A DNA stretch of 64,000 nt from Isoetes taiwanensis (taxonomy: Eukaryota; Streptophyta; Lycopodiopsida; Isoetales; Isoetaceae). Positions 1-64,000 of the stretch are shown here, piece after piece. The DNA is taken from the NCBI GenBank assembly GCA_021234155.1, contig JAJEKV010000049.1:2385487-2449486 (forward strand). Direction: 5' to 3'. A program made the translations under genes and the position numbers. The notes below the pieces were generated by a model. The model had not been told where the DNA came from, searched no databases, and saw only the letters and a list, made by a program, of their open reading frames with translations. How positions within the stretch are numbered: position 1 is the first letter of the stretch; each line of letters begins with the position of its first letter.

Positions 1-111
1 GAGATGCCTCAACGCAATGTGACGTCGTGGAATACCATGATTATGGGTTATTTAAAGCAAGGAAACTCTTCATCATCTTGTTGGGTCTGTTGCGATCATC
101 CATATGGGGGG
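1..111 (+). pseudogene. PPR protein fragment
   Basis: Reading from base 1, the frame gives EMPQRNVTSWNTMIMGYL, which matches the start of a plant pentatricopeptide repeat (the usual wording is MP.RNVVSWN.MI.GY). Such repeats bind organelle RNA base by base. Only about 20 residues fit. The frame then drifts into Ser- and Cys-rich sequence and ends at TGA near base 129. No further repeats are visible downstream. The gene may continue to the left of the window, so this could be the broken end of a larger PPR gene or an isolated relic. The family call rests on one motif. Confidence 0.6.
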
Positions 112-283
112 TATGGAGCGGACTACTGAATAGGGGCATTGGGTCTATCTCAGGGGATATTTCTCAAGGCAAACTCGAATTGAGCTCAGACCTTACCTCA
201 TCCTCAATCTTTTTCTCACTTGTATCCTCCTTTTCTTCACTTCCTCACTCAATGGCCTTTGGAAACTAAAAACAGTAGCAACT

Positions 284-750
284 CTAGACAGACAGACCCC
301 TAGGGTACATGAAGTCCCTTAGTCTGGCAGCATTAACTTCAAAAGTAGCATCAACCTTCTTCCTGCTCTTCCTTTCTGCCCTATTCTGTTGTGCCCTTTT
401 GGCAGCCTCTTCCCTTTCAGCCTTCCTTCGGGCCCGAGCTACAAATTGCTCTTTCTTCTGCTTCCAGCCTCAGCCCTTCTAGCCTTTTCAGCTACAAAGG
501 CTTGACAAAAACCATCACTTGATATGTGCACTCTCCCTCCTAGATCTGGCGCAAATCCTCTCTTCTTGCCCTTTTTATCGCAGATGGGCGCTCTAGTGAA
601 TTCCCAGCCATTAGATAGGGGAATATTCTCAGGGATATGCCCTCTAGTGCGATCCCATGCGTACACGTCATTGCGGAATGGGGTCAAACGCTGATGTGGC
701 TCTATTTTCAAGGGCCCGTTGACATCCATTGCCAAGAATTTCGATGTCAT
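284..750 (-). pseudogene. Charged hypothetical ORF, frameshifted
   Basis: Not recognised. An ATG at 750 opens a 103-residue frame rich in Arg, Lys and Glu (it contains GKKRGFAPDLGGRVHISSDG and QAFVAEKARRAE). Near base 470 a neighbouring frame takes over with the same composition (GWKQKKEQFVARARRKAERE, later RLRDFMYPRG) and runs to a stop at 284-286. One single-base change would join the two parts into about 155 residues. The long Ala/Arg/Glu/Lys stretch predicts a helical or coiled-coil tail. This could be a piece of a transposon structural protein or of a host gene. No function is claimed. Confidence 0.4.
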
Positions 751-759
751 TTGACTTCA

Positions 760-2160
760 ACATAGCAACTGCCACTATTGGATGCACTAAACCAGGAGCG
801 GATGAAGCTTCTCAAACAGTATTCAATGAGGTTTGTCCCACAAGCTTCCCTGCAACACTAGCGCCACATCCCAACAGTTTAAGCTTGTTGATCACCTGCA
901 AAGAGTAAAGACAAGCAAACCAGAGGATTTGAACCCCCTACCAATCCATTTCCCCATCATTTCTTTAACTTGGATGCCTTCTCATGCAGATTGCCTAAGT
1001 TTCTTTCATTCAGATTACATACCCAACTTATGCTCAGCTAGCAACGAAGAGGAGCAAGGAGCAAAGACATCTCTGTCCACCAGCGAATAGAAAATGAATT
1101 AAAGAACACAACCTGTGGAGCACAGCCATACCATTGCAGCAGCAGATATTTCTGCATGGGCCCCAAATTAGAAGACAGAAATATCCATGGCTCTTAAAAT
1201 AGAGAAGAGTGCAAGACAAGCTTCCTGTGTGTGGCACCACATACCTGAGGCAGGCGTTGACAGCAAGCAAAGAAGCCTGAAGCAGAAGTGGAACTGAAAT
1301 GAGGACACATACTGGGGGATTCGAACCCCCTGCGCAGTGCGCAGCTCCAAGCAAGTTGTCCGCCCTTAAAGGGCAAAGGACTATTTCCCATGCACATGCT
1401 AATGAAAATAAACAAATACAGCTCTGTATTTCATTTCTTACCCATCTAATCGACATGCTTATGCATTATCTTTGAATACCAGTTATGTGGTGCAAGAATC
1501 AATAAAGGTCAGCATAAATGAGTCATGCAAATTCGTCTCCTATTCTGCTCATCCATACCACAGCATGATTTGCCTTGTTCCTACTCATAGCATGAAGACG
1601 AATTTCACCCATTTGCATATCCTGTACAATTTACATTCTCATAAAAGACAGAAGGAAGTTTCTACACTTCCACCAAAAACACATACTGCCACAACAATAA
1701 CCTGCTCCAGAACTAATCTACGAACTGTGGTTCTCCATAAGCCGATTGAAAAGGATAGACGACATAGAAAAGAACGGCAAGCTACACATTCCCAATTGTT
1801 GTGCTTGAACAAAGCTAGCAGCAAATAATTTGAAGGTTCGGCCACGGCCTGCATCTGCCCTAGCCACATCTGCCATGGCCGCACTCTGTGTGCAAGCAAT
1901 GAAACGAACAACAGAAAGAGAAGGTAAACTCGTCGCCATAGCCGCACATGCAGCCGCTTTTCCTTTGCCCTTTCTTTAGGGCTGATAACATACCCGTTAT
2001 CAACCCTCCTTTCACCTTCTAAAATCAGCCCAATGGTCGACCCTAAAAAGGAAAAAAAGCTTCCCTAAATAAAGGAGTTTCAAAGATTCCCTTTTGCCCT
2101 TTTTTCATACTTCTTTTTATACAATACAACCCTTAAACCATGTAAACCTTATGTCATAAA
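760..2160. other. No gene seen; tRNA-like B-box relics
   Basis: Only short overlapping frames are present, with no recognisable domain. Two Pol III B-box-like sequences occur on the minus strand, near 921-948 and 1314-1335, and may be relics of tRNA-derived SINEs. The rest is moderately AT-rich and unassigned. Confidence 0.5.
1311..1380 (-). repeat. tRNA-derived SINE-like relic
   Basis: On the minus strand the sequence has a perfect T-arm-like stem, GGGGGTTCGAATCCCCC, which includes the Pol III B box GGTTCGAATCC. It is preceded by a CTGCGC-ACT-GCGCAG hairpin. The layout recalls the tRNA-like head of plant SINEs rather than a working tRNA, because a proper acceptor stem and anticodon arm cannot be folded. 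No A-tail or target duplication was found. Confidence 0.35.
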
Positions 2161-2169
2161 ACTACGCTT

Positions 2170-2481
2170 TCATGAACTAGCAAACCATATGCCCCCTAAT
2201 GCCTGAGGGGGTACTTGCAAGCATGTTTGAGATACACCAGCCTGTGTGCGCTGCAACTGGGAGGCAAGTACACCATGTGCACCTATGTGCTCGTCTCCAA
2301 TTGCACGTGTGTGCTGCATATTCCTTGGCTGTGGTGTTTGCTCAACATTTTGGATGTGTGCTAGTTGTGCTTCCCATATTTGTTGCACATCCTCCATGTT
2401 GAGCCCTTCCAATTCATCTTCTTCGTCCTCTTCATGGTGGCCTTCTTCACCCTCCTCCACTGTTGTTGTAATCTTCTCCAT
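2170..2481 (-). CDS. Acidic hypothetical ORF
   Basis: Not recognised. A 103-residue frame starts MEKITTTVEEGEEGHHEED and continues with a run of Glu and Asp, then a Gln-rich part, and stops at 2170. The acidic N-terminus is low-complexity and could be a chance frame through GAA/GAG-rich DNA. The overlapping minus frame at 2361-2606 is basic. No promoter, intron or homolog is visible, so this is listed only as a possible small or broken gene. Confidence 0.2.
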   Translation of the reverse strand: MEKITTTVEEGEEGHHEEDEEDELEGLNMEDVQQIWEAQLAHIQNVEQTPQPRNMQHTRAIGDEHIGAHGVLASQLQRTQAGVSQTCLQVPPQALGGIWFASS

Positions 2482-2609
2482 AGGCGCCCTCCCAAACCTT
2501 GAACTCTCTTGGCCCGACTTAACCCTTTCAGAATTGAAGAGTCAAATGCTCGTTGCACTAAACCCTGCCTTGATGTTGTGTATATGCTGATGGAAGGACT
2601 TATCAATAA

Positions 2610-4075
2610 CTCTAAAATTGAAAAATGCGTCTAATATCTATATTTTATTTGTCAAGGCATGGAATCCAAACCCAATAAGGTTTAAAAGTTGTGGAAGCCG
2701 TATTTTATAACGTAATATTTGTAATGGTTCTAGGTAGATATTCATAAGTCTAGACATATAATGTTGATGGTGGACTGTGGAATCTGATTTTGTGAGAAGA
2801 CTGATGAATCGAGTTTATAAGGGAGGAGGCTTTACCCCAAATGTCAATTTGGAGCTAGCATGTTGGCATTGGAGCGAGGAGGTCGGCATGGGCCAGATTT
2901 GTATGGGAGCTCCAGATTGAGGTATGATATAGGTCTGGCTCTGCCAGTGGCTATCAATTTTAGGGTTCGTGAATGAAAGGGTCCAACTCCACATATGCAC
3001 AAAGCTTTGCTAGTTTGCACTATAAATCCAACTCCACATATCCAAAACATTTGCACCATAAAATCCAACTCCACAGATCCAAAACAGTGTTGCTAATTTG
3101 CACCACAAACACAAATGATAGAGGCAAATCCATCCTTTATTACCACACCTTCTTGTTTATGGACAAGTTAATCATATTTGTTAAGCAAGAAAAAGATGAG
3201 CCCAAGCCATTTTAATATGTTATTTCTATTGCATAATACATATGCCCATATGAAGTAAGAAACATGGAATATAACATCTCTACTAAGAGGAGAATAAAAC
3301 AACATACTCCCCTAGGTTCAGGCATGGCTGCTCCAAAGCTCCATTGCAATAAACCTAAACAATATATGATATGCTGCCAGAATGAGTGCTTATAAAAATT
3401 TAAAACTTGAAAAGGTTTCAGTGCTTACTATGTAACGCCAGATTTGCTCAAGCTTCCAGCAAAGGATTAGAAGACTTAGATGGCAAAGCTTAAAAATAAG
3501 CGTCAGAATGTGCCTTTTTGTAACTCAGATGCATCAAAATGTTTCAAGACGCTCTGATGCATTTCAAACCAAGAGTCGCCCTAAGCCTGAGCAACCGAAC
3601 CATCTCTCATTTTAAGTTTTGAGAACAAACCATGCTTGCAGCAGCTCTGATGGGGATGCCATAAACCCAGCCAAGCTTAGGATCGGTAGAGGCGGCGAGA
3701 ATATCTTGCCTTAAGAACACCAAAAAAAAAGGAAAAAAAAAAAACCCAGCCTAGGACATGCATCAGCCTCAGTCAATCCATCAGTTGTATTATCAATCCA
3801 AGAACTTGAATTTGCATCCAAATTTGGTACCTATTGTCTGTTAGCCTCTTTTCCTTTTGAAGTCTTGGGATATTGTATAAATAATACTGTTAGTTAATGA
3901 AATACATTCGAACATACAAGCCTTAGTATTTTTGTAAACCAATGTCTCAACCTAGAATAGTATTATACAACCCATGATCTAGTTTTCTGTATATGCATAT
4001 TCAACTAGTGATTATTTTAAGTAGGGCTAAGCATATCCAAGTGTTAATACAGTCTTATATATTTTGAATAAGATA
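2610..4075. other. Gene-free AT-rich interval with short tandem repeat
   Basis: No coding signal was seen. At about 2983-3080 a short unit built around AACTCCACATATCC and TTTGCACCAT.AA occurs three times in degenerate form. A long A run lies at 3722-3745. The interval ends at the simple-repeat tail of a LINE 3' end. Confidence 0.5.
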
Positions 4076-4480
4076 AGACAAGATAAGATAAATTTTTACG
4101 TCCACGGGAACCCAACGGGTTTCGGGACGGCACATGCAAGGGCAACAACCCATCTAAAACCTGGGGACTAGGCCCCATCACCAAACACAATAACCAAATA
4201 TTAAAAGGCTACCAAGAATAAGATAAGATAATGCTAATGCTAGTAGTAAATTTATGCTTCTAAAATTATCTAGACATAGCCAGTCCAAGGATTGGAAGGC
4301 CATTGATCTAGAATAATTGCTGCGCCTCCCCTGTACACTGCCCATTTCTTTTGCAGGCGGGCTGCCCTCACCTTGCAAAGCTCCTCCTTACGGTTACACA
4401 ATTGAAGAGGAGAGAGGTCCTCCTGTACTGAGAAACTAGTCCCTCTGAGATGGTTTCCATGCTGAAGAACATGTAAGGCA
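4075..4480 (-). mobile_element. LINE-like 3' end
   Basis: Read on the minus strand, an open frame from about 4480 to 4270 (it contains ELCKVRAARLQKKWAVYRGG and ends WTGYV then stop) is followed by a short untranslated tail. The tail ends ...GCCGTCCCGAAACCC, then CCGTGGACGTAAAAATTT, then a TTATC simple repeat at 4070-4095. The closing block resembles the 3' end of the LINE at 48.1 kb (CGTGGACGTTAAAAT followed by TTCC repeats). A shared 3' end with a simple-repeat tail is typical of a LINE family. The element is 5'-truncated near 4480. The coding part carries no clear domain, so the family call rests on the tail. Confidence 0.5.
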
Positions 4481-5390
4481 AGTCTTTATGACAAAGAGAT
4501 AAAATTCTTTATCCTACTTTTTAGTATATTTCATAGATCAGAATCAAAGTATGTGGAAGGAAAGAATGCACACATATATAACTTGAATTTATGTAATGTT
4601 ACTCTATAGTTCACAGCCACATCGCTTATAGTTTTGTAACCAAAAAATATTCCATTGAGCCTATTTTTCATTCCATAATGCTTATGATGTATCAAGCATA
4701 AAACTACTTATTTTGGACTTTATATCATAATAAGCAAATTACCTGATGGTATATTATTGAAAAACTTAGATAATATTTCTGTAGTATTTCAAGAAATAGC
4801 TGAACAATTCTAGCATATGAGAAATTACTGTATTATGTAAAGATCTAGCAGAATATCACATGCTCTTAAGGTATATTGCTTAAAAAGCAAAAATAACATT
4901 TATCACTAGATACACGTGGGTTTTTTTTTTATAAAAAAAAAAAAAACCCTAAAAACTAGAAAAATGTCACCACTTTTACATCTCTTGTAACTTCTTGATT
5001 TGCTCGTCGTGATTTTTATAGTGTAAGTGTCTTCCCAACTCCAGAAATACCAAAATCTTCCAGCATACAGTAACAAAACGATGACAAAGGTGGGAGAAGC
5101 TCATTACCTGCAGTCAATCAGCATGACATTAGCATGTTTATGGTAATGCATGAAGGGCCAAAGGTACAGCGAGGCTTCTTGGTTTTTCACCTTTCAGCCC
5201 TTGTAACCTTTTGCCATGTAGAAAATAAGGTAACTAAAGTTGATCGTTCAATAGCCATAAAACTAATATGAAAATAAAACAGTAGAGAGTAAGTTGAATA
5301 CTGAAACCTTTTGTGTGAATATTGTTTGTGCAATAAATCAGAAGCTAGCATATAGGCCAGCATATGATCATTCTTTATTCTGGAAAGACT
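4480..5390. other. No gene seen
   Basis: AT-rich sequence with homopolymer A and T runs (for example 4920-4945). No coding frame, RNA gene or repeat could be supported. Confidence 0.5.
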
Positions 5391-5391
5391 T

Positions 5392-6904
5392 TTATGTTGC
5401 TATAAAGCAGAAGCAATACTTGATTGTCCTCTTGTTCAGAATAAAGGTCATCCTCCTGTTTGTCTCAGGGATGGAGAGTTCAGCCTCTGCTTCTTTGTAT
5501 GAAGTCTTAGTGTTTTGCTTACCATAACTAGCATTGAATTTCTTACTACCAGAATCAGTCTTGGCATCATTGTAGAACCGTTTCTGCCCATTTCCATTCT
5601 TGGGATCAGCCACGAATTCCTGATATTCTAAATCGACAAGCATGCAAGGAACTCAGCTTCTTTCATCTCTCAAGACTTCATCTTCTGAGTTAGATGAGTA
5701 TGAATCTCAGTCTGAGTCCATGTTCACCATTTGAACTGAAGCAAGAATTGCCCGGGTGCAAGTCCATGTGTAAATGGTGCTCTTTATGAAGTTTAAGCAA
5801 GCTGCTTAAAAACGACATATTAGTTAGATCACCCACTCTTTGAGCAACATATAACTCTTGCTTCCTCCGTTGCTCAAGCTTATGGACGTCGACCTCGACA
5901 CTAGGCTTATACCCTAATCTCTTAAATGCATGCCTGGCAAACTCATTATCTCCATGATGCACAAAAAGAGATGCACAAGACCCCCCATTCCAGTAAGGAA
6001 ATATCAACCCTGTTCTTTCCAACTCAGTTGTACGACCAATGCAGCGTATGATAGAGCCATGTCTAACCTGCATTTGCGACTTTCTCATGTTTTTCGTCAT
6101 GGCTTTTACTATCATATCAGGCCTCGCCATACCTAACCGCACATCATCATTCTGAAATTTAACACAATAGGGTTCGTCTTTAAGAAAACTAGAACCCAAG
6201 ATATTGCATTTGAACACCGTTTTATATGTTCCTGAACCAATTCTGGTCCTGTTGATTATTTGAGAGGAATCCACCATTGCAAACCATATAGTCTTGGCAT
6301 CTGCCCTTTTTCTTGTTTCCCACTCTTTATCAGTCTCACCAGGATGCTTGGCTCTAATAGTCTGTGCCAACACTTTCTTAACTAGGTGGGGGGGTTGATG
6401 GGTTTCCTTTCTAAGCTTTCGATTCGTCCAAGCTGTATTCCATTCCACAGCCTTAGCTTTTAGAGACTCTCTCAAGCGCGGACTAGTTAAAGTTGCCACC
6501 GCATGAATCATATTTCCAGTTGTACGGGATACATTGTCATCTATCCAAGCATACCTTTCAGAATCAATCTTTCCAGGTTCTAGGTCTATCATTCGAGGCC
6601 CAAAAGCTCTCTCAGCATCTCTCATGAGAGTTGAGTGGAAGTCTAGCCATCCTTCATCTGTTGTAGTAATCAATTCTAACTCAGATGGGGCGGCGGCACA
6701 TATTCGCTCACAGAGCCAATTCATCAAAGCGGGTCTTAAGGAAGACCATGGTTGTTGGGGTCTTGATCTTTTCCTCTGCGTCTGAGTAGAGGACTCGGCC
6801 TCTGGGTTCATGTGAGGCTCTGCTTCTAGCCTAGGTTCTTCTTTAGGGCTCATGTGAGGCTCTACTGCTTCTAGTCTAAGTCCGTCTAACTCTTGTGGAT
6901 TCAT
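5392..6904 (-). pseudogene. Kinase-like protein gene, broken after catalytic loop
   Basis: The ATG at 6904 opens 404 residues. About 55 residues of repeated ME/PHM..E acidic sequence are followed by a region I do not recognise, then a kinase-like half: glycine loop IGSGTYKTVFK (about residue 222), a VKF in the position of the ATP-binding lysine (about 247), and catalytic loop HLHMDLHPGN (about 380). HxDLHPGN is the form seen in atypical kinases such as the ABC1 and aminoglycoside-phosphotransferase groups. Right after HPGN the frame is lost and stops at 5690. One frame over, the sequence reads IL, the usual continuation, then passes two stops to LVDLEYQEF, which sits where the metal-binding Asp is expected. 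That frame runs to 5392. I infer a once complete atypical kinase, now a pseudogene. An intron is the alternative explanation. Confidence 0.6.
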
Positions 6905-7980
6905 AGCAGCTTTAGAAGAAACTGTGTATAGCTAGCGATATGCCGACAGTAGCAAAGCAGCAACAATACCTAAAAGTCTGACGAAAAAAAAAAACCCTAC
7001 TTTAGTGAGTGTCAATAAGCCGTGAAATAGTTCATTAAGATTCTAGTAAACTACTGAGTTTCAAGTTTGACGGTTATAGGCACCCTACTGAGTTTCAAGT
7101 TGACGGTTATAGGCACTCTATGGTTAATCTACTGAGTTTGACGGTTCACGGTTATATGAAATGCATTTTTCTCATTCTCTTCAACAAGTTTAACTTATGA
7201 TCTGACCCAGCTTGAGGAAACTCCCTCATAGAGGTTGGCGGCACTCAACTGAACATATTGCATAAGACCACCTGGCAAACTCACAAATATTTAATGAAAT
7301 ATACGCCAATCCCTATATTAGTGTTGGACTTTCGTCAACAACACCGTCAGAAAATAGGATATATCTCATTAAATATCCTCCTGACCTTCCATAAGAGTAC
7401 AACACCCACCTTTCGGGACCGCGTGACCGAAGCCAACAAGCGGCACCAGGAGAGGGCTATACACCTCAATGGAAGGTTGACCCTAGCAATCCTCGACATC
7501 AGCAATGACACCCACCCTCGGCATGGCACAATTTAATGTGGCACACCAGGCGAGGATCACTGCCTCAGCCAAAGATCACTGCCGAAACTCTAAAACCTAA
7601 TCTCTCTTAATCAACTCCCTAACTGCTACTGTTGTCGATAAAAAGGGTAGGCAACCAAATTTCAATTCTTATTTTTTTCTTTTGTTTTTGTTTTATTGTT
7701 TTTTTCCTTCTCATTATTTTATTATTTCTGTTTTATGGTTTTTTTTTTCTCTTTTTTTTGTTCTCTACGAAAATCAGTCTGGATTCGTCCATAGAACAAG
7801 ATGCTCACCATCATCACGTCCCTCGATGGAGGGGCTAGACCTACAATAAAAGAAACAACAAAAAACTAACTAAGTTTGCCTAGAAAACTAAGAAAAAGGG
7901 CACAGGTTGTGGAGAAGGGCACAGAAGGTTTACCTTGTTCTGCACAAAAAAATTGAAACATCGCCTCGTTATATATAAAA
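6905..7980. other. Short direct repeats and T-rich tract, no gene
   Basis: At 7042-7145 the phrase CTACTGAGTTTCAAG(T)TTGACGGTTATAGGCAC occurs two and a half times in tandem. A plus frame at 7258-7536 (92 residues) has no recognisable domain. A strongly T-rich tract lies at 7665-7765. Confidence 0.5.
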
Positions 7981-7984
7981 AAAA

Positions 7985-8366
7985 TTTTGCGTGGCGAAAA
8001 CTCTTGTTTAAACTTTACGCGAAAACATTTCGGCGTAAAAGCGAAAACCTTCAAACGACTTTACGCCTTGAACCAAAAAGTTTTCAAAGTTTAAACCTTC
8101 AGGTTCGCTTATGCGAAAACTTTTTCGCGTAAGCAAAACAGAAGGTTCGATTATGCGAAAACTTTTTCGCATAAGAAAAACAGAAGGTTTCGCTTACGCG
8201 AAACCTGGGAAGACTTTCGCGTAAGCGAAAATTAAGATTTCGCGAAATTTTTTTTTCCAGCCGGCAGGTTAAAAATACAAAAAAATACGTATTTAACCTA
8301 AAAATACGTATTTTTGGACTTTATACATCTGGAAAAATAATTTCGTACGTACAGAACCTATCCCTG
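7985..8366 (-). mobile_element. hAT-like terminus with palindrome array
   Basis: At least eight copies or half-copies of a 14-16-bp palindrome (TTCGCTTACGCGAA and its complement) lie between 7988 and 8240. They are followed by ACGTATTT repeats, and the block ends at 8366. Read on the minus strand the terminus is CAGGGATAGGTTC. CAGGG or TAGGG ends with nearby clustered short repeats are typical of hAT transposons, where the repeats bind transposase. The same layout occurs at 28.99-29.36 kb next to a BED-finger gene. The opposite terminus was not found, so the extent is unknown. Confidence 0.5.
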
Positions 8367-8391
8367 CATGTTTCATACCCCATAATCTAGA

Positions 8392-9824
8392 TGAACCCCC
8401 CGGGCTTCTTCTACGATGCTCCCATCGTATCAAAAGGCGGAGTTCATCCCCCTGATAGCCAAACTAACAGAGCCATCCAATCCTTGACAATGGATGGGTC
8501 ATTTGCCCCCTCTTCCCCCGGGACCGTCCTAGCACATGACATCAATATATCAATAGAGTCACCTCGAAGGGTGGCTACGTCATAATATACATGTAATAGC
8601 ACATCAATAACATCATCATCACAAGGGGGATCATACCCAATGGCTCGGACTCTAGGGTATGGACTGACGGCTTGGGTTTCCAGAAATCATTGCAGACGGA
8701 ATTCATAGGAATGGATTGGGCGGGCATAGAAACATGGCTGTTGGGTAGTCCACTCCATCTACCCCTCCCATGCACACTTTGCAGAGTAGGTTGAAGAGTC
8801 TTGGCCTGCCGGGTGTGTGCATCTCCCCAGTCCCGATGAGGCAGGAGGAGAGTCTCCTCCCCTCCAGAGGCATGCATGCCCACCACAGGCGGCTAAAGGG
8901 CCACTGCCCATAGTCGACTTGAACCTCATTGAAGGTGACGCATCACCCAAGAGGTGTCGAGCTCATGCCTTGCCCACACGCAGTGGCAAACCATTAAGCC
9001 TAGCCTGCTTAGATCCCTAGTAGGCTTTACACACCAGAGGGATCAGTCAGTGATGGGACAAGTCCCCCTTGTTCCACCAGTCTAGCCCCGCCACCCACAA
9101 CCAGGCGGGCTCTTGTACACGGGCCGCATTAATTGGGAATTAATGAGGTTATCTAGGATGTTTCAGGGTCTCTACCCCCCTTCCCACATACACAGGAGAG
9201 CATAGAATGGAACGTCATCATCACCAAGAATTGGAATACTGAATAAGATCTAATCTATCTTACCTAAACATACATGGTTAGGTTCTTTCGTTACGGCTGG
9301 TGATCTTAGGATCTACAAGACTGATATGACTGATCTAACATGCTATCCTAGCTCATTGCCAGGCTAAGAGTCGGCTTTGCACAACATAATTGCAGGTTAC
9401 CTGATCTTTGGCTTGCTCCAGCTCCTCGAATTGCGTCCATGCCTTCATTCTTGCTGAAGACGGCTGCGCCTGAGGAATCTAATGTGCAAAGGCGGCTCAG
9501 CGGGCGTCTGGCAATGCGGAATGGCAGCTTGCCTTGGCCAAAATAGCTCAGGGAAGCCAAAATGCGAAATTGGAAAAGGTTTAGGGTTTCCCCTTTTGTT
9601 CCTTATACATGAACTTTTAGGGTTAGGTTAGAAGGGACCAAATGGGGTATTGCCACTTGGCAAGGGGGTTTAATTGCATATGTTTAATATACATGTGCAA
9701 CATACGAGGTTGCCCCCTAGGCGCAACTCTTTACGACTCTCAAGTACTTGTCCTGGAGACATGTACGTGTGACGTGACAGTATAATATACGTATTCAAAC
9801 CGTATGTTATGCTGGAACGTCACA
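8392..9824 (-). repeat. 3' LTR of chromovirus (LTR-A)
   Basis: About 1.43 kb aligning along its length with LTR-B (17288-18851) and, in opposite orientation, with LTR-E (43759-45281). On the minus strand it begins TGTGACGTTCCAGC at 9824 and ends near TTCA at 8392. The terminal TGTGACG..CGTCACA inverted repeat is kept at the inner end and mutated at the outer end. It lies downstream of the pol ORFs, so it is the 3' LTR of the element at 8.4-13.6 kb. Confidence 0.8.
9601..9607 (-). promoter_or_regulatory. TATA-like box in LTR-A
   Basis: Minus-strand TATAAGG about 220 bases into the LTR. LTR-E has CTATATAAGG at the matching offset (about 240), which suggests this is the Pol II start region of the family. 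Confidence 0.45.
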
Positions 9825-9837
9825 ATCTCCCAACCTT
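9825..9837 (-). other. Polypurine tract of chromovirus
   Basis: The minus strand reads AAGGTTGGGAGAT directly before the 3' LTR (TGTGACG...). This is the usual place for the plus-strand primer of an LTR retrotransposon. LTR-B has the closely similar AAGGTGGGGAGAA. Confidence 0.7.
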
Positions 9838-10509
9838 GAATTGATGCTGTCCTCAGCATCACGCGCCTCCCCACCTTGGAAATCTACATACCCTGTAATA
9901 CATTTGATGCATATAATTTTACAACACAATTACCCCAAGGTAATATTTAAGTTTAATTTTTCATAACACATCCTTGTTCAATATCATACTATAATAAGAT
10001 GATCTTTCACCCTCTTACTTTATCATCAATTATTCATAAAATTTTATGGTTTACACCATTATTATTAACATAGTTCCAAAATTCTCTAATTAAGGTTCCA
10101 TATCATCTCCTTGTAACACATTATGACAAAACATGTGTTGCAAGTTTTCGCAATGCGACCTTCCTGCCGCTAGACTCCCGTATTGGCCTGCACGTCCAAC
10201 ACTATGTCAGTATACATTTAATTATTTTAAAGTTGGTTATTAGGGGACCACCCCTTAATTACAATTTATATGGATGCAAGGCTAATCTCCCGGCATAGGA
10301 AGATTATGTTTCTTCCATCTTGGGCATGGAGACAACGCCCTATCATGCCTAAGATGATCACTCATGCCTACACCTTTAGTTGCCTTTGGCGTGAAGGATG
10401 GCGTCCTTCCCGTAGTAAGCATTGACTAGAGGTGTTTTTCTATCAATGCATGCCTGAATGACCTCTTATCTCGCAAGTTCGTCTACTGCCGTGGGATGAA
10501 GTAGACTTT
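9838..10509 (-). other. Untranslated 3' internal region of chromovirus
   Basis: No ORF. Parts (about 10140-10190 and 10350-10515) match 19310-19690 of the second LTR element, including the phrase GCATTGACTAGAGGTG and GTAGACTTTTTAATCTACCT. This tract between pol and the 3' LTR is therefore a conserved family trait. Confidence 0.6.
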
Positions 10510-13500
10510 TTAATCTACCTCACACTCACCTATCGGTTCGGTGTCGACTACTTCGGTGACAGGCCGACCCTTGCATTGCTCCATGAATTGGGGTACTGAT
10601 TCTCCAAATCTGATGTAGTACCCACTAGCATCTTCTACAGGTAAGTGCGTCCATTTTACTAGGTATTGGAGAAATTGGGATCTTCTTGTCTTCTTATAGG
10701 ACCTGTCAAGAAGAACCTCTGGGACGATTTCAAGCTGGCTGTCCGTCATTTTCCAGTAACTCTGTTGTCTTCAATACTTCCTCTGGATTAGGAGTGTGCC
10801 TCTTCAGGAGACTTACATGGAAGACTCTATGGATTTTGAGATTCGCTGGCAGGTCCAACTTGTAGGATTGGCTACCTACTCTTTTGGTTATTCTGAACGG
10901 CCCAGCCGATCTTGGAGCAAGTTTCTTGCAATTGCCGATGCGGAGCTTCGCTTGCTTGACTTTGATATTCAGCCATACATTGTCTCCAAACTGGAATTTC
11001 CTTACCGTTCTGTGCTTATCGGCTATGCTTTTCTGCCTGCTTCTCGCTGCTAGGAGATATCCTCTCACCTCCTCCACTAGCTGCTGTATATTCGATAACA
11101 TCTGCTGAGAGACTTCAACTTTGGACACTGGATTGTGCCACATATCTAGTGTTAGGCATTGATACCCATAATTAATCATGAAGGGCGACATCTGAAAAGA
11201 TTCCTGCTTGGTGCTATTATATGCGAACTCCACCAAGTGAATAAAATCATCCCATTTAGACTGCTTGTTCCAGACATAGTTTTTCAGCATGTCTTCTATG
11301 ATTTGATTTGTGTGCTCCGTCTGTCCATCCATCTGAGGATGATATACCGTACTCATGGAGAGCTTCGTCTGAATCGTGCTGAACAAGTCTTGCCAAAATA
11401 AGCTCATGAACCTTGAATCTCTATCCGAGATTATTTCTCGCGGCATCCTGTGGAGTCTAAAGATCTCTTTGGTGAACAATACGGCAGTGTCTAACGCCGT
11501 GTCTGTGGTCCAGCACGGCACGAAATGTGCCATCTGCGACAACTTGTCCACCACCACCATTAGGGCATCTTTGCCCCTTACGGTTCCCGGGAGCCCTGTG
11601 ATAAAGTCCATGCTTATTACCTCCCATTCCGCATTCGGCACAGGCAATGGTTCTAAAGCTCCAGGGATTCAGAGTTGTTCCGCCTTTGTCTGCTGATGTA
11701 GCTGGCACTCTCGAATGTACCTGGCTATTTGTTTCTTCATGCGGGGCCAGAAGTGGCTGCTTCTGATCTTAAAATAGGTCTTCATAAAACCTGCGTGTCC
11801 GGCTATTGGGCTGTGTGTGATGGAGTATCAACTTCGTGACTCTTAATGACTCTGGCACACACAATTTATTTTTGTGGTATAATAGGTTACCTTCCTTCTT
11901 AAAATGTTTGAAGATTTCCCTCTCTTTGTCCGTTCTTGCCTCTTTAGAAAGGCTTGCCCATGCTTCCTTGAAGTCTCGGTCTAGAGGTAACGTCTTTTCT
12001 ATCTTCTTGCCAAACTCACTGGTGAGTGTTGATATGGCGTTGCTGTAGACTCTTGTCATCAAGGGATGCCTTGAGAACGCGTCCTCAACCACATTGAGCT
12101 TGCCTGGCTTGTACACGACGACAAAGTCATACTCCTCCAGGAACTCCATCCATCTCCTTTGTCTCAAGTTGAGATGTGGTTGGGTGAAGACATATTGTAG
12201 ACTCTGATGGTCCGTATCCAATTGAAACTTCCTTCCCAATAGATAATGCCTCCATATTCTCAATGCTCTCACCACTACTAGCAACTCCTGGTCATGGGTT
12301 GGGTAGCGCGTTTTGGCGTCGTTCATCTTCCTTGAATCATATGCTACCACCCTCCCTTCCTGTATCAAGACCCCTCCTGTTGCAATCTTGCTGGCATCTG
12401 TTGCCACCAACTTATTATTCTCTGGATCCGGCAAGACTAAGACTGGCGCCGTCGTTAAAGCTTCCTTCAACGTCTCAAATGCTGCACGGGCCTTCCTTTG
12501 CCAATGACTCACCCAATCTTTTATCTTTTCTACTTTGGTGAGGTCCGTCAGTGGAGCCGCTACCTTTGCAAAGTTCTTGACGAAGTTCCTATAATACCCT
12601 GCTAAGCCGAGGAAGCTCCTAACTTCATGGATATTCTTTGGTGTCGGCCAATCAATTACTGCTTCAATCTTTGCAGGGTCAGTGGAGATCCCTTCTGCTG
12701 TGATTATATGCCCCAAGTACTCTACCCTTTCTGTCGTGAAGTGACATTTGGATAGTTTCGCATAAAGTTGATGCCTCCTCAACTTTTCGAGTACCTTCCT
12801 CAAGTATTGGGCATGCTCCTCTAAGGATTTGTTGTAGACTAGAATGTCATCAAAGAAAACTACGATGAATGTATCTAGAAACTCGCGGAAAACATCGTTC
12901 ATGAGCCTCATGAAAGTTGCTGGAGCGTTGGACAATCCAAACGGCATCACTGTGAACTCATAATGGCCATATCTCGTCCTGAATGCAGTCTTATGGATGT
13001 CCTCTTCCTGATCTGGTGATAGCTTGACCTCAAATCTATCTTGGAGAAGACCTTTGCTCCCTGTAGTTGATCCATCAAATCATCTGATCGAGGTAGCGCA
13101 TATTTGTTCTTGATGGTGTGCTTGTTCAATTGACGATAGTCAATGCACATTCAGAGATTTCCATCCTTCTTCTTGAGAAAGAGTATTGGCGCTCCAAATG
13201 GGGAGACGCTAGGTCTTATAAACCCTAGGTCTAGCAACTCCTGCAATTGCTTCTTCAATTTCGTCAACTCCTGAAGTGACATTCTGTAGGGCGCCTTACT
13301 TGTTGGCTTCATTCCTGGCTCGAGTGCTATTTCACACTCGACTCCTCTGTAAGGTGGAAGTTGCCTAATCTCGTCTGGGAACAAATCATGGAATTCCTTC
13401 ATCAACTTGGCTATAGGCTTTGGCAGCTTGCTCAATACTTTGGCCTCCTTATCTCTTCCTCTTGCTCGTCAACTTCGAGTTTAAAGACATAGGCCACTTG

Positions 13501-13560
13501 TTCCTTCCTTATGCATCTAAGTAACTTCTTACTAGACATGCATTGCATGATTGGGGTGAC
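10510..13560 (-). pseudogene. Ty3 chromovirus pol polyprotein, decayed
   Basis: Reading leftward from 13560: a linker (..MQCMSSKKLLRCIRKEQ); reverse transcriptase with [43 protein letters not shown] and catalytic FFDDIL; RNase H with [27 protein letters not shown] and TDHQSL; a degenerate integrase zinc finger (GHAGFY..RECQLH, a normal Cys now His); an integrase core with Asp in SMDFITGLP, Asp in IISDRDSRFM and Glu in QTEHTNQIIEDML; and a C-terminal chromodomain (SQFLQYLVKWTHLPVED, 10749-10510). Chromodomain plus Ty3 domain order defines chromoviruses, which integrate into silent chromatin. The reading frame is broken at 13436, 13150, about 13015, 11769, 11650 and 10740, so the copy is dead. 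Gag and protease are missing beyond 13560. Confidence 0.95.
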
Positions 13561-13564
13561 CTCT

Positions 13565-14027
13565 TTACCAGTGAAGCGATGGGCATACAAAGGCATGGAT
13601 GGTGCTGCCAAAAAGGCGATTGAGAATGAATGGCTTGCCTATCCATACATGCATGATGATTTGTATTGGGGTCCAAAAAGAGATGGAACTAAGATGGTGC
13701 CTGCAAGGGTAGATTTTGACCTCTTAGGGGCAGCCTACTTTATCTATTACCTTGCTGATTTTGCACGCAAGCATTCTTTCTTGTATGGGTACCACTGAAC
13801 AAAGCCAGAGGTTTCGAAACATGTGCGATTATTTGAAGCACTGTGTCGAATCCCCAATACGAGACAAGGCACGCAAGTTTGATCTGAACCAGCTACTGAA
13901 CACCATGCGGAGCACGTGGAATTGCTCTCCAACACATTGCACAAGACCCCAAATGGAATCAGATTGGATTCCTCAAGTTGGATTAGGTGCAGACGATGCT
14001 GACCAAGCTAGACCAAGTCACGCTTAG
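13565..14027 (+). pseudogene. Unrecognised plus-strand ORF pair
   Basis: Not recognised. After the chromovirus linker stops matching near 13560, a plus frame reads RWAYKGMDGAAKKAIENEW, later PARVDFDLLGAAYFIYYLAD, and stops at 13798. An overlapping frame from 13752 continues with EQSQRFRNMCDYLKHCVESP and stops at 14027. The two look like one protein of about 150 residues split by a frameshift. Aromatic-rich composition and position between elements suggest the C-terminal part of a DNA-transposon protein, but no catalytic motif is visible. The opposite orientation to the chromovirus implies an insertion or rearrangement at 13560-13565. Confidence 0.45.
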
Positions 14028-14258
14028 CGTGCCATTTATGAGCTCTCTTGTATGCAAGCAAAAAAATTATTGATTGAACAATTGCTTTAGATACATTTAA
14101 TAAAACATCTTTGGCATTCTTATGTATTTATTTTTGTTGCACTTGATTTTTTTATAATTTATAAGTCATATTGAGTTATTTTTTATTTTGCACAGTTAAC
14201 ATAAAGCCTATCCGCAAGAAAACGAACAAACAACTTACCTAGTGTCAAACACAAAAGA

Positions 14259-15711
14259 ATGTCTCAACAACCGAGTTCGTCTCATCAGCAACCGAGTTCG
14301 TCTCATCAGCAGACGAGAGAAGGGGCTGATGAAACTGGGCAAGGAGCCAACTTCTCATTGCCGTCCTCTTTGAGAACTCCAGATGGATTTGTATTCCCTT
14401 CTTTACCTATATTGTCGGAGGTTAGGGCACAACAACTACAGAGGGCAGAGGAACATGCTAGAACAAATGAAGCGCGTGCAAAAGAGTTGTTGAGGTTGAG
14501 GGCAACGGCAGAAGTGGCCAAGAAAGGTGTCACAATTACAGAGGTGCATGGAGTTGCATGTGAGATGGGCCCAGGTTGTTGCCCGCATGGAGCAGATTAT
14601 AATGATATCGAGGCCAATATAGACGCCAAACAGTTTGACGTCGACTGGCCAAGCAGGAGAACATGTAAATATAAGGCATACGACTGCAAAATCCCTGAAG
14701 TCCGAGTTAAAGCTTTGGAGAGGTGGGTCCAAGTGAAAGGAACGATGATAAAAAACCATGAATTCAGCAAGATGTTTGCCAAGCAAGTGTACTATGAGAT
14801 TGTGAAAGGGGAGCCCGTAAATTATGCTAGTAGAAAATGGAAACAAGGAAGCGGTAGTGGTAGCAGCAAGAGAGTGAAGCTCGCGAACGATTCTGAAAGC
14901 GCTCTTGGTGATGAACCCGTGACTATAACCTATTTGCTTCAAGATGCCATAAAACTTTTAGATGTGGCAGGGGTTGCAGCAGCAGGTGCAGTGACAGAAG
15001 AGGTGAATCTGAAGGCTCAGTTAGAGAATGAAAGAAGTCGAAATCTCACTCTGTCAGAGGAAAACTTGCGCTTAAAAGACCGTGCAAATGCTCACGACAA
15101 GATGGCTGCAGAATTACTAGACACGAAGAATCAACTTGCAGCTTTGGGTAGGGAAAACACGATGTTGAGAGTAGACAATGAGCATATGCGCACCCTGACC
15201 AGAGCCTTAGATTCTGATCCCCTTAGAGTCTCGAAGGAGCAGGGTATTGTATACCTCCCTCCCGAATACCTATATGAGAGCCAGTGGGATGATGTAAAGA
15301 ACGGGGACTTCAGATATTGTCAAGTGTGTGCGGACAATCTGACCCAAGTTGGTTGGTATGCCTTGGGATGTGGACATCGTCTGCATTTGAGGTGTTTGTT
15401 GGATTGGATGATGGGCAGTAGTTTCTGTCCAGCAGAGGATGGATATATTATACCAGAGCGCCAGTATGCAATGCTCAACTTGCAATCACGCATGCCTCCC
15501 TTGCCACCTCTGATTGCTCACAGGAGGGATGGAATGGCTCACGCGTTCCATACCCAACGTGAAATGGACCTTTAGAGGGGGGTAGAAGAACCGCGTGAAG
15601 GTGAAGAGGTACCAGACATTAACCAGTACCTGCCTCCTGCTCCTGGGCCAGCAGGTGATTGGGTGAACCCTGGCGCAAACGTTGATGCAGACGATTACTT
15701 AAACCCATGAG
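14259..15711 (+). CDS. RING-like coiled-coil protein, one in-frame TAG
   Basis: The ATG at 14259 opens 438 residues to a TAG at 15573-15575. The same frame then runs 45 more codons (PREGEEVPDINQYLPPAPGP...) to TGA at 15709-15711. The N-terminus repeats SSSHQQP. A helical Ala/Glu/Arg region follows, then a Cys-containing segment (GPGCCPHGADYND), a basic stretch (GSSKRVKLA), and a coiled coil (about residues 245-320). The final domain reads CQVC..GCGHRLHLRCLLDW..SFCPAE. This fits a RING-H2 finger (C-x2-C, C-x-H-x2-H-x2-C, CP) except that the eighth ligand is missing (CPAE, not CPxC). RING proteins are usually ubiquitin ligases. Whether this one is active is unknown. Its place in a transposon-rich block suggests it may be transposon-borne. 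Confidence 0.6.
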
Positions 15712-15907
15712 CTATCTACATTATTTTTTTGATATTTTTCCCTAAGATCTTAGATGCACATGAACGAACCAACGTTCGTTGACGAGGATTTGTTTGTCTT
15801 AATAAAATTTTGGGGGTTAGGTTGCCGCATTGAGTGATTTGTGTAATAGTTAAGTATGTGAGTGAGTCAAATCATCTGCACACGCAATATATTTGACATC
15901 TGGATCT

Positions 15908-15982
15908 CATGTCAGGCCTTCTTTTCTTTGAACATCATAGTTGATAAAACCATGGTGGTCACTGAAAAGAAGGGCCTGATGT
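15908..15982. repeat. Hairpin a
   Basis: Arms ATGTCAGGCCTTCTTTTC and GAAAAGAAGGGCCTGATGT pair over about 18 bp with one bulge and a loop of about 37 nt. This is the first of five inverted repeats in 1.1 kb downstream of the RING-like ORF. Confidence 0.6.
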
Positions 15983-16112
15983 AGAGGGACAGAGATATAT
16001 CAAGCAGGAAACTCAAAAAGGGAGTAAGCTTGGAGTGTGACCCTCTTGAATGGTTGTCAGTTCACCAGGCTTGATATTCTCCGTGGCGAACAATATAGAC
16101 TTCTTGAAATTC

Positions 16113-16264
16113 TTGTTACCTCCTTTAGAAAGAGCGAGCTTTGCTCTGGCTCTCTTTTGTAGTCTCGCTGTGTCAATATAGCTTAGTTACTTTGCTAGGT
16201 TATATTACACAAAGAGACTCAAAATGGGAGCCAAAGCAAAAATCATTCGTTCTAGAGGTAAAAG
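16113..16264. repeat. Long foldback b
   Basis: An imperfect inverted repeat with arms of about 55 nt (16113-16171 and 16207-16264). Matching blocks include TTACCTC, TTTGCTCTGGCTC and AGTCTC. The loop holds ATATAGCTTAGTT, a phrase that recurs in the loop of foldback d (ATGTAGCTTAGTT), so the two may share an origin. Confidence 0.65.
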
Positions 16265-16285
16265 TTCTCGTATGCAAGTTGCCAT

Positions 16286-16462
16286 GTCGTCAAAGGTGAG
16301 AGCGTACCCTAATTTCAAGCCAAAATGTTGCCTGGGCTTTGTCCATCTATATAGCGGCTGTTAGGCACCAAATCATGGAATATCCTAACTCTTGCTATTG
16401 ATGGAGAACGTTTGGCAGCACTCTGACTTGAAATTAGAGGACGCGTCCCCTTTGGCGTCGCG
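16286..16462. repeat. Long foldback c
   Basis: Inverted repeat with arms of about 85 nt meeting near 16372. Matching blocks are AAAGG.GA..GCGT, CTAATTTCAAG, TGCC, CCATC, AGC and GTTAGG. About three quarters of the bases pair by eye. Such a transcript would form a near-continuous double-stranded stem. Confidence 0.65.
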
Positions 16463-16586
16463 GTGGATTGTACAAGGACGGAGGTAACAAGGTTTTTGAG
16501 TACTCTATTTTTATTGTGGCCACGGATGATATCCGCCTAGTGGTTGTTTGCAATTCTGTGGGTTCATTAGAGATTAGTGATTGATG

Positions 16587-16715
16587 AGTGAAAGCATCGA
16601 GACTTCCCAATCTTTCTTTCCCTGCCTCTTTGGGCAATGTAGCTTAGTTTACATTCTAAGTTCCACTGTCCAAAGAAGCGTGAAAGCAATATTTGGGAAG
16701 TCTCGATGCTTCACT
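16587..16715. repeat. Foldback d with near-perfect outer arms
   Basis: Outer arms (16587-16610 and 16693-16715) pair over about 23 bp with a single bulged A; the paired core is AGCATCGAGACTTCCCAA. Further pairing inside (CTCTTTGG with CCAAAGAAG) gives a stem of about 129 nt overall, a size and shape like a plant microRNA precursor. A small foldback transposon is an equal alternative. The sequence cannot decide. Confidence 0.6.
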
Positions 16716-16749
16716 CTGATATTTCTTGAGGCAGCCGATGGGCCATTTT

Positions 16750-16981
16750 CCCATCCACTGTATAGGTAAGGCGTAACTCCGATATGCCAAATGTGCGTTT
16801 CAATGCCATGGGGATTGTGTATCTGTACCTCCATTCCTTTGGGCGGCACCTGCCATATAAACCCATTAGGTATGTAGAGCATGTGCCACTCAAAGGAATG
16901 GAGTACAAATATAGGGTCCTGATGGCATTCAAATGTCAGTTTAGCGTACCGGAGATACGCCTTACCTATCCAGTGGATGGG
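16750..16981. repeat. Long foldback e
   Basis: Inverted repeat with arms of about 105-110 nt (16750-16857 and 16870-16981). Matching blocks include CCCATCCACTG.ATAGGTAAGGCGTA, ATGCCAT and CTCCATTCCTTTG. Both strands carry frames of about 130 codons across it, which follows from the symmetry and is not good evidence of two genes. Confidence 0.7.
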
Positions 16982-16986
16982 ACGAT

Positions 16987-17287
16987 GTGGATCATGTATC
17001 TTATGAACCCTCTTCGGCATCAGATTCATCCCGACTGGTCCGTGGCTGTTTGGCCCCTTGGCATGCGTATATTACTTCTCATCAGCAAGATTCTGTCGCA
17101 TGCAAAGAGGCAAGCAGCAACGGAAGTCGAGACGGATCTGATACGAGGAGGGTTCAGAAGACACTACGGTCGATGGAGGTAATGGAACACGGTGACACAA
17201 CAATGGATCGTGTATCTAGTGAAATCTCATCTCCGTCAAAGTCGGCTCGATTGATCCGTGGCCGTTTGACCCCCTTGGCATGCGCAG
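16987..17287 (+). pseudogene. Tandem coding repeat interrupted by LTR element
   Basis: Not recognised. A unit of about 216 bp is repeated: copy 1 near 17000-17215, copy 2 starting near 17216. Both carry GATCCGTGGC.GTTTG (GGTCC in copy 1), then CCCTTGGCATGCG. Copy 2 is cut at 17287 by the LTR element and resumes at 27386, where it matches copy 1 again (CTTCTYATCAGCAAGATTCTG, GGCATGCGAAGGGGCAAGCGGCAAC). In one frame both copies give PLGMR.LLLISKIL.HAK.QAATEV, so the unit may be coding. The function is unknown. Confidence 0.5.
17283..17287. repeat. Target site duplication, left (CGCAG)
   Basis: The 5-bp CGCAG directly precedes LTR-B and is repeated directly after LTR-C at 27381-27385. Five bp is the usual duplication made by Ty3 integrases. 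Confidence 0.9.
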
Positions 17288-18851
17288 TGTGACGGCCCCA
17301 GCTCCTATACGATGCCCCGGTCGTATACAAACTGGAGATCATCCCTCAAACCAGCATCTGCTCGCTGACATGAGGCCGTCCACCTAACATCGGGCTCTTG
17401 CTGGTGGCCAAGAACCCGACGGGGAAGAATGGACGTGTCATTCATCCCGTCTCCCTCGGGATCGATCTAGCTGCGGAAGCGTAAACACACATGAGCACAT
17501 GATATCAATCAACAATAACATACCCACCTCGAAGGGTGGTCCACCATATCACAGTAGCTGCAACAACACATCAGTACATCAACATAACATGGGGAAATCC
17601 TACCCAGGCTCAGACTCTTGGGGAAAGACTGACGGCTTGGGTCTCCGGATAACAATGCAGACAGAATTCATGGCAAATGGATTTGGCTGGCATAGGAACA
17701 TGGTCGTTGGGTAGTCCACTCCATCCGCCCCTCCTATGCATACTTTGCAGATAGGCTGAAAAGTATTGGAGCTTGACCGTAGCCTGCCGGGTTCATAGCC
17801 AAAGAGGCTACTACTGGGTTGCATCTCCCCAGCTCCCGATGAGGCAGGAGGAGATCACTCTCCTCCAAAAGGTTCATGCCAATCACAGGCGAGCTAGAGA
17901 GCCACTGCTCGTATACGACTTGAACCCCTAGAAGATGACGCATCACCCAAGAGGTGTCGAGCCCATACCCTGCCCGCACGCAGTGCCAGGGTATTAGGCC
18001 TAGCCCACAATGTTCCCCGGCCGTCACTACGCACCAGAGGGATCAACTGTGATCAGACAAGCCCTTCCTTTTCAGCCGGTCTAGCTCCGCCACCCACAGC
18101 CAGGCGGGCTCTTATGCACAGGCCGCATTAATTGGGAATTAATGGGCTAAAACTAGGATCATACAACTACTTGGGCTCTGGGTCTCTACCCCCCTTCCCA
18201 ATACACAAGAGTGGCGCATAGAATGTCAAAACATCATTACAACAGAACTGAAAACAATAGAATACATCTATTCTAATCTACCTAATCATACATGGTTAGG
18301 TTCCTTTGTTAGTGTCTATCATTCTTAGGCTGTAGGGGTCGCCTATAGCTAAGAATGAATGCTAAACCTACTGAAAGAGGCCTGATAACTCGGATCTATC
18401 TATTGAATCAACCACCCACCCGCATCTTGGCCGGCTCCCACTCCTCTGAAAGAGTCCATGCTGCTGATCTCGGGTCTGCTGATCTTGGATCGAGCTGCAA
18501 CCTGGGAGATCCGACTTCTCTGCTTCCGTTCAGGCGGAAATGCATCCTCTGCTGCTCCAATCCGAGACTCAGGGGCTGAGAACTGAAAGGGTTTCCCTTT
18601 TAGGGTTTATGCCCCTTTATCTCCACGCATTTAGGGCTGGTCCCTTTTTGGTCAATGGGTCATTGCCACGTGGCAAAAAGGGATTATATTCACATGTTGC
18701 TTTAACATGTGCAATATAATGGTTCACAAGGTCGTACCCTAGGGTACTACCCTTTACGGTCGCCGTGTACATGTCGTCTGAGTCGACATGTACTAGTGAC
18801 GTGTCAGTATAATATACGTATTCATATCGTATGTTATGCTGGAACGTCACA
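17288..18851 (-). repeat. 3' LTR (LTR-B), 1564 bp
   Basis: Starts TGTGACGGCCCC and ends GGAACGTCACA on the plus strand, with the inverted TGTGACG/CGTCACA ends intact. It is nearly identical to LTR-C over their shared parts, which suggests a fairly recent insertion. It contains about 470 bp (18254-18724) that LTR-C lacks. Confidence 0.95.
18614..18621 (-). promoter_or_regulatory. TATA-like box in LTR-B
   Basis: Minus-strand GATAAAGG about 230 bases into the LTR, at the same offset as TATAAGG in LTR-A and CTATATAAGG in LTR-E. It lies within the stretch missing from LTR-C. Confidence 0.35.
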
Positions 18852-18864
18852 TTCTCCCCACCTT
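18852..18864 (-). other. Polypurine tract of element 2
   Basis: Minus-strand AAGGTGGGGAGAA directly abutting the 3' LTR; the expected plus-strand primer. Confidence 0.85.
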
Positions 18865-21800
18865 AAAATGATGCTGTCCGCAGCATCGAGGTTCTCCCCA
18901 CCTTGGGATCTTCCTGTCCTGCAACCAACTTGATGCATGCAATTATTATTATAGTTACACAATTATTAGAATTACTCTAAGGTAATGTTTAAGACATTAC
19001 TGTACTATTTCATTATCCAATTAACTTATCACTTCATAACTTAATCAACGCAAGGTAATTACTAACCTTACTTAATACAACATTTAAGTTTATCAAAGTT
19101 TATCAATTTCATACAAAATTTACACTTCCAAGGTACTCTTCATCCCTTGCAACACGTTATAACAAAATTTGTGTTGGAAGTCTTTGCACCTTAAAATCCT
19201 GCATTAATTTTACAATATCTATAATTACATACTTACTATCTCACACAAGATTTAAGCGATTAGTTTAAATGGTAGAAATCATAACTACTCTAGAACTATC
19301 TATACAAGTGCTCGTGATGCGACTCCCCGCCAGTTCTTCGTTCTCATTGGCCTCCTGGATTCACACCACGCTATAATATTAATGTAAAGTTGGTTATAAG
19401 GGAACCACCTCATCTATCTACCTGAATGCATGACTAATCTCCCGGCGTAGGAAGAGGATGCTTCTTCCATCGTGGCCGTGGAGACAGCGCCCTATAATGC
19501 CTATATGCCGCTCATGCCTACACCTTTAGTTGCCTGAGACGTGGAGGATAGGGTCCTTCCCGTATTTGGGCGTGAAGGATAGGGTCCTCCCCGTAGGCAT
19601 TGACTAGAGGTGCTTTCCTATCAATGCATTCCTGAATGACCTCTTATCTCTCGAGGTCGTCTACTTCCGTGGAAGTAGACTTTTTAATCTACCTTCCAAT
19701 TCATTCAAGCAAAACCGCGGTCATGCCTACAATGACATTACACCACATCCTAGAGATCACCGTAATGGTCTCATCATCGGTAACAACGCATGCAACCCAT
19801 ACCTAGCATAGGCTGCATGCGTAGATTAACTTGAAACCTGCATGATTTCTGCTGGCTCTTTTAATGCATGCGATTAACATAATTACCCTAAGGTAATGTT
19901 TATGAATTAACATTATCATAGTATCGGATACATTACTTCCGATAGTACAATTATATTTACTCTAAGCTTTGCAATATTTAAGGACTTTTAGATCGCGATT
20001 ATTTTAACAATAACCCTGGTTTAGACCTATTGTTACATAGACAAGGTTTTAATTATCATACACAAGAATTAGATGTGCTTCTTATTCTCTTCCTTGGGTC
20101 CTGCATTACCCTTGGAAGTATATCCCTAAGATGCACTTAAGTATATCTAAATTCTATTTTCTATTTATATTTTACCCGAGGTCATATAGCTATCCTTGGA
20201 AGGAATTGCATCCTTGCGAAGGATTAATTAACATGCTACCTCACATTACCGTTGTTATTTAACTTATTTCCCTATGATACATATACGTACAACAATTTCT
20301 ATCCAGTTATTAGGATCTATATTTAACTTATCTATAAGACACATTAAAGCTTATACTGCATGCGCACTCCTTACCTAAGGCTAGAACGCATCCACCCATT
20401 GAGCCGGCGTCGAGTAATTTTGGAGATGACTTGGTCGTTGCATTGCTCCCATAGTTTTGCTCCATTCATTGGTGTAGTTAGCTACTACGTCAGTCTCGTA
20501 CGTTGAAGGCCTCCTGAGCACTAAGGTATCTATCTATCTTACGCTCTGTTCGCTTCGGCCATTGCCGGAGTGAACTCTATTCTACGGGTCGGTCAATTCG
20601 ATGCAAGTACGTTCAATCATAAGATTGAGTCCTCCCACTTTCTTCGAAAAGAAAATGGTCCTGCACCCCTTCAATGACGTTGTACACAACGTCATATCTA
20701 TTCTCTCCCCTTAAGAGGTTATACGCTTCTTACTTAGCGCATTACTTTACTAGCCTTAGCTAACATATATAACCATCTAAGATGGATGCCCATATTATGT
20801 TATCATTTATTTCAATATAGTTATGGGTTACCTACTTGGTTAGAACGATTCTAAACCACAAGGTTTTGTCATGACGACAATTCCTTTTGTCTCAAAAGAC
20901 TATTTGATTACTATAATTCTTATTTTAGATGTACCTTACATGTATTATTCTTTTATATTCTAGAGATCCCCCCTTTCTTAGTTATTTAAACTCTTGGAAT
21001 ATTCCTACCAATCGAATTGATGCCATCGTAACAAGTTGGCCGGACTTGTTAGATTACTTATTTTGTTTCGGTTGGATTATTCTTTTGGAGGTACTAGATT
21101 TATACATGGTCAACAATTATCCTAGTAATGATTCCTTCTTAGCGAGGTGATCAATCTCACCAAGTGGTTTCAATATGTTGGACGTCTGTTAACAATCGTG
21201 TATAATTATAGTTACTCCTATGCATTTCCTTCCCAATCCTTGATGCTTAGCTCAATATTGGGGCAATCCTTTCAGCGAGAATATCTGGAAATGCCTTCTA
21301 ATCCCAATATGGATGTTGCCGTCCGTACATTTAACCTACTAGGCCCCATGGCCTTAGATCCCTGAGCTTGCTAGAAGCTCATCCACTCGTTGCCTGCTTG
21401 AAGTAAGGTACGTTCTTCCGAGTCGCTTGATACTTCAGTCTCCTTGACGGTGGCTCCCCTTTGATGTAGAGGTTGACTTTGTTCGTTAGAAGCCTCTCAT
21501 TGCTGGTGGCTTGATGGTGTAGTTGATCACTTGAAATCTTCCATGCCGCTTTTGAAAAGCCTGAAGATGGCGCCGTTGAAAAAGATCTTTCATCTTGAAC
21601 TTTTTGTCTTGGCAGCTAAAGGACGACTCTATATCCGATATTGTTTCTTCGACTCCATCGACGTCTCATACGTCGAGTCCTCTTGTTGCCTGAAGAGTGT
21701 TGAGGATGTTGATTGCTTCACCCCTGCAAATTGTCTGACATCTCTTCCTTTGATTTGTTACGCTATGGGAGGGAAGGAATAACAAGGGAACTATATATGC

Positions 21801-23500
21801 AAAGCATATAGCTTACATAATTACAATTACTACTAGAGCTATTAAGTCCCCCTTGTGCCTCCCTTTGAGTTGCACACCTACTCCTTGGTAATGTCATCGG
21901 TGTTCCTCCCGGTGCAATGGTGTTGACGATCTATATCCTCCTATTTGTACGTTAGCTCGTACTCCGGGGTAACTTGTTGATATACTTGGGCCCTCCGATG
22001 TTTGTCGGCTATGGCACAACACGCTTTGCATCACATTCTAACTAAAGGTGTGCTGGTCGTTGATGCTTCGACATTTCAGTCTGCTTCTTGATCCTGTTCT
22101 CGGGCGGTAATTGTTCCCCTCTTCATGATACTTGAAGCTATTTGGAGGCGTCTCTTGAGGCTGTGCGCGCTTCCTTTGGCTATACTCCTCTGGAGTTATT
22201 CTCTTCTGCCGTTGTTCTTTGAATCGTCCATCCTTGGGTTCATCAAGTTGCATGCAAGTCCGCGTGCAAGTTATCGGTTCGCCTCGCCTCACCTAATTGC
22301 TTCTCCATCGAGCTTCCAATCTTCCTTGTTTGATCCCCTCGCTCACACGACTTGGACATTGTCACGTTCCTCAGTGCTATGCCGTCTTCTTGTCTTGAGG
22401 TACCCTCCGGTGGTTTTGATTGTGCCCGTCAGTTTTGATCCTCCTGTTGCCTCTAGGGAGCTCGTGGAAGAAGTCGGTTGCTAGCACTTCTCCAGCTTTC
22501 AGTTCCTGACCTTTGTCCCTCTATGCATGTCGGTCTCTCTGTCAAGTAAAGCTTCATGGCTCTCCTCCCTGCTGGCTATATTGTCGGGATGATGGATCCT
22601 TATATCTGCGCAGCTTGACCCTTGAGTTGAAGAAGTACCTGCCTTAGATATACTCTTGTCGTTGAATAGCCTGGCTATTATCTTGAACTCTTTTTTTTTT
22701 GGCCGAAGGTGCTTCAGTTGCTATCCTTGTTGTTAAGGTATCGAATGCTTCTACCTTGGGCGTTTGACGTGCCACATGTCAGAGATATGATCGGCTTCTT
22801 CTCTTCTAATTACTGGTAGGAGTACCTGACGAGGCCATCACCTAGTTGTTGAAAGCATATCTCCTCGTCGCAGTGCCTTTCGTAAGTGCATCTCCATCTA
22901 ATACACGTGTCATAGTGCATCACCCTATATTACCACAAGGTGGAATTATGGTTGTCGAGATGTTGCCTTCTTAGTTGGCTCGTTGATGTCGGGTCGTTCC
23001 TCCTTTTATTGTTGAGGCCACTCGTGTCATAAGTTCGTCAAGTGTTGCCGCTGCCACAAGAGGTAGTGGTGCGCCCTGACGATGTCCTGGTGTAGCGCTG
23101 ATGATCTTGAGATGACCGGTGTTGTCTCTTATTCTGACATTGGGTGGACGAGCGGTCTTTTACTTGAGGGCACTTCCCGAAGTGTTTGGAGTCGAAGGTT
23201 TGCTTGGGCTCTGGTTGTTTCTCCCTCGTACTCTTGGGCTATAGTTGTGCTTCCTTGCTTCCTCATTTGGTAGTCGAAGTGAAGGAGCTTCCTGATCTAA
23301 GCGCTAAATCCGTAAAACATGACTTTAAACTCATGTTTCTCCACTATATCTGTGAGCACCCGAGATATACAATAGACATATACGCATTTACATTGGGATT
23401 TTAATTCATCCACTTTTTCAAAACAACTACGAAGATCTACTTAAGTGTTTATACTCCTTTAGGGTTTCCCCTCCTCCTATCGCGTTTGATCCTTCGGTTT
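18865..23500 (-). other. Internal region of element 2, no recognised coding
   Basis: The first 0.8 kb (to about 19692) repeats the untranslated tract found in the chromovirus, with an internal duplication of GGATAGGGTCCT.CCCGTA at 19546-19598. From 19.7 kb to 23.5 kb the plus strand is C/T-rich, so the element's sense strand is purine-rich. The longest sense frame (22292-22038, 84 residues) is basic and Gln-rich with no known motif. No YxDD, DDE or chromodomain pattern was found. Confidence 0.6.
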
Positions 23501-23565
23501 TGCTGCATCTTCTTCGTTCTGGTTGACTCTGGGATTCCTTGAGATGCTGCTACTATTGTTGAGCT

Positions 23566-24600
23566 TCATGTTTGATCCGAGCTCGTCACCCCAAGTTGTG
23601 AAGAGTGTTCGTCGATGTGATCCCTTGAAAATAATGTGTATGTCCGTCGTAAGGAATGCGGTGACCGCTCAACGTCCCTATATGCAGTGTGTCGTTGCAA
23701 GGTTGCCGATGTGCGCCTTTGCGTGATTTGTACCTGCTGGCTAGGTCGTCTCCTCCGTCCTTTGGGTTCTATCCATTCGAGTCTCGCACTCCTTGGCTGA
23801 CGTAGTAAAGTCGTACTTCCTTTGGTTTCTAGGTGTTTTTGGGTCCCGAGCGGAATATTCTCCTCCTTGATCTTGCCCCTAATGCTGATATAGGCCTTCA
23901 AGTTGGAGATGTTCCTTCCCTGATATGCGTCTCCTTCCCCTCATGGTCTACTACTTTTTTGGAACCGATGAAAGTTCTCCTGCTGGTGCAAGGGAGCTGG
24001 AAGCTCGTCCTGGTCAGCCTTAGGTGCTTTGTGGTTGCCTAGCTTGGTTGCTCCTTTTGTTGACGTTGCATTACATTCGCTTGAGCTGCTGGGCTGCAAG
24101 GTCGTGGTTGTCTTCCCTCCGGTTTCTATACGCTCCTGTGTCGCCATGACTTCTCTCCTCGATGAAAGATTATGCCCTCTGACCTTAGCTCGTGATGCCA
24201 ACGTGGCATCGATGTCTAACGTCTTCATGCACCTGTATTTTGCTGCCTTGCATTCTTCCATTTGAAACTCATGTGCGTCGAGTTGGTGAAGGCGTCGAAA
24301 TCCTCTTTCTGATGTGACCTCATGGACATGGTAGCCGGGAGGTTGACATCTAGAAAATTCTTGATGCCGTTGGTTACCAAATATTCTTCCCATTTGATGA
24401 AGATTGGTGACAGGCCGATGGTGTTCTGTTCTACTCGTTTGTCAGTTGAGGTGTTTGTCGTTGTGCTTCCCTCTCTTGGGTCTGCCTTTTCGGTCTCCTC
24501 TACTTATCTGTCTGTACATCGGCTGGGACCTTGATGTCTTCAAGAAGTTGCGCCTCTAGCTCTTCTGTGGCTCTGGCCCTGTACTTCGAAAGCAACGCTC
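23566..24600 (-). pseudogene. Degenerate gag-like coding remnant
   Basis: Sense (minus) frames switch every 30-150 codons but keep protein-like composition. One frame near 24595-24490 gives IRALLSKYRARATEELEAQL. The next (about 24510-24230) includes PIFIKWEEYLVTNGIKNFLD and HQKEDFDAFTN. Others follow at 24393-23941 and 23901-23566, rich in Arg, Gln and Lys. The position downstream of the primer site and hairpin leader is where gag belongs. No zinc knuckle is seen, so gag is inferred from position and composition only. Confidence 0.35.
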
Positions 24601-25323
24601 GTATATTCTAGAGTCTAAGGGTCCACTTGAAGGGCTCTCCTACAACATTTTGGGCTCTATAAGCAAGCAAGATGGCTTGAGCAGCATTATTGGAGACATA
24701 TCTATAATCTCCAAGTCTATGGACATTAGGATGTGTGGTATGGCATGAAATGAGGGTTGTTTTGCAAAACCTCCATGATGTTTGAGGCATACTCTAAGGT
24801 CCTAGCAAAGTTGGTTTGGGGAGTCCAATCTCTACACATGGAGTGACTTGGGCAGCTCTAGACTCTAGCTCCTTTCTAGGTATCCTGGCAATAGGGAGTG
24901 TCAATGTGGCGGCTGTATAGGTCAAACTCTATTAGAAGGACACAAAATTAGGTCAAGGTTTATGCCTTTGGCATGAGCAGAGGTGATGTACCAACAGTTG
25001 GACTTGGGTTGCTATGCTGAGGTCTAGATAACTATAATAAAGGGGTGTTCTTGGGCACTTCTATATAGGAGTAAGGCATCAGCTTTGAGCCGAGAGCAAT
25101 ACTTGTGAGGTACTAATGGGGTATGCTTCTATTTACAAACAAACCACAGTTTGGAAAAACAATTCAAGGGTTTGAGCAATTTTGGTCATTTTGAGCTGGG
25201 GTTTGACATTTCTAGCCTAATTTGAGGTTATAAATGGATTCTAGGCTATCTAACGGTCCTATTGCAACAAATTTCAGGCGATTTGGAGCTCTGTAGCTCA
25301 AGTTATGGGGTTTGAAAAATCGG

Positions 25324-26034
25324 ACCCCTCTAAGAGTGCGCGAGGAGGGTGTTAGGTTGGGACCTAAGTGGCCTCTGGCGCACTCTTGGAGGTGTTGGTC
25401 TATCTATGCCTAATGGATGCCAAGAACAAGTTCAAAGACGTGAATTCCTACTTATTTTCCTCTTAACTGCAAGTTTCTTTGCTTATTTACTTCATTTGGA
25501 GCAGGTAAGTGGCCGATCAAGGGCCCAGTTGGCTGGACCCCTCTAAGAGTGCGCGAGAAGGGTGTTAGGTCCGGACCTAACTATGCCCTGGCGCACCCTT
25601 AGAGGTGTTGCCCCTTTCTGTTCTAAACTTTTCTAATTGACACATATTAACATGCGTTTCCCGCTAATTTAAGCATTCTAAGTAAGATTCTACCATTTCT
25701 TTTACACTTTGAGTAAGTTTTGAGCAAATTCCGAGGTCACTTTTAGAGGACCCCTCTAAGCATGCGCGAGGAGGGTGTTAGGTCGTGACCTAACTATGCC
25801 CTGGCGCACCCTTAGAGGTGTTGCTCCAAAATGACTTTTACTTAATGTTTTTCTGTGTTTTAACATACAAATTTAGCTAATTAGAGCTTTTTAAATAGGA
25901 TTTCATCTTTTATTTTACCATTTGGGGCTCCTAAGGCCAAGTTCTAGGGTTCATATGGGGTGACCCCTCTAAGAGTGCGCGAGGAGGGTGTTAGGTCATG
26001 ACCTAACTATGCTCTGGCGCACCCTTAGAGGTGT
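25324..26034 (-). repeat. Leader hairpin array, four units
   Basis: Four palindromic units of 62-73 bp lie at 25324-25396, 25537-25608, 25750-25821 and 25973-26034, spaced 213, 213 and 223 bp. Each has outer arms CCTCTAAG.GTGCGC / GCGCAC.CTTAGAGG and an inner palindrome TTAGGTC..GACCTAA. The DNA between units is unrelated. They sit just inside the primer site, in the leader of the RNA. The sense strand carries TGCGCCAGGGCAT, matched by TGCGCCAGAGCAT in the equivalent hairpins of the element at 43.8 kb. Confidence 0.85.
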
Positions 26035-26278
26035 CAGCCAAAAAGTGACTAAAATTTATTAGGCTTTTCCTAGGAAACTTTTCTCCTGTCTATTTCATCT
26101 TAAACATGTTCTCTAATTATCCTAATTCTAGATAATTACTAACTCTACCCCGGGAAAGAAAAAATTTCCCACTACTCGAGGTTCGTGCTTGGGCTTTTAT
26201 CTCCAAGACTGAATGTCTAGATTAGTTAGTTCCTATAGGATTACGGTCAGTGCTCGATCCTGGTCTGCCAAGATCAAA

Positions 26279-26290
26279 GCTCTGATACCA
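26279..26290 (-). other. Primer binding site, initiator-Met tRNA
   Basis: Minus-strand TGGTATCAGAGC one base inside the 5' LTR. It is complementary to the 3' end of plant initiator methionine tRNA, the common primer of plant LTR retrotransposons. Confidence 0.95.
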
Positions 26291-26291
26291 T

Positions 26292-27380
26292 TGTGACGGC
26301 CCCAGCTCCTATACGATGCCCCGATCGTATACAAACTGGAGATCATCCCTCAAACCAGCATCTGCTCGCTGACATGAGGCCATCCACCTAACATCAGGCT
26401 CTTGCTGGTGGCCAAGAACCCGACGGGGAAGAATGGACGTGTCATTCATCCCGTCCCCCTCGGGATCGATCTAGCTGCGGAAGCGTAAACACACATGAGC
26501 ACATATCAACAACTAACATACCCACCTCGAAGGGTGGTCCACCATATCATAGTAGCTGCAACAACACATCAGTACATCAACATAACATGGGGAAATCCTA
26601 CCCAGGCTCAGACTCTTGGGGAAAGACTGATGGCTTGGGTCTCCGGATAACAATGCAGACAGAATTCATGGCAAATGGATTTGGCTGGCATAGGAACATG
26701 GTCGTTGGGTAGTCCACTCCATCCGCCCCTCCTGTGCATACTTTGCAGATAGGTTGAAAAGTATTGGAGCTTGACCGTAGCCTGCCGGGTTCATAGCCAA
26801 AGGGCCTACTACTGGGTTGCATCTCCCCAGCTCCCGATGAGGCAGGAGGAGATCAGTCTCCTCCAAAAGGTTCATGCCAATTACAGGCGAGCTAGAGAGC
26901 CACTGCTCGTATACGACTTGAACCCCTAGAAGATGACGCATCACCCAAGAGGTGTCGAGCCCATACCCTGCCCGCACGCAGTGCCAGGGTATTAGGCCTA
27001 GCCCACAATGTTCCCCGGCCGTCGCTACGCATCAGAGGGATCAACTGTGATCAGACAAGCCCTTCCTTTTCAGCCGGTCTAGCTCCGCCACCCACAGCCA
27101 GGCGGGCTCTTATGCACAGGCCGCATTAATTGGGAATTAATGGGCTAAAACTAGGATCATACAACTACTTGGGCTCTGGGTCTCTACCCCCCTTCCCAAT
27201 ACACAAGAGTGGCGCATAGAATGTCAAAACATCATCACAACAGAACTGAAAACCACAAGGTCGTACCCTAGGGTACTACCCTTTACGGTCACCGTGTACA
27301 TGTCGTCTGAGTCGACATGTACTAGTGACATGTCAGTATAATATACGTATTCATATCGTATGTTATGCTGGAACGTCACA
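26292..27380 (-). repeat. 5' LTR (LTR-C), 1089 bp, internally deleted
   Basis: Nearly identical to LTR-B at both ends, but the two flanks CTGAAAA and CACAAGG meet at about 27250 where LTR-B has a further 470 bp. The missing part contains the TATA-like box, so this upstream LTR probably cannot start transcription from the usual site. Confidence 0.95.
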
Positions 27381-27385
27381 CGCAG
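27381..27385. repeat. Target site duplication, right (CGCAG)
   Basis: Partner of 17283-17287. Removing the element and one copy joins ...CATGCGCAG to ATTACTTCTTATC, which matches the uninterrupted sister repeat at 17060-17085. Confidence 0.9.
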
Positions 27386-27700
27386 ATTACTTCTTATCAG
27401 CAAGATTCTGTGGCATGCGAAGGGGCAAGCGGCAACAGAAGTCAAGCTGGCTTTGGCGGGGCAAGGTTTCTCTAGGCACTTAGGTCGATTGAGGTTATAC
27501 ATGAATGAAACATGGAACAAAGTTACAAATTGTTGAAATGACCAGAACCATCATACATGAAAGAAACATAGAACATGGCAACGAAGTATATAGAAGACAA
27601 AAACTTATAACAAAGAACTTTACTTTTTATTAGATGTGCCGGAATGGTTACAATAGTTTGAAAATCCTCATGTACGGTTACAATAGACTGAAGATACTCA

Positions 27701-28499
27701 TCACATCCTCTTTCTAGGCAGTACATCTTCATCAGTTTCATCATCCGGGGTTTCGTCCTCTTCTGCCTGCAGGGTTAGGTTCAACCTCCTCTGGCCCTTT
27801 CCCTTACTGCAACGTCCTCGAGATGTGTTTCTTCTGACACGTTGCCTGTTTGTCCGGGTAATTGGCATTGGAGAGTCCGCTGGATCACGTACCGTTAAGT
27901 CCTCAAGCGGATCTCTTGTATTACTTGGACCTGGCCTTTCTGTATCAAAGCGTTGGTCAATCCTCTGTTGCTTAGTCTGTCTTTGCACTATTTCAATTGT
28001 CTTTGCCATTCTTTTCTCGCCCGTACTTAACCCTCCTATCGACCCTAGTCCACCCTCTGGTTGGTACATTGGCGCTGCAGGAGGGGTGGTGTAATTGATC
28101 TCTTTTGCTTGGCACGGTGAAGGTCCTTGACTATCCCTTGGCTGTGCTTTTCTGCTGAAGTTCTTTTTTCGACCCAACACTTCAATTGCATCTTATTGTA
28201 TGTCAGCAGATGCCGTACAAGTTTGCACCCCAATTTTAGAGTCACGTAAAAGATGAGCTCTTATTTCTTGTCGCAGATCCATTTATTGACGTGTACTCAC
28301 AAAACACACATTGCCACTCATTCTGACCAAATTCCTTCACAAATCCCCACTCAGAACCTCTCCTTCGACCACCAGTATTTCGACATACAATTCTTCCACG
28401 TGCTGCTGCAACCCCCGTGGCCCTGCCATGACCTCGCGACGGCCGCGCACCCCTAGGTGATGATGCATCCGGCGCCACGGGATGTAGATGCATGGCCAC
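27701..28499 (-). pseudogene. BED-finger transposase-like protein, broken
   Basis: The ATG at 28499 opens 85 residues with an Arg/Gly-rich N-terminus, then EWQCVFCEYTSINGSATRNK. After a frameshift near 28260 the neighbouring frame reads RAHLLRDSKIGVQTC. Together these give the BED zinc finger pattern (W-x-C-x2-C ... R-x-x-x-H-L ... C) that binds DNA in hAT transposases. A stop near 28203 follows, then a frame to 27701 (GRKKNFSRKAQPRDSQ, then an acidic end DEDVLPRKRM). No hAT catalytic or dimerisation segment is seen, so this is an N-terminal part only. The gene points away from the hAT-like terminus at 29358, as expected for an hAT transposase. Confidence 0.6.
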
Positions 28500-28993
28500 C
28501 AGCGTCGCCTGATGTAGAAGCGTGACCAGCTGTCATCCCTGCTGCTATCTAAAATTACTGTCTCTGCTCTGCTATTCTAAAGGGTAAAGACTCCTTAATC
28601 GTCCGAACTAAAGGCCGACGTCTATATATGCGAAGGAGCAAGCTCGCTATGCATATATTACATCGACGTCCCGTTCGAACGTAAGGAGGGAAGGACAGGA
28701 ACCTATAGGTCTCTAAGGAACAGGGTAGGAACCCAAGGTCGGAAAACTCTGTGAAGGAGTAATCTCACTTCACAATTCCGGCGTCAGGCCCCGGACGCAA
28801 AACCCACACCTCAAAGGCTGACCGTTTCCCAAGGAGTATGTTGACTCGATCTGGTAGTCAATGTTCGAGGCAAATTCTAGGGCTAAACACGTTTTTCTTA
28901 TATATAATAATTCACCTGCTCAAAATAGACCAAACAGTGGCGCAAAAACTTTTTTTCCCTTAACAAAATGCCCTAAAATGCTTTGCAAAACTT

Positions 28994-29358
28994 TGCGTAA
29001 GCGAAAACAACTGTTTCGCTTACGAGAAGATTACTTTGCGTAAGCGAAACTGCTGTTTTCGCTTACGCGAAGTTTAAAAAAATTTGCGTAAGTAAAAACA
29101 ACAGTTCCACTTACGCGCGAAACAGTTGGTTTCGCTTACGCCAAATTTTTTTTGCTTCGCGTAAGCGAAATCAATTGTTTCGCTTACGCGAAAAAGACTT
29201 CGCGTAAGCGAAACTGTTGTTTTCGCTTACGCGAAAATTTCTCGACGCCGGAAATGTTTTTGGACGTATTTTTGACGTATTATACGTCAAATTTGTGCCG
29301 TATCTTTCGAAAAATATGTATTACGTATAAAACGTATACAGTATTGAACCTATCCCTG
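28994..29358 (-). mobile_element. hAT-like terminus with five palindromic hairpins
   Basis: Between 28994 and 29237 five back-to-back hairpins are built from GCGTAAGCGAAA and its complement TTTCGCTTACGC, separated by 4-8-nt loops such as ACAACTG, CTGCTG and TCAATTG. ACGTATT-rich sequence follows and the block ends at 29358. Read inward it is CAGGGATAGGTTC, the same end as at 8366. Clustered subterminal repeats beside a CAGGG end and upstream of a BED-finger gene fit an hAT element. Confidence 0.6.
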
Positions 29359-29359
29359 G

Positions 29360-30540
29360 AAACATGTGAGTGCATCAAATGGATTTTTTTATTGCCTCTC
29401 TGGTACCGTATACGTAAGAAAAATATAAGGTTTTTATAGTTTGAATGCGGTACGGATATCAGAGGGAGTGTGGTGGCACCAATGTTCGATTCGTATTCAT
29501 ATTGCATTTTTGGTTAGCTTCTACTGTTGGGGATTCTGTCATGGAGTCTTAAATCAAGGTCTATATGTATGAATGCCGAGGCTGTATCTTTTGTTTCCTT
29601 TCGTTAACTTATAAAATATCACTTATGAAATTACTTACGTTGATTTGGATTTTGGACGAAATGCAACAGGTTCTAAGAATGAAATGAATTGATCAGGAAT
29701 TCTAAGGTTGGGCTCTCAAGATGAAATGGGGACAAAATGCATTAATCAGGAATGTTAAGGTTTGCCATATCGTTGCTTTGTTTGATTTCGAAGGTTTGCT
29801 TTCTTTGATTTTACATTGCTTGTTGATGTATACACATAATCACTATGGCAAATGGAGATCAGCAACCAGAATATGCCTCTTCTTGGCCCTGTCTATTAGC
29901 CCTGTCTTGATTTTTACTGTGAAGAATCACTTTCTTACTTCAGATTTGCAGTATATAAGGGACCAAATTCGTGGTCCAGAGTTTCTGTGTTGAATTAAAG
30001 AGGGGCTACGCCCCCTTGAGCAGTTTATATAGGCTTGCTTTTAGCACTGTTAGGAGTTAGAAAGCAAAAGCACCGTTTTCTTATTTACGTCACTGCTTTT
30101 CTGCCAATTTTTTTTAACTTCTGCCACATTTTGAAGAATCTTGTCTGATGCTTGGCCAAGTTTTGGATTCCTGATATATTCGGATTTGGCATGAGATATT
30201 GGCCAAGGCAGGTGGCTCTGTGACTTTGTCTTGAATTAAAAAGAGAAAGCCATAGATTGGTGGTTCAGAGTTATTTTTCTCGTGAAGCTTCAGCATTCAG
30301 ATTCAGAGCATTTGGCCTGCTTTAAGAATCTAATATTCAGAGCCAGCACTTTAAGGCCTCTGGAGCATTTTAATTTTATTTATTAAAGCCTGTTACGCGC
30401 ACCCAAGTCATAGGTCTACTCTGCTTTGACAAGTGATCACTGTAAATTTTTCCTTGCAAAGGTCACATCCAGTCTATCACAGGCCAATCAAGTCATCTCT
30501 GCTTTTGCCAAATTGTCCAAGATCTGCTGAAGAAGTAGCA
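29360..30540. other. No gene seen
   Basis: A 90-codon plus frame at 29721-29993 has no recognisable domain. A short perfect hairpin (GGGGC-TAC-GCCCC) lies at 30003-30013. Nothing else could be supported. Confidence 0.4.
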
Positions 30541-33110
30541 GATTTATGAGATACCAAGATGCTTATGATTCTAATGGATCCTTACCATCAGAATGCGCAT
30601 GAAAATAGGAAGATTGAACGCACTTGGTTCACATATGATTTGACAGATAACAAGTCATTGCTCTTGAGTCAATCATTGCACTTGCTTGTTTAACATACGA
30701 TCCAGCCACAATTAGGTATACATTAGACGAGAATGATCGATTGCAGTTTGAAAAATTTGTGAATGATGAGTTGAAAGTTATCTTTTCAATTGTGATGCGT
30801 ACAATAATCTTTTCAATAAAGATGATGCGTACAATTTGTATTGTGATTATACTGTAGTAAATTTGACTTTTGGATACTCACCTTTGGTCTTTCTTTGTTT
30901 TGGTGACAGAGCATAAGGGAAAAGGAAGACTTCTTTGAGAAGTTGTTTTAGTTGCTTCATCTATTTCACATTATAAGATTAATTATAGGCTAGCTTATTA
31001 TGAGAAAGACCATACCTTAAATCTTCATTCTACTCTCTCACGTATTGCTAGGGACTCCAAGACTCAGATTTATATTAAAGCCTTGACCTTGGCTTCAAAA
31101 CCACAATGCATTCCTTTAATCTGGAATCCAACCAAAGGTACAAGAGATTCATTAACTAAGGAAATTCAAAACAAATGCTCTCTAAGAATCAATGAGCCAC
31201 ATATGAGCAAAGTGAACCCGGTTACTAAAGAAGCAAAAACCAACAATTGCGAAAATAATGCACAGAGTGTTGCTGATCCAAAAGTTGTTGATTCTACATC
31301 AATCAAAATCACCACCGGGAATCTTATTGAGTAGTATCAGGTTTACCTATCTGAACCTCAAAAGGTCTCAAGAGAAATGGATAAAGTTATATCATCCCCT
31401 GAGGATGATGATGAGGTAATCTTCTGTTTTAATCAATTTGCCGTTCTTGCTAACAAGTCTGCAGACCAGATTTTTTGCATTCAGAAAATGAAGCTCAACC
31501 ATTATCTTCTCTGATTAACCTATCTATTTCTTTCTTTCCCCCTAAAACTGGAAAAACTGTCACCCCCAATTTCATAGACCTCATTGACTTATCGTCTCTT
31601 GATCCCTCTCTTAACCTTCCTCAGAACTATCCTTCCATTTCCAAGGAAATTGCTCAGTAGTTGGCATCCATTGAGTTTTATAAGCAAAAGAAAAATAGTG
31701 CTGAAATATTGGAACAAGAAGTGGACTATATGGCAGATCCAGTTGGCATTGACAAGGAAAAAGACGTTGAAACAGAATCATGAAAGAAATATTTAGCAAA
31801 CAGGTAATATGGAATGTGTACTAGAAACCCCAGAGGATACAACAAATGTGAGCACTCCAAGGAAAGTTGAGGGGCTATTTATCAAGAAAGTCTTCAATTC
31901 TATAACAAACAATAAAATTTTTAATTCTAGTATCATTGCAGATGCTGGTTTGGAATCTACCCCCCCAGTTAATAAACTCTTTGAGTTTATTCCCTGGTGG
32001 TATTTTATCTGAAAACGAGTGTGATTCTAATATTGAGAGCAATAAAGAAAATAGTAGTAAGGGATGAAAAAATAATTGGGATCATGATTACTATTTGAAT
32101 AATTATAATCCAGCTGAAAACATCAACTCAAATATCTTCTCCAAGAAATCAAAAAGGAAAAAGAAAACTGTTATTTCTGCCCCCCAAAATGCCTCTGCTA
32201 CTAACACTCGAAGTAAAAATAAAAAATAGAAGAGAGAAAAGAAAACCAAAGGTATTTACCCTATCAACCCTCCTTCCATGTACCCTTTCCTTTCAATGAA
32301 GATTACTTTTTGGAACCTTAGAGGCATTAAAGGTGCTTAAAAAGAAGGAGAGTGATTTCCCAATTAAAAACTTATAATGCTAACATTATCCTTTTGCAAG
32401 AACTTAAGTTACAAAAATTTGAATGTGCTAACCTAAGTGATTGGATAATCCATGGTAGTTCTTCTACTTGGATTGAAGCATGTGAAACCTGGGGTGGTAT
32501 CTGTATGATTTAGAAAAATATTCAAAATCTAGACTTTTACAACAGCCCCAATAGGATGTGGCAGGCTACTATTTTTAAATTGCACGATAAGAGACTTGGT
32601 CTTATTAATATCTATGCTTCTACTAATTCTAAAGATAGGGAGGCTCTTTGGCTAGACTTAAACAACTGGATCAAGAATCAAAACATCAATGATTAGATCA
32701 TTGCTAGGGGATTTCACTAACATCCCAAATTGAGATCAAAAGTTGAGAAATAAGATCAACATGATTAAGCAGGAGAAAATAAACTGGCAAAATCTGATTG
32801 ATGATAACTCCTTTATTCTTATTTGTTTGTTGTTGATCTCCCTTGAGTTGCCTCTGAGACACACTAAAGCTGATAATTTTAATTGACTTAACAATTCCCA
32901 ATAAACATGGATATTGCTCTGACCAATATTCCAACACTTGAGGATGTATATTCTGCGCTCAAAAGTCTAAAGCATGGCAAATCTCCTAGCCCAGATGGCT
33001 TTCCTCCTGAATTTTACTTGCACTTTTGGGATGCTATGAAGCAGGATTTTATGGTTTTTATTAAAGGTTTCTGGGCAGAGTACCGTGCTACACCTCTTTT
33101 TCCTGGAGGG
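30540..33110 (+). mobile_element. L1-type LINE, decayed (ORF1, endonuclease, RT start)
   Basis: Plus-strand fragments follow LINE order. First comes an ORF1-like part (31083-32012) with several stops. An endonuclease start at 32297 reads MKITFWNLRGIKG, and after a frameshift NIILLQELKL, later GLINIYASTNSKDREALW; WN.RG and LQE are hallmarks of the APE-type nuclease that nicks target DNA. Then the N-terminal part of the reverse transcriptase at 32907 reads TLEDVYSALKSLKHGKSPSP followed by DGFPPEF. The catalytic RT domains do not follow; unrelated sequence starts near 33110. The copy is full of stops and inactive. Confidence 0.75.
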
Positions 33111-33625
33111 GTTATAGAGACAAAGACCAATTGGGTGTATCCAAGACCTGGTATTGACAAATCGTTGAGCTTGAAAGATAGAGCCAACATTGGTATATGG
33201 TCATCCATGCTGAGAAACAATATATTAGAAATTAAAGAAGTTGTTCCAGAGCTGAAGGACTTTGATTTCTACATTATTTTAGATCAAGTAATTGTGGGAT
33301 TGTTCGTCAACCACAACATGGAGCAAAGAATATCTTTATCAAGAATATACATGAGGCCTTGGAGGTGATAGAAGGATTACAAGAAGAACATATATGTTTG
33401 GTGGATGATGACCCCATCAAGTGTTGCTTGAACGTAGACAGCAACATAAATCCTCCGACATGGCACCCAAATAATGTAAATGAAGAGAATTGAGTGTCAG
33501 GAGAAATACTACAGATGTTTGACTCTCTGATAGCAGCCCCTACAGTGCCTGCTTTCCTAAGTCGTAGACCAGATTTGCAAGGAAAAGCGAATCCTACAGA
33601 CTATGATCTGGTTATAAAAAATTAA
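33110..33625 (+). pseudogene. Unrecognised gene fragment joined to LINE
   Basis: Not recognised. The frame from 32907 leaves LINE sequence near 33110 and continues with SLSLKDRANIGIWSSMLRNN to a stop at 33368. A second frame from about 33293 reads GIVRQPQHGAKNIFIKNIHE, then GLQEEHICLVDDDPIKCCLN. It crosses one TGA and ends PAFLSRRPDLQGKANPTDYD..KN at 33625. The composition is that of a globular host protein, not of a LINE. It may be part of a cellular gene fused by deletion, or carried along as a transduced 3' flank. Confidence 0.4.
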
Positions 33626-34980
33626 TATCAATGAAAATGTACTCATATTTGTAATATATTTTGCACATATACATAACTTATATGAATATACAAGATGTTT
33701 TTTGATGCAAAATTAGTTTGGTCTTGGCTCTTTCCAGTCTACACTCTACTTTTTGCCTTGATTTTGTTGTCACCAATTTCTAGCACACTCAATAAATGGT
33801 GCAATATTGCCACCAATTCATATTAAAAAAAAATACAAGATGCAATTTCTTGCTCAACCCGAGTTAAAAATAAATAAACAGTGGAATAATTTCAAAATAA
33901 CGGAATCGTAGTTAAAAGTTTAAATTCTTGGTTTAGGGTATTATAGGACAAAGAAGGTCAATAGCATTTGGAGTCTAAAAGCGAAGAAGTTGGATGCCCT
34001 TATTTCCAAAATAGATGGCAAGTTTGTGGGGCTTGATCGACTTAAGGACGGGTTCTCATGAGGGCTGGAACTTAAAATTCTCTCAAGGTTGCGATGAACT
34101 TGAGTGCAGATTTACTCCTGCCCATGGATCTCAAACCTCATCCTCAGTTCTTGGTATCTAACAGAAAACAAGACCTACAATAAGACAAAAAGAAATTTAC
34201 AAGAAGGCAAAAGGGGGTCCGAAACCTAGCGTCTAAAAATAGCCCTTCAATTCTTCAATACGAGGTCCCAAAGCTGGATACCTCCAGGTTAGGCATTCAC
34301 GAAGAAACGGGAATATTTGACGTCCGCGACATGACGGACCTTTGAAAAACCTGGAGCCTTTTCCATCATGTAGAAGCAAACTTGAGGATTTAAGGAAATT
34401 TTGAGCCCATGTTTAATTTGTATGATGTCCAATGCATTTAAGGAAATTTTGAGCCCATGTTTAATTCGTATGATGTCCAATGCTTTCTCGGACCCATTTG
34501 AATGTTTGTGCTTCAATCCCATTTGACTTTTTGCGCTTCACTTTGCATCCTTAGTTTGGTTTTCATGTGGGCCTTCAATCCAATCCGTTCTTATTCAAAA
34601 TGTTGTGCTTCGCTTTGGTTTTGCACCCTTGATGTGTTATTCTCAAGCATGTTGACTCATCAACACCAAATTCAGCGGAGAAAATTCATGCTGCACATGA
34701 TAAAATCCATACAATCTAGAATAAGGCTTTGCATTAATATGCCAGAATAATAAGTTAAAACTGATGCTCCTAGCAAATGCCCCATGGAACAGGCCATTTT
34801 GGCCATTGATTACATTCTATCTATCGGTGTAACTACAGTTGTCCCTATATTAAATTGTGCACTTCTACCAATACCAATGGAGTGCATATTTCAAGCAAAC
34901 AAATCATCAAATACGGAATATGATGCTCAGGTTTTTATAGCACAAAAGATTTTAAGTCCTTGCAGACAAGTTGAACAAAT
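33626..34980. other. bHLH 3' flank, no further gene
   Basis: AT-rich. A 48-bp unit is duplicated head to tail at 34388-34435 and 34436-34483 (TTAAGGAAATTTTGAGCCCA). The 3' untranslated region of the bHLH gene should lie just below 34981, but its end could not be placed. Confidence 0.4.
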
Positions 34981-37194
34981 TCAAGCAGCTGGTGGCCTGA
35001 GGAGATGGTCTTGCGAGGTGTCAATAGCAGATGCAGGCATCCATTGCCACATTGGTATACCTGGATATGCAGCTGCAGTTTTATTTGCAGCTGCCTGGCT
35101 CTGAGCAAGGAATGCTGCAGCTACCTGAACAGCTGCAGATGGATGAATGTAGCCCACAGGGACCTTAACCTGTTGTTCTAATCTCTTCATCTCTGTTTTC
35201 AACCTCAGCTTTTCCTCGCGCAATTCATACTTCTCTGCTTACACCAATCATGATCAATTAACACAAGATATAGGTGCAGAAAAGACACTTTTTTTCTAGA
35301 ACAAGTTTGCAACTTATTTCCATAAAAACCTTCAGCTCCTTGACAGTTTCTAGAAGTTGGTAATTTGTTTCTTTCAAATGCTGTGTTTCTATCCGAAGCT
35401 GACTTAGCATGCGGATTGCTTCACTCAGAATGGTTGATTTGTCCGTTTTCAATGGCTTGCCAGGTTCTAGTGTCGCACTTAACTCCATAAACCTGACATA
35501 TGTAAATGGAAACTCAGGCACGGTCTTTACGTACAAGGACAAAAAGTACAAAACTGTTTTACTAACTTGTCGTTCAGTTTGTCTCGCCGTATCTTCTCCC
35601 GACATGCTTTGCTCACACCACTAGAGGCCTCGTCCCTTATCCTATATATAAGTTCAAAGCGAAGAACAATGTTATGAGTGAGTTAAGCTTGTCCAATGAA
35701 CTCAACTGCTTGTAAATTTAGTAAAACTAATGCCCCCATTTTTCACTTATTGGTATGCCCCTCTATAATTAAAGTGAAAATAAACACTTGAAAAATAGTC
35801 ATACAGTACAATGACCCTTTAGATTTAATTCTTTCCTGTATCCTAACTACAAAATGTGATTCCATTCATCCAAAAATACAAACAAATTTTAAATTCTGGA
35901 GGTCAGTATGAGAATGCATTAGTTTAAAAAGAACCAAGATAGACTTGAAGAAAAAACTGTAGACAAGTATCTCCTATACGAGCCCATTTTTATGGTGCAT
36001 AATAGGGCATTGCTTCTTGAATAATGAGGAATAATGACAAAATCCTCTCTGTCAACAAAAAGCTGTTAACAAATCTAGGCTAAAGACCGTGAGTTCGCTG
36101 CTATTTCCTGTGAGTTGAAGGAAGAAAGTCACAGAAATTACCTCTTTTGTGAGCCCAACTTGTCGAAATCATCCGAATCTCTTTTTGAGCATTCAACACT
36201 GCACAGAAATTTGGTCAATTCTTTGATGCAAGACTCTATAAGTGAAGACAGTAGTCCAAATCGTCCCAATGTTTAATCACAAGAGACCAAAGCTATGTGT
36301 CAACATAGAACTTATGCTCTGGGGAGAAGCCTAATGAGTTGCATGAAATGTCCTTACCATCCAAGACCATCTTATTCATGATAACTAGCGTTCAAGTTCA
36401 ACAACTTGCCAACACTATCTTTACATATTGCATATGATTTACTCTCAGACTAGCAGATGTGGACCAAACCGCACCCAATCTGACCTTGGGTCCTGAAACG
36501 CAAGATTGTTGGCCCTAATGCGTAGACTTCACCTGTTTGTGATCCATAAAAATCCATCGCTGTTTGGCATATTACACATAGCCTTTACCTGCTTATGATC
36601 CATATGAACTACTTTCTAATCTTCCAATCTTGCATACGCAGGTATAGGCAACAGGCAATGGAGTAGTACTCAGCCTCATAATCTTGCCATCTTCTCCTAC
36701 TCCATAATAAAGACTTATCAAGTTGGTTGTTAATTTAAACCCAAAGGCTCTCAGTACACTATGTAAACACCTGAATGGCAGCCCTTCATCCTGCTAATGT
36801 GCTGGTGATAAGTCAAGATACACTTTGCAAAACATCTTCCAGCTGGTTTCTTGATTTACAACTCAGTTGGTCTTTGTAGTTCCTAACAACCTAGCGATAT
36901 GGGATGAGAGATGATTTTCCTCCCTTAAAAAAATGTGCTTGAAAGCGCTAGAAAAAGCTGATTGCACTATTAATTAGTTTGGAAGCACTGGGTTCACACT
37001 GTTAAGCAAAACTAGAGCGCATACAAGGACTTCTCTACAAAGCAAATTACACAAACAGAACAAAGTCACTACCTGTATTCAGGAATGGGCAGATTCTGCG
37101 ATTCCAAGGGCAGGACCGCTTGAGAACACCATTCATAGTTGTCTAGTAAGCTTTCATCAAGAATTGACATCCAATTACGGTTTTGAGAATCCAT
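34981..37194 (-). CDS. bHLH transcription factor, subgroup IVc (ILR3-like)
   Basis: Five exons assembled by eye: 37194-37073, 36198-36142, 35635-35567, 35492-35330 and 35232-34981, all with GT..AG ends and matching phases, about 220 residues. Exon 1 starts MDSQNRNWMSILDESLLDNY. Exon 3 carries the DNA-binding basic region (SKACREKIRRDKLND). Exon 4 carries the helix-loop-helix (KFMELSATLEPGKPLKTDKS, AIRMLSQL). Exon 5 has a leucine-zipper-like helix (REEKLRLKTEMKRLEQQVK) and the conserved C-terminus YPGIPMWQWMPASAIDTSQD then HLLRPP. In Arabidopsis this subgroup (ILR3, bHLH34/104/115, 226-320 residues) controls iron-deficiency genes as dimers. That role here is inferred. The exon 5 acceptor is the least certain junction (GCAGAG before AAG keeps frame). 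Confidence 0.93.
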
Positions 37195-39395
37195 CCCCCC
37201 AATCACTCCAACGGAAAGCAGAGTCCCCTTTCCAAAACATGATTTCCAAAGAACACAGTAGCTTTACTCTAAAGAGAGCACTGCTCCAGTGCAGGACCCA
37301 CATCTGTGCATTGTTGTTTAAGGAGTACAAAAATCAAGGTTATTAGCCCTAGTTTAATAGATAGATATGTAGACCAAAAAAAAAAAAAACTAGCGCCTTA
37401 TATCTTATCCACCTAGTCGTGTTTAAACTTTGGGTATATCTGTGATATATGTGGGAAATACAGGGTGCTTTTTTTTTTACTTTTAATTTTTTTTTTTGTG
37501 ATTTAAGAATAAAAAAGATTTTTTTAGCGTCCACAAGGCTGGTTTAAACACGACTGCGATTGACAAATAAGAAAATAAAAACTACCACCTTAAACATGTT
37601 TCTCAAATACGGTGCTCATGTGGATAGTGTACGTTCATTGTTATGCTGACTTTGGTACATGAAGAATTATTGTTGCTAGTGGGATGACGCCCTAGCTAGA
37701 TTCCATTGTGGGACCTTCACGTGTTTATTTTGTCGCCCCTTTTGTTGTGATTATGGCCACCTCATAACCACGACATATTGCTGAGGACATGTTGTTGATG
37801 TGGAAACCATCTTGGCACATCGTGCGTGTTAAGGTGGCCTAGTTGTAGGAAGGTTGCTCAATGGCCTTTCGCACACCTTAAAGTTGCTACTCACTTTTTT
37901 TCACCCCACATTTTTGCATCTACACTAAATTCTTGCAACTTTACCTTAACCTACCAATTCATTCACTAACATTTTGTCCCTTGAAATCTCAATTGAACTC
38001 CTTTTCAAGTTACAAGAAATGACTATCTAGAGTGCATTCTAGCGTGTCCCTCGTGCCTCAGCGTTGACATGCGTGAGTGTGGTTTCCACACTCTCATTCC
38101 TATATATGGAAGAATCAATTGGATATTTCGCTCATAAACCATCAGCGGGTTGAAATTTCTGCTTTCTATGTCAATTATTGTGGGTAATTTTTGGGCTTGA
38201 AATTTTTGGTGACACTGCTTAGAGCTATGTGCCATAATCACCTGAATTTTAATCCAGGCTACGTCAGCTAATCGCCTAGGTGTCTGGGGTTTCCTGCAGG
38301 AAACCATAGCAGCAACACCACTTGGGGCTAATGCATCTCGTGTTGTTGCATCACCAGTTTCCCACAAGAACCCTCTCTCCCCAGATGGTTATCTAGCACC
38401 TAAAACTTAGCACGTAAAAGCTCGTCCTTCCTTCCCTTTCCCTTGCTTGAGAATTACACTACGTCATTCTCCCTGCCCATAATACTTGTACTATATTATA
38501 CAAACACAAACCATGTTATTGTACTTCTTTCCAACATACTCATAAAATATCTCGAATAAATACCATGCTCCACCGGATTTTGAATATAAGTTAATAATTA
38601 TTTGCTTAATTTTGAAAGAAACCCCACAACTTTTTTGCCAACAAATAAATACTGGAATCTAAAAATAAGGATTGTGACCGGAAATGTAGGAGATTAACTC
38701 CATGTTTTTAGATGCCTTAATACCTTCATGATAATAACAACATGAGCTTCCCATTATATCTTTCTTTAAATCACCATGGAAAGAATTCTCTATAACTCAT
38801 ATATTTTATTGTGTCTTTATCTTCATATACAGTGTAGTGATGATGTTCTTTTATTGTTTTTTCCTACAATTATATGATGTGACTAGATGTAATCTACTCA
38901 TTTCCGTGGCCGCCATTTGTAATGGCTAATGCTCAATTTAGTTATGCTTTATTATAGTAACGATGGACAATAAATCTGCATTCCTTTGACATGTTCTACA
39001 TGCCCGTGCTTTGCCATGTACGATTTTTCAGGGCTTGTGGCTTGCCACAGGGTATCACGAGCCCTTGAAATGCGTCTCTTGTTATGTTATTCAAAATTTT
39101 CCATAATTGTGCTAGAGTGTTCGCATGATGGATGTGACGACGTCTCGTTGACAAAAACTTATGGCCCAACAAGAATGTTCATGTGCAAATGTCAAGGTTA
39201 AATTATGTCTGTGGGATATACTACAATAACTATCGCCATTCCATATATTATCAAAGGCTAGTGGCATATGAGTGGGTCCCTCCTTAGCAACCATTATGGA
39301 GCATAATAGACACCTTTGAATTGAAATTTACAAATGTTCACAAAATTCCAACATTTCTTATATGCAAGTAAAATTTAAAATGGACCTATTAACAA
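37195..39395. other. bHLH upstream region; no other gene
   Basis: Holds the presumed 5' untranslated region and promoter of the bHLH gene. A 13-bp perfect inverted repeat, GTCGTGTTTAAAC (37416-37428) with GTTTAAACACGAC (37542-37554), brackets 113 bp of T-rich DNA and could be a small foldback insertion. A sequence near 37525 (TTTTTAGCGTCCAC) recalls the LINE 3' signature but is too short to call. No coding frame was supported further out. Confidence 0.4.
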
Positions 39396-39397
39396 AA

Positions 39398-40194
39398 CAA
39401 TATGGTATTTGGGTCGCCTTGTTTGTCATTCTGTTAATGTGGTGCTGCCACGTGGCAGACAATTCCATTGCAGAATGGTATTCGAGTCGCCCATTCTGGA
39501 TTTCCGGTTTCCATCCGGTTAACAGCAGAGCAAGCCTTAGCCAAGCTTAAATCGAGCCAAGTCTGTTCTGTTCAGAGCAAGACAGGGCCATAGCTTGATC
39601 AAAATCGTGCAAGACAGGGCCATACCTTGTTCCGGGCAAAATCGTGCATGGCCGTTTTGTTAAAGTCAGAATCCCTTGCTGCAGCCAAAGATCAAGCTTA
39701 GCAGACCTAAGCAACCAAGAAACCTAAGATTCAACAAAAAAAAACTCATTTAAGCCTGCCAGATCAAGCTTAGCAGAGCAAAAAAGCTTCCTTACCCTCC
39801 ATCAAAGCTATGTTTCCCTCAAATCTTGCTTCAATCTCTGCAAAATCGTGCATGTCCGGGGCCGATATCTTTAAACTGGGGCCGTCTTGTTCTGTTCAGA
39901 GCACAGAGGGCAGCCATCGCCATTGCAACCAAGAAACCTAAGATTCAACAAAATTGTGCATGTTCGGGGCCGATAAAAACTGGGGCCGTTTTGTTCTGTT
40001 CAGAGCACACAGGGGAGCCATCGTCATCGCCATTGCTGGATCTAAAGAAGAAATCGGCTCCCCAAATACCATATTGTGGGTTCACGATATTTGGTCTGCC
40101 ATTCTGGCATGCACCGGTGACCCGCTCCTGGCTAACGCCGGTCGCGGGACCCCACCGGTACATGCCAGAATGGCATCCCAAATACCGTGAACCC
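39398..40194. repeat. Nested foldback element
   Basis: CAATATGGTATTTGGG (39398-39413) is exactly complementary to CCCAAATACCATATTG (40061-40076), 650 bp away. Directly beyond it a second inverted repeat at 40078-40194 has arms of about 48 bp (blocks GGGTTCACG.TATTTGG, TGCCATTCTGGCATG, ACCGGTG) around a 19-nt loop. In between, a unit of about 90 bp (GGGGCCGAT, ACTGGGGCCGT.TTGTTCTG) is duplicated at 39841-39930 and 39949-40036. This looks like a non-autonomous foldback or MITE-type element; no transposase is present. Confidence 0.65.
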
Positions 40195-40874
40195 ATACAA
40201 AATACTACGGACTTATATCATAAAACAAGCACAGGAAGGGAAAAAAAAATAGATTGATTTTCATTTTTGACTCACTTCTTTGTTTTGTTGACTTGACTCG
40301 AGGTGGATGCTTCGAGCGAAACCAATTCCCATGGAGTGATAGGCGGTAGCCAATCTTCTATAGTTCTCGAGCAATTTAGCATACTACAACACGGATAAAT
40401 CTATAGTGGTACGTTCACTGCATGAAGCAGCTCCAGATTGGGGATCCAGTGGTGTAACGTCACAGGTCAATTCAGGCAGGTGTTGCATTATCGTAAACTC
40501 GTGTCAAGCCATTCTCTATCTCAGTCATTCTCTATCCATTCTTATTCTTTATCGTAAACATCTATCTCAATGATTCTCTATCCATTCTTGTTCTTTTTTG
40601 TTCGCACATCGAATCCGTTTCTTTACCATGATATAGTATCAAAGAAATTGCAAGAAAGTCGCAAAACTAATTAGCATATGGTCCATATGGTTCAATGGTA
40701 AATAAATGGAAAGAAAAACAAATGGAAATGCCACCAAGCACATGCATCCTTTTCTTGAGCTCTGAAACATGCATTGTCGTTTTAAATTTAGAATACAAAA
40801 CGACCAGTACACCCAAAGTCTATATGCCATTGTTCAATTTGCATGACAGTATACACAGAATTCTTCAAAGAATT

Positions 40875-41247
40875 TAACATCTGGTATTTCGATCGACTCC
40901 TTCATATTTCAATCAATTGCAACATTAACCCTTTTTTTCTTAAATTGAAGGACGTCATTTTATTCATTATCACATCATGAGTACATTATACATATCACAT
41001 AGGAGCCAATCCACTATCTAAGTGCAATATGCTAGGAGCTACTTCGCATAAGATTATCTTATAACATCTGGTATTTCGATCGACTCCTTCATATTTCAAT
41101 CAATTGCAACATTAACCCTTTTTTTTTTAATTGAAGTACGTCATTTTATTCATTATCACATCATGAGTACATTATACATATCACATAGAAGCCAATCCAC
41201 TATCTAAGTGCAATATGCTAGGAGCTGCTTCGCATGTGATTATCTAG
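40875..41247. repeat. Tandem duplication, about 187-bp unit
   Basis: Two head-to-tail copies (40875-41061 and 41062-41247) differ at only a handful of bases. Each starts TAACATCTGGTATTTCGATC and ends ATATGCTAGGAGCT, CTTCGCAT and GATTATCT. The high identity implies a recent duplication. The unit contains no gene. Confidence 0.9.
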
Positions 41248-41329
41248 TATATGTGGCAGGTTTAACTCTACCATAAGACTAGTTGGTCGTACATGCTTGT
41301 GACCTAGGCGCAATGAATTTTTAAGGTCC

Positions 41330-41418
41330 CCATTACTAGACCGATGTTGGCCACGTTTAAACCCGTGGCCTCGGGTGTGGCAGTTTAAGGTCCTGCCATT
41401 AGACCATGCCACGAAGGG
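41330..41418 (-). repeat. tRNA-derived SINE-like sequence
   Basis: The minus strand reads TGGTCTAATGGCAGG, a good Pol III A box like that of plant glycine tRNAs. About 30 bases later it reads GGCCACG-GGTTTAAA-CGTGGCC, a T-arm-like stem with a one- or two-base-mutated B box. It is not a working tRNA. A second partial A-box phrase (GGTCTAGTAATGGGGACC) follows, so the head may be partly duplicated. The body and tail of a SINE were not delimited. Confidence 0.45.
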
Positions 41419-41419
41419 C

Positions 41420-43002
41420 TCAATCAATTGCAAACATGTAGCAAACATATATTAAGATAAAGATGACAAGTTATATCCTTTAAGGAAGCATTCTTGAGAC
41501 ATGGAGATCTCATGATGTTGAACAATATTAGGTAAAAGACCGATTCAAAGAATACGGCTCTTTTCACATGGCAGTCCAATTTTATGATTGTCTCCTTGCA
41601 TTAAACATCATTTTTAAGCTTCACATCATGCATAGGACGTGTCTTGTAAAAAACTAGTTTCAAGCAAAATTTATGACTTCACAAATAGATGACGAAACAA
41701 CAGTGGCTGTTGCGGTATGAAAGAAATTCATGAAATCAATTCGTAGTTTTGAAGTGGCAAAGTGGCACTTCCATCACCCCAGAGTTCAGAGAAAGGTTTT
41801 AGGAAAATGTTGCCTCCAGGATTTTTTGGAGTCTATCTTTTAGACTCATGATGTGAGAATAGGGTTCCACTTTTGGTCTTATCCAACATAGAGAAATACG
41901 CACCCACTATTCAAATAGCATTTTGTTCGGTAGGTGTCCTGGCAGTTTTCCTTGAGTCAAAAGCGTGACTGAGATTTCATATTATAGTCCCATCTCATTG
42001 GAGAGGCAAGATTCTAGAAGGTATAGCACAAAGAAGCATCCTTCTTTTACTGTGCTCCTCTAAAAAAGCAGACAATGAAACCCCCACCTCTAAGATCCAG
42101 TGGCCCTATCTGACCTCAACTATCATGTTATAAGAAGGCCGAAGAAAGTTCGACATTGGGGAGCCAAAAGTTATGAAATCATGAAGTGTTCTGTGGGTCA
42201 CCATGTATAATCCAAATTATTCTTCATTGTTGGTAACTTAAACACTCCAGAATGACAATTTAACATCATCAGTTGTCCGCAACATTGAAATTACCCTACT
42301 ACCAAAGTAGAGATCACGTAAGTCGCATCAAGCAAACATTTGCAAATCTGACCAAGCAACTCTGACTAGGTACGTAAGAGTTGAACTTTTTTCTCATTTT
42401 ATGGTCAAGGGCTAGTTTTCTGCCCATAAAGCTTAGTTTCCAGGATAATGTCGACATTCTGGACTCATTGATAGAGTCAACTCATAGTTCTTAGAATAGC
42501 AAAGTGGTCCTCTAAAAAGGCTACCTCCGAATGTTGTTGAGGGAAAAAATTACTTCCAGACATTTTTTATTGTAGCTTCCAGAGACATGATCCTAGGAAT
42601 CATCCTGAGGGATCATTGTGGAGTGTGCTCCCCCAATCTGATGTGGTAGAAACGAGACAAGCATGCAGTATAATAAAACTTTGGGCAAATTAGAGGATCG
42701 TGGTGGCGATACATCTTTACCGGACTTAAGCCCACTAGGACCATAGCTACACCACTGATCCAATTGGTATCAAACCTATACTCTTCCCTCCAAGTGACAG
42801 GCTATTAGACCTAGTTCACTAGAATCATCATAGCCACGCTTAACAAGGTCCTTCCTCTATAGTTCCGATGCCCCCTTTATATGGTGTTCAATCACAACAC
42901 ACCATCCACATTGAGATGGACTCTTATGTACATGCTGAATGTAATGAGATTTAAGAGGATTTTGATTAGAAGCATCTTATAACGCTTCTAGATCTCTATC
43001 CC
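41420..43002. other. No gene seen
   Basis: No frame over 60 codons with a plausible product, and no clear repeat. A phrase near 42800 (GCTATTAGACCTAGTTC) recalls the LTR family but is too short to annotate. Confidence 0.4.
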
Positions 43003-43758
43003 TGTGACATTCCCTATGTCTACACAATGCTTGATCGTGTAGACATATAGAAGACTGCTCAACCCCAACAACCATCATTGCCAATATGCAGCCACCATCT
43101 GACTCATATCACTTCCAATGAGCAAGTATTGAGTGAATAATATAGATGTGCCATTGACTTGTCCTCCTTTGGGTCGATCTATACTGCAGAAGTGTGTACA
43201 TGATATCATAAATATAGAGAAAGCATAATAAGCCACCTCGAATGGTAGAATTAATCAAGCATCATCATCAAGGTCAGTGGCAAACATATGTGATAAATCA
43301 GACTAATCCTACTCTAGCTCTGAATCATGGGATTGATTGACGTGGTAGGTCCTCAAGAAACAACATATAGAGATAAACAATGGAATTGGACACCAAAGAA
43401 CATTGGCTTTAGTTATCCACTCTATTTGCATCTCCTCTACATACTTTGCTGATAGGATGAAAGACATCGGATGTCACTGTAGCCTACGGAAGACGTGCTC
43501 TCAAATGATCACTCCAAAATTTCATCTCTCCCTGGCCCATTGTCGCAGACAGCGAGAACTTATCTCATCTAGGCAGTACCATACCCATGCAGGGTGATGA
43601 GACGACCATCATCTTTCAATTTTCGTGCACGACTTGTTCCACTATGATGATGCATCACCTAGGAGGAGTTGATCCCATATTTTGCTCGCATGTTGTGATA
43701 GACTATTAGGCTTAGACCACAATGATCCCCAGTAGACATTCCACACTAAAATATCAAT
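43003..43758 (-). repeat. Old LTR relic (LTR-D)
   Basis: Degenerate but collinear with LTR-B. It starts TGTGACATTCCC, then CTACACAATGC.TGATCGTGTAGAC, CCACCTCGAATGGT, ACATACTTTGC.GATAGG.TGAAA, GATGATGCATCACC.AGGAG and GACTATTAGGCTTAG.CCACAATG.TCCCC. It is oriented like the minus-strand elements and is cut at 43758 by the plus-strand element. Its remaining part was not found on the far side. Confidence 0.75.
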
Positions 43759-45281
43759 TGTGACGTTCCAGCATAGTATACGGTCCCAGGACGTATACTG
43801 TACTGCATCGTCACGCGTACACGCCATCCCAATTGACGTGTACGCCGACGTGTAGCTAAGCAAGTAGCACCCTAGGGGGCAACTTGCAAGTGTGTGCACA
43901 TTTATTCATTTAGCCCACTTAATTAATATAGGCAAGTGGGCCACCCATTTATCCCACATGCTCAAGGGTTGATGGAAGCCCTAGCCCTAACTTATAGTCT
44001 ATATAAGGTATCCTAAACCCTAACTTTCCATTTTTGTCCAAGCCTTCTAGAGCTCCATTTCGCTTGCTCCAAGAGCCAATCTCGACTCCCGAAGTCTGTC
44101 TGGCAGCCTAGGCCATCAGTTCTCCCTTCTGGCTTCATCTTCAAGCAGTTCTGCAGCATGGAAGCGTTCAGAGCAGGAGGAGCAAGCTAGGGATCAGGTA
44201 TTTTGACAATTCAATAGTCTAATTGCCTCTCAGGCATAGAGTAAGTAGGTTTAGCCTATTGAATTGCCCATAGCAGCCATCTAGACCTCTAGATATCAAG
44301 CCATAACTAAAGAACCTAACTTCTGTGATTTAGATTAAATCTTGTTCTTTAGTTCTTCTATGATATGTATGTGATGATGATCTCCGTGGACTCGTTGTAT
44401 TGGGAAGGGGGGTAGAGGCCCTAAAAGCCTAGTAGTTGATGCTCCTAGCTAGTCCTCTTTAATGCACTATTAAATTCGGCCTGTGTACAAGAGCCACACG
44501 TAGTTGTGGGTGGAGGGACCAGACTGGCTTATAAGGAGGTTCATGTCCTGACTCATGATCACGTCCCTCTGGTAGTAAAGCCTATTGGGGACTATAGTGC
44601 ACTAGACCTAATGCTCTGCCACTGCATGCGGGCTTTGCATGGGTTCGACACTCTTGGGCACCTCATGGAGTTCAGTCGAGTACGGGTAGTGGGCCCTCTA
44701 GTCACCTTGAGTCAGCATGTCATCCTCTGGTGGGAGCAATCCCTACCTGCCCCGTCAGAACTGGGGAGATGCAACCCAGTAGTAGCCCTTCTGGCTATGC
44801 ATCCGGCGGGCTACAGTCAAGTCCCAAGACCTTTCAACCTACTCTGCAAAGTATGCACAGGAGGGGCGGATGGAGTGGACTACCCTAAGCCATGTTCTTA
44901 TGCCAGCCAAATCCATTGCCATGAATTCTGTCTGCAATGACTTCTGGAGGCCCAAGCCGTCAGTCCTCTCCCTTGAGTCTGAGCCTTGGGTAGGATGTCC
45001 ATATGTGATGTACTGATCTCTGTCTATGCAGATATATGGTGAGCCACCCTTCGTGGTGGTCATGTGATGTTGATGTTTGTATACTTACATGTGTGTTACG
45101 CTTCCGCAGCTAGGTAGGCCCTGAGGGAGACAGGGTAAAATGACCCCTTTATTCTTCCCACTGGAACTCGTCAAGGTTGCAGTGATACTTAGAGGGCCTT
45201 GTCTCAGCATGGAGCTGGTATGGGGGATGAACTCCTGTTTGTATACGATAAGTGCACCGTATATGAGTAGGGGACGTCACA
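43759..45281 (+). repeat. 5' LTR (LTR-E), 1523 bp
   Basis: Starts TGTGACGTTCCAGC and ends GGGGACGTCACA. Reverse complement relative of LTR-A, -B and -C along its whole length (for example GCCTGTGTACAAGAGCC, CTCTGCAAAGTATGCACAGG and ACGCTTCCGCAGCTAG). It diverges from them more than LTR-B and LTR-C do from each other, so it is a different subfamily or an older copy. Confidence 0.93.
43999..44008 (+). promoter_or_regulatory. TATA box of LTR-E
   Basis: CTATATAAGG about 240 bases into the LTR, a good match to plant TATA boxes. RNA would start about 30 bases downstream. Confidence 0.6.
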
Positions 45282-45282
45282 G

Positions 45283-45294
45283 TGGTATCAGAGC
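45283..45294 (+). other. Primer binding site, initiator-Met tRNA
   Basis: TGGTATCAGAGC one base after the 5' LTR, identical to the site of the element at 17.3-27.4 kb. Confidence 0.95.
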
Positions 45295-45487
45295 AATGTT
45301 CTTGGAGACCAAGAGCAAAGCACTGGCCATGCTCCCAGTAGTACTAACTTAGTAGAATTCTCAAACCTCGAAAAAGTGGGAAATTTTTTTCTCATTTTTT
45401 GTAGTTTATGCTAAGCTAGTAACAGTTAGAAGAATTGAAAACCAAATTAAAAAGTTGAACTAAATCTTGATCTAAGTATAGAAATTG

Positions 45488-45760
45488 CTCATGGTATGCG
45501 CCAGAGCATCAACCTAAATTTTAGGTTGAGCCCAGGCGCACACCATGAGTAACTGGCCATAATCACCTTCAAACTGAAGAATTTAAACAAGCTAATATGT
45601 TAGATCAAATTTTAAGGTAAGGTTTAGCTAGATCTGCTTACCCCACCCCTAGGAATATGTCTAGAAGTTGTATGTTTTAGTCAAAAATGCAAAATTACTC
45701 ATAGTACGCGCCAAAGCCTCGACCAAAAATTTAGATCAGAGCTCTAGCGCACACCATGAG
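45488..45760 (+). repeat. Leader hairpins 1 and 2
   Basis: Hairpin 1 (45488-45549): outer arms CTCATGGTATGCGCC / GGCGCACACCATGAG, inner palindrome ACCTAAATTTTAGGT. Hairpin 2 (45698-45760): the same design with some mismatches (CATAGTACGCGCC / AGCGCACACCATG). Spacing is 210 bp, as in the array at 25.3-26.0 kb. Confidence 0.85.
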
Positions 45761-45865
45761 TAAAAATTGCTTAGAAAACTCTGAAGTAAGTACATGTTTT
45801 AAGTTAATATGTGATTTGAATCATGAAAATGAGCAACTTAGAATTTAACCTAAAATTTGCCAAAC

Positions 45866-45874
45866 TATAAATAG
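45866..45874 (+). promoter_or_regulatory. TATA box before H3-like gene
   Basis: TATAAATAG, a near-consensus plant TATA box, 110 bases upstream of the ATG at 45976. If used, it would give a short leader of about 80 nt and make the gene independent of the LTR promoter. Confidence 0.5.
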
Positions 45875-45975
45875 ACCCAAACCCCTCTCATTTGTAGACT
45901 TTCTGTCTAGAAGTTAGCTCCCGCATTTCGAGGTGATTTTTGGGCGCCAGAGCTCTGATTGACGTGAAGTAAAGC

Positions 45976-47332
45976 ATGGCCTGCACGAAACAACCTAGCT
46001 CGGAAGTATCGACCAGGCGAACAACCTAGCGCCCAAGATAAGAGGCGCATACAGCAGCTACTTCGAGAGCAGCTTCTCGGAAGTAGCTCGGAAGTATCGA
46101 CATGCTCGGAAGTATCGACCAGGCGAACAACCTAGCGCCCAAGATAAGAGGCGCATACAGCAGCTACTTCGAGAGCAGCTTCTCGCTCGAGGAGACGAAC
46201 TTCCATCAGCTGAGGAGAGTATTTCAGAGGAGCTACAGGAGGAGGGATCCGAGCAAGGATCACTAGAAGACCTGGCTGACCTCATCAACCAGGACTTAGA
46301 TGAAGCAGAGGTGGAATCAGAGGGCTCAACAGATGAGGAAACTCAAGAAGTATTCAAGGAAATTGAAGAGGAGATATGATAGCAAGAGAGGGCGGAACGA
46401 GAGCAGGCTGTCAATGCACCAGAAGAGCAGAAGGAGCCCACTCCCGAGCTGACCTTAGAAGAAGAGATCGAGGCCTGGATTCAAATGCAGGAGGCGAAGG
46501 CACAATGCCGCAAAAAGAGAAAGGCCGAGAAGAAAAGGAAACGAGAAGAAAAGGAGACAGAAGCAAAGAAGAAGCTCAAGGGCAAAGGCAAGGAGGAGTC
46601 TAAGAGGAAGATTAAGAAGACACCCATGGTCAAGCTCGTCATCAACGAATGGCTGCCCGACCAGCCACCATCCTCTGATGACGAAGATGATGAAGATTAC
46701 AATCCTCATCAAGAAGTGGGGAGCTCCTCCAAACCCGCATACGAGGATTGGACAGACCAGGATCGGCATATTCAAGCACCCCCACCTTACCCCACATGGG
46801 AGAAGGAGAAGGATCCCAAGAAGCCGACCCGACCTGCCCGAGAGTCTTATGTGGTAGACCATCTCAGGGTCTATCAGAAGAAGTTGAAGGCCTACAAGGA
46901 ATATATGAAGAAGTGGGAGGCCTACAACTCCTACTACCAGGCCAATAAGGTAACTTATGTCGAAGGAGGACGGCCCTCAAAGAAAAAGACCCTCTAGCCA
47001 CCTCCAGAGAAACCCATTCCCCTAAAGAAGCCAATAGCCAGGAAAGCCGGATCGAAACTGTCACAAGCGATTCGAGAGATCCGACATTTTCAGAGAAACT
47101 ATGGCCTTCTCATCCCCCGTGCACCATTCGCCAGGTCGTGAAGGAGGTCGTACAAGAGTTCGACACGAGCATGAAGGTCACAGGCGAGATGCTACTAGCC
47201 TTGCAGGAGGCAGCAGAGCAGAAGCTGGTGCAACATTTTGAAGACTGGACAGCGTGCACTTTGCATGCCAAGAGAGTGACCCTAATGACCAAGGATATGC
47301 ACTTGGCAAGTTCTATTAAAGGAGAACATTAA
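45976..47332 (+). pseudogene. Histone H3-fold fusion protein, broken
   Basis: The ATG at 45976 reads MACTKQ, one residue from the H3 tail start MARTKQ. Then come an acidic region (46190-46375, ending in TGATAG), a Lys-rich region with likely nuclear signals (KKRKAEKKRKREE, KGKEESKRKIKK), a segment with DDEDDEDYNP and YVVDHLRVYQKKLKAYKEYM, a TAG at 46995, and the H3 part: LKKPIARKAGSKL, helix AIREIRHFQRNYGLLIP, a one-base frameshift at 47135, VVKEVVQEF, ALQEAAEQKLVQHFED, HAKRVTLMTKDMHLA, IKGEH and stop. Nearly all of the H3 fold is present. HFQ, LLIP and TLM resemble plant centromeric H3, while loop 1 has canonical H3 length. H3 pairs with H4 in nucleosomes, so the intact protein may have entered chromatin (inference). 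A 106-bp tandem duplication (45998-46103/46104-46186) also disrupts the frame. Confidence 0.85.
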
Positions 47333-47355
47333 TTTTGTAAATAATAGATTTTGTA

Positions 47356-47361
47356 AATAAA
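47356..47361 (+). terminator. Poly(A) signal after H3-like gene
   Basis: AATAAA 24 bases after the stop codon, within the T/A-rich 3' flank. With the TATA box it gives the inserted segment the look of a self-contained gene. Confidence 0.45.
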
Positions 47362-47477
47362 AAGTTGTTTTTGGGTAAATTATAAGTGCATAAATGTTGT
47401 TAATTAGATTGATTTAGCAATAATTACATTTTGTTTTAGTTAAATTGGACATCATATGGCCAAAAAGTGAGAAGTTA

Positions 47478-47722
47478 CTCACGGTATGCGCCAGAGCATC
47501 GACCTAAAATTTAGGTCAGGCCCCAGGCGCACACCGTGAGTATTTCACATCAAAAGTGGTCCTAAACATCTCCAAACCGGCCAAGTAAGGGGTCAATCTT
47601 GCATATCTCGATGACATCATCATGTTTTGACCCTTAGTTCATCCTGTTTAGATAAGTTTTGACCAAATAGGGCCAAATTACTCATGGTATGCGCCAGGAC
47701 CTCAACCTAAATTTTAGGTCAG
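47478..47722 (+). repeat. Leader hairpins 3 and 4 (4 truncated)
   Basis: Hairpin 3 (47478-47540): arms CTCACGGTATGCGCC / GGCGCACACCGTGAG, inner GACCTAAAATTTAGGTC. Hairpin 4 starts at 47692 with CTCATGGTATGCGCC and its inner palindrome, but the right arm is missing. Spacing is 214 bp. Compared with hairpin 1, both arms of hairpin 3 changed together (CATGGT/ACCATG to CACGGT/ACCGTG). Confidence 0.85.
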
Positions 47723-48095
47723 CACATGTTGAAGGATGATTTGAGAAATGTATGGACGGTTAGGCACATGATGTTTGTTTTCCTCTCCGAATTAAGTTTT
47801 TAGCCCAGAAGTTAGAAACATATTATTTGCAGAAGCCTGTCAGATCTAAAGCAAATATTATTTTTGACATTCCCAAAAACAAGGTCCACTAATAACCACA
47901 AACCCAAAATTGCATATGAAGCATTATTTTCATTTAGATGCTCACATGCTTAAATCCACTATCTTTATTAGTTTCTGAACTTATACTTAGCAAAAAGCCC
48001 AGCAATGCTGGGCACTTTTTCTAGTATACTTATAAGAGATTTAAAAGCCAACTTGTGGTGCATGCCTTCACATCTTATAGTTATAAGAGATTTAA
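47723..48095. other. Element breakpoint, no gene
   Basis: Sequence between the truncated LTR element and a LINE tail. The 18-base phrase TTATAAGAGATTTAAAAG occurs twice (about 48029 and 48080), 51-52 bases apart. Confidence 0.5.
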
Positions 48096-49510
48096 AAGGA
48101 AGGAAGGAAGTTTATTTTAACGTCCACGGAGGCCAGAGGCCTATGAGACGGTACATGCAGAGAACAGGCAAAAAATCCAAAAACCCCAACAGCAAAAACA
48201 AACAATGTAACTGTACAGTAGAACCCTACTGCCGGGATGAAAAAACCCCCACTTGGAAGGAAAAACCCTAACAGTAGGCTCTCAAATACCATGCCCCAGA
48301 AGAGCAAGTCTAACGGCCGAAATCTGCAGGATGTAAGCTCCCAGTCGCGCTACCATAGGTGATGCGAGTAACTGATGTAGCGGTGTGTCAGAGCATCTAA
48401 GATCAATGTGCACTGCTCGGACATGGGCATATGCTGGGCACCGCTGAAGGGCATGGTGCTCATCCTCTATCACGTGCATCTCACAACACTGACATATCCT
48501 CTCCTCCCTGGGGATCCCGTGCCCGCCATTCACCCCCCAGCGACCTGTTTCAATTCTGAGGTAATGGGAACCCGTCCTTATGGCAGCAATAGCTCTCCGT
48601 TTCTTCACTGAGATGTGTGATTTCTAGTACTGATGGGGTCCATGCTCAAGGCCGGGATTAATTTGAGCGTGATAGTGCTCTGTCTTGGGCTTTGCAAGAG
48701 TAGAGGCATCCCACAGGGTGGCAGCATAGCCCGCATCCAATTGCCCATTCTGCGCACGGATCGACCGCCGGTGCCACCATCCGTTGGTAATCCATAGACC
48801 ACCTCCTAAACCATCCCTTATGATGCTCGTGCCATACCCTCTTCAACCACTGGGGCCCCAAGCGTTTTAACACACTTTGTGGGGCAAGCGATGCTCATCC
48901 ATCCCATCCACCTTATGGAAGCAAGTAAGATGCTCAAGATAGCGAATCGTCAGAAAGGGCGAACCCCGCCTCATACAACAAAATCTGATATGGTACGGTG
49001 TCCTTCACTCCCAAGCTATATGTCAAGAAAGCTTTTCGCGCACCCTTTCCAACCTATCCCACGTATTTTTGCTAACTGGCCGGGCCCCAAACCTCCACCC
49101 CATATAGCAGCACCGCCGACCTAAAGCCCTAAACAAGTGTGCTCTCTCGCCAAATCACAGAGATCTATCCAAAGAACACGCCGCGTTTTGCATCGCATAT
49201 AAAGCCTTCCAAACAGACCGGCTCTCCTCTCCACACACTCATCCCACAGCATGTTAGTAGTGAAATCAATTCCTAGATACTTGAAGCTCCGCACCATCTC
49301 CACTTCCTGTCCCCTGTAATATAACTCCGGGATAGGGTGTTGCGAGGACAGGATCGCGAGAAGCTTAGTTTTGTGCAAGTTCACTGTCATTCCCGTTGCC
49401 CCACAGAACCCACTGAGGGCATCCAAATGCTGCTGCATACTGCTGGCCGTGTGGGCGAGCAAAGCTACATCATCCGCATATAGTAACTGGCTCACAGAGG
49501 TCGCATCAGA
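48096..49510 (-). mobile_element. 5'-truncated LINE (RT end to 3' tail)
   Basis: The minus strand carries the end of a reverse transcriptase with the catalytic motif LLYADDVALLAHTASSM and the following TGMTVNLHKTKLL (49495-49121). Broken thumb-region frames follow (48873-48605), then the C-terminal Cys/His segment RICQCCEMHVIEDEHHALQR then CPAY (48608-48282), typical of plant LINE ORF2 ends. A 3' untranslated tail ends CGTGGACGTTAAAATAAA and a TTCC simple repeat (48092-48115). The 5' part is missing beyond about 49510, the usual result of incomplete target-primed reverse transcription. Stops and frameshifts make it inactive. Confidence 0.88.
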
Positions 49511-51600
49511 TAAAAGCTAACTTCATCAATAAATTAATGGCAAGCATCTAGAAATGCAAACACAGGAATGGAACTTTGAAAAAAATATTAAAAGGCAGTG
49601 GTAACTTGATGCATCTTTAGAGTACCATAATTTTCCACATGGGAAGATGCACATGGCTTCTAGCAGGATCTGATTGAAATGAACATACTCAAAACCATAG
49701 ACCACATCCTAAAACAATTGAATGGGTTATTATAAGAGAAAGAAAAAACAGAGATCCAATAGAAAAAATATTACCGTTGCTCACTAGTTGTATTTAATCA
49801 AAGCATTCTCACTAGCACATTGAGTTGTTTTGGTAGAGCTTCGAATCTCTATATTTCGTATTTCGAAACCTTAGGCGCACTCGTATTTCATATTTCAAAA
49901 TCATAGGCACCCCCAATTATAAATGACCATATTTTAAAGCATCCCTATATTTCATATTCTAAAACCTTAGGCGCACTCGTATTTTCTTTTTCCAAAATCG
50001 TATGCGCCCCCATTTATAAATGACTATACTTCAAAATGAGAGGTGCCCAGAGGCTCCAATATACATTGTCAGCCATAGGATCAGTGAGCGATCAAGAACA
50101 TTCAGTTATTTTAGTAGAGGTTCATGTTCTCATATTTTATATTCAGTTATTTTAGTAGAGGTTCATGTTCTCATATTTTATATTCTAAGACCTTAGGCCC
50201 ACCCATATTTCATATTTCAAAGTCATATGTGCTCTCAATCATAAATGGCCATATTTTAAAACAAGAGAGGCCCAAAGGCCCCAACATATTCTCTAGACCG
50301 TAGGGTCGACAAATCCGACGACATAGATTGGTAAAGTGCACTACATTTAGAATATGTCGCAATATGGAAAGTGAGGATGCAATAACTTCTACTCCCTATA
50401 CTTGTTCATATTATATGACCCAACCTACAAGAAGCACAAATCATCAATACATAGCACTTATTTGCCTTAATAAGCAGGAAGATATTCATCTTTACTTAAA
50501 TATATATTTAAAATATCTACTAGGAAAGCATCTTTCTATTTTTTGCCTGCTTCAATTAGGACAAATAAGACATCAACTGCAGATTCACACTCAAGCATTT
50601 GAAGGTCATCTATAAACTAACCCTCCACAATATCCTATTTCACTTCACTTGGGAGGCAATTGAATCTCAACAAGTCATTGACCTACAATTGTATAAGAAA
50701 CTAATTAGATGCTCAAACAATTAGACGTTCAAAGTTTATTCTCTGAAAAATCTGCTCATTGTATATCTCAATCGTGTAATATTCTTTTGCTTTCTTCCAT
50801 TTGAGAATGTCATTACATTAAATAAGTATGCCACTGCTTATGCAATCAAACCACTAACCATAAGATGTGTATCCTGTAAAACAAAATCACAAAATAAATA
50901 CCAAGAAGAGTGACTATCAATTCCGGGAGTGGGAGTGGGTGGTGTTCTGTGAACCAGGAAAAGTGGAGTTGCAGATTCAACCCATATTTATATGATATCT
51001 CATAAAGCACTAAAGAATGTATCTAGTTTGAACCGACTAGAAACAACACAATTGCAATGTTGCGTGCTGAAATCATAACCTCAATCCCTAGAGCTTTCAA
51101 AAGTTGTTCTTGAACATCTACAAATTTAGGATAACTATATTCGGTCCTTAAATGCACATAAGAGCAAAAGAAGGGCAAATGGCTACTCGGTTGAGGAGCT
51201 GTCACTCTAAGTATATGACATTGTTACTTTAGTTCTAGAAATATCAGTAGACAACTTAGGCAGGCACATGGCTTAAGAATTTGAATTGAACTTTTTCATC
51301 CGCGGAGACCAAACAACTATCAAATTATAAGTATAAGAGTTCCCTACATTAGGAAAACTCGATTTCTTGAACAATGTGCACATGACTCAGCTAAGTTATA
51401 GCTAAGTTATAGCAGATGCATTACTGGATGCAAACCGACATTAAAAGCAGATTCATGCATGATTCGGGAGTAAGACACATGATATAATGGAGGATTCTGC
51501 ATGGTTTTCTTCTGCCCGGCATGAAGGGTCAGATGACGCCCTAACTTACCTCCCACTAATCTAACTCAAACCAAGGCCCTTGCTCATGTCACATAATATT
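49511..51600. other. Tandem repeat region, no gene
   Basis: From about 49845 to 50300 a degenerate unit of roughly 100-150 bp recurs three times. It carries ATATTTCATATT..AAA.CCTTAGGC.CACTCGTATTT, AATTATAAATG.CCATATTTTAAA and GAGAGGCCCA.AGGC. Inside it a 41-bp phrase is duplicated exactly (50100-50140 and 50141-50181). No supported gene lies in the rest. A 95-codon plus frame at 50328-50615 has no known domain. Confidence 0.6.
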
Positions 51601-51602
51601 TG

Positions 51603-53690
51603 TTTTTTTTTAAAGAACGACAAACATTGTTGAAACACCAAGCCAAAAGCCAGATACAAATGCAGAGGCGGGAATAAAATTTCAGAGGATAATCATGATC
51701 CACTGAATAGAACCACCAGCCTATGCATAAGACAAACACTCAAATAGGACTCAAATATCAACTGTCGCTTGGCAGGAGCAAGCGAAGAACAATGGTAGGC
51801 CTTAGCGATTCTAGCTTGTGCGTCCTGCAGGACTACTGCAGGATGAATATCCAAACCCTGAAAGATACACAATCTTCTGCGCTTCCAGATGGACCACAAC
51901 AACTATCCTGATGCTTGTCAATGTCCATGAAAAAGAGAAAGCAGCCAAGACCAAACAGGCTGGAGATGATCACATAAAAAGAACAATGCTCAATGGTCTC
52001 GTCCCTTTACTTGCATAGTGGGCAGAGTGCTGACACTCGAGGATCAAATCTGTGGACAAGCACATTCACCCGAGGGCATCAGTGAAGAATTTGACACCAA
52101 AGCACAGCCACCTTATGATGGAGTAGTTTATCCCAAGCCCAAGTCCACATACGTCTCCAACTAGGAGGTGAGAGCTGAAGGGACCACTTAGTGGATGGCG
52201 GAAGGATATCACCATTGACAAGTAGCCTATACATAGAGTTCACAAGCCTATACTCGTGAACACTCTGGTGGGAAACCCACATTAGCCTCTGGAGCAACCA
52301 ATGGCAGAGTACTAGCAACCTTTTGCCAAATAGGTCTGTCCCATCGAGACAATAAGAATTTTGTTTGAAAGATTTGCCAAGTCGCTAACTGGCCAGAATC
52401 ATACCATGCTGCAATTGTTAAGATTCCTGCTAACCTCCAGCGCCATTGAGTTGATGGATGAACTGAGGCACAAAGTGGGAGATTATTTTCCACAGGTATC
52501 CACCAACAAGGGGCACACAACTGATGACATGCAACAAGATCAATACGAAATAAGGTCCGTACTGTCTCCCAAGACACCAGCAAGCCTTTCAAAAAAGGGG
52601 AGGCATTAGGAAAAAGGCATAGCTGATAAAAGAGACTCCAAGGAAGAAGAGGTTTTAACGAAGCTTTCCCAAAAGGAACACAATGTCCAAATGACTGCTT
52701 CACCAACCGCACTCCAGGTGAGTCAACCATATCCTTAATGATCCTCCAAATGAACTTAGAAATCAGAACCTTACTCCGCAGATGGAAGTCGGTCATACCC
52801 AAACCACTTGCAAATTTTAGCCTAGTGCATTTGGACCATGCAACCTTGACCACAACATGCTCCTCATTCTCACCCCAAATAAAATTACGGATAATGGTAA
52901 CAATCACCTGAAATTTTGACTGAGAAACCAGAAGGGCAGAGGCCACATAGATGTGGGAATTACTTAAAACATGCTTAGCAACAGTTATGCGCGCTGGCAG
53001 AGAGAGCTTAGCAGTATTCCACTAAAACAAATGCTTTCGCAACCCTTCTATGATAATATCCTAAGCATGGGAGGTAGAAATATAAATGCCCACAGGAATA
53101 CTAAGAAGTTTAATAGCCTTCCCATGAGGAAGCACCCTCCAAGGAAAATCAGCAACACAAGGAGGCACCACCACATCAAGCGTCCATAATGCAGAACACT
53201 TTGGCCAACCAACAAGAACTCCAGATGCTAAAGAGAAAGTATCAAGAAGAAGCTTTGCATTATGAAGATTGTCTGCATCAGCAACAAGAAAGAGAAACGT
53301 GTCATCAGCATATTGATTACAAATTTCTTGTGACCCATCCTCCAATCTCAACCCCTAGACTATTCCATCCTGCACAGCCTTAGCAAATAACTGTGAGAGG
53401 GACCTCAGCTGCTACTGTGAACAAAAGTGGAGCTAATGGGCATCCTTGGCGAATACCCCCCTCAACCGAAAAAACAGTGGAGGGTTCCCCCTGAAACATC
53501 ATAGTAGACCGCGTCGAGATATGGAGCTTCATAACATCATTGGTAAACTGCTGACCAAACTTTTTTCCAAAAATTCCCAATCCACACTGTCATAAGCCTT
53601 GGCAAAATCTAATTTAAGATAGACTATACGCAGACCTTTCATGCCACATAATGTTGTTTACCTTCCAATCTTAGCCATTGAATTGGCACA
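51603..53690 (-). mobile_element. 5'-truncated L1-type LINE with A tail
   Basis: In minus-strand order: RT domain A at about 53660-53580 (LKLDFAKAYDSVDWEFL); GGIRQGCPLAPLLFTVAAE (53580-53380); catalytic NQYADDTFLFLVADADN (about 53310); thumb and connection (IIRNFIWGENEEHVVVKVAW, SGLGMTDFHLRSKVLISKFI; 52946-52248); and a C-terminal WSIWKRRRLCIFQG segment (51902-51693). The element ends in an A tail read as T9 at 51603-51611. The domains and order are those of plant L1 elements, which copy themselves by target-primed reverse transcription. Several frameshifts separate the parts, and the endonuclease and ORF1 are missing beyond 53690. It is a different family from the neighbour at 48.1 kb, given the tail type. 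Confidence 0.92.
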
Positions 53691-53699
53691 TTCAAGGGT

Positions 53700-55340
53700 C
53701 TCAAACAACATATTCAATCAACCCACCTCTCATGGGCAAAATGGGAAGTACATGACATCCTGCAAGTGTTTTAACAACTTATCACTGTTGCTCCATTAGC
53801 CAACAACAAGCCTTTTCGTCTATGTGCAACCTTATCGTCTAAGTGCAACCTTTTTGTATTTTTTAAAACTTGTAACCATTGTTAAACCATTGAATTATTA
53901 CATATAATACACCAAAATGTGCAGATACATGCAGAAGTCAGTGGTTCGATGAAGCCAAAGCTCCGACGAATGAAGCACGTGCAGCTAAATCATATGCAGT
54001 GGCAGCTACAGCACATGCAATGGCCACAACAAAAGAGCGAGATTCAGAGGTAGAAGCAACAATAGAAGCGGATGCACACAAATCTCCAAGGATGAACAGA
54101 AATGGAAGAGGAATGAAAGCTGAATGATCAATTCTTTCTTCTCTGGATAACATAAATGGAAGAGGAATGAAAGCTGAATGATCAATTCTTTCTTCTCTGG
54201 ATGCAGACAGTAAGCTTTTGAATCACAAACAAGGGCACGAAGTAAGCTTTGCATTTCTTCTGGCTATGGCAGATACGGAGAAACATAAACCCTGCAGATA
54301 GCAAAATCTTTTAAGAAAAACTTTGAGAAGCGATTTCTGCCCAGCTGTTTGCCGGTTTTGGAATCAGAGCTCAAAGGGCAGCCCTGTGACCCAGCTTGAT
54401 TTTTAAATGAAGCAGCTGTATCAGAAGAACTTGTGGCAGAAGGTTTTTAAACTAAGACCCCGTGCCAAAAACCTTGACTTGCCACAACACCTGCTCTGCT
54501 CTATTCCACGCAACAAATCTTTTGCGCTGCCAGAGACGGCCAGAGGTAGCCGGATTAGAGAGTCCTTGGGCAATTTGGGTTTGAAGGACACCGGAGCTCG
54601 CCGGATTAGAGAATCCTTGGGCATTTGGGTCTGAAGGAAGCCCATGTGACTCTCTAAAAATAGACCTTCGAACTTACACCTAATAAAAGCAAAAACAACA
54701 ACAAAAACAAAAAACATCAAGAAGCCTCCCCAACCTTTAAAAAACCAATGGGAATCATCTATAGCAAACCTTAGCAAACCTAAGGGACGACAGAAATTTA
54801 TATTACAAGAAACTTATCACAGCAGCCAAGGCCGCCGCGAACGTTTCTCTTTTTCAACCCCTTGCTAAAGGTTCACTTGGCCAGACGGGAAGAATTAATG
54901 GTTCACTTGGTTACGCCCACTTTTCTATAAGTTAAGCCATGAATTGTTGCTGAGAAATAAAGCAACAAATTATCCTAAATAGCCATAGACATATTAAAGC
55001 AAACACCACCAGTGCCAAACGAATCTCCAAAGGAATGGCTTCATATCAAGAAATGGCGCATATCCAAAGATACAACATCTCGACCAATTTATTCAGTTCA
55101 GTGCCGACTTGGCAAGCTCTAATGTATTCTATTTGAACAATGCAAGGCCGAAATTTGGATCAATGTCTAAGCTCGAGGTAGATTTTATTTAACTTTAGGT
55201 ATATCCCTAAAACAATTGTAACTCCTCTCATTCATCACATTTTCTTCCTTCCACACTTGTGATTAAAAGAACACACTTCTCACATAATCTTAGGAACCAG
55301 CAGCAGCACTTAAAGAACATGGTGGCATACCCCTTGCAAA
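53700..55340. other. Short tandem duplications, no gene
   Basis: A 49-bp unit is duplicated at 54100-54148 and 54154-54202 (GGAAGAGGAATGAAAGCTGA). Another of about 45-50 bp is duplicated at 54548-54595 and 54599-54645 (GCCGGATTAGAGA.TCCTTGG). Frames in this interval follow the repeats and are not convincing genes. Confidence 0.5.
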
Positions 55341-55341
55341 T

Positions 55342-56370
55342 GGCAGATCCATGGATGCTACAAATGGTATGCCAATTAGTGTAAATTTGTATGGAAATAG
55401 AGGCCCTGATGGTGAGCCCAATGACTATGATAGTGGTTATGAGAATGCCAGTGTTTCCAGTTTTGATTTTCATCGTGAGAGAGTTGCGCATAGGATTGTA
55501 GTTGCCGCTATGGCAAAGCCTGCGCCTTCTAAGTGGGATCATGATGAGAAATGGCTAGTGAGTGCTCCTTCAGGAGATAGGAGCAAGGTGAAGAATGGAG
55601 TATCTCAGCCACCGACATTGCCTAGCCATGCACTTCTGAATGCAGGAAGAAAAGCATCAATGCTTGCACAATAGCAGGGACGCCCTGTGAATTGCCCAAC
55701 TTGTCAAAACCAGGACTGAAGCCAGATGATGGTTTGGAATATGGCACTTCTTCTAGAATTATTGCAGAGAGGACCAAGAAAATACACGTGGCAAAGTTTA
55801 CCTTTATGCCTAGCCCATCTGCAGCCCAAAAGGCAAGATCAATGAGCTCCTTGAAATTTGCCCTATTGAAGATTTGGTTGGTATTGACCTTACTGATACC
55901 AAAGACGTCAGAATGTCCCCCGAAGCTCTCCGAACAGAGAAGCCGACTTCAAATTTTCCTGTTTTTGGTGGTGCGTTCAATAAAGAGGAGGCCTGTTTCC
56001 TAGTAGGTAGGGCTAGACAATGATTAGAGATAGATCTTTACTAGAGAATTTCTAGCTAGTTGAATGTATTTCATTCATGTGTCTTGAGAAGATTGAGACC
56101 TACTAATGTTCATAAACTTCAATGCTTGCAGATAACCAATCAACCTTTGATCTCAATCAAAATAATGCACTGAGAACTCCAATTTCTCTTCATGAACCGA
56201 ATCCGTATGCTCCACCTCCAGGTTTGCGGTCTGTTTCATGCGGTCTATAGTTAGCCAGGAACCATCAAGAACTGGAACCCCACTCAGGGCCACAACACCA
56301 ACTATTGGAAGCCCTGTTTCTTCGAGGCCTTCGACTCCTGGCAGACCAGTAGCTGTTTGCCACCAAGAAT
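55342..56370 (+). pseudogene. Remorin-like (group 6) gene remnant
   Basis: The frame at 55351-55674 reads MDATNGMPISVNLYGNRGPD, later YENASVSSFDF..HRIVVAAMAKPAPSKWDHDE and KWLVSAP. SKWD..EKW is the motif of plant remorin-type plasma-membrane proteins. Downstream, at about 56240-56367, a short frame reads VSQEPSRTGTPLRATTPTIG then SPVSSRPSTPGRPVA. In group 6 remorins the same two motifs occur in that order before the C-terminal coiled coil. Between them lie frames interrupted by stops (one contains ICPIEDLVGIDLTDTKDVRM), possibly introns or decay. The Remorin_C coiled coil is not found before 56.4 kb. I read this as a truncated or decaying gene; family membership is from motif memory. Confidence 0.5.
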
Positions 56371-58410
56371 GACATAGAAAAGAAAGCCAATTTTACAGCT
56401 TAGACCCATTTTGCTGCCTTCTCATTATAGCAGAAAAATGATGAACTTTTATACCCCAATCTGCCCTGCTCTGAGCTACACAAAATCCAAAAAGGGCCAA
56501 ATGCATTACAAATGAAGACTAAGAAGCAGAGGAAAGCTATGGCCGGAACTGGGGCGGAAGTAGAAAGAAGCTATGGCCAGATTGCTTGCAGTTGGCCAAT
56601 AATTAACAGAGGAGCTCGACCATACTACATGCCATTAAAACTTGCCACGTCTCAAACACAAAGCACAAAAATTGACGTCATGGTCTTTTTTAGTCTTTAG
56701 CTTCCATCTCCAGTGTCACTACGAGAGCTGTTAAAAAAATATTACATCTCAAACAAACAATATGCTAACGCATCAAGGGGTTGCCCGTTGGCGTTGGACC
56801 CTTTGGGATCTTGGGGATGACAACAATGTTCCTATTCTTCAACTTCAACTTGCTTTAATCATATTGAAATAAGGTTTGCATGGTTAGAGGAGCATGTGTA
56901 AGGCAATAATCATAAACACCTAGTAGGGCTCACAATATGGAATAAGCAACGAGCATATCTACAGCCTGTAGACTTGTTATAAATACATGTTGATGGACAT
57001 TTTGCTCTCTTGGAGCGTCTCCACGTGATAGGTACAAGGGCATAAAGCACCATTGCTAACATTGATATAGATCTTGAAATTTGTGGAGTAAAAAACATGT
57101 ATCAATAATGGGATTTGAATCGTTAATGGGTTTTCTATCATAGTAGCAGTAGCGCATTTTATGGGGTTCGAACCCATTGTAACCTAGTAGTGAAGGTGGC
57201 TACATATGGTGCGAGGAACAAATTAAAATAACGCAATACCTGTAGCTTGCAATTGGCTCTGCTTTGGTCGCCATCGTTCTATGCCTTAGCTTCGTATAAG
57301 AACAAGAAATCTTCCTCTTCGTCCAGGAAAAAACAACACCCTAACTTTGGGTCCGGATGGACGTACGTTCACGCTTTGCTAAAGAAGGGCTGTTGACTTT
57401 GAAAAAAAAAAAAAAGAACAATCAAAACCACATTACGCCATTAAAAGCTACTCCACAGGGACTTTTGTGGGCCTTATGATTTGGACAAAAGGATTGATTT
57501 CTGTGTAATGGCATGGTTTTTGTAGAATGGTAATTTTAAAAGTTTACAAAGGTTGTGGTTTGTAAAGGATCTAAGTTTGGTTAGCACGGGAAAGTAACTC
57601 GAATTGTAGGAACAAATTTGTAACTCACACACATCATCTGTTTGCTGTCACTTGAACATTTCTCTTGGGAATCCTTCGTACCCCTGGCACTTATAAATAC
57701 TTGGTATGGAAAAATATCCCATAAACACAGAGCAACTTTTTATTGTTTTCACTTCTTTAGATTTTGTCAAGCTTATTCCATACTATTGTTTGACTTCCAG
57801 GATTAGGCTCTAATTGGCATCATACAACCTTCTTAATCAAGGACTTAATAGAATTTTCTTAGACTTACATGGTACATGAACCACACTAGTTTGTTTCTCA
57901 CTGATTCACCAAGATTTTGTTGGGCTATTGAAGCTTGTGGTCTATAGTTCTCAGTGCTGCTTATTTTTATCTGAAATTGTTCTGCTTTTGGGCACTATCA
58001 GGATCTGATAATAGTCAAGAAAATCTTTTATAGTACTCTTCTTGGTGGAAAAGATGTTGGCAGTCTCTAGCAGAGATAGACAATAAGAATTTTGGATATA
58101 TGATTAACTAGAAGCAAGATGTATGGAATGCGTAAAGTTGTAAAGGGCTGCCTATAGTACCTACCTTGGCAAGACAATGAACATGTCAAATTCATAAGAG
58201 TGGAGACAATGTCAAGGGTCTTTGCCAACTTCTATGCATGTTCACATGTTTCAACTGTATTCAGGCACCAACACTCATATTTGCACCATATTATAGTGCA
58301 TTTCCGGGTTTAGGTTACATTTTTACAACTTGGCCTCTATTACAAAATCTTTAGAGTATTAGTTCTCTATGCCTTGATTTTTCTTTTCATTCTCCAGAAG
58401 TCTTTCTAGT
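56371..58410. other. No gene seen; tRNA-like B box near 57170
   Basis: No supported coding frame. At 57159-57178 TGGGGTTCGAACCCA forms a T-arm-like stem with a Pol III B box on both strands; the minus strand has CCACCTTCACTACTAGGTTACAA just upstream. This may be another SINE relic. A poly-A run lies at 57400-57415. Confidence 0.4.
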
Positions 58411-60437
58411 AGCGCATTAGGTCTTGAGGAAGATGTTGCCCCCAAAGGGCAACATGCTAATTGTGGTCTATGCATTCAAGCTAGGTTAAGTCATTTTGGA
58501 AGACTAGGTCAAAGTTTGGAAGAGCTTGGTAGTCAACATTGATGTGGAGGTCAAAGAATGCTTACCTTCTAGGTCAACAAGTGCTCGAGTTAAAAGTTCA
58601 CAAGAGGTATTTTATTTGGGGGCAAATGCTTAATCAAGAATATACTCTAGAAGAATCTGGGTTATGAAGTTTGGAAGAAGACATCTTTTGAAGTTTGGAA
58701 GTCAAAAGTTTGGAAGATTCCTGTATACATGGCACCAAATCCTAGCTCTCTCCTTCTTTCCCACCTCTATATTCATGTCTCATTCCCATTTGCCTTTATT
58801 TGACCATTGTGCCCACTTCTTTACTATACTTGCCAAGTTTGCTTATCTCAGATATTTCTCTAGCTATATTTTCCTTTTCCTTTCATAATACTACCATTAG
58901 ATATTTTTTCTATTATTACCTATGCACATCCTCTTGAGTTTCCATTATTCTAGCCTCTCTCACTCCATATTTCTTCACCTTCATGACCATCATTTGTTTT
59001 CTTCTTCCTACCTCTTACCCTATGGGAACCATTACCTAGGGATTTGTGCCCACCTACTATAGCTCCAAATCAGCTCCAAAATCGAAGGATCACATAGCTA
59101 CATTCCCTATGGTCCAAAACTTGCTAGATTTCTATAATACATTTATAATACCCCTAAAAAAACCATGGCCAAACTTCCTAAAGTTCCAAAATACAGGCAT
59201 ATTCGAGCATATACGCACAAAAATACGCGAACCGTATCGCGAGTTTTTGCAACAAATATGGCCTCTAACTCTAGAAATCAGGAATCAGCTTAAATCTCGC
59301 CGGAATTGGATCCTTAAGCTCTGTGACATGTCTATTATTGGATTCCTTCATCTAAGCAACACATTAACCCTAAAAATATGGTCTATGATCCCGGGAATCT
59401 TAAAATCAAACCTATATACAGGAACAAACGTACACAGACAATTTTCGAAGGCCTAGAAGCGCTCAAATCCGACATTGACCAATGCTAAGCATGATCTGAA
59501 GGATTCTTGAAGATCCTGAGTACTCCTCGATCAAATTTGCAAAGATTTGGTTGATATTACCTCCTAAAATTATTTTATGACATGTGATTGATATTCTCCA
59601 GCCTTTGAAGTGTTGAAACACTATTATTCATTACTATTGTGATCTATATGTCTCCACATCAATGAAATTTTATTGCCAAGTTGAAGAAGTTGTCTCTGAT
59701 ATGATTCTTAACAATTTTGTCCCTCAAAAAATCCTACAGTAAATTCCCCTATGCTTCTAACTATTTTTGGTCCAGTTGCCATCACTTGGTGAGATATCTG
59801 AGACCTATATGCTTTGAGAAAATAAAAAATATCATCCACAACTCGTTAGAAAATCTTGCATTCTGTTTTGACTGTTCTTGACTGTATTTTGCCAAATTTG
59901 AGTACAAAAATACCTCTGAGCATCCAAATGAAGATTTGATCTCATGTCTCCATTCTTTACCCCCCTTTGACACATTGGCTTTGAAAATTCTCAAAAAAGT
60001 GGTCAGAAACTCCAGATCCTTTTTTCTGATCACTGTTTTCCAGTTTGACCTTTATTGACCAAAATTTGACCCCACTTTAAGCTTGAATATCTTTCAGGAT
60101 TATGATCTGACTTGGTCAAGGACTACACCATTGGATTCATACAACTTTTTTGTGTAGGTCTAAAGCAGTTGACCCAAAGACTCAATCCACTATCGACTGT
60201 TGTTCCAATTTGAGTCAAGGTCCTATTTTCTAGAAATGGGAAAGGTATGAAACTCTGAGTTTTTGGATTCTTGACTTGATTTATCTTGCAAAGACTGATC
60301 ACCTTAAGTGATCTGGAGGTCCTAACCCCAACTTGGGTACCAACTCAAGTTGGCTCATTGTGGTTGACCTTTGAAGCCAGGTTGAGGGTCAACATTTTGG
60401 AGGTCCTACCGAGATTCTACCTGGATTTCGAGAACTC
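58410..60437 (+). other. Probable LTR and leader of the 60-kb Ty3 element
   Basis: Lies directly upstream of gag. A palindrome TGTTGCCC..GGGCAACA at 58433-58452 resembles the start of some plant LTRs, but no second LTR is inside the window and no standard primer site was found, so limits are not set. The 136-codon frame at 59046-59456 has no recognisable domain. Confidence 0.3.
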
Positions 60438-61540
60438 ATGGCTCCAAAACAGAAATTTCCAGCAGAACAAGAACCACTAGAAGATCAGAAAGCATCAGAA
60501 CACTGCAGAGATAGGCCTCTCCCCTCAAGTTTTTCAACTGGATTACTCCAGAGCCTGCCTTATCAGTTTGAGTTGAATGTTCCTATTCCATTGCCTACTT
60601 TTGGCTCCAGCATGAGTGCTAATACTTTTTTGAAAACTTTTGAAGATTACTACAGGGATTATAGTTTTAAAAAGGGGTGTAAGTTTTCACAGTTTGAGAA
60701 GTGCTTTAAGGAGGAGAGTGAAGCTGGTGTTTGGCTGACCTATGAGAAACTTATGGGAACCACTTCCTGGGATGACCTTATTCTTATTCTTATTCTTATT
60801 CTTATTCTTATTCTTATTCTTATTCTTATTCTTATTCTTATTCTTATTCTTATTCTTATTCTTATTCTTATTCTTATTCTTATTCTTATTCTTATTCTTA
60901 TTCTTATTCTTATTCTTGTCACCAAATTTTTAGACAGGTTTGGAAAACTTGCTGCTCCCAAGGATCTTGTTAATGAATAGCAAAATTTCTCTATTTATGC
61001 AGGTGAAAGTGTTAGTCAATACAAGGAGAGGTTCAGCACCTTCATGAATAGATGCCAGAAATGCCAAGTCACCATCCCGACGCTCTTTTTAGTGTCCTCT
61101 TTTATTAAAGGCCTATCTTCTAGACCAGAAGTTCAAAGAAAACTTATCAAGATTCAAGCTGCTGAAGGTTTTGATTCTATCTACAAGGTCTTTGCCAAAA
61201 CAACTGAGTTGACTAAGATGCTTTCTATCTTACCAGAAAAACACAATGGCTTTCACCATGATCCCTTCTACCCTGATGCTATTGATGGTCCTTATGAACC
61301 TCACCATTCTGTTCCCATCTATGTTGTGCATAAAGATAAGAAAAAGGCCAAAGATGAAGAAGCTGACGATCAAATTTTAGAAGTTAAAGCAGAGTTGACA
61401 AAGGTAACTGAAGCTCTAGCAGAAGTGACCAAACAACTTGTGGAGCTCAAAAGAAGCAGGGCAGGTAAAACCTATCCTGAATGTATCCATTGCAACTTCA
61501 TATCCAGCTTACATCTGCTATTGGCAAGTGTGCCCTAAAT
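60438..61540 (+). pseudogene. Ty3 gag with microsatellite insertion
   Basis: The ATG at 60438 opens MAPKQKFPAEQEPLEDQKAS, followed by a capsid-like region (NTFLKTFEDYYRDY, FEKCFKEESEAGVWLTYEKL). At 60778 the frame enters a TTATTC repeat that encodes alternating Ile and Leu for about 47 codons, then resumes TKFLDRFGKLAAPKDLVNE. A TAG at 60978-60980 follows, and the same frame continues with NFSIYAGESVSQYKERFSTF and SSFIKGLSSRPEVQRKLIKI, typical of the retrotransposon gag capsid (SV..Y..RF). It ends with a Lys/Glu-rich part and ECIHC, perhaps a broken zinc knuckle. Gag would form the virus-like particle. The repeat and the stop make this copy defective. Confidence 0.75.
60778..60917. repeat. 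Hexanucleotide microsatellite (TTATTC)n
   Basis: About 23 uninterrupted copies of TTATTC inside the gag frame. Because the unit is six bases, it keeps the reading frame on both strands, giving Ile-Leu on the plus and Arg-Ile on the minus strand. Confidence 0.98.
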
Positions 61541-61679
61541 ACAAAAGGAGGCCAACATTACCACCAGCCTCTGTTACAGAAGTTCCTTCTCAAGAAATAG
61601 CCCCACCTCCCCAACAGAAGTATGGTAAGAAAGATCAAGACCTTGATGAATTAGATGCTTTGCTAAAAAATTCTAAAGT

Positions 61680-63053
61680 GTAGAATTATTTACTTTATTA
61701 AAGATTGCACCCAGTTATAGGAAAAAATTATTGCAACAAACCACCTCTAGTGAGGCAGTGGCTTGTGTAAGTTTTGCAGATGCTACTAATCTCATTTTGG
61801 CTCAAAATGAGGAAGATCCAGGTGCATTTATGTGTTCAGCTACTCTAGGAGGATACTCTTTTTCCAATGTGTTGCTGGATGGTGGATCACCCCTAAATAT
61901 CATGCCTTATCATGTTATGAAAAAATGTGGACTCGAGATAGATAAAAGATCATCTGTTTTGTTAAAATCCTTTTCTAATGCTAAAATAGCACCAGTTGGT
62001 ATTGTGACCAAAGTTCCTGTCAACACTGAAGGTATTGTTGTAGCTGCCAATTTTGTTGTTGTTGCTTTTGAGGATTTGGGAGAAGATACATATATATATG
62101 ATCTCTTGCTGGGAAGAAGATGGATGGCTACAGTTGATGTTAGGCCAGTCTGGTCTCAAGGGAGATGTACCATTTCAAATGGTTCCCAGGTGGCTACAAT
62201 CTACAACCAGGATGGCTCCTATGGCTCCAAGGAAGAGGTACATTTCATTAAAGAACTGCTGATAGAGGAGCCTTTAGGATCTTATAGTTTAGCAACCCCC
62301 AGAACAAAGAAAAGTGATTTGATTCCCTTGGTTAGGGAATGTGCACTACCTTTTGAGAATGGTAAGGAAGGATGTCTATGGTTTGATGGAGGGATTTCAA
62401 AGAAACTAAATATAGCTTCATCTGCAGCTATATTAAAGGATACTTCCAATAAACTTTTGGCCAAAGTAGGAAGAATCTTTCCCCAAATAACTTCCAATGT
62501 AGCAGAGTATAAAGCTTTGATTGCAGGTCTCCAAGAAGCTAAGGCTATGGACATTTCAGTCATACACATTTATGGAGATTCTCAATTGGTTTGCAGACAG
62601 ATTAGTGGTGAATATCAGACCAAGAATGCTGATATGGAGTCTCTAAGAAATCAGGTAATGGGAATGCTTGCTCATTTTACTTCTTGGAAAATTACTCATG
62701 TCCCAAGGGAGCAGAATTGGGAAGCTGATGCTTTGTGCAGAGATACCTTAATGACATATTTATCTGAAGGAGCTATACCAGAGGAAGATCTTGATGGAGA
62801 CGAGGCTAAGGAATTGTGCCCCATATTAGTCATAAATGCATCACAAGAGAAAGCAACTAATGAAGTCATTATCAACAAACATGGCCAGCAAACCTCTTTG
62901 ATACACAAAACAAGGAAGAGATCACCAAATTCTTTGAAGAAAGAAGTGATGTGTTTGCTTGGGATTACTCTGAGCTCATTGGTATTAAAGAAGAGGTATG
63001 TCAATTTGAGATCAAAATCAAAGAAGGGTGTAAACCTGTTTTTCAAAAGTTAA
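61680..63053 (+). CDS. Ty3 protease plus RNase H (before RT)
   Basis: A 440-codon frame from 61731 (no stop back to 61683). The first 130 residues form an aspartic protease: NVLLDGGSPLNIMPYHV carries the catalytic Asp in a DGGS form common in the plant Tat group, and YDLLLGRRWM is the flap-distal motif. Residues about 215-345 form an RNase H with all acidic residues in place: Asp in LWFDGGIS, Glu in NVAEYKALIAGL, Asp in IYGDSQLVCRQ and Asp in NWEADAL. Tat elements are known to have gained a second, archaeal-type RNase H, usually placed after the RT-RNase H; here it lies before RT. The last 60 residues are out of frame: RT continues in the next frame from about 62880. Confidence 0.88.
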   Translation, partial: VELFTLLKIAPSYRKKLLQQTTSSEAVACVSFADATNLILAQNEEDPGAFMCSATLGGYSFSNVLLDGGSPLNIMPYHVMKKCGLEIDKRSSVLLKSFSNAKIAPVGIVTKVPVNTEGIVVAANFVVVAFEDLGEDTYIYDLLLGRRWMATVDVRPVWSQGRCTISNGSQVATIYNQDGSYGSKEEVHFIKELLIEEPLGSYSLATPRTKKSDLIPLVRECALPFENGKEGCLWFDGGISKKLNIASSAAILKDTSNKLLAKVGRIFPQITSNVAEYKALIAGLQEAKAMDISVIHIYGDSQLVCRQISGEYQTKNADMESLRNQVMGMLAHFTSWKITHVPREQNWEADALCRDTLMTYLSEGAIPEEDLDGDEAKELCPILVINASQEKATNEVIINKHGQQTSLIHKTRKRSPNSLKKEVMCLLGITLSSLVLKKRYVNLRSKSKKGVNLFFKS

Positions 63054-64000
63054 GAAGGATGAATGCTTCACTTTTAGATTTAATTAAAGATGAATTGCAT
63101 AAGATGTTGGATGCAGGTGTTATTGTGGAAATTATTAATCCTGAATGGGTGTCATGCATTGTTCCAGTGGAAAAGAAGAATGGTGCTTTGAGAATCTGCA
63201 TAGATTATCGAGACCTAAACAAAGCTACCATAAAAGATTGTTATCCTTTGCCTTTTGTAGAAGAAATCCTGTATGCTATTGCATGGAAAGACATGTATTC
63301 ATTTCTAGATGGTTTTTCAGGGTTTAATCAGATCAACATCAAAGAGGAGGATCAGCCAAAGACTTCATTTATCACTCCCTGGGGCACATATGCTATGAAA
63401 AGAATGCCATTTGGTTTAATGAATGCCCCAGCTACCTTCCAAAGGGCAATGTATGTTATTTTCAAATCAATGTCTGCTGAAGAGTTCAGGGTGTATCTAG
63501 ATGATCTTTGTCTAGGCTCTCATCCTACTAATCATGTGGAATTACTTGCAAAGATTTGTTCTCTATGCAGGAGTTCGGGAGTTAATCTAAATCCAAAGAA
63601 ATGCATCTTTTTTGCATCAAAAGGACAACTCTTAGGACATGAAATATCCAACCAAGGTATTCAAGTTGCTCAAGATAAGATTGAAGCCCTCAAAAAGCTA
63701 GCACCTCCTAAGAATCTAATGCAGGAGTTTTATTGGTATGACAAGTTTCCTTAGGATGTATATTCCAAATTTTGCTCATATTTTGAGTCCCATTTCTAAG
63801 TTGACAAGGGTAGGCAAGTTTTCTAAGTCTGAAAGCAAACATATACCTATCACATGGACTTCAGAGTGCCAAGAGGCTTTTGACTTCCTCATTTTATCCA
63901 TATATGAAGCCACACTTTTGAAGAAACCAGATTTGAACATGCCATTTGAAGTTTACATCACTATTACTAAAAAGGCCATAGGTTTAGCCATTTTGCAGGA
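62880..64000 (+). pseudogene. Ty3 reverse transcriptase, continues past window
   Basis: The frame entered near 62880 reads ITKFFEERSDVFAWDYSEL, then KLRRMNASLLDLIKDELHKM, RICIDYRDLNKATIKDCYPL, MPFGLMNAPATFQRAM and catalytic VYLDDLCLGSHPTNHVELL, so finger and palm motifs are complete. It stops at 63754. A one-base shift near 63735 continues with YIPNFAHILSPISKLTRVGK (the connection region) and KKPDLNMPFEVYITITKKAI, where the usual RNase H start TDAS is replaced by ITIT. So the standard RNase H appears to have lost its first catalytic Asp. RT, connection and the RNase H start fit Ty3. Integrase would lie to the right of the window. Confidence 0.9.

Follow-up and report, generated by a model that had tools for sequence, protein, structure and literature searches.

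The stretch of DNA analyzed here, 64,000 nucleotides of the Isoetes taiwanensis genome, is referred to as the window. Its segment 45866-47361 was translated in all forward frames, and the features of the locus are listed in Table 1. A single gene, denoted ORF1, spans positions 45976-47332 and consists of a start reading MACTKQ, an acidic and lysine-rich stretch of approximately 300 aa, and a histone H3 fold. The frame reading and the Pfam comparison located these three elements, as well as a TATA box and an AATAAA, where an earlier note, made from the sequence alone, had placed them. The frame 46949-47329 matches the Pfam Histone family with an E-value of 2e-14 (54.3 bits, with a cut-off of 26.4) and nucleosomal histone H3 in the PDB with an E-value of 5.5e-15; a chance resemblance to H3 is ruled out by the Pfam match together with the 109 matches in the genome described below. 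This copy of ORF1 is a dead, decayed gene: stops interrupt it at 46377-46382 and 46995-46997, its frame shifts near 47135, and 82 bp close to its start are duplicated. The homology to its family ends at 47723, and therefore ORF2 and the gag-pol genes, which follow ORF1 in related copies, are missing behind it.

Table 1. Features of the ORF1 locus (coordinates of the window).
Feature	Position	Strand	Basis or remark
5' LTR (TGTGACGTTCCA ... GTCACA)	43759..45281	+	LTR start motif at 43759 and LTR end/primer-site junction; related LTRs elsewhere in the window
Primer-binding site TGGTATCAGAGC	45283..45294	+	at most one mismatch in 11 of 12 W copies
Leader hairpin 1	45484..45552	+	-42 kcal/mol, z -9.7; family repeat D2
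Leader hairpin 2	45694..45764	+	-19.2 kcal/mol, z -5.4
TATAAATA, putative internal promoter of ORF1	45866..45873	+	110 bp upstream of the ATG at 45976
ORF1 start, MACTKQ (MARTKQTARK in relatives)	45976..45993	+	frame reading and comparison with relatives
82-bp direct duplication damaging the window copy	45998..46185 (45998-46079 and 46104-46185)	+	repeat comparison
Acidic and Lys-rich ORF1 insert, single frame broken by TGA TAG at 46377-46382	46104..46994	+	same stretch aligned in relatives
H3 histone fold, alpha-N to alpha-3; frame shift near 47135; stop 47330-47332	47064..47329	+	Pfam Histone, PDB histone H3
AATAAA downstream of ORF1	47356..47361	+	AATAAA 1.2-1.5 kb past the ATG in 12 of 12 W copies
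Hairpin 3, past ORF1	47474..47545	+	-38.2 kcal/mol, z -8.6
Hairpin 4, cut	47673..47723	+	repeat comparison; family homology stops at 47723

With the window ORF1 as the query, a search of the genome (1,658,258,908 bases in 1110 contigs) yielded at least 109 matches, the window's own included (102 were scored of 24373 first-look candidates), so that the H3-like part is not confined to this locus, confinement being what the earlier note had named as fatal to its idea. These copies, denoted the W branch, are spread over many contigs, and 12 of them, chosen by similarity to the window ORF1, were excised with their flanks (L029-L040, L029 being the window copy). The hairpin repeat is present in four copies around the window ORF1, two upstream and two downstream, and folding of three of them gave structures of much higher stability than shuffled sequence (Table 1). 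Hairpins lie on both sides of ORF1 in all 12 excised copies, the window copy included, and the LTR end with the primer-binding site, which we take to be of the initiator-methionine tRNA type, is present in 11 of the 12, approximately 660-730 bp upstream of the ORF1 start; the LTR and the hairpins thus accompany the gene and are not unlinked to it. Many of the matched W copies contain stops, and 3 of the 9 that could be read in one frame are stop-free; the relatives that the earlier note had proposed to look for, with an H3-like gene at the same place and intact frames, accordingly exist.

In these relatives, ORF1 consists of an H3 tail, MARTKQTARK, followed by YRPG (compare residues 41-44 of H3), an insert of about 300 aa and the H3 fold. 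The tail is exact in 6 of the 12 copies and differs by one or two residues in 5 (one of the changes being a stop); the remaining copy is that of the window, which reads MACTKQ before its frame shifts, and the derivation of MACTKQ from MARTKQ, previously a guess, agrees with this distribution. No close relatives of the W ORF1 as a fusion were found in the protein collection, where the matches cover about one-fifth of the long query, namely the fold.

The sequence TATAAATA is located 109-111 bp upstream of the ATG in 11 of the 12 W copies, and the twelfth (L032) has TATAAGTA instead; as a cassette with up to two mismatches, the TATA element lies approximately 110-112 bp 5' of ORF1 in all 12. A second, similar cassette precedes ORF2 in 10 of 11 copies (the truncated window copy excluded), approximately 1785-1888 bp past the ORF1 start in L030-L040. 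By this layout, the two accessory genes of W look as if each had its own promoter. Because the leader as a whole is 78-97% alike among the W copies (in 20-bp steps), the cassette is a trait of anatomy and no proof of a promoter.

A second set of H3-fold genes was identified in two scans of the genome. The scan with the Pfam Histone family (150 scored of 8705 first-look candidates) returned 15 full-length canonical H3 sequences and 135 that are not, and a scan with a CENH3 query was scored for 150 of 6975 candidates. Together, and with the 15 canonical H3 rows set aside, the two scans point to at least 243 non-canonical H3-fold places distributed over 100 contigs (27 are common to both scans); this number may include fragments or host H3-like genes, and 20 of the places were inspected with their flanks. 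These 20 copies (L009-L028), picked by histone score and by a frame of at least 424 aa, make up the ABC branch. In all of them a near-canonical H3 fold ends the long frame (in L014 the frame continues beyond the usual stop, and in L017 the start is broken). In this ORF1, a linker joins an N-domain of about 230 aa to the fold, and the three types of this gene, A, B and C, are mutually alike over most of their length, with 41-44% identity. The exact H3 tail is absent: an ARKS, TARK, AARK or RTKQ motif occurs in 1 of the 20 copies, as ARKS. For the N-domain, no convincing relatives were found in Pfam (best E 0.042, with 10 members), in PDB sequences (best E 1.8, an antibody) or in viral contigs (50 pattern matches, zero confirmed). 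The LTR start motif is present in 17 and the primer site in 15 of the 20 copies, and TATAAA occurs within 200 bp upstream of ORF1 in none of them (0/20). At least two branches of elements therefore carry an H3 ORF1, W with a divergent fold and an insert of about 300 aa, and ABC with a 230-aa N-domain. Eight canonical H3 genes of the host (L001-L008) are open over all 136 codons and have Y41 and either SSAVL or STAVL at positions 86-90.

Chromoviruses, a group of Ty3/gypsy elements that includes the centromeric CRM elements, possess LTRs, gag, protease, reverse transcriptase (RT), RNase H and integrase, with a chromodomain after the integrase. The elements described here show this organization, with the difference that ORF1 with H3 and ORF2 are added upstream of gag: the order is leader, ORF1, ORF2, gag, protease, RT, RNase H and integrase with chromodomain. 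In the W branch, Pfam identifies gag (PF03732), RT, RNase H, H2C2 and rve in L041, and L043 has a protease-like stretch; in type A, gag, protease and the start of RT were detected in L021, and RT, RNase H and integrase in L042; in type C (L027), the one frame scanned contains gag, protease and integrase and no RT. The chromodomain (PF00385) that ends the integrase matches with E 8.3e-10 in W (L041) and 2.8e-9 in A (L042), so that the gag-protease-RT-RNase H-integrase series in Ty3 order with an integrase chromodomain is present in both. A complete A element (L022 together with L042) measures 13.2 kb and has two LTRs (K2P 0.057), the polypurine tract AAGGAGGGGAGAA and a target duplication of 5 bp whose two copies differ at one position (ACTGC/ACCGC); neither ORF2 nor gag is open over its full length in L022. 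L009 has a second LTR pair (K2P 0.041). An LTR pair was found in no W element, the 3' LTR being absent in L041 and L043 and the window copy comprising the 5' part only, and the full set of LTR pair, primer site, polypurine tract and target duplication is accordingly documented in one A element, with the 5' side only in W. A LINE-like frame lies downstream of the L041 integrase. There is very little doubt that the H3 gene belongs, as an accessory gene situated between the leader and ORF2-gag-pol, to an LTR retrotransposon of the chromovirus type of Ty3/gypsy.

The alternative origin considered in the earlier note, a fusion of gag to H3, was not borne out, given that gag (PF03732) and pol are separate downstream genes, and a replacement of the nucleocapsid by H3 is ruled out by the presence of a zinc knuckle in this separate gag (a weak Pfam match in L021, and CCHC by eye in L026 and L043). 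What stood of that proposal is the H3 gene itself in the family, with some 300 residues between its tail and its fold. The same zinc knuckle, which leaves H3 no part as a substitute for the nucleocapsid, bears on the idea that ORF1, with host H4 and possibly H2A and H2B, coats the RNA or cDNA of the element in particles or chromatinizes the cDNA before integration. Such packaging appears distinctly improbable even though ORF1 lies beside gag-pol in both branches and medusavirus histones are present in virions, according to a passage in a review of viral histones (PMC9145170); furthermore, no H4 is named among the Pfam hits of the element ORFs that were scanned.

ORF2, of approximately 470-490 aa where the frame is full, is present in the W, A, B and C copies that were read (for example, L041:286-1755 and L021:3206-4615 on the minus strand). 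It has no Pfam hit in the four sequences scanned and no relative among PDB sequences; the W protein matches that of B with E 3e-9 and 22% identity, and the likeness of W to A, B and C is weak throughout (20-24%). The genes downstream are far more alike among the ABC types. With the A copy L021 as the reference, the identity of gag amounts to 97.3% for C (L027), to 96.7% for L026 of type B and, in a 100-aa comparison, to 96.0% for L025, and that of protease to 98.4% for C (L027) and to 93.7-95.2% for the B copies L023, L025 and L026; the integrase of C (L027) is 97.9% identical over 96 aa to that of the A copy L042. Other comparisons of B with A give lower values: 79.5-92.3% for RT, 57.5-71.0% for gag in L020, L023 and L024, and 49.0% for protease in L024. 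Among these types, the N-domains of ORF1 have no more than 31-35% identity. Elements of types A, B and C (L021, L025, L026 and L027) can be near-identical in gag and protease and differ strongly in ORF1 and ORF2; the histories of ORF1 and pol therefore differ, which suggests that the ORF1-ORF2 block has been exchanged between elements. Between W and A, the identity is 59% in gag, 76-82% in RT (L041), 79-81% in integrase and 48-49% in the H3 fold.

The ratio of nonsynonymous to synonymous substitutions was pooled over copies that were not a random sample (the W copies having been chosen by similarity to the window, and the ABC copies for their histone score and a frame length of 424 aa or more), with stop codons skipped, L029, L036 and L037 outside the W set, and L017 and the single C copy outside the A and B sets. 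For the fold, dN/dS is 0.073 in W (9 copies), 0.041 in A (13 copies) and 0.022 in B (5 copies), the low values in ABC being partly a product of the way in which those copies were picked; the least biased value is that of W, whose copies were chosen by whole-gene similarity. The corresponding values are 0.223 for the W insert, 0.217 and 0.130 for the linkers of A and B, 0.103 and 0.125 for their N-domains, 0.117 and 0.170 for their H3-tail stretches, and 0.108 for the W tail with YRPG; over the whole gene, 26 of the 78 A pairs are either saturated or too close. The histone fold is the part most guarded by selection in each type. A lone captured H3 pseudogene is ruled out by this purifying selection and by the same location of the gene in the elements examined. 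The broken state of the window copy and the stops in many others would fit a functionless host H3 pseudogene or fragment carried along as a passenger, yet the hundreds of places, the constant position in the elements examined, the many frames of 400-490 aa and the fold dN/dS of 0.02-0.07 make this extremely improbable.

In the W copy L038, the Pfam Histone family is matched with E 1.3e-24, and the best 60 PDB hits shown for the W fold are histone H3 entries. This fold aligns without gaps to nucleosomal H3 over 89 residues, comprising alpha-N and the three-helix fold with canonical loops; given the ungapped alignment, loop 1 has the canonical length, as the earlier note had it. The identity to host H3 is 86% in ABC (1526 of 1780 cells, 20 copies) and 54% in W (385 of 708 cells, 8 copies, L040 being left out), so that W does not show the near-identity expected of a host H3 pseudogene. 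With the residues of the H3-H3' bundle and of DNA contact assigned as we take them to be, ABC retains 180 of 180 bundle cells and 284 of 300 DNA-contact cells, and W retains 54 of 72 and 70 of 120, respectively. In all eight W copies compared, C110, H113, D123, I130, R116, V117, R49 and R69 are kept (R83 in seven), and R63, R72, F84 and R129 are changed. Residues 87-90, presumably the stretch that is read by H3 chaperones, are changed in both branches, from SAVL or TAVL in the host to mostly FAIL or HAIL in ABC and mostly EMLL in W.

A tree built from 97 columns and 55 rows unites ABC in a single clade (99/92) with host H3 close to it, the joining forks being weak (82/67 and 80/70); W forms a single clade as well (100/100), its branch being long and its position next to plant CENH3 weakly supported (92/75, not starred). 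A 387-aa metagenome protein (P0089) with a long Q/S-rich N-terminal part and an H3 fold falls between ABC and host H3 (weak, 80/70). The closeness of the ABC fold to host H3 indicates that this branch probably arose by capture of a host H3 gene, and we infer the same origin for W. The presence of ORF2 at the same place in both branches favors one old capture, and the CENH3-like residues of W favor two. Slow evolution of H3 was dropped as proof of two captures given that A, B and C share gag and protease with very different ORF1. Plant CENH3 has a longer loop 1 than canonical H3, and this trait is missing from the W fold. Two separate captures, of a canonical H3 by ABC and of a centromeric H3 by W, the W product then directing elements to centromeres, would account for the RHFQ, LLIP and TLM residues and for the position of W in the tree; nevertheless, with the canonical loop and ungapped fit to H3, a single W+ABC clade that is not rejected (p-AU 0.29), W copies on many contigs and no host CENH3 identified among the 150 scored places (of 6975 candidates obtained with the CENH3 query), we consider this scenario quite unlikely.

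Compared with canonical and centromeric H3, the proteins described here have the H3 fold in common, and W also shares ARTKQTARK; some centromeric H3s are long-tailed, as noted in part of the review (PMC9145170). They differ in being encoded by a mobile element and in the insert placed after YRPG and before alpha-N. The passages of the same review on single viral histones (the bracovirus CvBV-H4, six viral H3s and a pandoravirus H2B; PMC9145170) describe lone core histones derived from the host, often with an extended tail, as is the case here. The viral H3 folds are 73-87% identical to host H3 (PMC9145170), a range that includes ABC and excludes W. Single viral histones close to those of the host are taken to act within host nucleosomes, and CvBV-H4 was recovered in host nucleosomes, where it acts through its extended tail (PMC9145170). 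In our case, the carrier is an LTR retrotransposon with many chromosomal copies, and the insert or N-terminal part is 230-350 aa long.

Given the residues kept in the fold and the precedent of the single viral histones, we infer that ORF1 could pair with host H4 and enter nucleosomes. The overall explanation that we prefer, with a probability of roughly 55%, is a retrotransposon H3 accessory gene that acts as a nucleosomal H3 variant. Under this scenario, the fold would pair with host H4, the ORF1 protein would be built into nucleosomes, and the extra part, in W along with a free H3 tail, would protrude from the chromatin, where it might keep silencing factors off the chromatin of the element or, alternatively, mark and tether sites for the element integrase. 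The chances that the fold joins H4 in nucleosomes and that the chromatin of the element is thereby shielded, or integrase sites marked or tethered, seem about even to us, judging by the retained residues and by analogy. For the role of the extra part, we favor a silencing block or an integration tether. The more detailed picture, a selfish subunit of the nucleosome that pairs with H4, alters host chromatin through its extension for shielding or integration, is swapped between elements together with ORF2 and in W is transcribed from an internal promoter, is offered tentatively. The low identity of the W fold to host H3 (385 of 708 cells), with R63, R72, F84 and R129 changed, counts against the nucleosomal reading.

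The changed DNA-contact residues of W would also fit a decoy, that is a soluble ORF1 protein that titrates host H4, histone chaperones or the readers and writers of the H3 tail (through ARTKQTARK in W) and so weakens silencing while staying outside nucleosomes. This agrees with the tail dN/dS of 0.108 and with residues 1-9 of H3 being exact in 6 of the 12 W copies, and a host-poison role has been suggested for nudivirus Orf1 in part of the viral-histone review (PMC9145170). Still, ABC is without the tail and yet has preserved almost every residue of DNA contact and of the bundle, features for which a pure decoy would have no use, and we regard the decoy as unlikely.

Because ABC has no H3 tail, a mechanism based on the tail cannot be common to both branches. 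The notion of an H3 that cannot be silenced, all copies being without ARKS, was dropped given that the alignment of this stretch is ambiguous, 1 of the 20 ABC copies has ARKS and W has ARK. The closest PDB match of the integrase chromodomain is chromodomain 2 of CHD1, and compared with HP1 it presumably lacks two of the three aromatic residues of the methyl-lysine cage. Reading of the H3K9 of the element itself by this chromodomain is weakened by both the CHD1 likeness and the presumed cage positions, and we do not favor it.

The elements belong with the mobile and viral genomes that bear captured single histones, and the kind of carrier is new. Nudivirus HzNV-1 Orf1, as described in part of the review (PMC9145170), is likewise a long protein with C-terminal histone folds and an N-terminal part without known relatives; unlike ORF1, it contains an H4-H3 doublet with 30-40% identity and belongs to a DNA virus. 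A Culex Helentron, according to a passage of its description (PMC4067079), also has histone sequence within a mobile element, with H4 and H1 fragments in eight copies; in contrast to the elements described here, these are broken gene fragments in a rolling-circle DNA transposon. No report of a core histone encoded by a retrotransposon was found among the titles and abstract starts listed in searches of the open-license literature. The word "retrotransposon" has 0 occurrences in the main text of the viral-histone review (PMC9145170), and by word search "histone" is absent from the main texts on Isoetes taiwanensis (PMC8566536) and I. sinensis (PMC10541799). A selected H3 accessory gene in chromoviral LTR retrotransposons is real and well supported, and it appears to be undescribed. 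A passage of the Isoetes taiwanensis paper states that repeats resembling plant proteins were removed from the repeat library (PMC8566536), and this purge could have hidden H3-bearing elements from view. More generally, H3-bearing repeats resemble host histone genes and may be lost from repeat libraries or taken for genes in annotation, which would be a practical trap.

The silencing of retrotransposons is written on histone H3, and an H3 made by the element itself could change the nucleosome rather than hide from it, so that escape from silencing inside the nucleosome becomes testable. If the nucleosomal reading is correct, "pickpocketed" histones extend from DNA viruses to retroelements, and these genes are a natural test of how far H3 can lengthen and still work.

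By tblastn, no further ORF1 of the family was found in the window. The 3' half of a relative is located at 13572-10540 on the minus strand, with an LTR start motif at 9824, and in pol it is most similar to W (80-89% in the larger pieces, with a weaker chromodomain part at 52%). Another relative, at 25330-26290 on the minus strand, has an LTR, a primer site and four leader hairpins of different sequence, and no H3 was found behind them. The window also contains a 456-aa open frame with a RING-type zinc finger (14205-15575, plus strand) and, at 60777-60917, a long run of CTTATT repeats in an open frame that reads as an (LI)n stretch.
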